Shown here: positions 1-64,000 of the stretch, piece after piece
How the letters are laid out: each line of letters begins with the position of its first letter
How positions within the stretch are numbered: the first letter of the stretch is position 1
Assembly: GCF_009498235.1 (NCBI RefSeq)
Contig: NZ_CP044205.1
Coordinates: forward strand, 367,716-431,715
Origin: Candidatus Methylospira mobilis
Lineage (GTDB): Bacteria > Pseudomonadota > Gammaproteobacteria > Methylococcales > Methylococcaceae
Direction: 5' to 3'
Length of the DNA: 64,000 bases
Notes under the pieces: model-generated
Databases searched by the model: none
What the model was told of the DNA's origin: nothing
The model's input: the letters and a program-made list of their open reading frames with translations, nothing else
Position numbers and translations under genes: made by a program

Positions 1-70
1 ATCGGTATTGTCGTTTTTAATCCGGATGATTGCCTGCTCTGGTGGTTTTTGCGCATTCCGGTGGGTGAAT

Positions 71-586
71 TCAACCACGGGTCGTTTCCACCCGGGCGCG
101 CCATGACCAGGCCGAAGGCATAAACAGCAGCGCAGCCCACGCTAACGGATCCAGCATGACATTCCACAGGTTGTCGCTTTCCAGTATACCGGCCCGGCGC
201 ATTGCCAGCCCCAGCAGCCAGGCCAGTATCAACGGTCGATGTTGCGCCCGCCAGGCAAGCGCCAAGCCCAGGCCCAGCCAGAAAAGTAAAGCGCGCGGCG
301 CGTCGCCTGCCGCGTAAAAATCGGTGGAGATAAATCCCAGCGTCGAGGCGTACAGCAGCCCTCCGCCGATCCAGAACCACAAGGCCAATGGCAGAGTAAC
401 GGGGAGACGCCGGCGTAATCCCGCTAAGAGTCCCAGGCTTGCGAGGCTGGGCGCGCTCAGTATGCCCAGCAGCCATGGAGAGCCGAAAATGACGGCAATG
501 CCCAAGCCTTGCAGCCAGTAGTTTTTGCGACGGCCTGCATGGACCATAAGCATTCCGGCCAATATCCAGAGCAATAAACCGGTCAT
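71..586 (-). CDS. Hypothetical polytopic membrane protein
   Basis: This is a very hydrophobic 171-residue protein with about four to five predicted membrane segments (roughly residues 3-15, 26-50, 62-82, 98-112 and 118-130) and a basic C-terminus. I recognise no family motif. Its ATG overlaps the stop of the upstream sialidase-like gene by 4 bases (ATGA), so the two are probably translationally coupled and may work together at the membrane or cell surface. Sequence downstream of its stop (positions 1-70) may start another leftward gene, but too little is present to say. The coding call is strong; the function is unknown. Confidence 0.75.
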   Translation of the reverse strand: MTGLLLWILAGMLMVHAGRRKNYWLQGLGIAVIFGSPWLLGILSAPSLASLGLLAGLRRRLPVTLPLALWFWIGGGLLYASTLGFISTDFYAAGDAPRALLFWLGLGLALAWRAQHRPLILAWLLGLAMRRAGILESDNLWNVMLDPLAWAALLFMPSAWSWRARVETTRG

Positions 587-1716
587 TTCACCCCCTCATC
601 CAGCCAGGCTGTGTTAAAACGCAGATGACGGATTTCCTTACGCTGCCAGGTGTAGACCAGGTCGGTGATGTTGTGCTGCGTAACCAGACAGGGATAAGAA
701 AACTCGCCGCTGCTTTCATTTTCCAGTACGCGCAATGTTTTCCAGTGTCGCCCATCCGTGGAAACGGCAAGAGCAAGCTGACCTCGTCCTTGACTGGTCG
801 GATTGAGCGCCAGCAAAAAGCGCCCATCCGCCAGCCGGGTCAGTGCGACGGAAGCATCCGGGTTGGGAACTTCCAGCGTTTCCGGCTGGCTCCAGCGCAG
901 GCCGCCGTCGTGCGTTTCCTGATACAGCAATTGCCCGGCGGCGCTGTTGCGGAGCAAGGCAAAGGCTGAAACAGGGTTGATTGCCTCCAGCGCGGGCTGC
1001 AGGTTTTCTCCTGCCGTATTCATGCGGATTTTTCTGAGCAATCGGTTGCCCGCATCGAACTGAAGCAGTTCGCTGTTTTTTCGCGCCAACTCGTGATATA
1101 CCGGCAGCAGGTATCCGCCGTCGGACAGAGGAGCTGCCTGCGTTCGCACCAGAGTGGAAATATTGAGAAAAGGGCTGGTGACCAGTTTTTTTGCCGGCTG
1201 CCAGTGAAATCCTCCATCCTGCGATTGCATGCGGTTCAGGCTGCTGAGCGACCAGCCGCCCAGAGACACGCTGACGTAATAGAGATTGATGGTTCCTTGC
1301 CGATCCACTACGGCGACCGGATTGCCCAGTTTTTTGATATAGCGCAATTCATCCCGAGCGGTTTGACCGGGCGTAGTCAGTTGTTCCGGCGAACTCCATT
1401 GGCCGGTTTGCGCGCTGTTACGCGCGTACCAGATAGCGACGTCGCCCGCGCCTTCCCGGCTGCCGGCAAACCAGAAGGCCAGCATTGTTCCGTCTCCCAG
1501 TCTGGCCAGTGTGGCGCTGTGCGCGGATGCCGCAGGCGCTGTCAGGCGGTGTGTTTGTATAAACGCGGCTGCGTCAGGCGCCGTTGGCTGAGCGGAGGTG
1601 GCGGCAGGCAACTCGAATTGCGGAGGTTCGGGTTGTGGTGTGGCGTTTACCGCAAGCAGCGCGATGCCCGCCAGTGCAAATAGCGCTGATTCCAGGGAAA
1701 AATCGGTAAGTTTCAT
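583..1716 (-). CDS. Sialidase-like (BNR/Asp-box) exported protein
   Basis: This 377-residue protein has an N-terminal hydrophobic segment (about residues 9-24) that would export or anchor it, then a beta-propeller-like region. Three Asp-box motifs of the form S/T-x-D-G-(x)-x-x-W are visible at residues 165-172 (SQDGGFHW), 268-275 (THDGGLRW) and 319-325 (STDGRHW). These mark the sialidase/neuraminidase superfamily. Asp boxes are structural, so activity on sialic acid cannot be concluded; related bacterial proteins often have unknown glycan substrates. It overlaps the downstream membrane-protein gene by 4 bases and is divergent from the sterol gene at 1959. The family call is firm and the substrate is unknown. 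Confidence 0.8.
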   Translation of the reverse strand: MKLTDFSLESALFALAGIALLAVNATPQPEPPQFELPAATSAQPTAPDAAAFIQTHRLTAPAASAHSATLARLGDGTMLAFWFAGSREGAGDVAIWYARNSAQTGQWSSPEQLTTPGQTARDELRYIKKLGNPVAVVDRQGTINLYYVSVSLGGWSLSSLNRMQSQDGGFHWQPAKKLVTSPFLNISTLVRTQAAPLSDGGYLLPVYHELARKNSELLQFDAGNRLLRKIRMNTAGENLQPALEAINPVSAFALLRNSAAGQLLYQETHDGGLRWSQPETLEVPNPDASVALTRLADGRFLLALNPTSQGRGQLALAVSTDGRHWKTLRVLENESSGEFSYPCLVTQHNITDLVYTWQRKEIRHLRFNTAWLDEGVK

Positions 1717-1958
1717 TCCAGGGTTACGGTCGGTATTTTGGTGCGAACTTGAGCCAGATCAACGTGCCGATGGAGCAAATAGCGGATACTGCTGCTTGTC
1801 TTACCTGAAGCGGGACGAATTTTCATGGCGCGTGCGATTCAATGAATAAAAAGCAAAATATGCTGATCTGTGCCGTTAAAGTGTACACTATTACGTTTTA
1901 TGCGCACGCGTCAGCAGACAAGAGCGTAGCGGGCGCCGCGATTTGGATGTGATGTTGC

Positions 1959-2975
1959 ATGAGTAGTCGGAAAATACTGGTAACCGGCGCCACCGGGCAT
2001 CTGGGGGCGAATCTGGTCAGGCGTTTGCTCGCCGATGGCGAAGATGTTCGCGTTATGATCAGAGGCTGCCACGATAAGCAGGCGGCTTTGGATGGGCTGG
2101 AAGTCGAGCAGGTCGAAGCCGACCTGGTGGATAGCGACGCGGTAGCCGCCGCTGTGCAAGGCTGTAAGCAGGTTTATCATTGCGCCGCGCTGGTATCGAC
2201 CATAGACGGCGATGCGGCGCACAAGCGGCAGGTGTACGATACCAATGTGCGCGGCGCCATACATGTGCTGGATGCGGCGAGACGGCACAATGTCGAAAAG
2301 GTTGTGGTTTCGGGTTCCTTGAGCGCAACCGGTCACGATCCGGCGACGCCTAGCCATGAGAATATGCCGTTTTATCCTTTCGATCGCCAGTTGCCCTATG
2401 GTTTCAGCAAACACCTGGTCGAGCACGAATGTCTGCGTGCGCATGCCGACGGCCTGAACGTTGTGGTTGCGACATCGTGTGCGATTATCGGCCCCCATGA
2501 TTACGTTCCTTCGCGCTTCGGCCGCGTGTTGATTGATTATGCCCATCGAAAGCTCGGCGCCTATATTCCGGGCGGCTTCGAGTTCGTATCCGGGCGCGAT
2601 ATCGCCGAAGGCCACGTGCTGGCGATGCGCAACGGGCGCTCCGGGCAAAAGTACATTTTCAGTAGCGCTTATTCCTCAGTTGATGATTTGCTGGGAATTT
2701 TTCGCGAAGTAACCGGACAGCCCTTGCCGCGTTTGCGTTTGCCGCCGGTTATAATGGCGGCGGTTGCGGAAATAACGGACAAAACCTGGTTTCGTTTTTT
2801 TCCTAATGCGCCGCGCCGCTTTACCCCGGCGGCCGTGCGCCTGCTGAGCATGCACCGGCGCGTCACTCTGGATAAGGCAAGACAGGAACTGGGTTACGAA
2901 CCCACCGCTTTGGCCGACGCGGTTCGCGATGCTTACCAGGACTTTGTCGGCCGCGGCGTAATCACGCCGCGTTAA
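1959..2975 (+). CDS. sdmB: Sterol C-4 demethylation reductase/dehydrogenase SdmB-like (extended SDR)
   Basis: This is a 338-residue NAD(P)-dependent epimerase/3-beta-hydroxysteroid dehydrogenase-type protein. The Rossmann motif GATGHLG lies at residues 10-16 and the catalytic YxxxK pair at Tyr147/Lys151. By itself it could be any sugar epimerase or HpnA-like enzyme. The next gene, 55 bp downstream on the same strand, is a Rieske oxygenase with the features of SdmA. The known bacterial sterol C-4 demethylase of Methylococcus consists of exactly such a pair: SdmA oxidises the C-4 methyl, and SdmB carries out the decarboxylation/dehydrogenation step. The sdmB call rests mainly on that pairing. 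No sterol cyclase or squalene epoxidase lies in the window. Confidence 0.72.
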   Translation: MSSRKILVTGATGHLGANLVRRLLADGEDVRVMIRGCHDKQAALDGLEVEQVEADLVDSDAVAAAVQGCKQVYHCAALVSTIDGDAAHKRQVYDTNVRGAIHVLDAARRHNVEKVVVSGSLSATGHDPATPSHENMPFYPFDRQLPYGFSKHLVEHECLRAHADGLNVVVATSCAIIGPHDYVPSRFGRVLIDYAHRKLGAYIPGGFEFVSGRDIAEGHVLAMRNGRSGQKYIFSSAYSSVDDLLGIFREVTGQPLPRLRLPPVIMAAVAEITDKTWFRFFPNAPRRFTPAAVRLLSMHRRVTLDKARQELGYEPTALADAVRDAYQDFVGRGVITPR

Positions 2976-3030
2976 GCGCCGAGAGTGCGTTGCTAATTCC
3001 ACAGGTTTCCAATGATGAGAGTCCGTTATC

Positions 3031-4149
3031 ATGATTAATGCAGAACCCATTACCACCCGTCCGGCGCCCGGATTCGACGAGGCTAAAACAGTACGGCAAA
3101 AGGCGCGTGCAGCCGGAATGAACCCTGATTACTGGTACGCGGTGGAATACGAACACGTCTTAAAAAAAGGCTCGGTGAAAGAGGTGATCTTCTGGGGCAG
3201 TTCGATTGCGCTTTATCGCGGCGAAGACGGCCGGCTTAGCGCAATAGAAAACCGTTGTCCGCATCGCCATTTGAAGCTGAGCCACGGCGTGGTCGAGGGC
3301 TGCACGCTAAGGTGTATTTATCACGGCTGGGCATTCGACCCTAGCGGGACGCTGGTGGATTATTCTCATGACAGCTTCGGCAAGCCGATGATCAAGCGGC
3401 AGTTGAAGACATATCCGCTTCGTGTTCAGTATGGCCTGATCTGGATTTTCCCCGGAGACCCTGCCAAGGCCGATGAGCGTTCCATACCCGATATTCCGGA
3501 AGTTCAGGGAGACGAGCCCTGGGCCAACTTCACGGTTGATTTTACCTGGGATGCCCATCATTCCATGATTATCGACAATATTTCCGATTTTACCCATGCA
3601 TTCCTGCACAGAAAGTATCGGCCGTTCAGCAACGCCATATTGAATCACTACGAGTCGGATGATAACCGGGTGTTTTTGACTTACGATACGCTGATGGCGG
3701 GCGGTAAAATTTCCGGGATGTTTGTAGACAGGGAGCGCGCTAATACCCGTTCCATTGAGTTGTGTTACGAATACCCGTATCAATGGTCCAGTACCGGAGG
3801 CAAAATTCGTACCTGGTGTTTTCTGGTTCCGGTCGGCGTCAGGAAAACGCGCGCGTTTTTCCTGTTTTATTTCGATGCGATCAAAATCCCGTTTTTGCCG
3901 ATAAAATTGCCTCGCGCGCTGCAGGAGCTGGTGCTGAAACTGGCAATCCCATTGGTTTTCAAGCCCATTTTGCTGGAGGATTCTTTAGCGCTGGAAGCCG
4001 AGCAGGTGGGGTACGATCAGCATTGGGATGCTGCGCCTATCGAGATCAATCCGGTGGTGCCGTTGTTCCAGCGGCTTACTACGCGCAAATGGGAAGAGTT
4101 TCTTGCGCAGACGCCGTCGCAGCCTGTTGCAGCGAGTGAGGCGGAATAG
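3031..4149 (+). CDS. sdmA: Rieske non-heme iron oxygenase, sterol C-4 demethylase SdmA-like
   Basis: This 372-residue Rieske oxygenase has its [2Fe-2S] ligands as C76-x-H78 and C95-x2-H98. The mononuclear iron site is N183-x2-D186-x2-H189-x3-H193. A hydrophobic, basic stretch near residues 285-310 could contact membranes or a lipid substrate. The length, the H-x3-H spacing and the SDR partner directly upstream match the bacterial sterol C-4 demethylase pair SdmA/SdmB described in aerobic methanotrophs. It probably acts on 4-methyl sterols at the membrane using O2 and an external reductase. A GC-rich hairpin followed by T residues lies just downstream. An oxygenase for another hydrophobic ring substrate is possible but less likely. 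Confidence 0.75.
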   Translation: MINAEPITTRPAPGFDEAKTVRQKARAAGMNPDYWYAVEYEHVLKKGSVKEVIFWGSSIALYRGEDGRLSAIENRCPHRHLKLSHGVVEGCTLRCIYHGWAFDPSGTLVDYSHDSFGKPMIKRQLKTYPLRVQYGLIWIFPGDPAKADERSIPDIPEVQGDEPWANFTVDFTWDAHHSMIIDNISDFTHAFLHRKYRPFSNAILNHYESDDNRVFLTYDTLMAGGKISGMFVDRERANTRSIELCYEYPYQWSSTGGKIRTWCFLVPVGVRKTRAFFLFYFDAIKIPFLPIKLPRALQELVLKLAIPLVFKPILLEDSLALEAEQVGYDQHWDAAPIEINPVVPLFQRLTTRKWEEFLAQTPSQPVAASEAE

Positions 4150-4167
4150 GAGGGGTGGTGTGACCGG

Positions 4168-4197
4168 GGAGGATGGGCGCTCTAGCCCCCTCCTTTT
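4168..4197 (+). terminator. Rho-independent terminator after sdmA
   Basis: GGAGG-at-GGGC pairs with GCCC-CCTCC around a 6-nt loop and is followed by TTTT. It sits 19 bases after the sdmA stop and between convergent genes. Confidence 0.6.
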
Positions 4198-4208
4198 GGG
4201 TTGCCGGG

Positions 4209-5270
4209 TTAAAACAGCTCTATGTCGGTGTGTACGGTTTTTTCTGCCACGAGTCCCTGTTCCTTTAGCGATTCATAGCGCTGAACCTGATTGCGGCCAT
4301 GTTCTTTGGCAAAATAGAGCGCCTCGTCGGCATGCCCGATTACCTGACTGGGTGAGTCTGAAGGGGTTACCATGGTAAAGCCGATTGAAATCGTCACTGT
4401 CCCTACCTGCGGGAAGTCATAAGCCTCCATTTTCTTCCTGAACTGTTCGAGCCTTTCGTATGCGGTTTCTTCGTCTAGATTGCGCAGCAGCACGATAAAT
4501 TCCTCTCCGCCGAAACGGTATAAACGATCATGGCGTCTAAACGAACTGCGCATGATGTTTGCCATCAGTATCAGTACTTCATCTCCATAAAGGTGGCCGA
4601 ACTGGTCGTTAATACGCTTGAAATGGTCGATATCCACCACTGCAAGCCAATGTTGCTGCGAGTATTGCCGTGAGCGGCGCTCCAATTCCGTTGGTTGAGC
4701 CTCTTCGGATTTGGTGTGAAAATCGCTCATTTCCTCGAGTAGCGAGCTAAACCCCTGGTCAAAGGTTTTTCTGTTGTGCAGGTTGGTCAACGTGTCGCGC
4801 TGGCTGTCTTCCAGCAGGCTGAGGTAGTTGCGGAATACGGCCAGTATCCCTCTGAAAACATCTATTTCCGTGAGTTCGAAGCGGGTTGTCCTGGATAGCT
4901 CGAAAATGGATATGGGGGTATCGTTAACCATGATGGGAATACAGCACAGGTACAGGTTACCCACCTTGGCGTTGGTTATGCTGGTAGTGTTTTGTAAAAT
5001 CTCGATAAACAAAGGATGCTCGGATAGCGGCTTGAATTTGACGACGGCTTCAAACTCGTTTATGTGCGGCTCGTCTTTTTTGTAAATTGCGGATAGGGAG
5101 ATATAAAAGTTCGATTCGCTGCTCGAAATATCATAAAGCCTGATGCTGTCCACGCTGACGAAGGCAATCAGCGAATCCATGACGCTTTTTTGCAGTAGCG
5201 TAGAGTCGCGGTGACGAGTCAGGTTATCAAGGTGATGTAGCAGGCTGGGGGATGTCTGTTGTTTGTCCAT
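4209..5270 (-). CDS. Diguanylate cyclase (GGEEF) with N-terminal sensor region
   Basis: This 353-residue protein has an active-type GGEEF motif at residues 254-258, so it should make cyclic-di-GMP from two GTP. An RxxD inhibitory site (Arg245 to Asp248) sits five residues before the motif, so product inhibition is expected. Residues about 20-150 form a GAF-like sensory fold by pattern, but I cannot identify a ligand. No membrane segment is visible, so it is probably cytoplasmic. A charged linker (about residues 180-205) is inserted early in the GGDEF domain. It is a single gene, convergent with sdmA. The output pathway cannot be read from the sequence. Confidence 0.88.
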   Translation of the reverse strand: MDKQQTSPSLLHHLDNLTRHRDSTLLQKSVMDSLIAFVSVDSIRLYDISSSESNFYISLSAIYKKDEPHINEFEAVVKFKPLSEHPLFIEILQNTTSITNAKVGNLYLCCIPIMVNDTPISIFELSRTTRFELTEIDVFRGILAVFRNYLSLLEDSQRDTLTNLHNRKTFDQGFSSLLEEMSDFHTKSEEAQPTELERRSRQYSQQHWLAVVDIDHFKRINDQFGHLYGDEVLILMANIMRSSFRRHDRLYRFGGEEFIVLLRNLDEETAYERLEQFRKKMEAYDFPQVGTVTISIGFTMVTPSDSPSQVIGHADEALYFAKEHGRNQVQRYESLKEQGLVAEKTVHTDIELF

Positions 5271-5704
5271 CCGATATTCCTTGGCTGCTTAAAATATGGC
5301 CGAATGCCTTAAGCAAACTGCGTAGCGAGCTATTACTATGCTATAGCCTATCATTCTAATACGCCCGCATTGCGATAATCAATATATCGCGCTTGGTTTA
5401 AAGGGTAGGCGGTGCACAGCCGTTTGCCGGCTGCTTTTATTCAAAGAGTACGCTGCCGATTTGTCCGTCGCCAGGCGCGTCTGGGCTTGTCGACTATCAG
5501 GACTACCTCGGGAAATCCGGGCCGATATCATCCGCCGCTAATCAAGTCGAGATGGTGCGGTTTCTGCTCGCCGCCGATCAGATACGCGCAAATCTACCGA
5601 GCTTTGGCGCTACCGAAAAGAAAGTCACTCCGATCACCAGCCGAAAAAAGGCCAACGCATAACAGCATATTGATAACTGAAACGCTACGCTATACAATTA
5701 TCCT
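5271..5704. other. 434-bp stretch without a convincing gene
   Basis: No RNA gene or complete coding region is supported here. One plus-strand frame from about 5484 to 5661 stays open, reads ...VDYQDYLGKSG... and ends SRKKANA-stop, but it has no start codon and no recognisable family. It looks like a decayed gene tail at the edge of the accessory island. A 98-codon frame at 5412-5708 has an arginine/proline-rich composition typical of a chance frame. Confidence 0.4.
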
Positions 5705-5983
5705 ATGATAAAAACATTCAGGCACAAAGGGCTTCAAGCCTTTTTTGAATCAGGCAGCAAAGCAGGCATACAGCCACATCATGCGCCGCGCCCGCTGCGA
5801 CAACTGGCCCGCCTTGATCTGGCAACGTGCGCCGCTGATATGAATATCCCCGGCTGGGGCTTGCATCCGCTTATAAGCAATCTGGCCGGACACTATTCCG
5901 TTTCGGTTAATGGTAATTGGCGCATGACCTTTACCTTTGAAGGTGAGGATGCCGTACTGGTTGATTATCAGGACTATCACTAG
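5705..5983 (+). CDS. higB: HigB-type (RelE superfamily) mRNA-cleaving toxin
   Basis: This 92-residue protein matches the plasmid-maintenance/HigB toxin pattern: an N-terminal IKTFRHKGL strand-helix, the central leucine-rich region, then NGNWRMTF and the closing DAVLVDYQDYH. HigB toxins cleave mRNA at the ribosome and are neutralised by HigA. Toxin-first gene order, with the HigA-type antitoxin 5 bases downstream, is typical of higBA. A promoter upstream is likely autoregulated by HigA, but I could not define the operator. Confidence 0.88.
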   Translation: MIKTFRHKGLQAFFESGSKAGIQPHHAPRPLRQLARLDLATCAADMNIPGWGLHPLISNLAGHYSVSVNGNWRMTFTFEGEDAVLVDYQDYH

Positions 5984-5988
5984 GAGCA

Positions 5989-6309
5989 ATGAAGATGACT
6001 CGAAATAACCCGCCACATCCCGGCGAAACGCTGAGAGAGGACGTGCTACCCGCTTTAGGCTTGACCATCACCGAAGCCGCTACCCAGCTCAACGTAACAC
6101 GCGCCGCGCTGTCCCGCGTGCTAAATGGACGCGCAGCTATATCGCCGGAAATGGCGTTAAGGCTGGAAGGCTGGCTAGGCGTGGAGAACGGCGGACGGGC
6201 TGACTTATGGCTGGCGCAACAAGCCACCTATGATTTATGGAAGGCACGGCAAACTGGTGCGCCACAGGTACGGCGTGCTGTTATATCGCCCACCGTATTG
6301 ACTATTTGA
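5989..6309 (+). CDS. higA: HigA-type antitoxin (XRE helix-turn-helix)
   Basis: This 106-residue helix-turn-helix protein begins with the HPGETLREDVLPALGLT signature common to HigA antitoxins. The HTH follows (residues about 28-50: TEAATQLNVTRAALSRVLNG), then a helical tail. It should bind HigB and repress the higBA promoter. It lies 5 bases after higB in the same operon. An alternative start at the second Met (codon 3) would change little. Confidence 0.9.
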   Translation: MKMTRNNPPHPGETLREDVLPALGLTITEAATQLNVTRAALSRVLNGRAAISPEMALRLEGWLGVENGGRADLWLAQQATYDLWKARQTGAPQVRRAVISPTVLTI

Positions 6310-6582
6310 CGTGCGCCGATCAGAAGCAGGCCAGCGCATGATAGAGCGACATTATGGGCGCTTGCTGTCTTCCTGCACCGCTGACCGGATACGCGCTTGC
6401 GAGCCGGAGTAACTCAAGGAAGAACACGGTGCGTTTGCCTTTTCCTCGTCCATCTCTGACGACCTTGTCGGGTCTTGCTTAAATAACCCCGTTTCAGAGC
6501 CAATGTGGTCGGCGAGCCATGGCACGTTTTTACATAGAGCCTTTTTACATAGAGCCTTTTTACATAGAGCCTTTTTTGTCCT
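6310..6582. other. Spacer between higA and hicA, mostly featureless
   Basis: No gene is supported. The only structure is the 15-bp tandem repeat at 6527-6571, listed separately. Confidence 0.5.
6527..6571. repeat. Three perfect 15-bp tandem repeats (tttttacatagagcc)
   Basis: The unit TTTTTACATAGAGCC occurs three times without a mismatch at 6527-6541, 6542-6556 and 6557-6571, followed by six more T residues. It lies just past the hicA stop, in the 3-prime region of the leftward hicB-hicA transcript. The copy number is probably variable between strains. Confidence 0.95.
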
Positions 6583-6804
6583 CTACGAGCGAAGCGCATT
6601 GATAAACTCATCAACCGAGACACCGGCCTGTTTAAGCAGCCCGCTTAAAGTACCCGTTTTTATTTCACGATGGTTGGGTACTACACAGCCTTGCGATCCT
6701 TTGCGAAGGACAATATGACTGCCGCGTTGCCGTACCACGATGAAACCAAGAATTTGTAAGGCACGAACCGCTTCGGCACCTGAAATTACGGGCAGGCTAG
6801 GCAT
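6583..6804 (-). CDS. hicA: HicA-type mRNA interferase toxin
   Basis: This 73-residue protein (from the ATG at 6804; a TTG at 6813 is also possible) has the double-stranded-RNA-binding-like HicA fold. The signature stretch is GFIVVRQRGSHIVLRKG, with the conserved catalytic histidine in GSH, followed by VVPNHREIKTGTLSGLLKQ. HicA cleaves mRNA and tmRNA. The gene overlaps the end of hicB by 8 bases, so translation is coupled. Antitoxin-first order is the reverse of the commonest hicAB arrangement but is well known. Confidence 0.9.
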   Translation of the reverse strand: MPSLPVISGAEAVRALQILGFIVVRQRGSHIVLRKGSQGCVVPNHREIKTGTLSGLLKQAGVSVDEFINALRS

Positions 6805-7003
6805 GTGTAGCAACCTGGAAGGTCGTGAGTAATGAGCGTCCAGTGAAATTCAGCGGAAACTCTTCCAGATAGAGTTCTGTAGCTTCCTGAAGATTTACAA
6901 GCGCCTCTTCAATACTTTCACCCTGGGTTGTGGTGCCTGTTTCAGGGTTCAGTGCGATGTATCCGCCTTCAATAGCGGGCGTTAATACTGCAGATAGTTC
7001 CAT
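6797..7003 (-). CDS. hicB: HicB-type antitoxin
   Basis: This 68-residue protein starts at the ATG at 7003, which has AAAGGA 7 bases upstream; a longer frame reading up to 7081 overlaps the previous gene and is less likely. The fold pattern is HicB: an N-terminal strand MELSAVLTPAIEGGYIALNP, then TTQGESIEEALVNLQEA. No DNA-binding domain follows the HicB core, so self-repression is uncertain. It starts 14 bases after the stop of the giant PNP/PIN gene and probably shares its transcript. Confidence 0.85.
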   Translation of the reverse strand: MELSAVLTPAIEGGYIALNPETGTTTQGESIEEALVNLQEATELYLEEFPLNFTGRSLLTTFQVATHA

Positions 7004-7017
7004 AAGTTTTCCTTTGG

Positions 7018-10000
7018 CTATGTGATCAGGGATAGATTCATACGAGGTTCTGGGGTTAATAGATTCCATAGTTTCGGCCAAAACTCCGGGGGTAAATAAG
7101 CCTCTAAACGCCGAATATATACACTGAAATCTGAAAATTCCTTGATGTCCTCCGGCAGAACAGCAGCAATTTGACCCAACATGGCGACAAAAGAATTGTG
7201 GCGCTGTGCAGGGGTATCGAAACGGTTGGCCCTGAAGGACAAATCCACCGCATCCGACCAGAGGGACGGTTCGCTACGTAATACATTGATAGCTTTAGTA
7301 ATCAGAGGCTCGCGCAGGCTTAAGGCTTGTTCGCCTTTTAACCGGCCAAGTAGGTCGGCGATGCCAAGAAGCAAAACCTTATTGACTTGGCTAAATGAGT
7401 TTTTTTCAATAAATACTTCGATAGTGCTGAGCAGATGATCAACAATGTCAGTCGGCACAGGGTAGCGTGCAATAAGCGGGAAAAGGTTAACCAGGAAGTG
7501 GATGTCTTCTTTTTCAATCGCAGCGAGCCAAACATTGAGCGGTTGGGTATTTGACGATTGTAGTTCGTCGGATAACTTCGTACAAAGCTCTGTGGCAAGA
7601 GTACGGCCTTGGTTGCCGATAGCGCTATTCCTGATGTTAACCGGGTAGTCGGTTAGTGCAAAAAATTCAAACCCAAATAATTTCGAGTGATGGCGCAATT
7701 TACGCACATCTTGGAATGGTGTGACTATATCAAGCACGGTTTGTCGAATGCATTCTAAGGCATCGGCATTGCGTTTTAACACGCCTAGCGCTCCCCCAAT
7801 CACGGTTCTCCAGCGCGAGGCTGCTGAAGGCAGGGCCACATCAGCATCTTCGTCTGGCGCTGAATCAAAAGGATTGATCCTTGCTTCCAGCGCGATTGCA
7901 ACCTCTTTGAGGTTTTTGGATGCAAACGCCAAGTAGGTTGGATTTTGCGACGATTGTCGCTGGATACTGTCCAGCATTCTATCGGCGTAGACATAAGCCC
8001 ATATAACACGTTGCTCGTAAGCATAATCTTTGAATTCGGCTGTAAGCTGGAAGTGGTTCCAAATCAGGTGCAGCAGTTCGATATAAATATCAAACAGTAC
8101 ATCCGTTTTAGGGTTAGCCTCTAAGATTAACAGGGTTTGGGTTAAGCTTTCCGCGCGCGTTTGAGCGTCTGCCTCTGGAAATCGAAGGCATATGGACAAC
8201 AGGTTTTGCAGTACAATGGGATTAAATTTTGACTTTATCAGATCGTCTACCATGTCAGATAGCTGTTCAGTAGAAATCCTGTTTTCGGAGAGTGCTTGCT
8301 CTGCAAGCGTGCCAATATCCCAAGGCGGCCCGAAAGGTAAAGCAGCGAGACTGGCGAAACGCCTTTTTGTCTGATAGGTATCTTCAGTGTTCGCAAACAG
8401 CCATTCGTCCGCGTTGGAAGTCAGCATCTCTTCTGGAGTAATCGAGGTGAAAATATCGCAATAAATCGGCAGAATGGCTGATAAATCCCGTTTTGCCAAC
8501 TCCGCTATTTCAAGCGAGAGTCCGGCAAAAGCAAAAAAGTAATCACCTGAGCGTTCACAACGATTCCGCAAATCGTCAACAGCCGTATGAAAATCGTCGC
8601 TTTCTAACGTTGACCGGTAGTAATCACAATCTACTACGTTTAATAGCCCTATCTGCATCATCTCATCCAGCCATTCGACGCGTATGTCTGGGATGGGGTG
8701 ATCCAAACGGCTATAAGGACTCAGCACATTAACACCGTTTATCGCGCCATTTGCCGCTTGACCGGATATGGCGATGCAATCGCCGACTCCGTTTCCTGTC
8801 GTGAATTCCAGGGTAAACTTTCGATTTTCTCTGATTTTATGTAGAGGTTTATTCTTTCCGTGATTAATGCACTCAATGGTCAGTGCTTGCCATTCAGCTT
8901 CGGAGAAAAACAGGTTGAGGAATTGAAAATGAATACCTGTGATGAAATACTTTTTTAGTCGAGTCTCTAGCAACGGATGGGCAAGCAACTGATTCAGAAC
9001 TTCATCAGGCAAAAATCGCAAAGGATTAGTAATAAGCTGAATCAAAGGCGCATCACTTTCTGACCGCGAAAGGGTTGCTAATTGTTCGTTGATTAATTCG
9101 GCAAAACGGGTTAGCGCCGCATCTCGTAAGGTCGTGTGATTACGCCAAGCGGGTTCTATGTATTGAAAAAGCCACTGATAGTACGGCTGGGTTGCTTGCG
9201 GCTTCTCCATGAAGTGCCATGGAAGGCTCATTCTGAAACAATGTTCGATTGCCAGATTCTGAATCAAGTCGGTTGAATCAGCCCACCATGTGACGGGTCG
9301 ACCACGGTGAGGCAGAAACCGCTCGTAGATCCAGTCAGCCATAGCGATGCATCTTTTTTCATCCAACGTGTTGTCAGTCCAGATCGCTGCCATAGTTGTT
9401 TCGATGAAGCGATGCAATTGCAACCGATATTCGCTTTCCTCTGGCATCAAGTCAGTGCGGATTGGCGCTTTGCTAAGAATAGAATCAGATGCCAGGTTTG
9501 ATAAAACCGTCTCACGCAGTTTTGTCAAGGGAACGTTTTCGATCAGATTGCCCGTATGTTGCTCTATTTTTAAGGATTTCAACTCAGCCGCGAGGTATGC
9601 TGTAGGCGGCAAGCGGTGATCAACCCCCGCATTAAGCAAACTACGAAAGCCTTCCAGGAATTTGCCATCATTGATTGCCTTCCTGGAGTGCAGTACGCTC
9701 AAGATGTCATGCACCCCAACGATAGACGCCTGCTCCGAGACCGTGGAATAGCTGCCCATCAAACGATCATCAATCCAGATGGGGGCATTCGTTCCTTCCA
9801 TGCCTAGAAAAAGCTCTTCCAGTACGCGGGTTAACGGTAACGCATTTTGTCTTTCTTCAGGAAATAGTGAAAGAGTGAGGGGTTTTATTTTGCCATTTTT
9901 TAGCCGGCGGTTGAGTTCTGACCGTAGCGATTGTAACCAGTTTTCTATCTTTAGCCGGGAGCGATAGTTTTCTATTTCAGCACGAAGTTGTTCGTGTATG

Positions 10001-13000
10001 CCCTCTGCGCAATACAACTTGAATCGCCGGGCGGCGGCTTCCAAGCCGTTCAGTTGCATCAACAACTCCAAAAAAGGCCGATCAACCAACAGACCCACAT
10101 CGTGTGTTAGGCGTTCGATTTTTTGGGTATCGACGGTGCATTGTGCAAATTGGCTAAACTGCGATTCATCAACGATCAACTCACCCCTATCCCGCATGAC
10201 TGCGATGATATCGGCACAAGTGATTCTCAGGGCTTCCAGGGCGATTGGAATGCTTCCCGATTCGAAGGTTTCGGTGGCAAAACGATCAGTAACAATCAAT
10301 AAATTGTTTTGTTCGGCAAGGTGCCATTCCATCCGATCAACCGCGTGCAATCCTGCATAATCGCCTGTTTCCAGATCAGGTTCCCGCAGAAACGTGATTT
10401 TTAATGTTTCCATATGCGCAAGCAGCTTTTCAGCCTGTTCGACGCGGTCGGGCTGTATTTGCTTCAGTTGATGGATTTCTTGTTGTATGACACCAAGCAG
10501 ACTTGGAGGAATATGAATTACGTCAAAGGCATTGTCGAGGTATGGAAACAGCGTGAGTGCGTGCGCCATAAGGCAAGCCGAGTAATCCATACTTATCGAG
10601 CGGCCCTCCCAATCTTTTAGTAAAGGTTCCGCCGACCTCCCTCCATAAGTCATAGGAAATGGCGCATGCTGGCGGATGGAGCGATTACGGTTATCATGCC
10701 ATCGCCAGTAGAACTCAGTCCCGAACGACCCTCGTTGACTGTCCAGCCAGAGGTGCATCGGCAACTGCCCATTAATAAACTGACGCCAAAATGTTGCGCT
10801 ATGTTCTTGCCATTCCCGTAACAATGTTATCAGATCAGGCAGCCTGATTTCCTGAAAAAGGCCGCTATCGGGGAAGTCTCGGCGCAAGATTGCCATCTGC
10901 ATGGATGCCCAATCACTATGACCCGCGTTGAATCCAATCTGCATGGCGCTGTGGCGCAATTTTGGATCATTGGGGTAGCTCTCAACGGTGCGCTTCGCCC
11001 ATTCGAAGGCTTCTTCACGATCATGCGTCAACGAATAGTGCGCGATAAGCATGAATATTTGTGCGGTCACGAAGCCCAGTTCCACGCCTTGCTTTAATAT
11101 TTCCACTGCTCGCTGGGAATCGCCCATTGATGTCTGCAATTGCGCGCGCTGAACCAGCAGTTGTTCGTCAGGATGCTGTTGCCATAGTCGTTCACTGGCA
11201 CCCCAAGCCTGAGGATATTGGCCTTGGGCGATATAGGCCTCCATGGAACCGGCATAGTAATCGTAGCTTTGCCCATCGCGTTCGAATACCTGTTTATACC
11301 TATTGAGGACATCCAAGGTATCTGCCGGTTTTTTTAAAACCATCCATGCTTGAGCAAGCGTTTGCGCTATATGGGCTGGTGCTTCGTCGAACTTTTTCAA
11401 GCAACAGTCTGCTGTAACGGTCAGTTCCTGCCACATACCTACCTTGTGCTGGAGACTTACAAGATTGATATGATCGAGTAGATTACCTGGGTCAATTGTT
11501 AAACCTTCCGCAATCGGGAGCGCTTTAGCAATCTCGCCGCTTTGCACCCAAAAATTCGCCTTGATACGGCGATACTCGATAACATCGGCCAATGCGGCGA
11601 CGCGTTCCGCTAATTCCGGCAACTGGCCCAATGATCCAAGACAGCGAATGGCTCGATCAAACCAATTGATTCTTTCATCAGGTAGCGTAAGACGGTGTTC
11701 AAATCGTAAAAGGTGTTTCCAGGCGGCGTCGATTTGGCCGACGTGCACCAGTAATTCTCCAAGCACCTCGATTGCCCATGACGGCGGGTATGGCTGTTCA
11801 CAGGCGCTCGATAAGGCATCCAGTGAACGGTTCCAATCGTAATTTGTGTTCATCCACATCAGAAATACTATTGGGATGGGATCAACCGGGGTTTCAGCGA
11901 GAGCGTTTTTTGCTTTTTCAACTGCCTGGGTATGCTTTTCCGGTAGATTGAGGCATACCGCAAGATACGCATCTGTGATGTCCTGCTTTAATGTCTTCTT
12001 TGAACCATTACTTACACTTGTCAGCGCCTGCTCCAAATAACATAGGGCATCGTACATGCGCTTGTTTTGAATATCGTTAAGCGAAAACAAACCCGGTTTA
12101 AATAGCTGGAGTGTCACGGAGCCGGGGCGGTAAAGCCCGGCGGGTACTGCCTGCCAAAACGCTATGTAACCGGCTGTCAATTGAAAGAAAGGACTATCGT
12201 GTTGTCTACCGAGCGCAGGTTCGAATACTTGCCATGCTTCGTTGGCATTACCGGCAGCCAAAAGACAAAGGGCGTGAAAACGCCGAATCTCGTCAGTGAC
12301 GGGGATTTCCATCCGGTGTATGAATTCATCCGCTTCAGCACATCGACCTGAATTTAAAAGATATTTGAGCAGATTTATTACAACAGATTCCGAATCGAGC
12401 GGTTGCAGGATAGCTATGGCTTCTTCGATTTTTTTGTCAGCAGCGGCTTCAAAGGCTCGGTAGCTGCGGTCATCCAGCGTGGAATCCAGCCGCAGTGCGG
12501 CCTGATAATATCGCTGGTGCTGCTTGGCGGGTTTACCGTCTTCCTGAGCCCAACGCGCGGCGTGATAGTAGTAGCGCGCTTGAATTGTTTGAGATAGTGG
12601 GCTGCCTGCAAGTTCTGCCAACGCTGTTTCCAGCATATTCCAGCCGGCCTCGAAATCTCCTGCTCCGCGCATTGCCTGTATGGATTCGAGCTTCTCTGCG
12701 TACACGCCTTCCAGTTGAGTACGTAACTGCTCGTATTCGTTGAGGGATACAGACGTAGAGGCGCTTGCCTGGCTGATTATTGTCCCAGCGTCCTGTGTTG
12801 AAAAAGATTCAATGTCATTACGGCGTTTTGGGGGGGAATATGGCAGGTTTTCAATCAGCGCTCTTGCATAGGCTGCAGCTACCAAGGCTGCATAGTATTG
12901 CCAGTTATTGTTCTTATGCTCATCGCAGTAATCGCAGATACCTCGAATTACGATATATTCGCGTCCGGCGTTCCACGTAGCATCGGCTGTCCCCGAGCCT

Positions 13001-13764
13001 TCCATTTCGATGGCTTGTATACCAAGCAAATCACGCAAGTTATCCCGATGAACAGCATCTTTGAGCAAGGTATTTCCCGAGCCAATTGCCGCCAAATGGA
13101 TTTTTGGCATATTGGGACGCAGCTCCCGCTTGAGGTCGGTTGGGTGTGCAATAACCTTTGTTTTGTCTTGAGCATCATGCAGAACATCGCTATCCGATGG
13201 CGGACGGTGGAAGTCCGGTAGCGTCTCGCCTTTGGTAAGATGCGTTTCCCACGGATACTGGCCCAGTATGGCTTTTGTCTCCAAAGCTTTAGCTGCATTA
13301 ATAAGGTCTGCGCTGGGTTTGGATGAAGTATCGCGAGTCTCTATGTTTTCAGATGTGCGCTTGATGTTGTCATATTGAATGATGCCTTTTTCGTTGGTAA
13401 TTACCACATCACCGAGGCGAACATGGTTGTCAACGTTTTTCAGGTCTGGGATTCCTCCCGCAATGCCGACCATGAGGATGTATTCAACGGAATCGAAGCT
13501 GCGGACAATATGCGTCACTGCAGATGCCGCAACGTTATTGCCCATTTTTACAAGGGATGTAATCAATACCTGGTGCGGGTTGCCATTGGCGCGGCTCGGC
13601 AGTGTTCCGTACCAGTATTGATTGCCGTCATCATTGCTTGGCGCATTAATTTCGCTTGGTGAGTCCAGCATCATCAGACAAGCGGCCAGTTCCTTGGGCA
13701 AGGCGGTGCAAATGGTAAGGCGCGGCTCAGGTTTGGTATCGATTGTGGTGGCAGTTGCGTTCAA
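7018..13764 (-). CDS. Giant PNP-domain / TPR-like / PIN-like conflict (defence) protein
   Basis: This is a 2248-residue cytoplasmic protein with no signal peptide or membrane segment. Residues about 14-307 form a purine-nucleoside-phosphorylase/nucleosidase domain. Landmarks are the glycine motif MVGIAGG (98-104), the ribose-binding EMEG motif (AIEMEGSG, 251-258) and RGICDYCD (274-281) with the base-binding aspartate. From about 345 to 1000 it is helical-repeat sequence of TPR type. A PIN-like nuclease block follows: ISMDYSAC (Asp1060), Glu1096, Asp1143/Glu1146 and LLIVTDRF (Asp1160), then a second PIN-like strand APIWIDDRLMGSY (Asp1332, Asp1333). The remaining ~860 residues are helical and unassigned. 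PNP domains serve as NTP- or nucleoside-cleaving effectors in several bacterial antiphage systems, and PNP, TPR and PIN modules co-occur in predicted conflict proteins. The start is a TTG with no clear ribosome-binding site, directly after an in-frame stop. Base composition is visibly more A+T-rich than flanking core genes. hicB begins 14 bases downstream. Function in defence is inference. Confidence 0.75.
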   Translation of the reverse strand: MNATATTIDTKPEPRLTICTALPKELAACLMMLDSPSEINAPSNDDGNQYWYGTLPSRANGNPHQVLITSLVKMGNNVAASAVTHIVRSFDSVEYILMVGIAGGIPDLKNVDNHVRLGDVVITNEKGIIQYDNIKRTSENIETRDTSSKPSADLINAAKALETKAILGQYPWETHLTKGETLPDFHRPPSDSDVLHDAQDKTKVIAHPTDLKRELRPNMPKIHLAAIGSGNTLLKDAVHRDNLRDLLGIQAIEMEGSGTADATWNAGREYIVIRGICDYCDEHKNNNWQYYAALVAAAYARALIENLPYSPPKRRNDIESFSTQDAGTIISQASASTSVSLNEYEQLRTQLEGVYAEKLESIQAMRGAGDFEAGWNMLETALAELAGSPLSQTIQARYYYHAARWAQEDGKPAKQHQRYYQAALRLDSTLDDRSYRAFEAAADKKIEEAIAILQPLDSESVVINLLKYLLNSGRCAEADEFIHRMEIPVTDEIRRFHALCLLAAGNANEAWQVFEPALGRQHDSPFFQLTAGYIAFWQAVPAGLYRPGSVTLQLFKPGLFSLNDIQNKRMYDALCYLEQALTSVSNGSKKTLKQDITDAYLAVCLNLPEKHTQAVEKAKNALAETPVDPIPIVFLMWMNTNYDWNRSLDALSSACEQPYPPSWAIEVLGELLVHVGQIDAAWKHLLRFEHRLTLPDERINWFDRAIRCLGSLGQLPELAERVAALADVIEYRRIKANFWVQSGEIAKALPIAEGLTIDPGNLLDHINLVSLQHKVGMWQELTVTADCCLKKFDEAPAHIAQTLAQAWMVLKKPADTLDVLNRYKQVFERDGQSYDYYAGSMEAYIAQGQYPQAWGASERLWQQHPDEQLLVQRAQLQTSMGDSQRAVEILKQGVELGFVTAQIFMLIAHYSLTHDREEAFEWAKRTVESYPNDPKLRHSAMQIGFNAGHSDWASMQMAILRRDFPDSGLFQEIRLPDLITLLREWQEHSATFWRQFINGQLPMHLWLDSQRGSFGTEFYWRWHDNRNRSIRQHAPFPMTYGGRSAEPLLKDWEGRSISMDYSACLMAHALTLFPYLDNAFDVIHIPPSLLGVIQQEIHQLKQIQPDRVEQAEKLLAHMETLKITFLREPDLETGDYAGLHAVDRMEWHLAEQNNLLIVTDRFATETFESGSIPIALEALRITCADIIAVMRDRGELIVDESQFSQFAQCTVDTQKIERLTHDVGLLVDRPFLELLMQLNGLEAAARRFKLYCAEGIHEQLRAEIENYRSRLKIENWLQSLRSELNRRLKNGKIKPLTLSLFPEERQNALPLTRVLEELFLGMEGTNAPIWIDDRLMGSYSTVSEQASIVGVHDILSVLHSRKAINDGKFLEGFRSLLNAGVDHRLPPTAYLAAELKSLKIEQHTGNLIENVPLTKLRETVLSNLASDSILSKAPIRTDLMPEESEYRLQLHRFIETTMAAIWTDNTLDEKRCIAMADWIYERFLPHRGRPVTWWADSTDLIQNLAIEHCFRMSLPWHFMEKPQATQPYYQWLFQYIEPAWRNHTTLRDAALTRFAELINEQLATLSRSESDAPLIQLITNPLRFLPDEVLNQLLAHPLLETRLKKYFITGIHFQFLNLFFSEAEWQALTIECINHGKNKPLHKIRENRKFTLEFTTGNGVGDCIAISGQAANGAINGVNVLSPYSRLDHPIPDIRVEWLDEMMQIGLLNVVDCDYYRSTLESDDFHTAVDDLRNRCERSGDYFFAFAGLSLEIAELAKRDLSAILPIYCDIFTSITPEEMLTSNADEWLFANTEDTYQTKRRFASLAALPFGPPWDIGTLAEQALSENRISTEQLSDMVDDLIKSKFNPIVLQNLLSICLRFPEADAQTRAESLTQTLLILEANPKTDVLFDIYIELLHLIWNHFQLTAEFKDYAYEQRVIWAYVYADRMLDSIQRQSSQNPTYLAFASKNLKEVAIALEARINPFDSAPDEDADVALPSAASRWRTVIGGALGVLKRNADALECIRQTVLDIVTPFQDVRKLRHHSKLFGFEFFALTDYPVNIRNSAIGNQGRTLATELCTKLSDELQSSNTQPLNVWLAAIEKEDIHFLVNLFPLIARYPVPTDIVDHLLSTIEVFIEKNSFSQVNKVLLLGIADLLGRLKGEQALSLREPLITKAINVLRSEPSLWSDAVDLSFRANRFDTPAQRHNSFVAMLGQIAAVLPEDIKEFSDFSVYIRRLEAYLPPEFWPKLWNLLTPEPRMNLSLIT

Positions 13765-14673
13765 GGCTATATTTCACAGTCATTATTTTGCGGTGGCAAA
13801 TCATATGCATGTTTTCCGGATTCTATCGTTTTATACCCGGTTTGTCAGAAATAAGACCTCTGTGCTATGAGGTAAGTCATTGTCGAAATGGTTCCAGCTT
13901 CACTGGTGACGCGTGCTAATGTCAACAGAACCTAAGCTGGAGTCAAGGGTGCGTGGAATAAATGCGGCCGCTTCAGCGCCGCGTTTATGACGCGAAAGCC
14001 CCTTGACGCCCGAGGTCTTCATTGCGCTATGGGCTGCAGCCAGGGAATGTCTTTTATTCACGGCTGCTGCTTTACGGCGAGTGCGGGGCTAGGGGGCAGC
14101 GCCCCAAGGATTTAATGGTATTTTTGGTCGTCATGCTTCCGCAGACTTACACCGGCGTTAACAACTGGAAAATCCCATATTTGCGCGCGCACGGGCTTGA
14201 GAGTTAAGCCCATGGATGGGGGGAAACAGCACTACTTGTCGAGTGTTTTTCTGGTGCGGCTTTTGGTCGCATCATCAATGTCGGGAGTAAACCGCTGCAA
14301 GCCGGGTAGTACCAGTCGTGTGACGATAAGACGATTTTTAGTGACGAGTCAGTGATGCAGCAGTGATGGCTCAAAGCCACGCAGTGACTGAAGTGCCGAA
14401 ATTACGGGGAAATTTCATCGGCAATAATCCGGATGCAGCGCCGTGCTACAAAAAATAGCGCTGCTTAATGTACGCCGGCGTCAGTGCACAATAAGCAGGT
14501 CTAGGGAGTGCTGTTGGAGTTACCGGCTAGCTAAGCTGGATAAATGGTTATCCGGTCATGCTTGCTCTATGCAATTACCCCCAGATCATGCTGGTTTACT
14601 CCGGTATTTTATAAGGAGTTTATGAAAAAATACCTTGCGGGAGATTTGGCTTGTCGTAAGTCATTATTTTGTG
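13765..14673. other. 909-bp stretch between the giant gene and tRNA-Glu, no gene found
   Basis: Short frames exist on both strands but none has coding character, a ribosome-binding site or a recognisable motif. A small GC-rich hairpin (GGGGC-agc-GCCCC) occurs near 14090-14105. This may be the eroded edge of the accessory island. I did not find a copy of the tRNA 3-prime end that would mark an att site. Confidence 0.4.
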
Positions 14674-14749
14674 TGGCGTCCCCAAGGGGGTTCGAACCCC
14701 TGTTACCGCCGTGAGAGGGCGGAGTCCTGGGCCGCTAGACGATGGGGAC
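14674..14749 (-). tRNA. tRNA-Glu (anticodon CTC)
   Basis: Read on the minus strand, the 76 bases fold as a standard tRNA: acceptor GTCCCC/GGGGAC, anticodon stem CCGCC/GGCGG with loop CTCTCAC (anticodon CTC, decoding GAG), a T-arm with GGTTCGAACC, and an encoded 3-prime CCA at 14674-14676. The sequence is close to E. coli tRNA-Glu except that the wobble base is C instead of U. Confidence 0.95.
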
Positions 14750-14909
14750 AGGACAGATTGATTATTATTGCACAGGCCGATGTGGCTTGGAAGCTAAAAA
14801 TTCGCCTGGAAATGCAGGGGGCGGGGAACCTTCCTTTTCTGTCTGTGGTCATAACAAGTGTTCCTCCTCTTTAATTACACGAAGAGGTTTACTGTAGAAC
14901 GCTCTACTG

Positions 14910-14948
14910 AACCCGCCGATTGAATAAACAACGGCGGGTTTTCTTTTT
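14910..14948 (+). terminator. Strong terminator-like hairpin facing right, without an upstream gene
   Basis: AACCCGCCG (14910-14918) pairs perfectly with CGGCGGGTT (14932-14940) over a 13-nt loop, followed on the plus strand by a T-rich tail to 14948. The stem also lies downstream of leftward typA, but on that strand no T-run follows it. Confidence 0.65.
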
Positions 14949-14959
14949 GACGAGAGATT

Positions 14960-16783
14960 TTACGCCGTCTCTGATGAGCGGCTGGCCTTCTTGCGTTCGT
15001 GCTCCAGCAACAGCTTTTTGCGTATGCGTATGGTTTTTGGCGTTACCTCGACCAGCTCGTCGTCGTCGATGAACTCCAGTGCCTGCTCCAGACTGAAGCG
15101 GATCGGCGGCGTCAGTATGATGTTTTCGTCGCTGCCGGAAGCGCGCATGTTGGTGAGCTGCTTGGCCTTGGTCGGGTTGACGACCAGATCGTTGTCGCGC
15201 GAATGGATGCCGACGACCATGCCTTCGTATACTTCCGTGCCGTGCTCGACGAACAATCTGCCGCGTTCCTGAAGGTTGAACAATCCGAAGGCAACCGCTT
15301 TGCCGGCGACATTGGAAATCAATACGCCATTATTGCGCTGTCCGATATCGCCCTTTTTCACGGGGCCATAATGATCGAAAACGTGGTACAGCAGTCCGGT
15401 TCCTGATGTCGAAGTCAGAAATTCGGTCTGGAAGCCGATCAGTCCGCGCGAGGGCATGATATAGTCGAGACGGACGCGTCCCTGACCATCCGGCACCATG
15501 TCGCGCAGATCGCCCTTGCGCTCGCCCAGCTTCTCCATGATCGAGCCCTGGTGTTCTTCTTCCACCTCGATAGTGACCGATTCGTAGGGCTCGCAAAGTT
15601 CGCCGTCGATTTCCTTGATGATGACTTCCGGACGCGAAACGCCCAGCTCGTAGCCTTCGCGGCGCATGTTTTCGATCAGGATGGACAAATGCAGCTCGCC
15701 GCGACCGGAAACCTTGAACTTGTCCGGGTCGGCGGTATCCTCGACTTTAAGCGCCACGTTGTGCAGCAGCTCGCGTTGCAGGCGCTCGCGAATCTGGCGC
15801 GAGGTGACGAATTTGCCTTCCTTGCCGGCAAATGGAGAGTTGTTGACCTGGAAGGTCATGCTGACCGTGGGTTCGTCGACCGTCAGGGGCGGCAGTGCTT
15901 CTATTTGATCCGGCGCGCAAAGCGTGTCGGAAATTTCCAGCGCGTCGATGCCGGTAAAGGCGATGATGTCGCCCGCATTCGCTTCCGGCACTTCTATGCG
16001 CTCCAGTCCCTTGAAGCCGAATACCTGCAGTACGCGGGCATTGCGCTGTTTGCCGTCGCGGCTCAACACCACGACCGGCGTATTGGTTTTGACGCTGCCG
16101 CGCTGTATGCGGCCTATGCCGATGACGCCGACATAGGAATTGTAGTCCAGGCTGATAACCTGCATCTGGAAAGGACCTTCGGCATCGACGCGCGGCGGAT
16201 GAACCTTGTCGATAATGGTTTGAAACAGCGGGTCCATGTTGCCTTCGCGAATTTCCGGGTCGTTTCCGGCATAGCCGTTGAGAGCCGAGGCGTAAACGAC
16301 CGGAAAATCGAGCTGTTCTTCGGTGGCGCCGAGGCGGTCGAACAGGTCGAAGGTTTGATCCAGCACCCAATGCGCGCGCGCGCCCGGGCGGTCGATTTTG
16401 TTGATGACCACGATGGGTTTCAGACCCAGCGCAAAGGCTTTCTGGGTTACGAAGCGCGTTTGCGGCATCGGGCCGTCCACGGCGTCCACCAGCAGCAGCA
16501 CGCAATCCACCATCGACAATACGCGCTCGACTTCGCCGCCGAAATCGGCATGGCCCGGCGTATCGACGATGTTGATATGATAGCCGTTCCAGTCCAGCGC
16601 CGTGTTTTTCGCGAGTATGGTAATGCCTCTCTCTTTTTCCAGGGCGTTGGAGTCCATTACGCGTTCTTCGACTTTTTCGTGAGACGCAAAAGTGCCCGAT
16701 TGTTGCAGCAGTTTATCGACGAGGGTGGTTTTGCCATGATCGACGTGCGCAATAATGGCAATGTTTCTGAGTTTTTCTATCAT
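14960..16783 (-). CDS. typA: Ribosome-associated GTPase TypA/BipA
   Basis: This 607-residue translational GTPase is exactly the length of E. coli BipA. It begins [20 protein letters not shown] with the P-loop at residues 12-20, followed by [12 protein letters not shown] (G3) and INKIDRPGA (G4), EF-G-like domains, and the TypA-specific C-terminal domain ending in a basic tail. The start is the ATG at 16783; an in-frame upstream extension to 16972 has no homology and was discarded. TypA aids ribosome assembly and adaptation to cold or stress. It is monocistronic, divergent from pcnB. Confidence 0.96.
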
Positions 16784-16985
16784 ATAAGGTGAGTTTGAAT
16801 GCCGTCCGGGCGGAATAAAATGAGGGGATATGGCTACTGATCGAATATTATATCGTGAAAATATGACAGCTTGTGATAAAGCGGCGCTATAGTCTGTTTC
16901 GCCGGGGTCCGAGTCCTCGGTGGAATCGCTGGAGTATTTGAGCGCGCGCGTCATGTGCGGTAGACTTAACATTATACCTTAAACT

Positions 16986-18404
16986 GTGAATATCATTCCT
17001 CTGTCCATACTGAATCTATTTAAAAAGCTCTTCGGATTACGCCGCGCCCTGTTTTTTGAAGCCAGGGCGGAAGTTGCGGCATCCGGTCCGCTGCCCAGGG
17101 TTTACGCGCGATCCGAGCACAATATTTCGCGCAGCATGATCAGTGAAAATGCACTGAAAGTGTTGTACCGGTTGCGCCAGTCGGGTTATCAGGCCTACCT
17201 GGTCGGAGGGTGCGTGCGCGACCTGTTGCTGGGACGCGAGCCCAAGGATTTTGACGTGGTAACCGACGCGCATCCGGACGAAGTGCGCGCGGTCTTCCGT
17301 AATTGCCGCTTGATCGGGCGGCGCTTCCGGTTGGCGCACGTCCATTTCGGCAGTGAAATCATTGAAGTGGCTACCTTTCGCGCGCTCACTCATGGCGATG
17401 AAGATGATCGTCTCACCGGCGGCGGCGGGCGCATATTGCGCGATAATGTGTATGGCACCATAGAAGAGGACGCCTGGCGGCGCGATTTTGCCGTCAACGC
17501 GCTGTACTACAACATTAAGGACTTTTCAGTAGTCGACTATGTCGGCGGCATGGACGATCATCGGGCCGGCGTGCTGCGCCTGATCGGCGATCCCGAGACG
17601 CGCTACCGCGAAGATCCCGTGCGCATGCTGCGAGCCATACGCTTTGCGGTGAAACTGGGTTTCACCCTGCATCGGTCGTGTTCCGAACTTATCCCCGGCC
17701 TGGCGTATTTGCTGGAAGAAATTCCGCCTGCGCGTTTGCATGAAGAGATAATCAAGCTGTTTTTAGGCGCTTATGCGGTGCAGACATTCGAGCAGCTTCG
17801 CCATTACCATTTGTTCGGCGCGTTGTTTCCGGCTACGGAAAGATGTCTGGCGCAGGAGTCGGAAGGTTTCCCTTTGGTATTCCTGATCAAGGCATTGGAA
17901 AGTACGGACCGGCGTTTACAGGAAGGCAAATCGGTCACCCCGTATTTTCTGTTTGCAGCGTTGTTGTGGGAGCCCGTCAGAGTGAAGGCCGGACGCTTGA
18001 TCGCTTCCGGAGTCGATGAATTGCCTGCGTTCCAGAGCGCCTCCGCCGAAGTTGTCACGCGCCAGATACAACGCACAGCGATACCGCGCGCAATCAGTCA
18101 GCCCATGCGAGAAATCTGGTTGCTGCAGCCGCGCTTCGAGCGCATGAAGGGCTCGCGACCTTTTCGTTTGTTGACACATCCGTGGTTTCGCGCCGCATAC
18201 GATTTTCTGGTATTACGCGCCGAAGCCGGTGAGGCCGATGCGGCGGTCGCCACATGGTGGACGCTTTTTCAGACAGCGGGAGAGCAGCAGAAGGACATGG
18301 CCAGAGACGGCTTGAATTACCGGCAGGCCGGCAAGGGTGTGCGTACGCGCCGGAGACGGACGGGCCGAAGCGGCAAGCAGGTAAAGAGTACGCAGGATGA
18401 ATAG
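16986..18404 (+). CDS. pcnB: Poly(A) polymerase I
   Basis: This class II nucleotidyltransferase adds poly(A) tails that target RNA for decay. The catalytic region YLVGGCVRDLLLG lies at residues 71-83, with the metal-binding D88-F-D90 pair in KDFDVVTD. Then follow the conserved RLIGRRFRLAHV segment, the RNA-binding helical domain and a very basic C-terminus (RTRRRRTGRSGKQVK). The start is uncertain: GTG at 16986 gives 472 residues and keeps homology to the E. coli N-terminus (HNISRSMISENALKVLYRL), but no ribosome-binding site is visible. The first ATG (17136) would remove conserved sequence. folK overlaps its end by 8 bases. Confidence 0.92.
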   Translation: MNIIPLSILNLFKKLFGLRRALFFEARAEVAASGPLPRVYARSEHNISRSMISENALKVLYRLRQSGYQAYLVGGCVRDLLLGREPKDFDVVTDAHPDEVRAVFRNCRLIGRRFRLAHVHFGSEIIEVATFRALTHGDEDDRLTGGGGRILRDNVYGTIEEDAWRRDFAVNALYYNIKDFSVVDYVGGMDDHRAGVLRLIGDPETRYREDPVRMLRAIRFAVKLGFTLHRSCSELIPGLAYLLEEIPPARLHEEIIKLFLGAYAVQTFEQLRHYHLFGALFPATERCLAQESEGFPLVFLIKALESTDRRLQEGKSVTPYFLFAALLWEPVRVKAGRLIASGVDELPAFQSASAEVVTRQIQRTAIPRAISQPMREIWLLQPRFERMKGSRPFRLLTHPWFRAAYDFLVLRAEAGEADAAVATWWTLFQTAGEQQKDMARDGLNYRQAGKGVRTRRRRTGRSGKQVKSTQDE

Positions 18405-18906
18405 CTTCCGGGAAGAAGTAACCGCTTACCTCGGCCTGGGCAGCAATCTGGCTGATCCGGCAAGTCAGCTACGGCGGGCGCGTGCGGAAATCGCTGGTTT
18501 GACCGGCGTGAGCGAGCGCGCTTTTTCTTCTTTTTATCACAGTGCGCCGATGGGGCCGGCAGATCAGCCTGATTATGTTAATGCCGTCATGGCGGTGGAC
18601 GTGACGCTTGACGCGCATGAGTTATTGCGGGCGCTGCAGGCTATCGAGCTGATGCATGGGCGCGATCGTAGCGGCCGGCGTTGGGGCGCGCGCACGCTGG
18701 ATATCGATATCCTGCTGTACGGTCAGGAGCAACTGCATTACGAGGATTTGACCGTGCCCCATCCGGGCATGACCGAGCGCGAATTCGTTTTGTACCCGCT
18801 GGCTGAAATTGCGCCGGCGGGACTCGAAATACCGGGGGGCGGGCGCCTGGACGATTGGCTGGCCCGCTGCCCGAAGCGCGGCCTGGAGGTATTGTCCGTT
18901 GACTGA
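18397..18906 (+). CDS. folK: 2-amino-4-hydroxy-6-hydroxymethyldihydropteridine pyrophosphokinase (HPPK)
   Basis: This 169-residue enzyme transfers pyrophosphate from ATP to the hydroxymethyl-pterin in folate synthesis. The family landmarks are AYLGLGSNLADP at the N-terminus and the active-site loop RWGARTLDIDILLYG (about residues 94-108), followed by VPHPGMTEREFVLYPLAEIAP. It overlaps pcnB by 8 bases and panB by 8 bases, so the run pcnB-folK-panB-panC is one operon with coupled translation. pcnB-folK-panBC is a common gammaproteobacterial order. Confidence 0.95.
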   Translation: MNSFREEVTAYLGLGSNLADPASQLRRARAEIAGLTGVSERAFSSFYHSAPMGPADQPDYVNAVMAVDVTLDAHELLRALQAIELMHGRDRSGRRWGARTLDIDILLYGQEQLHYEDLTVPHPGMTEREFVLYPLAEIAPAGLEIPGGGRLDDWLARCPKRGLEVLSVD

Positions 18907-19705
18907 TCCCGTAGTTGCTGTGACGCTGCCCGACTTGTTTCGCATGAAGCAGGAGCAACGCAAAATCGCCGCCTTGACCGCTTACGACGCGAGTTTTGCC
19001 GGTATACTGGACCAGGCGGGCGTCGACGTGATTCTGGTCGGCGATTCGCTGGGTATGGTGATACAGGGCTATGCGCATACCTTGGGCGTAACGCTGCAGG
19101 ATATCGTTTATCACACGCAATGCGTCGCGCGCAGCGTGCGCAGAGCTTTGATCGTAGCCGACATGCCGTTTATGAGTTATCACTCGCCGCAACAGGCGGC
19201 CGAAAACGCTGCGCGTCTTGTTCAGCAAGGCGGAGCGCATATGGTCAAGCTGGAAGGCGGCCGCCGGCGCGCCGAAATCGTCGGTTTTTTATCGGCGCAA
19301 AACATCTCCGTCTGCGCGCATCTGGGGCTGCTGCCGCAGTCGTTTCATCAGCTGGGCGGTTTCAGCGTTCAAGCGCGCGATGAGCATGCCGCGCACATTC
19401 TGCTTGAGGATGCGTTGATTCTGCAGGAGGCCGGCGCGCGTGCGCTGGTGCTCGAATGCATACCCGCGCAGCTGGCCGCCGAAGTCACTGCACGGCTTGC
19501 CATTCCGGTAATAGGCATAGGCGCCGGAGCGGATTGCGATGGGCAGGTATTGGTGACGCATGATCTGCTGGGGATGGCTCAGGGACGTTCGCCTCGATTC
19601 GTTAAAAACTTTTTAGCGGAAGCCGGCTCGGTTTCAGGCGCAATCGACGCCTATGTGCGCGCAGTGCGAGAGGGACGTTTTCCCGGCAGAGAGCATGTTT
19701 TCTAG
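18899..19705 (+). CDS. panB: Ketopantoate hydroxymethyltransferase
   Basis: PanB makes ketopantoate from ketoisovalerate and methylene-tetrahydrofolate, the first pantothenate (coenzyme A) step. Family motifs are LTAYDASFAGILDQAGVDVI and VGDSLGMV, with metal-binding aspartates, KLEGG, and the VIGIGAGADCDGQVLV segment. I set the start at the TTG at 18899 (268 residues) because a near-perfect GGAGGT lies 8 bases upstream. A GTG at 18920 gives a family-like 261 residues but has no ribosome-binding site, and the earlier ATG at 18809 lies deep inside folK. It overlaps panC by 11 bases. Confidence 0.94.
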   Translation: MTDPVVAVTLPDLFRMKQEQRKIAALTAYDASFAGILDQAGVDVILVGDSLGMVIQGYAHTLGVTLQDIVYHTQCVARSVRRALIVADMPFMSYHSPQQAAENAARLVQQGGAHMVKLEGGRRRAEIVGFLSAQNISVCAHLGLLPQSFHQLGGFSVQARDEHAAHILLEDALILQEAGARALVLECIPAQLAAEVTARLAIPVIGIGAGADCDGQVLVTHDLLGMAQGRSPRFVKNFLAEAGSVSGAIDAYVRAVREGRFPGREHVF

Positions 19706-20561
19706 CGGTTTGCCGGTGGTAACCACCGGCGCCGTCCTGCGCGGCATGGTGAGCGAATGGCGGCAAACCGGGCTGCGCATCGGATTCGTGCCGACGATGG
19801 GAAATCTCCATGCCGGCCACTTCCGCCTGGTGCAACGGGCTCGGCAGCTCGCAGACAGGGTGGTGGTCAGTATCTTCGTTAATCCGTCGCAGTTCGGCCC
19901 CGGCGAGGATTATGCTTCCTACCCGCGCACTTTCGAGGCGGATCGCGCCGGACTTGGCGATCATGGCGCTGACTTATTGTTTTACCCTGCCGTTGCGGAG
20001 ATATATCCGCGTCCATTCCCTTCAATGACGCAAGTCGAAGTACCTGGTCTATCGGACATATTGTGCGGCGCTGTGCGGCCCGGTCATTTCAGGGGCGTTA
20101 CCACGGTCGTGTGCAAGCTGCTTAATCTGGTGCAGCCGGACGTGGCTCTTTTTGGTCAAAAAGACTATCAGCAACTGGGATTGATTCGACAGATGGTGGA
20201 TGACCTGTCCATGCAGGTCGCAATAGAAGGCGTACCCACTGTGCGCGAGGCTGATGGGCTGGCTCTGAGCTCGCGTAATCAATATTTAAGCTTGGAAGAG
20301 CGTAGCGTTGCGCCGCTGCTGTTTGAATGTCTGCAGCAGGCGGCCAAAGCGCTGATCGCAGGCGAGCGGGATTGGCCGTCGATAGAAAGCGAACAGTGCG
20401 CGCGTTTATGCGCAAGCGGTTTTCGCCCTGATTATTTTTCCATACGCAGTGCCCATACGCTGGAAGAACCAGATATAAGCACAGTAAATTACATAATCCT
20501 TGTCGCCGCCCGGCTCGGCAAGGCCAGGTTGATCGATAATCTGGCTGTTACCGTTTCCTGA
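19695..20561 (+). CDS. panC: Pantothenate synthetase
   Basis: This 288-residue enzyme condenses pantoate and beta-alanine using ATP. The adenylate-forming motifs are present: GFVPTMGNLHAGHFRLV (the HIGH-like HAGH), then FVNPSQFGPGEDY, FGQKDYQQL and the KMSKS-equivalent LALSSRNQYL. The start at the ATG at 19695 overlaps panB by 11 bases; the in-frame codons further upstream are inside panB. It is the last gene of the pcnB-folK-panBC operon, and about 320 bp separate it from pmoC. Confidence 0.95.
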   Translation: MFSSGLPVVTTGAVLRGMVSEWRQTGLRIGFVPTMGNLHAGHFRLVQRARQLADRVVVSIFVNPSQFGPGEDYASYPRTFEADRAGLGDHGADLLFYPAVAEIYPRPFPSMTQVEVPGLSDILCGAVRPGHFRGVTTVVCKLLNLVQPDVALFGQKDYQQLGLIRQMVDDLSMQVAIEGVPTVREADGLALSSRNQYLSLEERSVAPLLFECLQQAAKALIAGERDWPSIESEQCARLCASGFRPDYFSIRSAHTLEEPDISTVNYIILVAARLGKARLIDNLAVTVS

Positions 20562-20882
20562 TGTGTGTCCGGTAGTAACAGAATGATTTTACTGCCTGTT
20601 TGTAGCTTGGGTAGTGTTCTCCAGTCCAGCCGGCAACCCTGCTGCCGGAAACTTTCCGGTTTATGTCCGATCAACCGCTGCCGCTTCACGTAATCAATCC
20701 TGAAATATTTTAAAAAAAGAACGTAATAGGGTTGACAGCCGGAGGGGGGTGTGACAAAGTGTCGCGCACTTGGCTCTGTCGGTGAAAAGCGCAGCAAGAC
20801 GCAAAAACCGTCGCATCCAGGTAACCCAAGAACGTGGCCCGGGAGCTATCCCGGGAATAAACTCAACAAAGAGGTATTTGAA
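20562..20882 (+). promoter_or_regulatory. pmoCAB leader region (321 bp) with candidate promoter
   Basis: This gene-free region carries the pmo control signals. The best sigma-70-like candidate is TTGACA at 20732-20737, with a 17-base spacer to CAAAGT at 20755-20760. The -35 is perfect but the -10 is weak (three of six bases). An A/T-rich stretch (20702-20725) lies just upstream. The untranslated leader of over 100 bases ends in a perfect hairpin and an AGAGG ribosome-binding site before pmoC. The promoter assignment is tentative. Confidence 0.45.
20838..20855 (+). promoter_or_regulatory. Perfect 7-bp hairpin in the pmoC 5-prime leader
   Basis: CCCGGGA (20838-20844), loop GCTA, TCCCGGG (20849-20855). 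It lies 27 bases before the pmoC ATG and just upstream of the ribosome-binding site. It may stabilise the abundant pmo mRNA or affect initiation. No T-run follows, so it is not a terminator. Confidence 0.7.
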
Positions 20883-21662
20883 ATGGCTGCAACGACAATT
20901 GATGGCGTAGCTGCAAACGACAAGCCGATTCTTGATATCAAGTGGCTGGCATTTGCATTTACAATCTACACCGTGTTTTACATGTGGGTACGCTGGTACG
21001 AAGGGGTCTATGGCTGGTCAGCCGGTCTGGACTCATTTGCACCGGAATTCGAAACCTACTGGATGAACTTCCTGTACATCGAAATCGTGGCTGAAATCAG
21101 CACCGCATCGCTGCTGTGGGGCTACATCTGGAAAACCCGCGACCGCAACCTGGCTGCGATCACCCCGCGCGAAGAACTGCGCCGCAACATGACCCACGTG
21201 GTATGGGTATTTGCGTACGCATGGGCCATCTACTGGGGCGCCAGCTACTTCACCGAGCAGGACGGCACCTGGCATCAGACGATCGTGCGCGACACCGACT
21301 TCACCCCGTCGCACATCATCGAGTTCTACCTGAGCTACCCGATCTACATCATCACCGGCTTTGCATCGTTCCTGTACGCCAAGACCCGTCTGCCGTACTT
21401 TGCGACGGACCTGTCCCTGCCGTACCTGGTCACCGTAGTCGGTCCGTTCATGATCCTGCCGAACGTAGGTCTGAACGAATGGGGTCACACCTTCTGGTTC
21501 ATGGAAGAGTTGTTCGTAGCGCCGCTGCACTACGGCTTCGTATTCTTCGGCTGGATGGCGCTGTCGATAATGGGCGTACTGACCCAGATATTCAACAGCT
21601 TCAACAACCTGATCGGCAAACAGCTGTGCGAAGCAGTTGATCAGGGTTTGATTTCAAAATAA
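20883..21662 (+). CDS. pmoC: Particulate methane monooxygenase subunit C
   Basis: This 259-residue integral membrane subunit of the methane-oxidising complex sits in intracytoplasmic membranes. The metal-site residues Asp127, His131 and His144 occur with the D-x3-H-x12-H spacing of the PmoC copper site (Asp156/His160/His173 in M. capsulatus). Around six membrane helices are evident. The start is the ATG at 20883 (MAATTIDG) with AGAGG upstream; in-frame codons to 20751 are leader sequence. It is first in the canonical order pmoC-pmoA-pmoB, and codon use (ctg, gta, cgt) looks like that of a highly expressed gene. Confidence 0.97.
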   Translation: MAATTIDGVAANDKPILDIKWLAFAFTIYTVFYMWVRWYEGVYGWSAGLDSFAPEFETYWMNFLYIEIVAEISTASLLWGYIWKTRDRNLAAITPREELRRNMTHVVWVFAYAWAIYWGASYFTEQDGTWHQTIVRDTDFTPSHIIEFYLSYPIYIITGFASFLYAKTRLPYFATDLSLPYLVTVVGPFMILPNVGLNEWGHTFWFMEELFVAPLHYGFVFFGWMALSIMGVLTQIFNSFNNLIGKQLCEAVDQGLISK

Positions 21663-21748
21663 GAAGGCGGGCCGGAAGCGGGGATGGCTGAACTGAAAAA
21701 CAGCGAAAAGCGCCGATGGCAAACCCTCGAAAACCAAGAGCGTAGGGC

Positions 21749-21784
21749 GGACCGCGCGACAAGCGCGAGCGAGGGGCGCGGTCC
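21749..21784 (+). promoter_or_regulatory. pmoC-pmoA intercistronic hairpin
   Basis: GGACCGCGC (21749-21757) pairs with GCGCGGTCC (21776-21784) over an 18-nt loop that itself contains a small GCGCG stem. It lies 39 bases upstream of pmoA and its TTGGAGGT ribosome-binding site. No T-run follows. It is probably an mRNA processing or stability element. Confidence 0.6.
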
Positions 21785-21823
21785 CGCACTACACAACCAA
21801 ACGTGTAAAATTGGAGGTAACTC

Positions 21824-22567
21824 ATGAGCACACTACAAACTGCGGTTCGGTCACATGCCGAAGCAGTGTCAGTCTCACGTACAGTCGACTACCTGGGCCT
21901 GTTCATATTCTTCTTTGTAATTTGCGGTTCCTACCACATTCACGCCATGTTGACCATGGGTGACTGGGACTTCTGGATCGACTGGAAAGATCGCCGTCTA
22001 TGGGTAACCGTAGTACCGATCGTACTGGTCACTTTCCCTGCGGCGGTACAATCGTGGATGTGGGAGCGCCTGCGTCTGCCATGGGGCGCCACCGTATGCG
22101 TACTGGCGCTGCTGTTCGGCGAATGGGTCAACCGCTACTTCAACTTCTGGGGTTGGACCTACTTCCCGATCACCATGTGCTTCCCGTCGCAGATCGTACC
22201 GGGCGCCATCCTGCTCGACTCCGTACTGTTGCTGAGCGGCAGCTACCTGTTCACCGCAGTCGTAGGGGCAATGGGCTGGGGCTTGATCTTCTATCCGGGC
22301 AACTGGCCGATCATCGCACCGTACCACGTACCTGTTGAATACAACGGCATGCTGCTGTCCGTAGCCGACCTGATCGGATACAACTACGTACGTACCGGCA
22401 CACCCGAGTACATCCGCATGGTGGAAAAAGGCACCCTGCGTACTTTCGGTAAAGACGTAGCGCCGGTATCAGCGTTCTTCTCAGCGTTCATGTCCATCCT
22501 GATCTACTTCATCTGGCACTTTGTAGGTCGCTGGTTTGCAACCGTCAGATTCATCAAGTCGACCTAG
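21824..22567 (+). CDS. pmoA: Particulate methane monooxygenase subunit A
   Basis: This 247-residue membrane subunit is the usual PmoA length and the standard phylogenetic marker of methanotrophs. Conserved blocks include HAMLTMGDWDFW, WKDRRLWVT, GEWVNRYFNFWGWTYFP, GAMGWGLIFYPGNWPIIAP and VEYNGMLLSVADLIGYNYV. These are PmoA rather than ammonia-monooxygenase AmoA residues and indicate a type I gammaproteobacterial methanotroph. TTGGAGGT precedes the ATG. Confidence 0.98.
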   Translation: MSTLQTAVRSHAEAVSVSRTVDYLGLFIFFFVICGSYHIHAMLTMGDWDFWIDWKDRRLWVTVVPIVLVTFPAAVQSWMWERLRLPWGATVCVLALLFGEWVNRYFNFWGWTYFPITMCFPSQIVPGAILLDSVLLLSGSYLFTAVVGAMGWGLIFYPGNWPIIAPYHVPVEYNGMLLSVADLIGYNYVRTGTPEYIRMVEKGTLRTFGKDVAPVSAFFSAFMSILIYFIWHFVGRWFATVRFIKST

Positions 22568-22718
22568 TCGTTTGACGAAGACTTGAAGACATGAGATGCG
22601 AGAGCACAAGGGCGACCTGAACGCTCTCAAGTCGGGAAAGACAAAACATTAGCGTCGGCGCGAAGCGCGCAAGCGCGTAGCAGCCGAAACACGAACATTC
22701 TCGAAAGAGGAGGAACAT

Positions 22719-23966
22719 ATGAAACAAATCAGAACCCGGATCGCCAACTGGTCCCTGCTGGGCCTGTTGCTGGCGGTTGCAGCCACCAGCCTGTACGCGC
22801 CGAGCGCCTCTGCCCACGGAGAAAAATCCCAGGCAGCGTTCATGCGTATGCGCACCATCCACTGGTTTGACCTGAAATGGTCAAAAGAAAAAGTGGCGGT
22901 CAACGAAGACGTGGAAATCACTGGTAAATTCCACGTATTCGAAGGCTGGCCTGAAACCGTAGCCGAACCCGATGTCGCGTTCCTGAACATCGGTATCCCC
23001 GGCCCGGTCTTCATCCGCAAGGAGTCGTACATCGGCGGTCAGCTGGTGCCGCGTTCCGTACGTCTTGAAATTGGCAAGACCTACGAATTCCGCGTCGTAC
23101 TGAGAGCGCGTCGTCCTGGCGACTGGCACGTCCACACCATGATGAGCGTCCAGGGCGGCGGTCCGATCATCGGGCCGGGTAAATGGATCTCCATCGAAGG
23201 CGGTTCCTTCTCCGACTTCAAGAATCCTGTAACCACGCTGACCGGTCAGACCGTAGACCTCGAAGTTTACCAGGAAAGCAACATTGCATTCTGGCACATC
23301 TTCTGGGCGGTATTTGGCCTGGCATGGATCCTGTACTGGGTACGTCGTCCGGTATTCCTGCCGCGTCTTCTGCTGGTTGACGCAGGGCGTGCAGACGAAA
23401 TCGTCACTCCGCTGGATCGTAAAGTAGGCGCAGCATTCGCCGCGGCGACCATACTGATCGTCGTCGTAGCGATGAGCAGCGCGAACGGCAAATACCCGAT
23501 CACCATCCCGTTGCAGGCTGGTACGATGCGCGGTATCAAACCGATCGATCTGCCGAAGCCGACGGTATCCGTCAAGGTTGAAGATGCAACCTACCGCGTA
23601 CCTGGCCGTGCAATGCGCATGAAGCTGACCATCACCAACAGCGGCAACAGCCCGATCCGTCTGGGCGAGTTCTACACCGCATCGGTACGCTTCCTGGATT
23701 CCGACGTCTACAGAGACACCACCGGCTATCCTGAAGACCTGCTGGCGGAAGACGGCCTGACCGTAAGCGACAATTCACCGATCGCTCCGGGCGAAAGCCG
23801 CACTGTAGAAGTACAGGCGTCCGACGCAGCATGGGAAGTATATCGTCTGGCTGACATCATCTACGATCCGGACAGCCGTTTCGCCGGCTTGCTGTTCTTC
23901 TTCGATGCATCGGGCACCCGTCAGATCGTACAGATCGACGCGCCTCTGATCCCATCGTTCATTTAA
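22719..23966 (+). CDS. pmoB: Particulate methane monooxygenase subunit B
   Basis: This 415-residue periplasmic subunit has two cupredoxin domains joined by two membrane helices (about residues 185-205 and 235-252). The signal peptide ends at SASA so that the mature protein begins with His33. His33, His137 and His139 (DWHVH) form the copper site and His48 is also present, all with the same numbering as M. capsulatus PmoB. GAGGAGGA precedes the ATG. It is last in the operon and is followed by a GC hairpin and a strong intrinsic terminator. Confidence 0.98.
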   Translation: MKQIRTRIANWSLLGLLLAVAATSLYAPSASAHGEKSQAAFMRMRTIHWFDLKWSKEKVAVNEDVEITGKFHVFEGWPETVAEPDVAFLNIGIPGPVFIRKESYIGGQLVPRSVRLEIGKTYEFRVVLRARRPGDWHVHTMMSVQGGGPIIGPGKWISIEGGSFSDFKNPVTTLTGQTVDLEVYQESNIAFWHIFWAVFGLAWILYWVRRPVFLPRLLLVDAGRADEIVTPLDRKVGAAFAAATILIVVVAMSSANGKYPITIPLQAGTMRGIKPIDLPKPTVSVKVEDATYRVPGRAMRMKLTITNSGNSPIRLGEFYTASVRFLDSDVYRDTTGYPEDLLAEDGLTVSDNSPIAPGESRTVEVQASDAAWEVYRLADIIYDPDSRFAGLLFFFDASGTRQIVQIDAPLIPSFI

Positions 23967-23975
23967 TCGGAAGCG

Positions 23976-23995
23976 GGCCGCCGGCGACGGCGGCC
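23976..23995 (+). promoter_or_regulatory. Perfect 8-bp GC hairpin just after pmoB
   Basis: GGCCGCCG, loop GCGA, CGGCGGCC, starting 10 bases after the pmoB stop and about 30 bases before the true terminator. No T-run follows, so it is likely a barrier protecting the 3-prime end of the transcript. Confidence 0.6.
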
Positions 23996-24023
23996 TGAAG
24001 CTGAGAGATTGAAAGAGGAATCG

Positions 24024-24056
24024 AACCCTCTCCGAGTTGATCGGAGAGGGTTTTTT
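24024..24056 (+). terminator. Strong intrinsic terminator of pmoCAB
   Basis: The 12-bp perfect stem AACCCTCTCCGA / TCGGAGAGGGTT has a 5-nt loop and is followed by a run of T residues to 24056. Confidence 0.92.
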
Positions 24057-24187
24057 ATGGGCTGAACATAACGTGATCTATGCGCTTTAACGCATAGTGT
24101 GTCAGAAAAATAATTGTTACTATACAGGTTGAGGTGGTGGGAGCGCGGATCGTGCTTGAGTAATCTTTCTGTCTGAGCCTTGAATAC

Positions 24188-25396
24188 TTATCTTGTAATC
24201 GAACCCAAAACGCCGCGTAATAGCTGTTTGCCTAACTCACGTCCAACCGTACCCGCCGCACCGCGCATCGCACTTTTAGCGGCGGCTTCGAGGACGCCTT
24301 CGCGCTTACCTCCTTTGCCAGTAAGCATATCCTGCAAGCTGTCGAGCAAATCATTCCCTAATGCATGCGCGGGTGCTGTATGATGAGGATGCGCTGTCAG
24401 TGGCGGTACGCCGTTAACCCGTGAACCAGAGCCGCCGGCTGAAGCCGCGGGGGCAGGAATTGCGCCAGGCGCAGTTGTGGTGATGTTTGCAGCAGACTTA
24501 CCCTTCAACACTTCATACGCGGATTCTCTATCTACCCCTTCGGCGTAGATGGCTTTGAGCGGGGAGGTGTCGATAAGCGTCTTGCGTTCTTCCGGCTGGA
24601 GCGGTCCCATGCGGGAAGCTGGCGGGAAAATAATGGCGCGCTCAACGATGCCCGGACGTCCTTTCTCGTCGAGAAAAGATACCAGTGCTTCACCTACGCC
24701 CAGCTCGCCGATGATGGTTGCCGCATCGAATTTTGGGTTGGCGCGCATTGTTTCGGCAGCAACCTGAACCGCTTTCTGATCGCGCGGAGTGAAGGCGCGC
24801 AATGCATGCTGGACACGGTTGCCCAGTTGTCCGAGTATCCTGTCGGGCACATCCAGCGGATTTTGCGTTACAAAATATATACCCACCCCCTTGGACCGGA
24901 TCAAACGCACTACCTGTTCAACTTTGTCTATCAAAGCATCCCGGGCATTGTTGAATAATAGGTGAGCTTCGTCGAAAAAAAATACGAGCTTGGGTTGATC
25001 CAAGTCACCGGCTTCAGGCAGACGCTCGAAGAGTTCGGAAAGCAGCCAAAGTAAAAAAGTGGAATATAGCATAGGCGAAAGAAAAAGCTTATCTGCCGCC
25101 AATACGTTGATAACGGCACGCCCGTTGCTGTCCACCCGCATGAGGTCGGCGATATCGAGCATCGGTTCGCCAAAGAAAATATTGCCGCCCTGTTCATCCA
25201 GCGTCAGCAGGCCGCGCTGTATCGCGCCAATCGAAGCGGCGGCGATATTTCCATATTCGCTCGAGTAGGCGGCCGCGTTTTCTCCCACATGCTGAACCAT
25301 GGCACGCAAGTCCTTGAGATCTATCAACAGCAATCCGTTGTCATCGGCAACTTTAAAAACCAGTTGCAGTACGCCGGTTTGTGTATCGTTAAGGTT
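24188..25396 (-). pseudogene. yjgR: C-terminal part of IS-disrupted HerA-like ATPase (DUF853, YjgR type)
   Basis: This encodes about 400 residues of the YjgR/DUF853 ATPase, including the Walker B stretch [13 protein letters not shown] and [30 protein letters not shown]. The C-terminal tail ([18 protein letters not shown]... ending [10 protein letters not shown]) is typical of the family. The first codons here are junction sequence; the natural N-terminus lies across the IS21-type element at 27434-27819. Joining the parts with one copy of the AGGTT duplication gives ...[17 protein letters not shown]..., an uninterrupted 529-residue protein. So the gene was intact until the insertion. YjgR-type proteins are HerA/FtsK-superfamily ATPases of uncertain role. 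Confidence 0.88.
25392..25396. repeat. Target-site duplication, left copy (AGGTT)
   Basis: Direct repeat of 27434-27438. Removing one copy plus the element restores the yjgR reading frame. Confidence 0.88.
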
Positions 25397-25471
25397 TGTC
25401 AATGCCGATTTAAAATTGATACAGTTTTTGAAGAAATGCCGATTTAAATCTGATACACCTCCCCTAATTCA

Positions 25472-27345
<1,874 letters not shown>

Positions 27346-27433
27346 GGCTGCGTTCCAAATGCAGCCGATCTTCTCAATTCGGTGTATCAGTTTTCAATCG
27401 GCACGCTGTATCAATTTACATCCGGCAGTGACA

Positions 27434-27438
27434 AGGTT
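27434..27438. repeat. Target-site duplication, right copy (AGGTT)
   Basis: Direct repeat of 25392-25396, immediately outside the right end of the IS21-type element. Confidence 0.88.
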
Positions 27439-27819
27439 CAACAAGCGCGCGAGCAACAGTGGCCCCATCTGCGAGATGGTTGCATTAACAGGTATGCCTT
27501 TTTCGCTAAATACATCCCATAAGGTTACGCTGCTGGCATACGGAGTGAAACCGGTGAGGCCGAGTTCCTGCACCCTCTCTTCAAGTTTCGGAGTCAAAGT
27601 ACCGGCAGCGCCTATACCGGAAAGGTCGCCTTTGACATCGGCCATGAATACAGGAACGCCGATATAGGAAAGACGTTCCGCAATAGACTGTAGGGTAACC
27701 GTTTTTCCGGTTCCTGTTGCACCGGTAATCAAGCCGTGACGATTGAGCATTTGCGGCAACAACGCCGGGTAATTGTCGTCGGATTTGCCAATATAAAGTA
27801 GTACAGGTGAGCTGGGCAT
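27434..27819 (-). pseudogene. yjgR: N-terminal part of IS-disrupted HerA-like ATPase (DUF853, YjgR type)
   Basis: Starting at the ATG at 27819 ([18 protein letters not shown], with AAAGGT about 10 bases upstream), this part encodes the Walker A loop GATGTGKT (residues 33-40) and [11 protein letters not shown]. It then runs to LLLARLLN, where the IS21-type element begins. In its present state it would be translated into the element and stop shortly after. The frame extending upstream to 28173 runs through the divergent Nudix gene and is not part of it. Confidence 0.87.
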
Positions 27820-27897
27820 GGTGTATGGACCTTTAGCAAAAAAATAGGGATGATTGTATAGTGTCTCCGAAAATGGTACTGGCGGGAAGCCGGTGCC

Positions 27898-28353
27898 ATG
27901 GAACCTGAAGGTAAACTTATGAATAAACCTGTTACCCCATTGCTGGCCGCGGATACATTGATTCAATTGATTGATCGTCCGGGCAAACCGATAGTGCTGA
28001 TCGAGCGAGCCAATATTCCGTACGGATGGGCCATACCCGGCGGTTTTGTGGATGTAGGAGAAACTCTGGAGCGGGCGGCGGCGCGTGAAGCCAGAGAGGA
28101 AACCGGTCTGGAAGTGAGGCTGACAGTCTTGCTGGGCATTTATTCCAACCCGGTGCGAGATACGCGCGGACATACCGTAACTGCAGTATATGTGGCTGAA
28201 GCAGTGGGTACCCCGAAAGCAGATGACGATGCCAAAAATGCCGGTATCTTCGCCCTGGAAGCGTTACCTGCTCCACTGGCTTTCGACCATGCGCAGGTAT
28301 TGGAAGATTTTCGCATTTATCTTGAGTGCGGGCGAGTGACGCCGCTACGCTAA
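27898..28353 (+). CDS. Nudix hydrolase
   Basis: This 151-residue protein (possibly starting at the second Met, codon 8, [14 protein letters not shown]) carries a complete Nudix box within [26 protein letters not shown] (G-x5-E-x7-R-E-x2-E-E-x-G). The enzyme hydrolyses a nucleoside diphosphate linked to another moiety. The short single-domain form and the N-terminal [16 protein letters not shown] resemble ADP-ribose or (d)NTP pyrophosphatases, but the substrate cannot be read. It is divergent from the disrupted yjgR gene, about 80 bp away. Confidence 0.88.
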
Positions 28354-28368
28354 GCTTTGGGGTGTCGT

Positions 28369-28797
28369 TTATTTCAACCACTCGATTACATGGTCTTCCG
28401 GGTCATCGGTCTCAGATTCAGGAATAGCAAACCCGCGTACGGAAATGCCTGCATTATGAACCGATGCCGGGTTGCCTGTGAGCAAAGGATGCCAGAAAGG
28501 CAGCGACTTACCTTCAGCGTGCAGACGATACGAGCACGTAACCGGCAGCCAATGTAACTGAGTGAAGCTTCGGCGCATGTCAAGGCATTCGGGAACAAGC
28601 GCGCGCCTTTCAGGGTAATTACTGCAGCGGCAGCTATCGATATCGAGCAACCGGCAGGCGACGCGAGTAAACAGGATTTCGTCGGTATCCTCGTCTTCCA
28701 GTTTATGCAGGCAGCACCTGCCGCAGCCGTCGCACAGCGATTCCCATTCAGACTCGCTCAAATCTGCGAGCGCTTTGTATTCCCAAAAACAGTGCAT
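28369..28797 (-). CDS. ycgN: YcgN-family cysteine-cluster protein (UPF0260)
   Basis: This 142-residue protein has the conserved cysteine cluster CDGCGRCCLHKLEDEDT (about residues 22-38), followed by C-R-L-L-D-x3-C-R-C and PVTCSYRLHAEG. It is probably a metal-binding (zinc or iron-sulfur) cytoplasmic protein; the biochemical role is not established. The ATG is 6 bases after the next gene's stop, so the two probably share a transcript. Confidence 0.87.
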   Translation of the reverse strand: MHCFWEYKALADLSESEWESLCDGCGRCCLHKLEDEDTDEILFTRVACRLLDIDSCRCSNYPERRALVPECLDMRRSFTQLHWLPVTCSYRLHAEGKSLPFWHPLLTGNPASVHNAGISVRGFAIPESETDDPEDHVIEWLK

Positions 28798-28803
28798 TGC
28801 GGC

Positions 28804-29268
28804 TCACACCAGACCGATTACTGCGGCTAAAATAAACAGACCTAGCAGGAAAAGCAGGGCTTTCAGCGTGAAATCGGCAACAGCGCGCAACATCCGGTCG
28901 CGGGTTGCAACGAAACGGGCGATGGCGTCCAGTTCGGTTTTATCGAGTTCAACTGGCGGTTGTACGTGAGTCTGGAGTGCGGCTATGCTTTCGGCCGCTC
29001 GGTTTTGACTTAAGTTATCCAGTTGTTCGCAAGCTAGTCCGCAACGGAAGAGAAAATCGGGAAGCCCGGCGCTGTCATCCCCCGCAGTGAGTATTAATTG
29101 CGTAGCGCACTTGTCGATATCCTGTAGCAAAGTCAGAAGTTCATCGGGCAAAAGTGAACGGATACTGGCGATTCTGGCAGCCAGATCGTCGCCGTGGGCG
29201 GCAAAATGCTTATCCAATAAATAGTCGAGTCTGCCCAGATAATGCTGTATGGTTTCCTTAGCGTCCAT
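28804..29268 (-). CDS. Hypothetical protein with C-terminal membrane anchor
   Basis: This 154-residue protein runs from the ATG at 29268 (in-frame GTG at 29289 and TTG at 29292 are alternatives). It is mostly charged helix with one C-terminal transmembrane segment (LKALLFLLGLFILAAVIGLV at the very end), a tail-anchored arrangement. I recognise no family. It lies 6 bases upstream of the ycgN-like gene in the same orientation. Confidence 0.7.
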   Translation of the reverse strand: MDAKETIQHYLGRLDYLLDKHFAAHGDDLAARIASIRSLLPDELLTLLQDIDKCATQLILTAGDDSAGLPDFLFRCGLACEQLDNLSQNRAAESIAALQTHVQPPVELDKTELDAIARFVATRDRMLRAVADFTLKALLFLLGLFILAAVIGLV

Positions 29269-29292
29269 CTCTATTCTCGCAGTATTCACCAA

Positions 29293-29680
29293 GTTAAACT
29301 ATTAAGCATATATTATTCGGGGCATGGAGGCACTAGTTATTCCAAACCATTTATCATGACCGGGTCCATCACTACTGCGAACCTTTGGCGCAACATCAAA
29401 GCCTTCGTATGTTGTTTTTTTTGCTGACCGCCACAAGCCTCCCTTATGTTGACAGGAGAATAAAGAGTTGAAACCTTCGGTGAGTGCATTTGGATTAATG
29501 ACCGAAGCGGCCGGGATGAGGCAAGCAAGTTGAGACATGCTACAAGTCTTCCCGGGAAGGTCTCTACGCCTATCCCTTGGCGTGAAGTCCTCCGCCTGAC
29601 TCATCTCACTTCCTTTCCCGCAGTATGTTGAATAGTTATCATATTTTATCAATGCGTATTGGTGTCGGGTAGAGGTATAT
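29293..29680. other. 388-bp stretch without a supported gene
   Basis: A minus-strand frame (about 29302-29652) stays open, but its composition is mixed and no family is recognisable. The stretch may be a remnant. No RNA gene or terminator is evident. Confidence 0.4.
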
Positions 29681-30049
29681 ATGCAGGAAACAATCAGGCA
29701 TCAAGATTCTGGCGAAGAGTTCTACACGCCGGAGCGTTGTTATATTACCGAGTTGTCGAACCTACCCGGCGATCCGGATGCGTCTATCGCCCGCGCACGT
29801 GTACTGCCGGGAGTAACTACCCGCTGGCATCGGCTGAAGGGAGTAATAGAGCGATACTATATCGTTGCAGGGTACGGGGTAGTAGAGGTGGGCGAGCTAC
29901 CGCCAAAGGAAGTCCATCCGGGGGATGTCGTGCTGATACCTTCGATGTGCCGGCAAAGGATTACCAACTCCGGAGCCGAGGATCTGGTGTTTCTGGCTAT
30001 CTGTACGCCGCGTTTTCTAAATGAAGTTTATGAAGATATAGACGTTTAA
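29681..30049 (+). CDS. Small cupin-domain protein
   Basis: This 122-residue single-domain cupin has the first cupin motif recognisable around ARVLPGVTTRWHRLKGVIERYYIVAGYG (residues 38-65, with His and Glu ligands). The second is in HPGDVVLIPSMCRQRITNSG (about residues 83-102), where the usual metal-binding histidine is replaced by Arg/Gln. So it may bind metal incompletely or only a small ligand. It is convergent with the flavodoxin gene at the edge of the nif region. The function is unknown. Confidence 0.82.
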   Translation: MQETIRHQDSGEEFYTPERCYITELSNLPGDPDASIARARVLPGVTTRWHRLKGVIERYYIVAGYGVVEVGELPPKEVHPGDVVLIPSMCRQRITNSGAEDLVFLAICTPRFLNEVYEDIDV

Positions 30050-30065
30050 TTTCGCGCAACGAACT

Positions 30066-30105
30066 GCGGGACAGGTAAATGGCGCTACTCCATTACTTGT
30101 CCCGC
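30066..30105. terminator. Hairpin between convergent cupin and flavodoxin genes
   Basis: GCGGGACA-g-GTAA... pairs with ...TTAC-t-TGTCCCGC as a long imperfect stem. With genes ending from both sides it is likely a bidirectional terminator. T-runs are short. Confidence 0.55.
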
Positions 30106-30162
30106 TTGTATCGACGAGGTCTTTGTCTTCAAATCGTTCGGATATGGAGCGTGATCGCTGAT

Positions 30163-30699
30163 TTATTCGTCGAGCAACTCCGGCTTGATTTGTTCCAGCC
30201 ATTCGTCAATGCGTTCCTCGGTCAGGGTGCTTTGGTTGTCGTGATCAATGGCAAGACCGACAAAAGCGTCGTCAACGACCGCCTTCGACTTTTCGAAGGT
30301 GTAGCCGTCAGTCGGCCAGGAACCGATGACCGTTGCTCCACCTTCCTTGACGACTTCGTATATGAAGTACATTGCATCGACAAATTCATGGCCATAGCCT
30401 TCCTGGTCGCCCAAGCCGAAAAGCGCTACAACCTTCCCGGAGAAATCCTTGCCTTTTAGTTGCGGCAAAAACTCGAGCCAGCTTTCCGCCTGCCCGCCGG
30501 ACTCTACTCCCGGTAATTCGCCGTCGCCCAGCGTGGGCGTACCCAATAGCAAAGCATCGTACTTAAGCAAGTCGTCGACGCTTGCCTTGTTGATATTGAC
30601 CGGCGCATCGGCCGCGTCACCCAGTTTTTTATGCAAGGTTTTTGCAACTCGACGTGTATTGCCGGTATCGCTTCCGAAAAAAATTCCCACTCTAGCCAT
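30163..30699 (-). CDS. nifF: Flavodoxin, nitrogen-fixation type
   Basis: This 178-residue long-chain flavodoxin has the FMN phosphate loop FFGSDTGNTRRVA (residues 7-19), TPTLGDGELPG (about 54-64) and GLGDQEGYGHEFVDAM (about 95-110). NifF-type flavodoxins deliver low-potential electrons to the nitrogenase iron protein. Assignment to nifF rather than a housekeeping flavodoxin rests on its position in the leftward operon that begins at a sigma-54 promoter in the nif control region. It is 53 bp downstream of the unknown 187-aa gene. Confidence 0.85.
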   Translation of the reverse strand: MARVGIFFGSDTGNTRRVAKTLHKKLGDAADAPVNINKASVDDLLKYDALLLGTPTLGDGELPGVESGGQAESWLEFLPQLKGKDFSGKVVALFGLGDQEGYGHEFVDAMYFIYEVVKEGGATVIGSWPTDGYTFEKSKAVVDDAFVGLAIDHDNQSTLTEERIDEWLEQIKPELLDE

Positions 30700-30752
30700 G
30701 ACAGTTCTCCTAATAAAACGGGGGTCAAGTAATTACATCAAATACGAAGCAG

Positions 30753-31316
30753 TTAGACCGCGCCATGCGTTGCGCGTTTTGCCGATGTGGTTTTTGCACT
30801 TAGCTCATCGAATGTCAGCTTTCCGTAGCGCGGTTTGTATTCCTTAACTGCATCGTATAAAGCGATAACCTTATCGGCGGCGCTCAGCCCTTTGAAATCG
30901 CCTTTTTCCATACCCATCTCCTCTATCAATTCATTCCAGACCATACCTTCGGTCAGTGGTATCAGGACATAATTCACGCCCAGGTATTCCACCTGAGCCG
31001 CTTGGGCGATGTTGGCGACGTACAGAATGGACAGCACTCCAGGCGCGAAGTCGGCGCCGTATTTGTCGACGAAAACAGGAAGTAGATCCAGCTCGTCGAT
31101 AAACCCGCAGATAAACTTCAGCTTATCGTTTTCAATCAGTAGCGCCGCTTCCTTCATGGTGGCGTGCGGTGGTTTTTTTCTGCCCATTTCATCGGCGATG
31201 TCTCCTTCCTTGAGGACCCAATCTCCCCGGTAGGCATAGATGTCGCTCGAACTGGCTTTTTCCTTGAGATTGGCGTTGTACAAAAGCTCCTGGGCTTGAT
31301 AGTTATCTAAAAGCAT
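30753..31316 (-). CDS. Uncharacterised protein in the nif regulon
   Basis: This 187-residue cytoplasmic protein has no motif I recognise. It starts MLLDNYQAQELLYNA, has a central hydrophobic stretch (VLSILYVANIAQAAQVEYLGVNYVL, broken by charged residues and unlikely to span a membrane) and ends with a basic tail. It is the first gene after a leftward sigma-54 promoter with NifA-type sites, and is followed by flavodoxin, so its expression is probably tied to nitrogen fixation. It could be an accessory factor for electron delivery or cofactor assembly, but nothing in the sequence decides that. Confidence 0.8.
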   Translation of the reverse strand: MLLDNYQAQELLYNANLKEKASSSDIYAYRGDWVLKEGDIADEMGRKKPPHATMKEAALLIENDKLKFICGFIDELDLLPVFVDKYGADFAPGVLSILYVANIAQAAQVEYLGVNYVLIPLTEGMVWNELIEEMGMEKGDFKGLSAADKVIALYDAVKEYKPRYGKLTFDELSAKTTSAKRATHGAV

Positions 31317-31357
31317 AGCTGTATTTCTCCGTAATAAATGTGGATATTACCTGGATA

Positions 31358-31373
31358 AGCAAGTACCAAGCCA
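31358..31373 (-). promoter_or_regulatory. Sigma-54 (-24/-12) promoter for the leftward nif operon
   Basis: Read on the minus strand: TGGCTTG-GTAC-TTGCT, with the invariant GG and GC separated by 10 bases. It is about 43 bases upstream of the ATG of the 187-aa gene. Confidence 0.78.
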
Positions 31374-31481
31374 GTCAGTGTTCTGCGTCAGGGGTATTCG
31401 CGATAAGGCTTTTATCCGTGTTTTTTCAATTTGTTATTGATGGTGAAAATGATGATGAAAGTTTGGTGTAAAGGTACTGAA

Positions 31482-31497
31482 TGTAGCAAACACGACA
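31482..31497. promoter_or_regulatory. NifA upstream activator site (TGT-N10-ACA), copy 1
   Basis: TGT-AGCAAACACG-ACA. It lies roughly 140 bases upstream of the leftward start point and 175 upstream of the rightward one, within the usual range for NifA binding. Confidence 0.72.
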
Positions 31498-31581
31498 AAG
31501 TCGCTATATGTTTGGTGCAAGCCAAACGGAACCTCGGCATCGGGAATGAAAATGTTTGGGAAGTGACAATTTATATCGAAA

Positions 31582-31597
31582 TGTACAGGTTTTCACA
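31582..31597. promoter_or_regulatory. NifA upstream activator site (TGT-N10-ACA), copy 2
   Basis: TGT-ACAGGTTTTC-ACA, about 75 bases upstream of the predicted nifB start point and 100 bases from copy 1. Confidence 0.72.
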
Positions 31598-31640
31598 TGA
31601 GTAAATTAATAAAAATTTTATAAAACATATACTTGTAATA

Positions 31641-31656
31641 TGGCACGCAGGATGCT
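31641..31656 (+). promoter_or_regulatory. Sigma-54 (-24/-12) promoter for nifB operon
   Basis: TGGCACG-CAGG-ATGCT, with GG and GC separated by 10 bases and the -24 half matching consensus perfectly. It lies about 98 bases upstream of the nifB ATG. The surrounding region 31317-31753 is otherwise gene-free and A/T-rich. Confidence 0.88.
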
Positions 31657-31753
31657 TGGTATAAATATGAAAAAGTTCGGTGCAATGAGTTGCTTAAGAG
31701 TTATATGTATTGAACTGCATAATTAACGTTAACCACTTTCGTAGGGAGTCATC

Positions 31754-33241
31754 ATGGAACTACCCGTATTACAAGATCACCAGCCAGCCGCCAAAGGCGG
31801 GTGCAGCGCATCATCCTGCGGTTCCAGCGATGATCAGGTCAATCTTCTTCCGGATACCATCCGCGAAAAGATCCAGAATCATCCCTGTTATTCGGAAGAC
31901 GCGCATCATTATTTTGCGCGTATGCATGTGGCGGTCGCGCCGGCCTGCAATATCCAGTGCCACTACTGCAACCGTAAATACGATTGTTCGAACGAATCGC
32001 GCCCCGGCGTGGTATCCGAACTGTTGACCCCGGAACAGGCCGTCAAGAAAACCATGGCGGTCGCCGCTTCGATACCGCAGATGACTGTATTGGGCATAGC
32101 CGGTCCTGGCGATCCGCTTGCCAATCCGGAGCGCACTTTTGCGACTTTCCGCATGCTAACCGAGCAGGCGCCCGATATCAAGCTGTGCGTTTCAACCAAC
32201 GGTCTTGCGCTGCCGGAATCCGTGGACGAACTGGCGAAAGCCAATATCGATCACGTCACCATTACCATCAACACGGTGGATGCGGAAATCGGCGCGCAGA
32301 TTTATCCGTGGATATTCTGGAAAAACCGCCGTATCAAGGGTAAAAAAGGTGCGCAAATTCTGATAGATCAACAGCAGAAAGGGCTGGAAATGCTGATATC
32401 GCGCGGTATTCTGGTCAAGGTCAATTCGGTGATGATACCGGGGATCAACGACCAGCATCTGGCGGAAGTCAGTCGCGTTGTGAAATCGAAAGGCGCATTC
32501 CTGCACAATGTGATGCCGTTGATCTCCGAAGTGGAACACGGCACTTTCTATGGCGTAATGGGGCAGCGCGGTCCCTCTCCTGACGAACTGATGGATTTGC
32601 AGGAAGCCTGTTCCGGCGACATGAATATGATGCGCCATTGCCGCCAGTGCCGGGCCGATGCAGTCGGGCTGTTGGGCGAAGATCGGGGATCGGAGTTCAC
32701 GCTGGACAAAATCGATGCGATGGAAATCGATTATCAGTCGGCGATGGAAATGCGTAAAAACGTCCAGGAAGGCATCCTGGCCGACATGGAGTCGAAGCGC
32801 GCTTCCAAACAGCAAAAGGCTGCGCCGGCCGTTCCAGACGACACTCGTCCGGTATTGATGGCGGTGGCGACAACAGGACAGAATCTGATTAATCAGCATT
32901 TCGGTCACGCCAAGGAATTCCAGATTTATCAGGCTTCTCCTCAGGGCGTAAGATTCATGAGCCATCGCAAGACCGAGCAGTACTGTTCAGGCGACAGCAC
33001 TTGCGGCGAAGCCGAGTCGTCGCTGGCGCTGACCATACGTTCGCTGGAAGGCTGCGAAGCGGTGTTGTGTTCGAAAATCGGCTACGAACCTTGGGAAATG
33101 CTGGAAGAGGCGGGTATTACGCCAAACGGCGAGCATGCGATGGAAAATATCGAAGAAGCCGTGATGGCTGTGTACCTGGAAATGTTGAAAGCGGGAAAGC
33201 TGGATGATTCCGTGGCCAGGGAGCGGAGAGCGGAAGCCTGA
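31754..33241 (+). CDS. nifB: Nitrogenase FeMo-cofactor biosynthesis protein NifB
   Basis: This 495-residue radical-SAM enzyme makes NifB-co, the carbide-containing 8Fe core of FeMo-co. The SAM cluster is C65-x3-C69-x2-C72 within VAVAPACNIQCHYCNRKYDC, and further conserved cysteines follow (MRHCRQCRADAVG). A C-terminal NifX-like cofactor-binding domain starts near residue 365 (PVLMAVATTGQNLINQHFGHA). GGGAG lies 9 bases upstream of the ATG. It is first in the rightward nif operon driven by the sigma-54 promoter at 31641. Confidence 0.98.
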   Translation: MELPVLQDHQPAAKGGCSASSCGSSDDQVNLLPDTIREKIQNHPCYSEDAHHYFARMHVAVAPACNIQCHYCNRKYDCSNESRPGVVSELLTPEQAVKKTMAVAASIPQMTVLGIAGPGDPLANPERTFATFRMLTEQAPDIKLCVSTNGLALPESVDELAKANIDHVTITINTVDAEIGAQIYPWIFWKNRRIKGKKGAQILIDQQQKGLEMLISRGILVKVNSVMIPGINDQHLAEVSRVVKSKGAFLHNVMPLISEVEHGTFYGVMGQRGPSPDELMDLQEACSGDMNMMRHCRQCRADAVGLLGEDRGSEFTLDKIDAMEIDYQSAMEMRKNVQEGILADMESKRASKQQKAAPAVPDDTRPVLMAVATTGQNLINQHFGHAKEFQIYQASPQGVRFMSHRKTEQYCSGDSTCGEAESSLALTIRSLEGCEAVLCSKIGYEPWEMLEEAGITPNGEHAMENIEEAVMAVYLEMLKAGKLDDSVARERRAEA

Positions 33242-33249
33242 TGCAGCAG

Positions 33250-33278
33250 GTCTCCAGCGGTTCTGCTCCGCTGGAGAC
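33250..33278 (+). promoter_or_regulatory. nifB-fdxN intercistronic hairpin
   Basis: GTCTCCAGCGG pairs perfectly with CCGCTGGAGAC over a 7-nt loop. No T-run follows; it probably marks a processing or attenuation point between nifB and fdxN. Confidence 0.65.
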
Positions 33279-33305
33279 TCTCACAAATTTTAAAGGGGCA
33301 ACACT

Positions 33306-33584
33306 ATGGCATTAAAAATTATTGAGTCGTGCGTTAACTGTTTTGCCTGTGAGCCTCTTTGCCCGAGCAAGGCGATATATGAGGCAAAACCACATTTTCT
33401 GATCGACGCAAAAAAATGTACCGAATGCGAAGGCGATCACGCTGAGCAGCAATGTGCAGCGATTTGCCCGATAGAAGGCGCAATACTTAACGCGATGGGT
33501 GAAGCCGTTAATCCTCCAGGTTCTCTGACGGGAATACCACCGGAAAAAATGGCGCAGGCGCAAGCCGAGCTAAGGGCTCATTGA
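33306..33584 (+). CDS. fdxN: 2[4Fe-4S] ferredoxin FdxN
   Basis: This 92-residue ferredoxin has two clusters: Cys9-x2-Cys12-x2-Cys15-x3-Cys19-Pro and Cys38-x2-Cys41-x8-Cys50-x3-Cys54-Pro. The widened x8 loop in the second motif is typical of nif-associated FdxN-type ferredoxins. It lies directly downstream of nifB and is likely an electron donor for NifB or nitrogenase. It is 4 bases from nifO. Confidence 0.93.
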   Translation: MALKIIESCVNCFACEPLCPSKAIYEAKPHFLIDAKKCTECEGDHAEQQCAAICPIEGAILNAMGEAVNPPGSLTGIPPEKMAQAQAELRAH

Positions 33585-33588
33585 CGCC

Positions 33589-34043
33589 ATGGCCATAGTA
33601 GAGTTTTTCGAGAAACCCGGCTGCCAGAGCAATACCCGGCAGAAAGCCTTGCTGCGCGATGCGGGTAATGAAGTAGCGGAGCATAATCTGTTGACCGAAC
33701 CGTGGACCCCTGCATTGTTGCGGCCCTATTTTGGTAAGGAGCCCGTCAGTAGCTGGTTCAACCCTAGCGCTCCGGCAATCAAACAGGGCGAGATACAGCC
33801 TGAGCGCTTAAGCGAACAGGAAGCGCTGGCGAAGATGTGCGCCAGCCCGCTGTTAATCAAGCGCCCGTTGCTGCGGGTCGGAGATCGTTGCTGTTCGGGG
33901 TTTGAAAGCGCCGCGTTGTCATTTCTTGGTTTGGACATTACGCCGGAGGGTCACACGAACCGTTGCGCCAGGGACAGCGCGCATCCGGCGCCAAGCTGCC
34001 CATCCCCTTTGGTTCAGGGGTGTGAGCCGGCGAATATTGAGCA

Positions 34044-34047
<4 letters not shown>
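33589..34047 (+). CDS. nifO: Nitrogenase-associated ArsC/thioredoxin-fold protein (NifO-like)
   Basis: This 152-residue protein belongs to the arsenate-reductase-like family found in nif clusters. It starts MAIVEFFEKPGCQSNTRQKALL with the active-site-type Cys12, and includes SPLLIKRPLLRVGDRCCSGF (about residues 85-104). NifO in Azotobacter affects nitrate/molybdenum competition for cofactor synthesis; the chemistry is unclear. It overlaps the next gene by 4 bases (ATGA). Confidence 0.88.
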
Positions 34048-35634
<1,587 letters not shown>

Positions 35635-35697
35635 AAACAAGCGTGAAACAGAATATCTGCTTTCCGATAACCCAATACGATAGCGAGGATAGAAACG

Positions 35698-36048
35698 ATG
35701 GCGCTTATTACTTTCAGCAGCCCGGAATACAAGGATAAAACCGTTTACGCCGTAGCAGGCAGTCATACGCAAACACTGTTAAAACTGGCCATAGAGAACA
35801 AGATTCCGATCCAGTTCAACTGTCAGGACGGAGAGTGCGGCACCTGCATGGTCAAAGTGAGCAGCATTGATGATAAAAATCAACGTATGGGCAGCCATCT
35901 GACCGCCAAGGAAATTGCCGTTTTAAAGTCGCAAGGAAAATTGACCCAGAAAGAAATTGACGAAATCGCGTTAACCGACCTGCCTTCCGACTGGCGTCTG
36001 GCCTGCCAGATGATCGTCCGGGATGAAGATATTCTGGTCGAATATTAA
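35698..36048 (+). CDS. Shethna-type FeSII [2Fe-2S] protective ferredoxin
   Basis: This 116-residue ferredoxin has ligands Cys42-x4-Cys47-x2-Cys50 and Cys103. It differs from the preceding ferredoxin in having the long helical insertion KVSSIDDKNQRMGSHLTAKE...LTQKEIDEIALTDLPSDWRLACQ and the end DEDILVEY. These match, from memory, the Azotobacter Shethna protein II. FeSII binds oxidised nitrogenase and reversibly inactivates it against O2 damage (conformational protection). The homology is clear by eye; the protective role here is inferred. Confidence 0.85.
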   Translation: MALITFSSPEYKDKTVYAVAGSHTQTLLKLAIENKIPIQFNCQDGECGTCMVKVSSIDDKNQRMGSHLTAKEIAVLKSQGKLTQKEIDEIALTDLPSDWRLACQMIVRDEDILVEY

Positions 36049-36068
36049 AAGCTGCGTTTTGACCGCAA

Positions 36069-36105
36069 TAGCGCCGCAAGGACCGTACTATCCAAAACGG
36101 CGCTA
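36069..36105 (+). terminator. Terminator-like hairpin after the FeSII gene
   Basis: TAGCGCCG (36069-36076) pairs with CGGCGCTA (36098-36105) over a 21-nt loop, then an A/T-rich tail with several short T-runs. It may partially separate nifQ from the upstream genes. Confidence 0.5.
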
Positions 36106-36142
36106 ATGTTTTGAATTTTTATATCGAGCGAGAAACAATGCC

Positions 36143-36823
36143 ATGCAAGTCCAAGGCTTTATAAAACACAGCATTAAAGCTGCGGCTGCACAGAACGCGA
36201 GTTTACAGCCGCGCGCGCAGGCATATCAAACCGGGGCGCCGTTTGCTGTAGCCGTGCCGCATAAGCAAACAGCGGAGCAAATTTATCAATCGCTCGCTCG
36301 CCACGCGCACTCCGCATCTCCCAATGCGGAATGGGTGGCGCGTATATTATCGAGCTGGCATGCAGGCCGCGGTGCGCTACCCGATTACCTGGGGCTGCTG
36401 CCAGAAGAATTTCAGGCCCTGCAAAAACATTTGTACGGACGGGCGTTACTGTCAGGCATATCGACGGTGGGCCGAGAACCCGATTTCAGCCGCATGCTGG
36501 AACGCGACGATCTCAAGCGCTTGATGATGCAGTCCAGCGCTTATCCAGGCAGAGCGGAAACTGCATGGATGGCCGGCATCCTGATAGCCGGTTGCCTTGG
36601 CAGCGATCATCTTTGGCAGGATCTCGGCCTCTGGAACAGAAGCGATCTGTCAGGGCTGGTACGCTACAACTTTCCGGAGCTTGCCGCGAAAAACACGCGC
36701 GACATGAAGTGGAAAAAGTTTATTTATAAACAATTATGCGAAGCCGAGGGCGTTTATGTCTGCCGCGCGCCTTCGTGCGACGTTTGCATCGATCATGCGG
36801 GCTGCTTTGGCCCCGAGGAGTGA
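36143..36823 (+). CDS. nifQ: NifQ, molybdenum donor for FeMo-cofactor
   Basis: This 226-residue protein ends with the diagnostic NifQ cysteine motif Cys207-x4-Cys212-x2-Cys215-x5-Cys221 (CRAPSCDVCIDHAGC), which holds a Mo-Fe-S cluster that delivers molybdenum to NifEN/NifH. Upstream, WMAGILIAGCLGSDHLWQDLGL (about residues 142-163) is also conserved. The next gene starts 3 bases after its stop. Confidence 0.94.
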   Translation: MQVQGFIKHSIKAAAAQNASLQPRAQAYQTGAPFAVAVPHKQTAEQIYQSLARHAHSASPNAEWVARILSSWHAGRGALPDYLGLLPEEFQALQKHLYGRALLSGISTVGREPDFSRMLERDDLKRLMMQSSAYPGRAETAWMAGILIAGCLGSDHLWQDLGLWNRSDLSGLVRYNFPELAAKNTRDMKWKKFIYKQLCEAEGVYVCRAPSCDVCIDHAGCFGPEE

Positions 36824-36826
36824 GCT

Positions 36827-37687
36827 ATGAGTCAATACCAACATATTTTTGAAGGCCTCCGAGCCAATCGTATCGTACCGTATATCGGCCCCGGAGCAGT
36901 GTCCGACGCGCGCAGCGCCCTGACCGGAACCGCCATGCCGGCCGACAGCAACAGTCTGATCCTTGCCATGAACGACGGTAAACCAATGGCGCCCAAGCTG
37001 ATGTATGAATTCCCGAGAGCGGCGATGAATCTGGAGTTGAAACGTGGACGCAGCTTTGTCGAAGGATTTCTGACACGCACCTACGCCAACACGAAATGGA
37101 CGCGCGCTCGTTTTCACGACTGGCTGGCGGAGCTGGCGCCGCATTACGTCATCGATATCAATCGCGACAGCCAACTGCAGGACAGCTACAAAAATACGCC
37201 GCACCTATTGATCCGCGGCATAGCACGAGTCGCCGGAACCGCTTATCGTTTCACCGTGCATCAATATGATGGCAGCGCGTATCATGAGGTTACCCAGGAA
37301 GAAGCCGATAGCGATCTGCCGATATTGTTCAAGCCCATGGGCAGTCCCATACCCAAGCCGTGCTTTATCGCTTCAGATGCCGACTATGTGGATTACATAA
37401 CCGAGTTGATGGGCGGCTTTGCGATTCCCTCTTTTCTTAAGGAATATCGCCAGGGATTGCAATATCTGCTCATGGGCATGCCGCTCAATCGCGATTCCGA
37501 ACGCATGGTAATGAGCGATATCACTTGGGGAGCGGCAGAGCAGCGAGGCTGGGTTCTTAATTCCAACCCAACCGATAAGGAAAAAAGATACTGCGAGCGC
37601 ATCGGGCTGGAAATCATCCCGGTGGAAATAACCGGGTTTCTGAACGAATTTCAACATCCGGCACAAGTTGAAAGCGTTGCTGCATAG
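36827..37687 (+). CDS. SIR2-like protein linked to nif genes
   Basis: This 286-residue protein has a SIR2-like NAD-binding start (RIVPYIGPGAVSD, about residues 14-26), a later ILFKPMGSP segment in the position of the sirtuin core glycine loop, and LQYLLMGMP. The deacetylase catalytic histidine motif is not obvious, so it may be an NAD(+)-binding or NAD-cleaving variant. It is 3 bases from nifQ and so probably cotranscribed; SIR2-like genes do recur in nif clusters of related bacteria as I recall. The function is unknown. Confidence 0.8.
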   Translation: MSQYQHIFEGLRANRIVPYIGPGAVSDARSALTGTAMPADSNSLILAMNDGKPMAPKLMYEFPRAAMNLELKRGRSFVEGFLTRTYANTKWTRARFHDWLAELAPHYVIDINRDSQLQDSYKNTPHLLIRGIARVAGTAYRFTVHQYDGSAYHEVTQEEADSDLPILFKPMGSPIPKPCFIASDADYVDYITELMGGFAIPSFLKEYRQGLQYLLMGMPLNRDSERMVMSDITWGAAEQRGWVLNSNPTDKEKRYCERIGLEIIPVEITGFLNEFQHPAQVESVAA

Positions 37688-37790
37688 TCTCTCGGACTTC
37701 TGCTGGCTAACTCATTGCGGACGGAGTATGCGCCGCCGGCGCCAATGATGCTGTGTATTTAACCGTTCATGCCGGGAGTGGTTGGCGAGA

Positions 37791-37830
37791 GCGGTCGCGG
37801 CCCGCCAGAATGGTCGCAATCGCGCCTCCC
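37791..37830. repeat. REP-like palindromic element (copy A)
   Basis: The sequence GCGGTCGCGGC...GTCGC..CGCGCCTCCC closely resembles the hairpin at 61279-61307, in another intergenic spacer after a gene end. This is probably a dispersed intergenic repeat of the genome. Confidence 0.5.
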
Positions 37831-37905
37831 CGGGTGGACTCTCACGCGAGCTCGCGACAGCTTTGGTCAGTATCAAAGCCGGTTGCAGAATAGTTGCAAG
37901 AAAGC

Positions 37906-38247
37906 TTAAGTTTCTTGAGATAAATGCTTGTCAATTACCGAGGGCAGCTTTCTGGGCGCTTTAATGCGTAGTTGTTTATTGACATTGAATCGGCCGAAGA
38001 CAACTTCAATGTCGTTACTGGCCACGCCGAACTCTTTTGCCAGGAAGCGGACCATATGATCTGTTGCCTTGCCCGCCACAGGCGCGGCTGTGACGCTGAC
38101 TTTAAGCTGATTGCCTTTGGCTTTGCCTATGGCGTCCTGTTTTGCGCCGGGCGTGCCTAGAATATTAAGCACCAGGGTTTCACCTTCCCAGGCGCAGAAA
38201 GAATTAATCTCCGACTTTTTGTGCGCCACGCCACCTCCGCTATGCAC
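37906..38247 (-). CDS. yggU: DUF167/YggU-family protein
   Basis: This small protein of 107-113 residues has the start at GTG 38247 or GTG 38229, the latter preceded very closely by GGAGGT. The UPF0235 pattern is clear: LVLNILGTPGAKQDAIG, then LKVSVTAAPVAGKATDHMVRFLAKEFGV and NKQLRIKAP. The fold is known from structural genomics but not the function. It stands alone here, without the usual yggT neighbour. Confidence 0.88.
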   Translation of the reverse strand: MHSGGGVAHKKSEINSFCAWEGETLVLNILGTPGAKQDAIGKAKGNQLKVSVTAAPVAGKATDHMVRFLAKEFGVASNDIEVVFGRFNVNKQLRIKAPRKLPSVIDKHLSQET

Positions 38248-38523
38248 TGAACTGCTTTACATTTCTGGTATTATAGATGCGGGCATTGTTGATTCCAATG
38301 CGTGTAAATTTTCCACAGGAATACAAATAGCGTTCAGGCATACCTTTGGGATGCGGTAAAAACCTCCCTGCGTGATAGGGAACACCGGAACTTATTGGTG
38401 GTTGCGCTTGCGCATAGCCGCCCTATCCCCCGAGGCCTGCCCGTTGTACGATGAATAAGCGTGACGCATCCCCGCAAGCAGCAAGTGCGATTATGATAGG
38501 GAATGACATCCAACGCGCATGCA

Positions 38524-39621
38524 TTAAATCTCCGGTTTGGACTCGATTTTTTTTTCACGGGATGTCTGGCGTGGTTTTTTCCGAGCTTTCTGCTTTGGTT
38601 GATCTCCGGCTACTGTCGATGATACCTTAGCCCAGTCGACATGCCGTGCCGCCACCAGTGCGGCGCGTTTACCCAGTTTTCGGCCCAATTCTCCGCCCAC
38701 AACGGCGCCGACGGTGCTTAACACAGCCTCCGCGCCGGTTTCGCTGGCGGTGCCGAGCGCCGCATTCTGCAGCCAGTCTTTCATATCGGCTGATCCGGCT
38801 GTTGGAGGCGCTTCGGGCTCTGCAGCGTCTGCATCCAACGGAGCGGGTGGCTGCAGTTGCGCTTCATCAAGCTTGCGTTCGGCTGTGGCGTAAAGATCAA
38901 CAGCAGATTTTTCTCCCAGTTCTCCGGCGATAGCTTCGCCGACAAATGCTCCGATCCCTCCGCCCATGGGACCGGCCAGAATAGTGCCGATCATCCCGCC
39001 TCCTGCCGCCCCGGCGCCACCGCCTATCGAGTCGCCGGTTCGCGTGGTCAAGGCCTTGGCGACTCCTCGTACACGTTCATTGAACGAGGCGTCGGGGTCT
39101 GCATCTTCCGGGTGCACCACTTCGTGCGTTACATCGTAACCGAGCTTGGCGCCGATCGACGTACCGGCAAAAGCGCCCATTTCCGCGCCCAGAATCACTC
39201 CTCCGGGGCCGGCGACCGCTCCTATGGCGCCACCTATGACGCCGCCGATGATTTCGCCGGCTGTCATTGCAGCAACAGCACCTCCTACCCCGGCCGGATC
39301 GACCATCTCGGCCGCACTATGGGCTGCGGTCTGCGTAGCCTCAAAAACCGGTCTGGCAGTTTCGCCGGCCTTATGCGCGGCCTGTTCTGCACATTTCGCC
39401 AGCGATTGGGTCAGTGATCCAGCTTTTTCAAACACTGATTCTTCGGCATTTTCGACCTGACGCTGACAGCTTTCGTCGATTGTATTCTCAGTTTTGCCCG
39501 GTTTGGCAGCCGGTTCCGCATCTCGTTTCCAGACTTTATTGCGCAGGATTTGCCAGAGGTTCATACGTGTCTGCCGGTTTGCCGGCTTCTCTTCGCAATC
39601 TTTTGAATCGGACCGGTTCAT
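38524..39621 (-). CDS. Glycine-zipper-rich protein, possible membrane-inserting
   Basis: This 365-residue protein starts at the ATG at 39621, with AGAGGTG 8 bases upstream; in-frame sequence up to 39702 is not needed. A charged N-terminus precedes two long Gly/Ala zipper blocks (about residues 110-150: TAGEIIGGVIGGAIGAVAGPGG..., and 195-235: GGGAGAAGGGMIGTILAGPM...) and a third near 300-320. It ends with a very basic tail (QKARKKPRQTSREKKIESK). Such zippers can insert into membranes or oligomerise. No family can be named. It is a single gene. Confidence 0.7.
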   Translation of the reverse strand: MNRSDSKDCEEKPANRQTRMNLWQILRNKVWKRDAEPAAKPGKTENTIDESCQRQVENAEESVFEKAGSLTQSLAKCAEQAAHKAGETARPVFEATQTAAHSAAEMVDPAGVGGAVAAMTAGEIIGGVIGGAIGAVAGPGGVILGAEMGAFAGTSIGAKLGYDVTHEVVHPEDADPDASFNERVRGVAKALTTRTGDSIGGGAGAAGGGMIGTILAGPMGGGIGAFVGEAIAGELGEKSAVDLYATAERKLDEAQLQPPAPLDADAAEPEAPPTAGSADMKDWLQNAALGTASETGAEAVLSTVGAVVGGELGRKLGKRAALVAARHVDWAKVSSTVAGDQPKQKARKKPRQTSREKKIESKPEI

Positions 39622-39726
39622 GATTCGAACACCTCTTGAATTGTGTGGACGCCGGGAAGAAAATATCGTACATAGTAATGCTGAATTGTTTCCATATGCC
39701 ACGCATTCCTGGCAAGTACGCAGTCA

Positions 39727-41232
39727 CTACTCTGCCCGCCGGTTTTGCTCCCCGGAAGCATAAACCAAGGTAGCGGCGGCGCGCAGCAAGTTGGCGCGGC
39801 TGTCGATTTCGGTATATCGCGCGCGCGCCAGATCCTTTTGCGCGGTAAGCATTTCTATCACCGTGGACAAGCCGTGGTTATACGACTCGCTGGTGGCCGC
39901 GTAGGATTCTTCCGCCGCTTTCAGCAAAGCCAACGCAAAATCGCGTTTTTGCAGCGCTGTTTTGGTTTCGGCGTAAGCTTTCCATATATCGCGGATGATA
40001 TCCAGGCGCAAGGATTCGAGCTGGGCTTGCGCGGCTTCCTTTCTCGACTTGGCCTCATTCAGCGCATTGCTGCGCTCGAAGCCGTCGAACAATGTCCATT
40101 CGACGGTGAGCATTGCCGTATACACCAGGTTGCTTGACGTATAATTCTGACTGGGAGGGGTCACATGCACATTTCCCCAGTATTGATTGCCCAGCATGCC
40201 GTTCATCGACAATTTTGGCCAGAATTCGGCCCAGGCCCTTTTCACTTCCGCTTCGCGCGCGCGCAGCTCGGCCAGACGCGCCATCAGGTCGGGATGCTGC
40301 TCAAGCGCCTGATCGACGATTTCTTCCGCCGATTGCGCCAGCCGCGACGGCAGCGGCACTTTGCTCAAATCGAGCAGTTGCAGGGCATGTGACGGCGAAA
40401 TACCCAGGCTCGCGGTTAAATCGGCCTGGGCCTGAACTACCGAGCCGCGCGCATCCTGGAGATCATAGCCGGCTCGGGCCTGTTCCTGCAGCGCCAGCAA
40501 CAACTCGGGGCGCGTCGCCAAGCCTTTGCCGAATCTGGCCTGCACCGACGCAGCGCCGGCGACGGCCGCCTCCAGCGTCTGCTGCGCCGCCGTTACCCGG
40601 GAAAGAACGGCCTGATAGGCGAAAAAACCGGTTGCAACCCGATAGGCGATTTCCTGGTGTTTGCGATTGAAGGAAAAATTGGCGGCGGTCAGACGCTGCG
40701 CGCCTTGTTCGATTGTTGCCTCCCTGCGCCCGAAATCGAACAGCGTCCAAGCAAGATTCAGGCCGCTGGTAGACGAGTACCCGTTGCGTATCATCGCCCC
40801 GCTAGTGATCATGAGGCTGTCCTTAAAATTCTGGCCGAAGGCCATAGCGGTCAGGGTCGGATACCAGGCGCTACGGTTTCTTTCCAGCCGCGCGGCGGCG
40901 GTTTGCGCCTCCTGCCAGCTGACCCGGGTGTCCGGGTGCGAATGCAGGGCCAGATCAACCAGCGCGGGCAGATCGTAAACGAGCTTGCCGTCGACCAGGC
41001 TGTCGCCCGGCGGGGGCTCCGCTTTTGGAGCCTGCTGTTCGTCCTTGTTTTGGCGTGCGCTCCAGTAAACGGCGGGGCCGGCGGGAGCCGCCGCATACGG
41101 TTCGTCAATCCGCTCTCCGCCCGGCTGCGTGCAGGCCGCCAACGTCATAATGACGAAAACAACCGGACATCGTATGCCGCGATATAAATAGGGCGGCAAC
41201 CTTCGCAAGTTGGCAGGCTTGCTGCGTTGCAA
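39727..41232 (-). CDS. mdtP: TolC-family outer-membrane efflux lipoprotein (MdtP-like)
   Basis: This protein of about 501 residues has a lipobox MTLAAC-T after a hydrophobic segment, then the two repeated OEP/TolC domains with long coiled-coil helices (for example RKHQEIAYRVATGFFAYQAVLSRVTAAQQTLEAAV). I propose the TTG at 41232 as start because GGGGGAAGAG lies just upstream and this gives a normal lipoprotein signal peptide. The frame extends to 41481, but that overlaps the divergent ytcA-like gene. With the divergent ytcA-mdtN-mdtO-like genes it completes a tripartite efflux system. Confidence 0.87.
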   Translation of the reverse strand: MQRSKPANLRRLPPYLYRGIRCPVVFVIMTLAACTQPGGERIDEPYAAAPAGPAVYWSARQNKDEQQAPKAEPPPGDSLVDGKLVYDLPALVDLALHSHPDTRVSWQEAQTAAARLERNRSAWYPTLTAMAFGQNFKDSLMITSGAMIRNGYSSTSGLNLAWTLFDFGRREATIEQGAQRLTAANFSFNRKHQEIAYRVATGFFAYQAVLSRVTAAQQTLEAAVAGAASVQARFGKGLATRPELLLALQEQARAGYDLQDARGSVVQAQADLTASLGISPSHALQLLDLSKVPLPSRLAQSAEEIVDQALEQHPDLMARLAELRAREAEVKRAWAEFWPKLSMNGMLGNQYWGNVHVTPPSQNYTSSNLVYTAMLTVEWTLFDGFERSNALNEAKSRKEAAQAQLESLRLDIIRDIWKAYAETKTALQKRDFALALLKAAEESYAATSESYNHGLSTVIEMLTAQKDLARARYTEIDSRANLLRAAATLVYASGEQNRRAE

Positions 41233-41305
41233 TACTCTTCCCCCGGGAAACACTTTATTCGAACGCCAGTATAATGTGGGATAGTTACTCATTCGGAAGC
41301 TGATC

Positions 41306-41575
41306 ATGATATACAATCGGAGCTTACAGCGTGCGGGTTTGCCGGTTATTTTCGCCGTTTTTTTGACGGCTTGCGATCCGATGCTCAGCATCCAGGGTTC
41401 GTTCTGGCCGGCCTGGATCATTTGCATACTGGCTGGCCTGGCAATCAGCATCGTGGTGGCCGGGCAGTTGGCGCGGGTCAAGCTTGCGCCGCATCTCGGG
41501 CCGCCGCTGCTGGTTTATCCGAGCCTATGGGCGTTATGCACCTTCGCCGTCTGGCTATTATTTTACTCGACATGA
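41306..41575 (+). CDS. ytcA: YtcA-family small lipoprotein
   Basis: This 89-residue protein has a lipobox LTAC-DP (Cys23), the FWPAW segment and two further hydrophobic helices (about residues 36-53 and 70-87). It matches the small YtcA-type protein that precedes mdtN in E. coli. Its job is unknown but it travels with MdtNOP-type pumps. It is 18 bases upstream of the HlyD-like gene. Confidence 0.78.
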   Translation: MIYNRSLQRAGLPVIFAVFLTACDPMLSIQGSFWPAWIICILAGLAISIVVAGQLARVKLAPHLGPPLLVYPSLWALCTFAVWLLFYST

Positions 41576-41593
41576 ACGCAAACAGTTTTCGCC

Positions 41594-42733
41594 ATGACAA
41601 AAAGCTGGGTTAATGCGCGGCTCGACAGCTTGCAATGCCGCAGGGCGCTTGGGCGCGTCATCGGACTTTCGATCGTGCTCGGAGCGCTGCTGACCGGGGC
41701 GCTGGTCTCGCGAATCAACTACCTGTCTCCGCGTACCAACGACGCGATGGTGCGCGCCAACATTGTCGGCATCGCTCCTGAAGTGAGCGGACGCATCGTG
41801 GAACTGCATGTCGAAGACAATCAGCCTGTCAAGCAGGGCGATCTGCTTTATGTGATCGACCCGCGACCCTATCAGGCCAGACTGGATCAGGCCAAGGCGG
41901 AATTGCTGCTCGCGGAAAAAGAAGTGGAGGCGCGGCGCGCTTCCAGCTCGGCAGCGGAAGCTGTCGTCGAACGACTCGGATACGAACATGATGCCGCGGG
42001 AGCGGAAATTGCCAGGCTCGAAGCCGCCTATGAGTATCAACGCAGTTACCTGGAACGTATCGAGCCGCTGGCGGAAAGAGTCTATGTAACGGCGGACCAG
42101 ATCAAGGAAGCCAGAACCCGGCTTGCTGCCGCACGCGCTGCTGTTGCCGATGCGCGCGCGAAAGAACGCGCCGCCCGTAGCGCAATCAGCGTAGCGGGTC
42201 GCGAAAAAAGCCGTGCGGTATCGTTGATCGCTCAGAGCGGCAGCGTCAATGCCCATATCGAAGCGGCCAGGGCCGCTGTTGCCGCCGCCGAACTCGATCT
42301 GGAGTACTGTTCGGTACGGGCGCCGTTCGATGCCTATGTTTCCAATCTGAACCTGCGAGAAGGCGAGTACGCCAAAGCGGGATCGGAAATCTTCGCGCTG
42401 GTCGATGACCGGCAATGGTATGTCATCGCTAATTTCAAGGAAACCTATCTGCGTTCTATCCACCCGGGTCAGGAGGCGGAGGTATTCCTTGTCGGCTATC
42501 CCGGAAAACGCTACCGGGGCGTTGTCACCGGCATCGGCTGGGCCAACTACCCCGACAATATTCGGCAACAAGGGGTGTTGCCGGAGGTTCAACGCACGCT
42601 GAATTGGGTCATGCTTGCTTCCCGCTTCCCGGTGCGTATCGAAATACGCGAGCGCGACCCGGGTTATCCTTTGCGTATGGGCATGACGGCCTTCGTTACC
42701 GTGCGTGACCGCCCTGCCGACGGCAGCAGGTAG
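41594..42733 (+). CDS. mdtN: HlyD/MFP-type efflux adaptor (MdtN-like)
   Basis: This 379-residue periplasmic adaptor has an N-terminal membrane anchor (about residues 22-40), lipoyl-like halves (ANIVGIAPEVSGRIVELHVEDNQPV and CSVRAPFDAYVSNLNLREGEYA) around an alanine-rich coiled coil (about 85-235), and a beta-barrel end. It links the inner-membrane FUSC protein encoded 2 bases downstream to the outer-membrane TolC-like lipoprotein. Confidence 0.9.
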   Translation: MTKSWVNARLDSLQCRRALGRVIGLSIVLGALLTGALVSRINYLSPRTNDAMVRANIVGIAPEVSGRIVELHVEDNQPVKQGDLLYVIDPRPYQARLDQAKAELLLAEKEVEARRASSSAAEAVVERLGYEHDAAGAEIARLEAAYEYQRSYLERIEPLAERVYVTADQIKEARTRLAAARAAVADARAKERAARSAISVAGREKSRAVSLIAQSGSVNAHIEAARAAVAAAELDLEYCSVRAPFDAYVSNLNLREGEYAKAGSEIFALVDDRQWYVIANFKETYLRSIHPGQEAEVFLVGYPGKRYRGVVTGIGWANYPDNIRQQGVLPEVQRTLNWVMLASRFPVRIEIRERDPGYPLRMGMTAFVTVRDRPADGSR

Positions 42734-42735
42734 TA

Positions 42736-44964
42736 GTGAATCCCGCCAACACAGTGCACACGTCTACCGAAAGCCGGGGACGCAGCAATCTCTGGTTCGG
42801 GACCACGCTCGCACAGTTTTTGCTGGCCGAGCTTAGATACTTCCCCGGACGGCGTTTGGCGACTTTGAGGCTGTTCTTCGTGGTGTTGACGATTGCCATC
42901 GTCAGCCAATCCCTGCATATGCCGCCGCTGGCGGCGATTGCGATCACCCTCTCCCTGGGTTACAGCCCGTATGCGAATGCCGGCGAATCGCTTGCATTCG
43001 GCCTGCGCCAGTTTGGGTATGTAATCATCACTGTGGCCGTATCCGTATTTGCGCTGGCCTTCGCCGGCAATGCCCCTTGGCTGTTTCTGCCGCTGTCTTT
43101 GATGATTATTGCGCTCTCCCTGTTTCACGCGCGCTTGATCGCCTGGCCGACCGGCATCGCCATTTGGTATGGGGCTGCGGTGCTGTATAGCCCGACCACC
43201 CCCGACGCCGATATTTACCGCGCCTTATGGTTTTTGCCGGTCATGGGCGGGCTTGCCATCGGCATCTGGACTCTGGTGCAACTGACCGTAAAACCGCAGG
43301 ACCCGCTCAAGCTGCTTACACTCAGCCTTGCCGGGCAATTATCCTCGGTGGAGGCGATACTCGCTTCGCGTCTGACCGGCGGCAGCTTGAATGCGCATGA
43401 GCGGCCATATGGCAAGCCCGGTACATTTGGTAAGGTGCATAATCTACTGACGGACGCAGAGCTGATACATCCGTCCCTGAATCGGCAGCGCGGTATTTAC
43501 GTTGCCTTGCTGGTAGAAATTGACGGATTGCACCGCATTGCGGTCTGGCTGGATCAGGTGTTGACGGAGGAGCGTCGCAATAAACCGATGAGCCGTCAAA
43601 AACTGGAAACCTATCTGGCGCTGCAAAGCGCCTGTGCGATACTGCGGCAAGGTGTGACGGAGGGGCGCGATGTTTCCGCTCAGGCTTGGGCGCTGCTGCC
43701 GGATGAAGCGCTTCCCGCCGCCACGCTGCAAACCAGCCCTTCGCTGTTGACGGTATTGTGGCGCTCGCTGCAGCGCGTAGCTGGATTGCTGCATTCCTTG
43801 CATGATGCATCCGCATTGCCGGAAAGCGAATCCGCCGACGCCGATAATGGCGATGAAGACACCGGAATTCCGGCCTGGTTCGGCTATTCATTCTGGGCCA
43901 TGCATGTCGACAGCGTACAATTCGGCATCAAATTTTCCCTGGGCGCGATACTTTGTACGCTGATTGTGGAAAGCCTGAACTGGCCGGAAATCGATACGGC
44001 AATACTGACTTGCCTGATCGTTGCGCAAACCAGTCTCGGGGCCGATTACCGGCAAGCAATGCTGCGTGTGTCGGGTGCGGCTCTGGGCGGGCTTAGCGCT
44101 TACCTCTATATATTGTTATTCCAGTCCCAGATCGAAACCATAGCCGGATTCGCATTGACGACCGCTCCGGTGTGGGCCGTTGCCGCCTGGATAGCCGCGG
44201 GCAGCGTGCGTATTGCCTATATGGGCAAACAGATTGGCTACTCGTTCGCCTTGTTCGTATTGCATGATTTCGGTCCTGTCACCGGACTGCATTTGCCGCG
44301 CGATCGAGTCATCGGCATTTTTCTCGGCATCATAGTGATGGGCTTACTCGACTATGCGCTGTGGCCTCGACGTTCGATCAATCTGGCGCGCAACCGCAGC
44401 GCATCGGCCTTACGCACGCTCGCAAAACTAACGGCCCGGCCGCAGGGACAAAACCTGCCGCTCAAGCGCACTTTGCCGTTGCGCTTGTCTGCGGAAAAAG
44501 AACTGGCGGCGGCGCAAGACCTGCTCGGTCACGCAGTATTGGAACCGGATGCAGGATTGGCTGACAAAATGGATGAAAGAACGGCGGTGAGCGCGATTAT
44601 TGAAGATGCCGGCAATTTGTCTGGAATGCTATTGGTACGGATGAGTTACCGGCTGCTGGGTGGCCCTCAGTTCAACCGTTTTCCCGACGCGTTGCGAGAA
44701 AAAAGCCGCGCTTTCGACATTGAGCTGGCAACCGCGCTGGAAAATGCGGCGCTGGCGCTGCAAGGCGCGCAGCCGGAGACCTGGAGCGCGGTTGCGGATA
44801 CGCATGAGCTGATGCGAACAAGCTACTATGAACATCATGGTATCGAAACCCTGCCGCCTGATATGGCACTAGCCTGGGAGTTGCGCTTCGAGCTGGACCG
44901 GCAAATAATCAAACGGGTTGAACGTATCGAGAAACGCGCTACGGAGTTGGCGACAGCAGGTTGA
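42736..44964 (+). CDS. mdtO: FUSC-family inner-membrane transporter (MdtO-like)
   Basis: This 742-residue protein has two clusters of membrane helices (about residues 45-180 and 395-545) separated and followed by cytoplasmic domains, the aromatic-acid-exporter/FUSC layout seen in MdtO and AaeB. The partner genes upstream (YtcA, MdtN types) and the divergent TolC-like gene make MdtNOP the best parallel; E. coli MdtNOP affects resistance to aromatic dyes and puromycin-like compounds. Substrates here are unknown. Confidence 0.9.
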   Translation: MNPANTVHTSTESRGRSNLWFGTTLAQFLLAELRYFPGRRLATLRLFFVVLTIAIVSQSLHMPPLAAIAITLSLGYSPYANAGESLAFGLRQFGYVIITVAVSVFALAFAGNAPWLFLPLSLMIIALSLFHARLIAWPTGIAIWYGAAVLYSPTTPDADIYRALWFLPVMGGLAIGIWTLVQLTVKPQDPLKLLTLSLAGQLSSVEAILASRLTGGSLNAHERPYGKPGTFGKVHNLLTDAELIHPSLNRQRGIYVALLVEIDGLHRIAVWLDQVLTEERRNKPMSRQKLETYLALQSACAILRQGVTEGRDVSAQAWALLPDEALPAATLQTSPSLLTVLWRSLQRVAGLLHSLHDASALPESESADADNGDEDTGIPAWFGYSFWAMHVDSVQFGIKFSLGAILCTLIVESLNWPEIDTAILTCLIVAQTSLGADYRQAMLRVSGAALGGLSAYLYILLFQSQIETIAGFALTTAPVWAVAAWIAAGSVRIAYMGKQIGYSFALFVLHDFGPVTGLHLPRDRVIGIFLGIIVMGLLDYALWPRRSINLARNRSASALRTLAKLTARPQGQNLPLKRTLPLRLSAEKELAAAQDLLGHAVLEPDAGLADKMDERTAVSAIIEDAGNLSGMLLVRMSYRLLGGPQFNRFPDALREKSRAFDIELATALENAALALQGAQPETWSAVADTHELMRTSYYEHHGIETLPPDMALAWELRFELDRQIIKRVERIEKRATELATAG

Positions 44965-45325
44965 AGAAAGCACTGAAAATGCCTCATACCGACAAACGGA
45001 GATTGCTTACGGATTATGCCAACCCTTCCAGCCAAGAGGACTCCCGGAGCCAGTCAGAGAACTCGACAATAATATTTAGCGTTTATTGTCATTAAAGTAG
45101 TGCTATATATTGCGTCGTATTTTTTGCATTTGTCTTCTCGGACAGTTTCCAGCGGGCTGATCCAGCTATTTCCCATTCCAGGAAGGACTTCATATCCTGA
45201 CGCGGAAGCGTCAACGCAAAACCAGCCGTTAAGCAAGCGGTTCAGTTGTTACGCCGGCAATTCATACATGGCGGACTGCGTACCGGCATTTAAACGCAGG
45301 CACACGGGAAAAGAACAGTGCGTCC
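44965..45325. other. 361-bp spacer, no gene seen
   Basis: A plus-strand frame at 45100-45429 exists but overlaps the end of the Ser-rich gene in antisense and lacks coding character. No RNA gene or clear terminator is visible. Confidence 0.4.
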
Positions 45326-45952
45326 TCAGGCAAAGGTGCTTACAGCATTGCCCTGAAGCGAGCCGTTACCGCCCAGATTATTGGACAGCGATGTCAGGAA
45401 ATCGCTCAGGGTCGCATTGCTGCCGGTAACGCCAAGTGAGCTGGTCAGGGACTGAAAACTGGACTGCAATGCGGCCAAATTATTTGCTGACGAACTGCTG
45501 ATAGCACTGCTCGACGAAGAACTCGAAGATGAGGAAAGCTTGCTGATCAGGCTTTGTATATCGTCTCCCCCTCCATGATGGTGATGTCCTCTCCCTTGCT
45601 GCCCGGTCACCGCCGATGTTGCGCCAACGCCATTCGTGCTGGAATTGCTGATGCCGTTTTGCGCTTGCAGGGCTTGAAACAGGTTCTGCATGAACGAACC
45701 CACAGCCTGCTGCTGCTCCGGGGTCAACGCCTTCTCGGCCGAGCCCGTTGCCGAGGTAGAACTGCTGCCTGTCAGCGACTGTAGTGCGCTCAGTATTGAA
45801 TTCTGCAATCCACCGGCCGCCTGCGCCCCTTGCTTCTGTGCGGTTTGGTGCGCGTTGTTTACGCCGGTGGAGCCCGATAGCGCGCTGGTTTGACTGAGGT
45901 TGCCAACTTGAGACCACCAGTTGCTGTTGTTTGATATGCTTGCAATGCTCAT
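45326..45952 (-). CDS. Serine-rich low-complexity protein with a His4-Gly-Asp patch
   Basis: This 208-residue protein starts at the ATG at 45952, with a perfect AGGAGG six bases upstream. It has no signal peptide or membrane helix. It is rich in Ser, Asn, Gln and Ala, with a run of nine serines, and a histidine patch GRGHHHHGGGDD (about residues 127-138) that could bind metal. The helix ALTPEQQQAVGSFMQNLFQALQAQ is its most regular part. It may be a secreted or matrix-type protein, but I recognise no family. Confidence 0.72.
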   Translation of the reverse strand: MSIASISNNSNWWSQVGNLSQTSALSGSTGVNNAHQTAQKQGAQAAGGLQNSILSALQSLTGSSSTSATGSAEKALTPEQQQAVGSFMQNLFQALQAQNGISNSSTNGVGATSAVTGQQGRGHHHHGGGDDIQSLISKLSSSSSSSSSSAISSSSANNLAALQSSFQSLTSSLGVTGSNATLSDFLTSLSNNLGGNGSLQGNAVSTFA

Positions 45953-46169
45953 TTTAAGCCTCCTATTCACTAGGTCATCCCTGGGAATTCCAAACTCAGT
46001 CTACGCATGCGATGCGGGCCTGAAAACAGGACTGTTGCTATTTATCGAGCAAGACAAAAGCTAAATTATGCATAGGTGTTTGTCTTATGGTGGGCTTTGT
46101 CATCAGCAAGGTCCGGATAAAATCCGAAGCTGGAGTTGATGGCGTGGTGAACCCGAAGCGGTGAAATGC

Positions 46170-46970
46170 TTAAACCGCACTACGCTTTATGCCGATCATC
46201 AGCTCGATTTCCTCGACGATTTCCTCCTGCCTCAAGCGGTTGCGCTGCCGTTTCAGCTCTTCGCTTCCCTGCTCCAAATGGCGTAACGCCGTTTCCATCT
46301 GCATCAGACGCATATGGTTTTCCACCCGGATGGAGCGTAATAATAACGCCAGCAGATTGTGAAATAGATAATGTTCGGCGACGCCGGCTGCAATACGCGG
46401 AGCGGGTTCGTGGGTAAGCGGCAGATAGCCGCCGGCTGTGCGCCCGTTGCCGGGCAGCGGCAGCAGTCTCCGGATATTGATTTTATCATCGTCGCGGATG
46501 CAGGCAATCAGCCCGGATTCGCCGCTACGCCCGCGCCTCAGTTCATTGATGCCCGCCAGGATACGATCGATCGCCACGGGGGCGTCCAGCCCGCCGTTGG
46601 CGCCGCCGATGCATAGCAAAGCGGCGCCGCCGACGAGGCCATGCAGACGTTCGCCGAACAGCAGCGTCGGACATGACGCGCCGTCCGCGTTACGCCAGGC
46701 GCGGATTACGTCTTCGTTAAAGCTGCCGCAGAATCCGCGTACCGAACCGAACAGCAGCCAGATGTCGTAAGCAGGCTGCGAGGGCGCCGGCAGCGCTTCG
46801 GCCAGATCGTCCAGCGCGGCGGATAAGCTTTGCACCACCAATTGCTGGGCGGCTTCGTTTCTGCCGACGCGATGCAGCTCGGCAAGCGCGAAACTGCGCA
46901 TGGCGCCGAGTATGCCGGACAAGTCGTCATACAGGTTAAGGCGCGCATCTATTTCGCGGCGCAGGCTCAT
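46170..46970 (-). CDS. atpG: N-ATPase-type F1 gamma subunit
   Basis: This 266-residue gamma-like subunit has the N-terminal shaft helix [32 protein letters not shown] and the C-terminal shaft helix ...[41 protein letters not shown]. The sequence is divergent from housekeeping AtpG and fits the alternative Na+/N-type F-ATPase, in which gamma is the last gene. It overlaps the alpha gene by 4 bases. Housekeeping atp genes are not in the window. Confidence 0.85.
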
Positions 46971-48436
46971 GGGGCGGCAAGCCCGTCACGCAGCAATTCC
47001 AGCCAGCGCGCTTTGGGCGTGTCCAGCTCCAGGTCGTGCGTCCGCAGTTCGCTGATGATTTTAGTCAGCTTTGCGACGGCGGTTTCCGGCTGAAAGCCGT
47101 CGAGCAGTTTTTCACCATAGGCCAGCAGCCACGCCAGATGGGCCTGTTCGGACAGAGGCTCCAGTTTGTCCTGCTTCAGCAGTTCGCGCAGCAGGCGTCC
47201 TCGCTGGAGTTTTTCTTCGACGCCGGCTTCCAGCCGCGTGCCAAAACGGGCAAACAGCTCCAGTTCCAGGAACTGCAGGTAGTCGAGGCGAATGTGCGCG
47301 GAGGCTTGCTTGATGGCGGGGTGCTGCGCCTTGCCGCCGATACGCGATACAGAGCGGCCGATGTCGATTGCGGGCAGGATGCCGGAAGCGAACAGCTTGC
47401 TTTCGAAATAAATCTGACCGTCGGTAATCGAAATCAAATTGGTCGGAATGTAGGCTGACAGTTCGCCTTGGCGCGTTTCGATGATGGGCAGGGCGGTCAT
47501 GCTGCCGCTGCCGTATTCCGGCGACAGCGCCGTGGAGCGCTCCAGCAGCCGGGAGTGCAGATAAAATATATCGCCCGGATAGGCTTCGCGTCCCGGCGGG
47601 CGTTGCAGCAGTAGCGACAGCTCGCGATAGGATTGAGCATGGCGGCTAAGGTCGTCGTATACCACCAGCGTATCGCGCCCCTGGCGCATCCAGTATTCCG
47701 CTATCGCGCAGCCGGCAAACGGCGCGAGGTAACGGAAACCCGGCGTCGCATTGGCTTCCGCCACCATCATGACCGTGTATTCAAGCGCGCCCGCGGCACG
47801 AAGGGTTTCGAGCGTTCCGGCGACCGACGAGCGCGTTTGTCCGATCAGCACCACGATGCACAGCACGTTGCGTCCGCGCTGGTTAAGTACTGCGTCCAGC
47901 GCCAGCGCGCTTTTACCGACGCCGTCGTCGCCGATGATCAGCTGGCGCTGCCCCTTGCCGATCGGGATCAGCGTGTCGACGATCTTGCAGCCGGTATAGA
48001 GCGGTTCCTTGACGAAATCGCGTTCGATAATGGGCGGCGCGCCGGCTTCCAGCGGCTGGAACTGTTCGGGTTCCGTCAACGGCGGCCCGCCGTCCAGCAG
48101 GTTGCCCAGCGGATCGATCACCCGACCCAGCAGCGCCGCGCCGACGCCGATTTCCAGTTTGCGCCCGATGTGCTGCACGGCCATTCCGGCTTTGACGCCT
48201 TGATTCTGCGATAGCAGTATCGTGCCGAGCATGTGTTTGCCCAGTTGAAACACCAGTCCGGTGCTGCCGTCGTCGAAACCGATCAATTCGTCCAGACGCG
48301 CGCTGGGTAGACCGCGTACCCAGGCGATGCCGTCACCGACTTCGGCGACATAACCCCGCTCGGACAACCGCAGGCCGAAACGGTAAGGCTTCCGGCCTGC
48401 GCCGCCGTTTTTTGCTGTACGCTGCGTATCAGACAT
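46967..48436 (-). CDS. atpA: N-ATPase-type F1 alpha subunit
   Basis: This 489-residue protein starts at the ATG at 48436, overlapping the b gene by 8 bases; an ATG at 48484 would overlap by 56. It is alpha-like: the nucleotide-binding loop [13 protein letters not shown] differs from the usual GDRQTGKT of housekeeping alpha but keeps Lys-Ser. The rest is typical ([69 protein letters not shown]). Such divergent alphas occur in N-ATPase operons. Its beta partner is absent from the locus. Confidence 0.9.
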
Positions 48437-49178
48437 GGCCGGCGCAGCGTCGGAAGAATGCCAGTTCCGCGGCGATATTGGCATCCAGCCGGCATTCGCC
48501 GATTACGGCGCATAGCCCTGCGATCAATGCCGGGTTTTCCCTGAAAACAATATTCAGCTTCCGTCCCGCCGTTGCCGCCAGCGCTTGGGATACGGCGGCG
48601 CGTTGCATTGCGTCAAGCGCATGAGCACTGCTGATTTCGGCATCGGTGCTTAGCGAGGATGCGGCCCTTTGTAACGCATCGTGTTCTTCGGCGGGTAGAG
48701 CGGCCAGATCTTCGAGGAATAAACCAACGATGGCCAGAGTCAGTTGCGGCGACGCCAGTCGTTGCAGCAGCGCCGCGGTTTGTGAATAAGCGGTGATGGC
48801 TGCCTCACGGGTGACAATTGCCTTGCCGGCCGCGTTTAGCGCGTCATTGCGGGCGCGTAGCCGGGTTGCTTCATCCGCCAGAGATTTTTCGAGTTTCGCC
48901 AAACCTTCCGTGCGCGCCTGATTGAGCTGTTCTTCCAGATGTCTGCGGCTGCTTTCGCGTTCAAGCTCCCATTCGGCCAAACGCGACTGGTATTGCTTGA
49001 GCAAGGTTTCAGCTTCGTTGCGCATTTGTTCGGCTGCCAGACGTTCCTCGCCGATCCGCCGCCTGCGTTCGTCCAGCAACGCGAGTACCGGGCGATACAG
49101 GAAATGCCGCAGTATCCACATCAGCACCAGGAAGTTCAGAATCTCCAGGATAAATGTCGTCCAGTCGAATTGCATCAT
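48429..49178 (-). CDS. atpF: N-ATPase-type F0 b subunit with delta-like C-terminus
   Basis: This 249-residue protein has an N-terminal membrane helix ([22 protein letters not shown]), a long charged coiled coil (about residues 35-150) and a C-terminal region like the delta/OSCP stalk subunit. This b-delta fusion is characteristic of the alternative N-ATPase. ATG is doubled at the start (49178 or 49175), with no strong ribosome-binding site. It is the first surviving gene of the operon: the expected atpD, C, Q, R, B and E genes are not found upstream. Confidence 0.87.
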
Positions 49179-49416
49179 GTTAAGGTTACCATTGTTGGTT
49201 ACATGCTATTCTGAATGGGTAACTCCGCACTTCTACAGTAGCTTATTTGATACTGTACGCGGATTTGTCCTTTTCCGCACGCATTCCAATGCCGGACTGA
49301 TCTGCTCAAACGTCTCTTTAATTATTATCGCAAAGTTTTTTGTCGCTATTCAGTTACGTTTCCTGTCGCTGTAGACATGGGTATCTACACAAGTCAATAA
49401 GTCATTGTTTATAGTC

Positions 49417-49520
49417 CCCTCTCCCTAACCCAGTGTTTCCGGGCTATCCTGCCCGGAACCCTGCGGGCGAGCCGCGCTCGACCAAATACGTTCCTGACGT
49501 ATTTGTCCCGCAGGAGAGGG
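49417..49520. repeat. Nested palindromic intergenic element
   Basis: It is bounded by CCCTCTCC and GGAGAGGG, with inner inverted pairs such as GGGCGAGC / GCTCG-like and AATACGTTCCTGACGTATT. It is probably a member of a dispersed family. Confidence 0.55.
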
Positions 49521-49544
49521 ATTTTGTGTAGATGCTTATGCGCC

Positions 49545-49572
49545 GTAGGGGCGGGCTAAAGCCCGCTCCTAC
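49545..49572. repeat. REP-like hairpin element
   Basis: GTAGGGGCGGGCT-aa-AGCCCGCTCCTAC is a nearly perfect 13-bp inverted repeat with one G-T wobble. This is a common form of dispersed intergenic repeat. Confidence 0.7.
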
Positions 49573-50338
49573 AAAATAGATCGCCTGGATTTTGTTGGTG
49601 TAATCCTGAAACAAAAGTCATGTCAATAGACTGTGATGGGTAGTGTAAGAAAACAATGTGATTCCGGCAGGGCTGGCTTGTCCTGAGGGTGGTCGAAGGG
49701 ATAGCCGGAATATACAGACGCCATGGTCTGTCCAGGGCGTAGCCGAGAGGGTATTGGAGTAGCGTCCCTTTTGGCTGGATACCGGCGCAAATCCGCTTGA
49801 AATGGATTTGCATTTACCCGTAGAGCGTTGGGCAGGGTAGCCCGATGTGAGTCCATGCCGATACGACGATTTTTGTAAACCTATGGTATTTGATGTTTTT
49901 CATAAGGATAACCGCCACGCGCAGGTTCCGCTGACTGGAGCTTTATGGTTTTTGCAACTCTTCAGCAGCTTCGGGTTTTTGTCGCTTGAGAGGGCTGTGG
50001 GGTGGGCGGTTTGACGAGAGAGTCTGCGGCCAGGGTGGCCGCAGAACGAGTCTACGGATGGAATTTACAGCGCAGTTAATGGATCGAAACGCTTCCGGTG
50101 TGTCTCGACGGCTTTACCCCCTTGACCCAATGTCGTTAGCTGAATGGTTGTCGACCATTTATCACCCTTACTTTTTTCGTTTTCCATTATACATGGACGG
50201 CTTTTTAAGCGGACGGCAGACGGATTTGCCTGATGCCGTTTTGTGCCGCAATCAGCTCTTCGGAGCAAAATCGAAGAGAGCGATCGCGTTACTTCAGCAC
50301 GCAGGCCGCCTAAGCCGATTAATTAGATATGTAAGGCG

Positions 50339-51772
50339 TCAACCCTGCAGTTTGCTTTTCAGTAAATCATTCAACTGCTGCGGATTGGCTTTTCCCTGCG
50401 TCGCTTTCATGGCCTGACCGACAAAAAAACCGAACAGTTTATCCTTGCCCGAGCGGTATTGCGTCAATTGTTCCGGGTTATCCATAAGTATCTGATCGAT
50501 TATGGCTTCAATGGCGCCGCTATCGGTTATCTGGCGCAGGCCCTGCTTTTCTATCACAACATCGGCTGTTTCGCCGCTTTCCCAGATCACCTCGAACACC
50601 TGCTTGGCGATTTTGCCGGAGATGGTGTCGTCGGCTATCAGTTTTACCAGGCCGGCCAAACGCGCCGCTTTGAGCGGACTGTCCTCGATTTCCAGGCCGG
50701 CCTTGTTGAGCGCGGCGGACAAATCGCCCATCACCCAGTTGGCGCACAGTTTGGCGTCGCAGCCGGCTTCGATCGTCACGGCTTCGTAATAATCGGCCAG
50801 ATCACGTGTTGCGGTCAGCACCAGCGCATCGTAATCGTTCAAGCCGTATTGCGTTTTGAAACGGTCTCGCTTTTCATCGGGCAGTTCCGGCAATTGTCCG
50901 CGCACCTGTTCGATAAAATCGGCGTGGATTTCCAGCGGCAGCAGATCGGGATCGGGGAAGTAGCGGTAATCGTTGGCTTCTTCCTTGCTGCGCATCGAAC
51001 GGGTTTCGTCCTTGACTGAATCGTAAAGACGCGTTTCCTGCACCATCGTGCCGCCGCTTTGCAGCAGCTCGATCTGGCGCTCGACTTCGAAATTGATCGC
51101 CTTTTCGACAAACCGGAACGAGTTCAGATTCTTGATTTCGGCGCGCGTGCCGAACTCCTTTTGACCTTTGGGACGCACCGACACGTTGGCGTCGCAGCGG
51201 AACGAGCCTTCCTGCATGTTGCCGTCGCAGATGCCGAGATAACGTACCAGCGCATGCAGTTTCTTCAGGTAGGCTACCGCCTCTTTCGCCGAACGCATAT
51301 CCGGTTCGGAAACGATTTCCAGTAGCGGCGTGCCGGCGCGGTTGAGGTCGATGCCGCTGTAACCGTCGAAATCCTCATGCAGGGATTTGCCCGCGTCCTC
51401 TTCCAGATGCGCTCGCGTCACGCCGACGATCTGCTCTTCTCCTTCCACCAGTATGCTGAGCTTACCCTTGCCGACGACCGGCAGATCGTACTGACTGATC
51501 TGGTAGCCCTTGGGCAGGTCGGGATAAAAGTAGTTCTTGCGCGCGAACACCGAAACCGGCGCAATGTGCGCGCCGATGGCCAGTCCGAACCTGATCGCCA
51601 TGCGCACCGCCTCGGCGTTCAATACCGGCAGCACGCCGGGCAAGGCCAGATCGACGGCGCAAGCCTGGGTGTTGGGTTCGGCCCCGTAAGCGGTCGGCGC
51701 GCCGGAAAAAATCTTGGATTGCGTGGCGAGCTGAGCATGTACTTCCAGCCCGATAACTGTTTCCCATTCCAT
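50339..51772 (-). CDS. gatB: Asp-tRNA(Asn)/Glu-tRNA(Gln) amidotransferase subunit B
   Basis: This 477-residue subunit has [22 protein letters not shown] at the N-terminus, the [18 protein letters not shown] block, [19 protein letters not shown], and a C-terminal GatB/YqeY helical domain ending [10 protein letters not shown]. GatCAB amidates misacylated Glu-tRNA(Gln) or Asp-tRNA(Asn). It is last in the leftward gatC-gatA-gatB operon, 33 bp after gatA. Confidence 0.97.
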
Positions 51773-51805
51773 AAATATTCCTTATCGTGTTCTCAAGCAC
51801 CGTGA

Positions 51806-53260
51806 TTACGCAAATGCGCCGGGCGTTTTTTGGTGCCAGTCAGTTTCCTGCTGGTAGCGATGCGCTACGTTCAGCAGGCGGCCTTCGGAAAAATAACTGC
51901 CTAAAATCTGCATGCCGACCGGCAGCCCGCCGGAAAAACCGACCGGAATGGACATGCCGGGCAGCCCGGCAAGATTGACGGCGATGGTATAGATGTCGGA
52001 CAGATACATCGCCAGCGGGTCGCCGCCTTTTTCGCCGAAACGGAACGCGACGGAAGGCGCGGTCGGTCCCATGATCACGTCGACCTGCTCAAAAGCCTGC
52101 TTGAAATCCTCGCTGATCAGACGGCGTATTTTCTGAGCCTTCAGATAGTAGGCGTCGTAATAACCCGCCGAAAGCACATAGGTGCCGATCAGTATGCGCC
52201 GCTTGACCTCGGCGCCAAACCCTTCGCCGCGCGAACGCGTGTACATATCGCTCAGATCCTTGGGGTTGTCGCAGCGGTAGCCGTAGCGGACGCCGTCGAA
52301 GCGTGCCAGATTCGATGAACATTCCGCGGGCGCAACCACGTAGTAGGCCGGTACGGACAAGTGCATGTGCGGCAGGGATATCTCGTGTACCGTCGCCCCC
52401 AGTTTGCGATACTCGGTTATTGCAGCTTCTATACTGCGCGCAATATCGGCATCCAACCCTTCCCCGAAGAATTCTCTGGGCAGGCCGATTTTAAGACCGG
52501 CCAGGTTATCGTTCAGGCTTGCGGCGTAGTCGGGAACCGGCTGGTCGACGCTGGTGGAATCGCGATCGTCGAATCCCGCCATCGTTTGCAGCATCAACGC
52601 GCAGTCTTCCGCCGTTTTCGCCATCGGTCCCGCCTGATCCAGGCTGGATGCGAACGCAATCATGCCGTAGCGCGAAACACGTCCGTAAGTCGGCTTCAAG
52701 CCGGTGATGCCGCAAAACGCCGCCGGCTGGCGTATCGAACCGCCGGTATCGGTGCCGGTTGCGGCGGCGGTGAGACCGGCGGCGATCGCCGCAGCAGAAC
52801 CGCCCGACGAGCCGCCCGGCACCGTGCCGGTATCCCAGGGGTTTTTAACCGGGCCGTAATAGCTGGTTTCATTGGAAGAACCCATTGCAAACTCGTCCAT
52901 ATTCAGTTTGCCGAGCATGACCGCGCCGGCCTGATTATAACGATCCACTACCGTGGCGTCGTAGGGCGAAATGAAGTTGTCCAGCATTCTGGAACCGCAA
53001 CTGGTGCGCACTCCCTGGGTGCAGAAAATATCTTTCTGCGCGATGGGAACTCCGGTCAGCGTCGAGGATAGTCCGGCGGCGATGCGCTGGTCGGCGCGTT
53101 GCGCCTGCGCCAGGGCCAGTTCTTCTGTAACGGTGACATAAGCGTTAATGTCGGGGTTGAAGCGGGCTATGCGCTCAAGAAAGGCGCGCGTCAATTCCTG
53201 ACTGCTGAATTCCCGGCGATGCAGGCCGCTTGAAAGCTGGGCTAAGGTTTTAGTGTGCAT
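51806..53260 (-). CDS. gatA: Asp-tRNA(Asn)/Glu-tRNA(Gln) amidotransferase subunit A
   Basis: This 484-residue amidase-signature enzyme generates ammonia from glutamine for GatB. The catalytic Lys lies in [15 protein letters not shown], and the glycine/serine signature [32 protein letters not shown] holds the Ser-cisSer pair. It is second in the gatCAB operon, 41 bp from gatC. Confidence 0.97.
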
Positions 53261-53301
53261 TCATACATCTCGTATCATTAAAAAGGGGCGGATAAGCGCG
53301 C

Positions 53302-53589
53302 TTATTCGATGACCTTGGGGACCAGATAAAGTCCTGCTTCGGTAAGAGGCGCCTGCGCCAGAAAAGTATCGCGCCGGTCCGGTTCGCTGACTCTGTCCGG
53401 ACGCAGCCTTTGCATTTGATTCAGCGGATGCGCCAGGGGCGCGACATTATCAGTGTCAATACCGTCCATTTGCTCCACAAATCCGAAAATCGATGAAAGG
53501 TCATGCGCATAAGCTTCGACCTTGTCGTCATCAATGGCCAGACGCGCCAGCCACGCCACAGTATTCACTTGTTCTTTGCTAAAGGACAT
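53302..53589 (-). CDS. gatC: Asp-tRNA(Asn)/Glu-tRNA(Gln) amidotransferase subunit C
   Basis: This 95-residue small subunit is the usual length: VNTVAWLARLAIDDDKVEAYAHDLSSIFGFVEQMDGIDTD and the conserved VAPLAHPLNQMQRLRPD stretch. It wraps GatA and GatB. The start is the ATG at 53589, with in-frame codons to 53649 ignored. It is divergent from mreB, 104 bp away; gatC-mreB divergence is a common gammaproteobacterial arrangement. Confidence 0.95.
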   Translation of the reverse strand: MSFSKEQVNTVAWLARLAIDDDKVEAYAHDLSSIFGFVEQMDGIDTDNVAPLAHPLNQMQRLRPDRVSEPDRRDTFLAQAPLTEAGLYLVPKVIE

Positions 53590-53675
53590 TATCGTTTTCC
53601 TAGTCTGTTTATATCTATATAATACCTCATGTCTTGCTCTACCCCCCACTCCTTGCTAAATTAGACGCTTTTTAA

Positions 53676-54737
<1,062 letters not shown>

Positions 54738-54780
54738 TGACCTTTGCCGGAGCTTATTTTTTAACACGGGGGGCAACGCC

Positions 54781-55677
54781 ATAAAGCCGCCACCATTATT
54801 CGTACAAGGGCCATCACTCAACCTTCGATTGCTACTTTATGTCGCGGGATCCCTTGCCTTATTGATCTTTGGGCAACATCCTGTGTTGACTACCGCACGC
54901 TCGGTATTGGCTGTAACGCTCTATCCTCTGCAGCAACTTGTTTCCATGCCGAGCAAGACGCTTGACACGCTTAAAGAGACATTTGTCTCATACCGTACCA
55001 TGGCCAGGGAAAATGAGCGCTTGCGAGAAGAAGATACGCTGCTGAAGGCGCGGTTGCTGAAACTGGACGCGCTCGAACAGGAAACACTGCGCCTGCGCGC
55101 GCTGATCGACTCATCCGTCAAGCTGGGTGAGCAATACCTGATAGCCGAGCTGCTGCATGTCAGGGTTTCGCCGCACGAGCAGGTCATCGTAGTCAATCGG
55201 GGATCCCGTTACGGGGTTTATCCCGGGCAGGCCGTGATCAATGCAAAAGGCGTGGCAGGACAAGTGCTGCGGGTAACGCCCTTTACTGCCGACGTAGTGT
55301 TGATTACCGATTCCAGCCATGCCATACCGGTACAGGTGAATCGCAGCGGCGTACGCACCATAGCTCAAGGCACGGGGAGGGCGGGCTGGCTTGCGTTGCC
55401 CTATCTGGAACCCAACGCGGATGTCAAACCCGGTGATTTGCTGATCACATCAGGAATTGGAGGCGTATTTCCGGAGGGATATCCGGTCGCTACCGTCGCA
55501 GACGCATCTTCCACGGATGCGCCTCCGGGCAGACTGGTCGCGATACCGGTCGCCGAACTGGATCAAACCCGCGAATTTTTAATAGTATGGTCCCAGTCAG
55601 AGCCCGCTGCATCCGCCCAGCTCCCGTCGGCACCACAGAATATGACCGGAACCGCGCCACCTCATGAAACACGTTAA
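54781..55677 (+). CDS. mreC: Rod-shape protein MreC (apparent non-canonical AUA start)
   Basis: MreC is a periplasmic scaffold linking MreB to PBP2: one membrane helix, a coiled coil (about residues 65-110) and beta-barrel domains (RVSPHEQVIVVNRGSRYGVYPGQAVINAKGVAGQVLRV). The frame is open from 54730, but the only ATG/GTG/TTG before the membrane helix is a TTG at 54829. Family-like N-terminal sequence KPPPLFVQGPSLNLRLLL starts 16 codons earlier, at an ATA (54781) with GGGGGG 7 bases upstream. I therefore set the start at the ATA (298 residues). The conservative alternative is TTG 54829 (282 residues). It overlaps mreD by 14 bases. Confidence 0.9.
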   Translation: MKPPPLFVQGPSLNLRLLLYVAGSLALLIFGQHPVLTTARSVLAVTLYPLQQLVSMPSKTLDTLKETFVSYRTMARENERLREEDTLLKARLLKLDALEQETLRLRALIDSSVKLGEQYLIAELLHVRVSPHEQVIVVNRGSRYGVYPGQAVINAKGVAGQVLRVTPFTADVVLITDSSHAIPVQVNRSGVRTIAQGTGRAGWLALPYLEPNADVKPGDLLITSGIGGVFPEGYPVATVADASSTDAPPGRLVAIPVAELDQTREFLIVWSQSEPAASAQLPSAPQNMTGTAPPHETR

Positions 55678-56152
55678 CCCCTACGCGCTCGGGGTCATTG
55701 TCGCAAGCATCGGTTTGGCAATGATGCTGCGTATTGCCGCGGAGTCGCCTATCCTGGCGGCTATCAATCCTGATTGGGTGTTGATGTTCGTTCTCTACTG
55801 GAACATGGCGGCGCCGTCGCGAGTAGGCATAGGTTTCGCCTGGGTAACGGGGCTGTTCATGGACGTATTGACGGGGCGGTTGCTGGGTCAGCATGCGCTG
55901 ACCTACACCATAGTCGCCTATCTCTGCATCCGGCTGCATCGTCAGCTTAGAAATCATACGCTGTTGCAGCAATCGTTGATTATATTGCTGTTGCTGCTGA
56001 TAGATCAGCTGCTGATTTTCTGGACACAAAAAATCAGGCAGGTTGACAGCATAGACTGGTTATACTGGGCCGCGCCTTTTACCGGCGCGTTGCTGTGGCC
56101 CATGGTTTTTATGGTTTTGAGACATGTGCGCCGCAGCTTCAATGTTGCGTGA
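55664..56152 (+). CDS. mreD: Rod-shape membrane protein MreD
   Basis: This 162-residue polytopic protein has five to six membrane helices and the family landmarks NPDWVLMFVLYW and GFAWVTGLFMDVLTGRLLGQHALTY. It works with MreC and RodA in the elongasome. It overlaps mreC by 14 bases. Confidence 0.94.
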   Translation: MKHVNPYALGVIVASIGLAMMLRIAAESPILAAINPDWVLMFVLYWNMAAPSRVGIGFAWVTGLFMDVLTGRLLGQHALTYTIVAYLCIRLHRQLRNHTLLQQSLIILLLLLIDQLLIFWTQKIRQVDSIDWLYWAAPFTGALLWPMVFMVLRHVRRSFNVA

Positions 56153-56174
56153 ACAGGATCCGCCAGCGACATAG

Positions 56175-58019
56175 ATGGACAAAGATCTTTCTCTAACCGA
56201 TAGGTTGCGGGAAAACCGCATCTTTCTGAACCGGATCGCCGTTAGTGTATTTGTCATGGGACTGGCCATCCTCGGACTGGTGATACGGCTGGTTTACCTG
56301 CAAGTCGTCGGACACGGCTATTACAGCACCCTGTCCAATGACAACAGGGTGAAAGTGGCGGCCCTGCCTCCGCAAAGAGGCATCATTGTGGATCGAAACG
56401 GTGAAGTGCTCGCGAGCAACTTTCCGACGCGAAGCCTGGAGTTGATACCGGAACAAATTTCCGACATCAAGAAAACCCTGGCCGACCTACAGACCTTGCT
56501 GAATCTCGGCGACGATGAGATACAACGCTTCAACTCAACGCGTACCCGGCACAAACCCTTCGAAAGCATACCGTTGCGCGAGCAGTTGACGGACGAAGAA
56601 ATTGCGCGCATCTCGGTTCGGTTGCCGCACTACCCAGGCGTCAGCATACGCACGCGCTCTTTACGCGTTTACCCTTATAGCGGGTTGACGGCGCACGCAA
56701 TAGGCTATGTCGGACGGATCAGCGAAGCAGACATGCAGGAGCTGGATGCTTCGGTCTATAGCGGCACCTATCATATCGGTAAAAGCGGCGTCGAAAAAAC
56801 CTACGAGTCGGTGCTGCACGGCAAGACCGGTTACGAAGAAATGGAAACCAATGTTCAGGGCCGCTCCATCAACGTCATCGGCCGCCGTGATTCTGTGGCG
56901 GGAGCCGATCTACAGTTGTCGTTGGACATACGTCTGCAGAAGATAGCCTACGATGCGCTCGGAGAGTATAACGGCTCGGTGGTTGCAATCGAACCGTCGA
57001 CGGGGCAGGTGCTGGCGATGGTCAGTAAACCCAGTTTCGATCCCAATTTGTTTGTACAGGGCATTAAGCGAGCCGATTTTGAAAATCTGCAACTTTCTCC
57101 TGATCGCCCGCTATACAATCGCGCCTCCCGCGGCATTTACCCTCCCGGGTCGACGATCAAACCGTTCATGGCGCTCACCGCGCTGGACAGCGGGCAGATG
57201 ACTGCCAGCCAACGCGTTCACTGCCCCGGATTCTTCAGGTTGCCGAACTCCGAACATAAATATCGCGACTGGAATAAGCAGGGACACGGCTCTGTCGATA
57301 TGAAACTGGCCATTACACAATCGTGCGACGTGTATTTTTATAGTCTGGCTTTACAGATGGGTATAGACCGCATCCACAACTATTTGACGCGCTTCGGCTT
57401 TGGACAGAAATCAGGCATCGACCTCGATAGCGAAAAAGCCGCGTTGCTGCCCTCGCAGGAATGGAAGCGTAAAAAAAGGAAACAACCCTGGTTCGCAGGC
57501 GAAACCGTTATTACCGGTATAGGGCAGGGTTATTTTCAGGCGACGCCGCTGCAAATCGCGCGTGCCGTCGCTATTCTGGCGAACAAGGGGAAAGTAATTA
57601 CCCCGCGCGTTGTAGCCGGTATCAAGACACCGCTGGTCTACGATCCCCCTTTTCCCTTGCCCCGCCAGGAAATCATTCCGATCAGCGAGGCCAACTGGCG
57701 CACGGTAGTTAGTGCGATGATCGATGTCATACACAGCTCACGCGGCACCGCCAAGAGTATTGCTCACGGACTCGATTACCAGATAGCGGGCAAAACCGGC
57801 ACCGCCCAGGTCTTTACCGTACAGCAAAACCAGAACTACAAATCCATGCATGTGACGGAAAAGCTGAAGGATCATGCCTGGTTTGTCGCCTTTGCGCCGG
57901 CGGACAATCCTCAGATAGCTATTGCCGTTATCGCGGAAAACGGCGGGCACGGCGGTTCGGTAGCCGCACCCATAGCAAGGCTGGTCTTCGACGCCTATCT
58001 GCATGGAGCAAAGCAGTAA
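56175..58019 (+). CDS. mrdA: Penicillin-binding protein 2 (elongation transpeptidase)
   Basis: This 614-residue protein has an N-terminal membrane helix (about residues 22-45), a dimerisation/pedestal domain, and a transpeptidase domain. The catalytic Ser326 is in GSTIK (SxxK), followed by the S-C-D motif in ITQSCDVYFY and KTGTAQ (Lys540). It cross-links peptidoglycan during rod elongation. The stop overlaps the rodA start by one base. Confidence 0.97.
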   Translation: MDKDLSLTDRLRENRIFLNRIAVSVFVMGLAILGLVIRLVYLQVVGHGYYSTLSNDNRVKVAALPPQRGIIVDRNGEVLASNFPTRSLELIPEQISDIKKTLADLQTLLNLGDDEIQRFNSTRTRHKPFESIPLREQLTDEEIARISVRLPHYPGVSIRTRSLRVYPYSGLTAHAIGYVGRISEADMQELDASVYSGTYHIGKSGVEKTYESVLHGKTGYEEMETNVQGRSINVIGRRDSVAGADLQLSLDIRLQKIAYDALGEYNGSVVAIEPSTGQVLAMVSKPSFDPNLFVQGIKRADFENLQLSPDRPLYNRASRGIYPPGSTIKPFMALTALDSGQMTASQRVHCPGFFRLPNSEHKYRDWNKQGHGSVDMKLAITQSCDVYFYSLALQMGIDRIHNYLTRFGFGQKSGIDLDSEKAALLPSQEWKRKKRKQPWFAGETVITGIGQGYFQATPLQIARAVAILANKGKVITPRVVAGIKTPLVYDPPFPLPRQEIIPISEANWRTVVSAMIDVIHSSRGTAKSIAHGLDYQIAGKTGTAQVFTVQQNQNYKSMHVTEKLKDHAWFVAFAPADNPQIAIAVIAENGGHGGSVAAPIARLVFDAYLHGAKQ

Positions 58020-59152
58020 TGCCGCAAACTTCCCTGTTTCATACCAGCATACGGCTGACACCGATTTCTCCCAGGAATCTGTTGCGAAACCTGCATCTCG
58101 ATGTGCCGTTGCTGACCGGGTTGCTGCTGCTGGCGCTGCTGTCGTTTGTCATTCTTTACAGCTCCGGCGGACAAAAAATAGAGGTTGTCCTCAGACAGGC
58201 CGGCCGACTCGGACTTGCCACCCTCGTCATGATGACCATTGCTCAGATACCGCCACGCTACTTCCAGCTTTACAGTCCTTTCCTGTATATGGCCTGTCTG
58301 ATATTGCTGACAGCGGTGATGCTGGCGGGCAAAGTATCGCTCGGCGCCCAGCGCTGGCTGGATCTGGGCGTGATACGCTTTCAACCGTCGGAAATGACCA
58401 AACTCGGCATGCCGATGATGATAGCCTGGTTCATGGCGCAACAATCGCGCATCCCTCAGGCATTCGATATCGCGGTGGCCGGACTGCTGATATTGATTCC
58501 TTCGGCAATGATCGCCAAGCAACCGGATCTGGGAACCGCGCTGCTGGTCGGCACTGCAGGCGCGGCGGTGCTTTTTCTGGCGGGTATCAGCCGGGTTTAC
58601 ATTCTGACCCTGTTGCTCATGGGAGCTTCCGTTCTGCCGGTTGCCTGGCATTTCCTGCATGCATATCAACGCGACCGCATATTGACTTTTCTGAATCCCG
58701 AGTCGGATCCGCTGGGGCGCGGCTATCACATCATCCAATCAAAAATCGCGATAGGTTCGGGCGGCATCTATGGCAAGGGCTGGCTTGCGGGGACGCAATC
58801 GCACCTCGAGTTTCTGCCGGAGCGATCCACCGATTTTATTTTTGCCGTTTTTGCCGAGGAATTCGGCTTGCTGGGCTGTTTCGTGCTGCTTGCCATCTAC
58901 CTGTTTATTCTTGCGCGTTGCCTGTATATTGTCGTTGAGGCCCGTGAACGCTATAACCGCCTGTTGAGCGGCTCTTTGACTCTGGTTTTTTTCGTCTATA
59001 TATTCGTTAATATAGGCATGGTGATCGGCATCCTGCCGGTTGTTGGCGTTCCTTTGCCGCTGATCAGTTATGGCGGCACTTCCATGGTCACCCTGATGGC
59101 CGGATTCGGCATGCTGATGTCCATACACACCCACCGTAAACGTTATAGCTGA
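58019..59152 (+). CDS. rodA: Peptidoglycan polymerase RodA (SEDS)
   Basis: This 377-residue SEDS glycosyltransferase has about ten membrane helices. The conserved stretches are GAQRWLDLGVIRFQPSEMTKL, AKQPDLGTALLVGTAG (with the catalytic-region Asp), GWLAGTQSHLEFLPERSTDFIFAVFAEEFG and PLPLISYGGTSMV. It is the partner of PBP2 and is translationally coupled to mrdA (TAATG). Confidence 0.97.
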   Translation: MPQTSLFHTSIRLTPISPRNLLRNLHLDVPLLTGLLLLALLSFVILYSSGGQKIEVVLRQAGRLGLATLVMMTIAQIPPRYFQLYSPFLYMACLILLTAVMLAGKVSLGAQRWLDLGVIRFQPSEMTKLGMPMMIAWFMAQQSRIPQAFDIAVAGLLILIPSAMIAKQPDLGTALLVGTAGAAVLFLAGISRVYILTLLLMGASVLPVAWHFLHAYQRDRILTFLNPESDPLGRGYHIIQSKIAIGSGGIYGKGWLAGTQSHLEFLPERSTDFIFAVFAEEFGLLGCFVLLAIYLFILARCLYIVVEARERYNRLLSGSLTLVFFVYIFVNIGMVIGILPVVGVPLPLISYGGTSMVTLMAGFGMLMSIHTHRKRYS

Positions 59153-59154
59153 TT

Positions 59155-60159
59155 ATGCACATGAAAATAGCCGGTTTTTTCCATTTGCTTCTGTTACTGG
59201 TCGTCGCTTGCTTATCGCCCGGAGTGTATGCGGGTGAAGGCATTGCCGAACGGCCCGATGTGCGCGCGTTTATCCAGAGCATGGCCAATCGCTTTAACTT
59301 CGATGAATCCGATCTGAACCAGCTATTCAACCAGGTTGTCATACAGGACAAGGTTCTCGAATTGATTTCCAAACCTGCGGAATCCAAGCCCTGGTATGCA
59401 TACAGAAAGCTGTTGCTGACCGATGAGCGGGTACAGGAAGGCGTCGCATTCCGGGAAAAATATGCGCAGGATCTGGAAAAAGCGGAAATGCGCTATGGCG
59501 TCGCGCCGGAAATTATTGTCGCGATCATCGGCGTCGAAACCCGTTACGGTCAGAAGATGGGCAACTACCGCGTCATGGATGCGCTGGCTACCCTGTCGTT
59601 CGAGTACCCGCGTCGCGCAGAATTTTTCCGCAAGGAATTACAGAGCTATTTGCTGCTTTGCCGGGACGAAGGCGTTAACCCGATCGAACCCATCGGCTCC
59701 TACGCCGGCGCGATGGGCATACCCCAGTTCATGCCCAGCAGTTACCGGCGGTACGCCGTCGATCTGGATGGCGACACCCATCGCGATATCTGGAAGAGTC
59801 CGGCCGACGCGATCGGCAGTGTCGCGCATTACTTCGCGCAAAACGGATGGAGCGCCGGCGAGCCTGTTGCATTTTCCGCCACAACCAGCGGTACCGGTTA
59901 TGCCCGCTTACTCGACAAGAGCCTGAGGCCGGCGCATACGCTGGAACAATTGAGTCGTGCAGGAGTTGACATAGATGCGCGTCTGTCAGGAAATACCCGT
60001 GCCCATCTGCTGAGCCTGGAAGGCGAATCAGGATCTGAGTACTGGGTCACATTCAATAATTTCCATACCATCACCCGCTACAACCACAGCCCGCTTTATG
60101 CCATGCTGGTATACCAGCTGGCTGATGCCATCAAATCTCAGAACAATACGAAGCGCTGA
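59155..60159 (+). CDS. mltB: Membrane-bound lytic transglycosylase B
   Basis: This 334-residue enzyme has an export signal containing a possible lipobox (VVAC, Cys19). The catalytic acid is Glu128 in AIIGVETRYGQKMGNYRVMDALATLSFEYPRRA, and YAGAMGIPQFMPSSYRRYAVDLDGD follows. It cleaves peptidoglycan with formation of anhydro-muropeptides. It lies 2 bases downstream of rodA. It may instead start at the second ATG (59161). Confidence 0.94.
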   Translation: MHMKIAGFFHLLLLLVVACLSPGVYAGEGIAERPDVRAFIQSMANRFNFDESDLNQLFNQVVIQDKVLELISKPAESKPWYAYRKLLLTDERVQEGVAFREKYAQDLEKAEMRYGVAPEIIVAIIGVETRYGQKMGNYRVMDALATLSFEYPRRAEFFRKELQSYLLLCRDEGVNPIEPIGSYAGAMGIPQFMPSSYRRYAVDLDGDTHRDIWKSPADAIGSVAHYFAQNGWSAGEPVAFSATTSGTGYARLLDKSLRPAHTLEQLSRAGVDIDARLSGNTRAHLLSLEGESGSEYWVTFNNFHTITRYNHSPLYAMLVYQLADAIKSQNNTKR

Positions 60160-60188
60160 CGCTATGTAGCCGACGGCTTTCAGCTTCT

Positions 60189-61226
60189 GTGAATCAAAAA
60201 GCTTCGCCTTCGCCAAAACGACGTCCTCGCAAGTCGAAACGCAGGGCCAATCCGGGGAAAGGGCAAGTATGGCGGGCATGGCCCCTGCTCGCCGTTGAAA
60301 GCACGGCATTAATTCTCGTCGCTCTTTTGGCTGTTATCGCGGCGCTTGGGTTGGCCGCTGCGAAGTTACACGGAACCGGCTTGTGGGCCAGCTTGCTGCC
60401 TTTTGCCTCCGTGGTGCTGGCGCTGGCCGTCAGCGGCGGATGCTGCGGATGGCTGTGGATCATGCTGCACCGCCGCCTTGTAAGTATAAACAGGCTGCTG
60501 CCCGTCAGCTTTGCCGTCGCGCTGGCCGCCACTTCGGGTTATCTCGCCTCGCGCGATGAGTTTTTACAGGAAGTCAGGCATCTGCGCATACTGACAGGCG
60601 GTCCGCGCGAAGCCGAGCGCGTTAGCCTGACGCACCAGGTCTTTGCCGCTTACCGCCGCTCCGATCTGCCGCAACTGCAACTGATAATGAAACGGGCGGC
60701 GATTTTCCTGCCTGTGATACGTGAAGCTGCTGCACAGTATCAGGTTAATGAGGAAATTATGGTCGGTATCGCGGCTACGGAGTCCTCGTTTATACCGCGC
60801 GACAGCAAGGATGGCGGACGCGGATTGTTTCAAATTACCCAACCGCCGAAAAGCGCCGTCGACAGCGTCAAGAAATGCTTGCTGCTGCAAGCGCCGGACT
60901 GGCTGAACGACAGGCATAACGCTTATGCCGCCGCGGCGACTTTCCGCATTTATCTCGAAGAAATGCATGACGATTTGTTTCTGGGGCTGTTGGCTTATAA
61001 TATAGGTCCAAAAAATGGCGGATTGCTTTCCATCATGGGGCAATACGGCGCTCACGATTTTATAAGCATACAGCCTTATCTGCAAAACCTGCCCAGAGAT
61101 TACCCGATACGCGTATTGACCGCGGCGCTGGCATGGCGGTTATGGCAAGGCGAAGGCCGACTTCCTCGCTATGAGGAAGAAAACAATGCGCTGCATATAC
61201 AAAACACCGGCGTGCCGGGATTATAA
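60189..61226 (+). CDS. Membrane-anchored SLT-domain lytic transglycosylase
   Basis: This 345-residue protein starts at GTG 60189 (no strong ribosome-binding site). A very basic N-terminus (PKRRPRKSKRRANPGKG) and three hydrophobic segments (about residues 32-58, 66-92 and 104-120) precede a C-terminal SLT/MltF-like domain. The catalytic Glu198 is in GIAATESSF, followed by GGRGLFQIT, NAYAAAATFRIYLEE and LLAYNIGPKNGG. A lytic transglycosylase with several membrane helices is unusual. It follows mltB by 29 bases and may belong to the elongasome operon. Confidence 0.85.
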   Translation: MNQKASPSPKRRPRKSKRRANPGKGQVWRAWPLLAVESTALILVALLAVIAALGLAAAKLHGTGLWASLLPFASVVLALAVSGGCCGWLWIMLHRRLVSINRLLPVSFAVALAATSGYLASRDEFLQEVRHLRILTGGPREAERVSLTHQVFAAYRRSDLPQLQLIMKRAAIFLPVIREAAAQYQVNEEIMVGIAATESSFIPRDSKDGGRGLFQITQPPKSAVDSVKKCLLLQAPDWLNDRHNAYAAAATFRIYLEEMHDDLFLGLLAYNIGPKNGGLLSIMGQYGAHDFISIQPYLQNLPRDYPIRVLTAALAWRLWQGEGRLPRYEEENNALHIQNTGVPGL

Positions 61227-61574
61227 CGGCAGGCTGAGAAATCGTTGAAAGTAACCGTTTGCTTTGGAGCTGCGGATAAGGCGGTCGCGGCAAAAGTCGC
61301 GACGCCTCCCCATTTTAATAAATCGGATTACAATGCATAGGCTTCCATCATTTCGTCTCAGCTCTCACTTGCCTGCTTTGGTCAGTCAACTGTAGCCCTG
61401 GGTAACGCGCTTAAATATCTCCGGGCAGTCGCTGTGAAACGGGCTTGCAGGTTCAACGGCTAATTTGCGTCTTCATTCATGGATTATCCGATAGACAAAC
61501 GTGCTGAAAAGTCGGATGATGCCGCACTTCCTTCATAGTTTGCACAACTCCTCGTTGTATTTGTAGATATAGCC
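61227..61574. other. 348-bp spacer before moaA
   Basis: No gene is seen. It contains the REP/terminator-like hairpin at 61279-61307. I looked for a molybdenum-cofactor riboswitch upstream of moaA and did not recognise one. Confidence 0.45.
61279..61307. repeat. REP-like palindromic element (copy B), possible terminator
   Basis: AGGCGGTCGCG pairs with CGCGACGCCT (one bulged G) around GCAAAAGT. It is similar to 37791-37830. It lies 53 bases after the SLT gene and may end the operon, though the T-run is poor. Confidence 0.55.
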
Positions 61575-62588
61575 ATGCGGCCAGATTCCAACACCAGCGT
61601 ACCAAGCCTGATCGACCGGTTTGGACGCAGTATCAACTACCTGCGTATTTCGATTACGGATCGCTGCGATTTTCGCTGTGTCTACTGCATGAGCGAAAAT
61701 ATGACCTTCCTGCCGCGCGCGCAACTGTTGACGCTGGAAGAAATGCTATGGATCGCGCAGGCATTCGTCGAGTTGGGCGTGAGCAAGATCAGGATTACCG
61801 GTGGCGAACCATTGATACGGCGCGGCGCGCTCCCTTTTATGAGGCAAGTCGGGCTGCTTCCCGGCCTGAACGAACTGGTAATGACCACCAACGGTTCGCA
61901 ATTGTCGGAAAGCGCGGTGGAATTACGTGCGGCCGGGGTCAAGCGTATCAATATCAGTCTCGATACCCTCGATCCGCGGCGTTTCAGGGAAATAACCCGA
62001 ACCGGAGATTTGCCGCGTGTCCTGAATGGCATTGATGCCGCCATCGCCGCCGGTTTTGAGCGCGTCAAGCTGAATGCCGTGGTGCTTAAAAACCGTAATC
62101 ACGAAGATGCGACCGAGCTGGCCGCTTTTGCGGTCGAAAAAAAAATCGACATCAGCTTTATTGAGGAAATGCCTCTGGGTAACATAATCGATCATGATCG
62201 CAGTCAGTCGTATTATTCCAGCGACGAAATTCGTCGCGACCTGAACCGGCGCTTCATGCTGCTGCCGGTCACCGAGTCCAGCGGCGGCCCTGCGCGCTAT
62301 TTCCGTATTGCCGGCACAGTCACGCGCATCGGTTTCATCTCTCCGCACAGCCATAACTTCTGCGGCGACTGCAATCGCGTCAGATTGACGTCCGAGGGCC
62401 GTTTATTGCTCTGCCTGGGTAACGAACATTCGGTCGATCTCAAGCGCGTGGTGCGTTCTCATCCGGGCAACATGGAAAAACTCAAGGGCGCCATTGTTGG
62501 CGCAATGAAAATCAAACCGGAACGCCATTTATTCGAACTGACCGGACAACCTGTTATTTTCCGGCATATGAACGCTAGCGGCGGTTAG
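61575..62588 (+). CDS. moaA: GTP 3,8-cyclase MoaA (molybdenum cofactor biosynthesis)
   Basis: This 337-residue radical-SAM enzyme has an N-terminal cluster C31-x3-C35-x2-C38 (CDFRCVYC) and a C-terminal cluster C263-x2-C266...C280 ([19 protein letters not shown]). The essential GG tail (NASGG) is present. It converts GTP to the cPMP precursor. No other moa genes are here, and cutA follows 5 bases downstream. Confidence 0.97.
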
Positions 62589-62593
62589 CGGTT

Positions 62594-62947
62594 ATGAGCG
62601 AAGAAAAGCCTGAAAAAGCAACAATTATTGTGGTGTGCTGTACCTGTCCTCAGGAAAAGGCCGCGGAACTGGCCCGGTTTGTGATCGAATCGCAACTGGC
62701 GGCTTGCGTCAATATACTCCCGGAAGTGCGATCGATTTACCGTTGGAACGATAAAATCTGCGACGAGACCGAAAGTCTGCTGCTGATCAAAACCGGGCAG
62801 GCGAACTATGCGGAGCTGGAGCGCAGTTTGCGCGAGCGCCATCCATACGAGGTGCCTGAAATTGTCGCGATACCGATAGAACGGGGTCTTCCCGATTATT
62901 TACAGTGGGTAGCTTCATGCATAGGTACAGACGCTTGCGCCGGCTGA
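62594..62947 (+). CDS. cutA: CutA1 divalent-cation tolerance protein
   Basis: This 117-residue protein has the CutA fold landmarks ATIIVVCCTCPQEKAAELA, LAACVNILPEVRSIYRWNDKI, LLIKTGQANYAELE and HPYEVPEIVAIPIERGLPDYLQWV. CutA trimers are linked to copper tolerance, with an unclear mechanism. The cutA-dsbD order matches other gammaproteobacteria. It overlaps the shortened dsbD-like gene by 31 bases. Confidence 0.95.
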   Translation: MSEEKPEKATIIVVCCTCPQEKAAELARFVIESQLAACVNILPEVRSIYRWNDKICDETESLLLIKTGQANYAELERSLRERHPYEVPEIVAIPIERGLPDYLQWVASCIGTDACAG

Positions 62948-63708
62948 CATTGTTACTGCTGTTTTTCACCGGCTGTTCGTATGCCGCCGATCCTTTATCG
63001 ATCCTGCAGTCCGGCGCACAGAAAGCGGCCGGACTTTTTCAGCAGGACGATTTGCTGCCCGCGGATCAGGCTTTTCATTTTATAGCTGAAATCAAGGATA
63101 GCCGCACGCTGCGCGTGAGCTGGCAGATAGCCGAAGGATATTATCTCTACCGCGAACGTTTCATGTTTTCCTTGATCGATAGCCCCGGCGTCGAACTGCA
63201 AACGCCGCATATGCCCGCTGGAAAACAAAAACAGGAAGACAACGGCCCGGTAGAAGTCTATTATCATGAGGTCAGCTTCGATCTGCCGCTGCAGCGCAAC
63301 GCAAACGCCGCGGTTAGCGTAAAGCTGCATGCCCGTTTCCAGGGGTGCGCCGAGCGCGGTGTCTGCTATCCGCCCATGGAAAAAAACGAGGTTCTGGATT
63401 TGCCTGTCTATATCGCCGGAGATGCTGCAAACCCGGCACAAAACCGGCCATCGGCTACAACATCTGCGGTTGCTCCGCTTTCCTCGTCCATGCATTCCGC
63501 CTTGATGTTGCCCGCAGCCATACTGCTGATAATAACAGCGGTTTACTTCGGGGCGTTGGATGGCTTGCCGGCTGCCGCAGACGCAGGTAAACGGCTAAAA
63601 AAAGCATTGATGCTGTCATTGCTGATCTGGGGCGTTTTGTTGCTCATCGGCGTAACTGCTGGCAACTCCAACCTTATGAACCCGCTTTCACCCCTTTCTT
63701 TCCCATAA
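62917..63708 (+). CDS. Internally shortened DsbD-like protein (alpha domain plus two membrane helices)
   Basis: This 263-residue protein starts at ATG 62917 (GTG 62905 possible). It has a signal sequence (LTLLLLFFTGCSYA), then a DsbD N-terminal (alpha) domain with the redox pair Cys144/Cys150 in GCAERGVCYPP. After a Ser/Ala linker (about 175-192) come only two membrane helices (about 197-212 and 229-247). Their text, AVYFGALDGLPAA...RLKKALMLSLLIWGVLLLIGVTAG, resembles the last two helices of the normal eight-helix DsbD core. The middle helices with the core cysteines and the C-terminal thioredoxin domain are absent. A TlpA-like thioredoxin gene follows. Confidence 0.8.
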   Translation: MHRYRRLRRLTLLLLFFTGCSYAADPLSILQSGAQKAAGLFQQDDLLPADQAFHFIAEIKDSRTLRVSWQIAEGYYLYRERFMFSLIDSPGVELQTPHMPAGKQKQEDNGPVEVYYHEVSFDLPLQRNANAAVSVKLHARFQGCAERGVCYPPMEKNEVLDLPVYIAGDAANPAQNRPSATTSAVAPLSSSMHSALMLPAAILLIITAVYFGALDGLPAAADAGKRLKKALMLSLLIWGVLLLIGVTAGNSNLMNPLSPLSFP

Positions 63709-63739
63709 GGGAACGCATGCAAAATAGCGAGGATAACTC

Positions 63740-64000
63740 TTGAAACGTTGGCTGGTTCTATCTCTTGTGATGGCGGCTGCATTTGCGGCCGGTATTTTGG
63801 GCGGACACGCAAGGCTCGCATCGTCTCCAAAAGCCGAGAGGCTGGACACTACGCTGTCCTTTTCGGATCATATGGGTAGCGCTCATCGTTTGAGCGAATG
63901 GCAGGGGAAATGGCTGGCGGTAAATTTCTGGGCGCCCTGGTGTACCCCCTGTCTTGAAGAGATTCCGCTTTTCACCGAGGCTCAGGCCGCTCTGGGCAGT
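63740..64000 (+). CDS. TlpA-like thioredoxin-fold protein (partial, runs off the window)
   Basis: The visible 87 codons start at TTG 63740, with GAGG 10 bases upstream. They encode a signal anchor (WLVLSLVMAAAFAAGILGG) and the beginning of a thioredoxin-like domain with the active site WCTPC (Cys68/Cys71) in VNFWAPWCTPCLEEIP. It is probably a periplasmic thiol oxidoreductase of the TlpA/ResA type. Its position after the shortened DsbD suggests it may replace the lost gamma domain. Confidence 0.88.
   Translation, partial: MKRWLVLSLVMAAAFAAGILGGHARLASSPKAERLDTTLSFSDHMGSAHRLSEWQGKWLAVNFWAPWCTPCLEEIPLFTEAQAALGS

Follow-up and report, generated by a model that had tools for sequence, protein, structure and literature searches.

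What is the 187-aa protein whose gene faces nifB in Candidatus Methylospira mobilis, and does it have a part in nitrogen fixation? A preliminary description had placed its gene at the head of a leftward sigma-54 operon, ahead of flavodoxin, had noted no recognisable motif, and had suggested an accessory protein of nitrogen fixation. I analysed the locus in a stretch of DNA of 64,000 nucleotides (the window; coordinates refer to it unless a contig or locus is named). The protein is called FAM here, a label used in this study. The features of the locus are as follows.

30163 to 30699, minus strand: flavodoxin, second gene of the leftward operon (TIGR01752, 217 bits, cut-off 146.75)
30753 to 31316, minus strand: FAM, 187-aa protein, open reading frame with an ATG start at 31316
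30756 to 30764, minus strand: codons of the C-terminal Gly-Ala-Val tail of FAM, residues 185 to 187
31327 to 31330, minus strand: GGAG, likely ribosome-binding site, read in the sequence, 11 to 14 bases before the FAM ATG
31359 to 31373, minus strand: TGGCTTGGTACTTGC, -24/-12 (sigma-54) promoter-like site of FAM, 43 to 57 bp upstream of the gene
31482 to 31497, no strand assigned: NifA upstream activator-like site, TGT-N10-ACA
31553 to 31568, no strand assigned: NifA upstream activator-like site, TGT-N10-ACA
31582 to 31597, no strand assigned: NifA upstream activator-like site, TGT-N10-ACA
31641 to 31655, plus strand: -24/-12-like site of the divergent nifB operon, one mismatch to the consensus
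31754 to 33241, plus strand: nifB, first gene of the divergent operon (Radical_SAM and Nitro_FeMo-Co domains)
36143 to 36823, plus strand: nifQ (PF04891, 174 bits)
36827 to 37687, plus strand: pnfA homologue, SIR2-like, directly 3' of nifQ (homology search seeded with the gene at the pnfA position of locus L145; SIR2 fold match)

The FAM ORF is followed, after a gap of 53 bp, by the gene of a long-chain flavodoxin on the same minus strand, and the -24/-12-like site lies upstream. FAM is the first gene of the leftward operon, as had been described. A gap of 437 bp separates it from nifB, whose operon continues with genes for a ferredoxin, an ArsC-like protein (the nitrogenase-associated type, TIGR01616, over the cut-off), a flavodiiron-like protein, two 2Fe-2S ferredoxins, NifQ and the PnfA homologue. 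FAM and pnfA are in separate operons of the window; the pnfA gene lies 5.5 kb off on the other strand and is the sole PnfA match in this genome (G000).

Is the ORF a real gene? It is, since the full length of FAM is conserved across records that bear the titles Beta-, Gamma- and Zetaproteobacteria and across other genomes of the phylum. When 84,980 species genomes were scanned by pattern, 296 loci encoding FAM relatives emerged, and the best 80 were kept. These best 80 of 296 include Methylococcales, Azoarcus, Azonexus, Dechloromonas, Stutzerimonas, Azomonas, Marinobacterium, a zetaproteobacterium and others. The relatives share 34 to 52% identity within Methylococcales and up to 51% outside. 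Two classes of FAM were found, with a mean identity of 24% between them: class A, which includes the window protein, has about 185 to 191 residues, and class B about 194 to 199. Class B was seen too in several more distant genomes of the class and phylum samples described below. A class B copy is also carried with nifH and nifD on one contig (G013:C2), and a search of plasmids gave one record with FAM, a class B copy annotated as a hypothetical protein on NZ_CP070492.1 (89.6 kb) of Methylococcus sp. EFPC2. FAM was not found in the phage search.

The single protein matched no family in Pfam, PHROGs or PADLOC, reached only chance level in NCBIfam (cas_TM1812, E 0.16), and hit no chain among the PDB sequences at a meaningful E-value. 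No convincing family emerged either when 69 members were compared with Pfam and NCBIfam and their profile with PDB. The 69 members (alignment A2) are the window protein and 68 of the best 80 loci; the 12 omitted are close relatives of kept rows, and L139, whose reading frame breaks near the end. The weak matches are ACT_3 in 7 of the 69 members (best E 1.1e-3), phycocyanin alpha in two (best E 2e-3) and an acetyltransferase chain (E 9.4e-3). Like cas_TM1812, they are spread over unrelated families and were put down to chance. Thus, the statement that the protein has no recognisable motif is right as far as the family libraries go, for the single protein, the 69 members and the profile. The conservation of single residues is nevertheless strong: R30, G31 and K142 are invariant in 120 of 120 unique sequences (counted without L139 and without seven nearer phylum loci), and P50, N102, G113, P120 and K149 are nearly so. 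Several weak fold matches pointed to a restriction-type nuclease or a metallo-beta-lactamase; both were rejected, since the invariant residues hold neither D-ExK, which is a nuclease motif, nor a metal-ligand set.

Is FAM restricted to nitrogen fixers? Among 101 related genomes, FAM homologues occur in 49 and nifD in 52 (51 over the cut-off and one truncated where its contig ends). Each of the 49 carriers has nifD, and the three nifD genomes without FAM are G004, G022 (72% complete) and G061. G091 has a second match, which is broken (56 residues, one stop) and was left uncounted. In a class sample of 369 genomes, the 11 carriers all have nifD (in one it is divided between two contigs), and FAM is present in 11/32 nifD genomes and absent from the other 21. 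In a phylum sample of 398 genomes, all 13 carriers are over the nifD cut-off, while 28 of the 41 nifD genomes are without FAM. The Fisher p-values of the association are 1e-25, 3e-13 and 2e-14 for relatives, class and phylum, respectively, and overstate it because the genomes are related. The samples also share carriers (G000 is in all three, G008 and G044 are in two), so that 69 different carrier genomes are represented. These results suggested that the FAM family, which looks restricted to diazotrophs in the sampled genomes, is not universal among them, and FAM is not essential for diazotrophy in general since so many diazotrophs do without it. The restriction to nifD genomes rests on these three samples; the best 80 of 296 loci were checked for nearby nif genes. 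The preliminary description had named occurrence in non-diazotrophs without nif linkage as the case against its proposal, and carriers without nifD number 0/49, 0/11 and 0/13 in the three samples. In evolutionary terms, the tie of the FAM family to nitrogen fixation is firm. FAM is carried by 49 of the 52 sampled diazotrophs of the order, yet no scanned library names it.

Is FAM also regulated like a nif gene? The site TGGCTTGGTACTTGC has two mismatches to TGGCAC-N5-TTGC, with GG and GC kept. By itself it is poor evidence, since 66 -24/-12-like sites with at most two mismatches occur in the window and 82.5 are expected from shuffling. TGT-N10-ACA occurs six times in the 64-kb window (8.68 expected in shuffles), and three of the six lie inside the 437-bp gap, where 0.06 are expected (Poisson p for three or more, about 3e-5). 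The activator-like sites of the gap are thus hardly a matter of chance, and the gap holds one -24/-12-like site for each direction besides. A survey was extended to 81 loci, namely the best 80 of 296 and the window, with the DNA upstream of FAM, or upstream of pnfA at loci where it adjoins FAM, and with 3200 random 450-bp windows from the same loci as the control. The stretch measured 571 bp at 26 loci and 450 bp at the other 55 (shorter at contig ends). TGT-N10-ACA was found at 60 of the 81 loci against 10.5% of the random windows, and together with a -24/-12 site at 37 against 2.6%, although the 571-bp stretches, which take in 120 bp inside the pnfA ORF, favour matches a little. Neither site was seen at 12 loci. 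In many relatives the -24/-12 site lies about 50 to 64 bp before the start, a spacing similar to that in the window. The FAM family thus appears to be often under NifA/sigma-54-type sites, and the nif-type regulation predicted earlier is borne out as a prediction by the three sites of the gap and the enrichment across the loci, with TGGCTTGGTACTTGC adding little alone.

A counterpart with expression data may exist in Pseudomonas stutzeri A1501. The cited passages of PMC2820453 give the gene order nifH (PST_1326), pnfA (PST_1325) and PST_1324. In Stutzerimonas BAL361 (L116), a divergent nifH is followed by pnfA and then by a FAM that stands in the same alignment as the window protein. By gene order, that is, from L116 set against the table of the paper and with the PST_1324 sequence outside the comparison, FAM corresponds to PST_1324. 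The latter is listed there as a conserved hypothetical protein of the nif island, 25.99-fold up on N2, and the 11 predicted operons of the island are stated to be NifA- and RpoN-dependent by RT-PCR (data not shown there). The preliminary description had held a lack of expression change on N2 to be damaging; the syntenic gene is listed as strongly induced (PMC2820453). The arrangement in the window differs in that FAM precedes flavodoxin, diverges from nifB and has pnfA in the other operon. A search of the open-access literature in PMC did not find a functional study of PST_1324. PST_1324 and PST_1325, the latter as "SIR2 family protein", both appear in a table of PMC11332353. From the gene numbering in the part of PMC10581106 cited here, one might guess that Avin_01360 to Avin_01370 are FAM and PnfA. 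A SIR2 family protein of a Rhodobacter nif cluster, which may or may not be PnfA, was not found in the proteome of a nifA mutant, according to the cited passage of PMC6925177.

PnfA itself has a mutant phenotype, described in passages of PMC2820453. A non-polar pnfA mutant retained 23% of the wild-type nitrogenase activity with an unchanged nifH transcript. Its activity was wild-type-like in strict anaerobiosis, fixation was lost with nitrate as the electron acceptor, and the mutant was still Nif+ on semisolid medium. The authors propose electron transfer or oxygen protection as the role of PnfA. FAM is not PnfA itself, which has about 290 residues and a SIR2 fold. The two resemble each other in that PnfA is linked to diazotrophy and is under NifA/sigma-54 control in P. 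stutzeri (PMC2820453, cited passages), but they are unrelated in sequence and no SIR2 match was obtained for FAM.

Do FAM and PnfA travel together? PnfA is present in 50 of the 101 relatives, 47 of which also have FAM (co-occurrence p 1e-22). FAM lacks a PnfA match in G020 and G029, and PnfA lacks FAM in G004, G033 and G061. The class of PnfA, assigned by identity to the window PnfA (at least 62% or at most 29%), agrees with the class of FAM in 47 of 47 genomes, although co-inheritance of the nif island alone may explain this agreement. FAM is thus statistically coupled to pnfA. In 26 of the 76 loci with enough upstream DNA, from the best 80 of 296, pnfA lies upstream of FAM on the same strand within 400 bp; the two are not adjacent in the other 50. 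As a separate observation, G033 (430 contigs) has PnfA but neither nifD nor FAM; either PnfA is left over from nitrogen fixation since lost, or the assembly has a gap.

In the model of the window PnfA (pLDDT 87.7), a SIR2 domain extends over the whole length, and it is closest to anti-phage SIR2 proteins, namely KomC (Z 18.8), DSR2 (18.6) and ThsA (18.6). PnfA was aligned with four other SIR2 proteins from relatives, of which L201 and L207 have the H-G motif and L209 and L210 do not. The place of K-x-H-G reads KP[ML]G in all unique class A sequences of PnfA (31 of 31; KPMG in the window), and the preceding motif retains its Asn (alignment A4, without L133, which has ambiguous bases, and without a few near-identical rows). 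In the class B type, this Asn is Trp in 14 of 14, and the His position is Leu in 12 of 14; the His is kept in L186, and the motif was not found by pattern in L065. The Asn has a catalytic role in SIR2 proteins, and a catalytic role of the His is backed by PDB titles of His mutants (DSR2 H171A, KomBC H146N). Since the His is replaced, PnfA is probably not an NADase in most carriers. These features suggest that the PnfA of nif clusters is a domesticated, probably inactive sirtuin, and the tie with FAM turns the role of a degraded defence-type sirtuin in nitrogen fixation into a testable question.

What does FAM itself look like? The AF2 model is a confident one (mean pLDDT 93.3, pTM 0.89) of an alpha/beta protein. 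It has no clear match among solved structures (Foldseek best E 7.8e-3 against PDB, VIA best Z 3.2), and its best E against a viral structure library is 2.2e-2. The modelled fold thus seems unmatched in these two sets, to which its novelty is limited. The structure prediction and profile search proposed earlier have given a good model and no convincing family or solved relative. Across both classes, 133 of 134 unique members end in [GR][AP][VIL]-COOH; the single exception is L139, with its frame broken near the end. The positions just before this tail vary, and residues 184 to 187 are the only segment of the model with pLDDT below 50. Because the chain end is conserved and yet disordered, it is suggested to be a docking tail. 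The preliminary description had named neither this tail nor pnfA as a partner.

From the nifD in all sampled carriers, the nif-type sites, and the N2 induction of PST_1324 and the coupling to PnfA, which sustains nitrogenase activity in P. stutzeri (PMC2820453, cited passages), it is concluded that FAM very probably belongs to the nitrogen-fixation machinery and has been overlooked there, so that the proposal of an accessory protein is supported. How might it work? I favour the following reading and give it a probability of roughly 0.4. FAM would be made under the NifA/sigma-54 programme and would act with PnfA as one module after transcription, by which nitrogenase would stay active during respiration of oxygen or nitrate. 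FAM may dock on PnfA, on nitrogenase or on an electron donor by means of its tail and the conserved region of residues 126 to 149. PnfA, with its degraded sirtuin motif, would bind nucleotides or serve as a scaffold and would not be active as an NADase. Since the literature searched yielded no mutant of FAM or PST_1324, this mechanism draws on the phenotype of the partner PnfA and on co-occurrence. If FAM supports nitrogenase under respiration as PnfA does in P. stutzeri, it belongs on the parts list for the transfer of nitrogen fixation to hosts that respire oxygen. NafU of Azotobacter vinelandii is comparable as a nif-linked protein that supports aerobic nitrogenase activity, but NafU-His is a 13.8-kDa protein of the inner membrane (PMC8907163, cited passages), whereas FAM has 187 residues and a globular model. 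NafU and NafH were ruled out as the identity of FAM by size, place or published role (cited parts of PMC8907163 and PMC6016461).

Could FAM instead be an assembly or cofactor-insertion factor like NafY, NifY or NifW, binding immature MoFe protein or carrying FeMo-co? The class A genes of Methylobacter-type genomes lie inside nifENX-DUF269-ferredoxin clusters, ahead of the NafY-like gene (DIMCO_N and Nitro_FeMo-Co) in which the clusters end, and the presence of nifD in all carriers would also fit. Like FAM, the Naf factors are encoded by accessory genes of nif clusters and are in part dispensable, according to the cited passages of PMC10581106. FAM has neither DIMCO_N nor Nitro_FeMo-Co, however, in the window protein or among the eight families matched by any of the 69 members, and both Cys and His are absent from its invariant positions. 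The immature Strep-tagged MoFe protein of A. vinelandii came with NafH, NifW, NifZ, NafY and NifY in the cited part of PMC6016461, although that strain may lack FAM. This role is rather unlikely.

FAM may also simply belong to the nif regulon, with some subtle part in metabolism, and touch neither PnfA nor nitrogenase. Within up to 6 kb on each side (less at contig ends), a nif gene is nearby in 41 of the best 80 of 296 loci, a nif gene or pnfA in 55, and neither in 25, so that the physical linkage is far from strict. This incomplete linkage and the many phylum-sample diazotrophs without FAM would suit such a modest role. The lack of carriers without nifD in three samples and the strong sequence constraint speak against it, and I consider it rather unlikely.

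A bolder variant makes PnfA a domesticated defence-type SIR2 protein which has lost catalysis and senses the nucleotide or redox state, with FAM as the adaptor that would signal to nitrogenase via its tail; taken as a whole, this is distinctly unlikely.

Does FAM help to deliver electrons, for instance in partnership with the flavodoxin, ferredoxins or Rieske proteins of neighbouring genes? FAM is co-directional with flavodoxin in the window, and class B genes, which often diverge from nifHDK, lie near genes for response regulators, globin, Rieske, NifO-like and nitroreductase-domain proteins; the globin, Rieske and NifO-like neighbours would be in line with such a role. Directly downstream of FAM, the 76 loci with enough downstream DNA (from the best 80 of 296) have an AAA ATPase in 13, a rhodanese in 8 and flavodoxin in 3, to which the window adds one more. 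Since flavodoxin is so rare a neighbour, the idea of a general flavodoxin partner was demoted. FAM also matches no redox-cofactor family, with no FMN-binding or Fe-S motif found in the family libraries for the single protein or the 69 members. Electron delivery is very unlikely as the role of FAM. From the position of the gene the nif linkage stands, if incompletely, while the place ahead of flavodoxin is unusual for the family.

The least likely role is that of a short-lived regulator of nif protein turnover whose tail would direct it to a Clp/AAA-type unfoldase, as a signal for degradation or docking. The near-invariant tail, which presumably resembles ClpX C-terminal tags, ends in a free hydrophobic residue, often with basic residues before it. 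An AAA ATPase gene is the 3' neighbour at the 13 loci given above, which would fit, but it was seen in this place only at loci of the Methylococcales type. This ATPase has about 570 residues (L046:8044-9762 and its counterparts at the same 13 testable loci) and lies directly 3' of FAM in Methylobacter-type nif clusters.

Some further features of the surroundings were observed. A Cupin_2-domain gene at 29681 to 30049 faces the end of the flavodoxin operon. At 26266 to 28173, a transposase-type gene (rve domain) adjoins an ORF with a partial match to HerA_C helicase (114 of 502 positions), and the arrangement looks as if an insertion had cut a helicase gene. Beyond the right end of the window, at a distance of 13 to 36 kb, two NifD-related sequences (G000:C1:444864-447559 and 466481-467761; 365 and 294 bits) are below the NifD cut-off. 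They possibly belong to an alternative nitrogenase and a scaffold, the main nifD of the genome being at 1109461.
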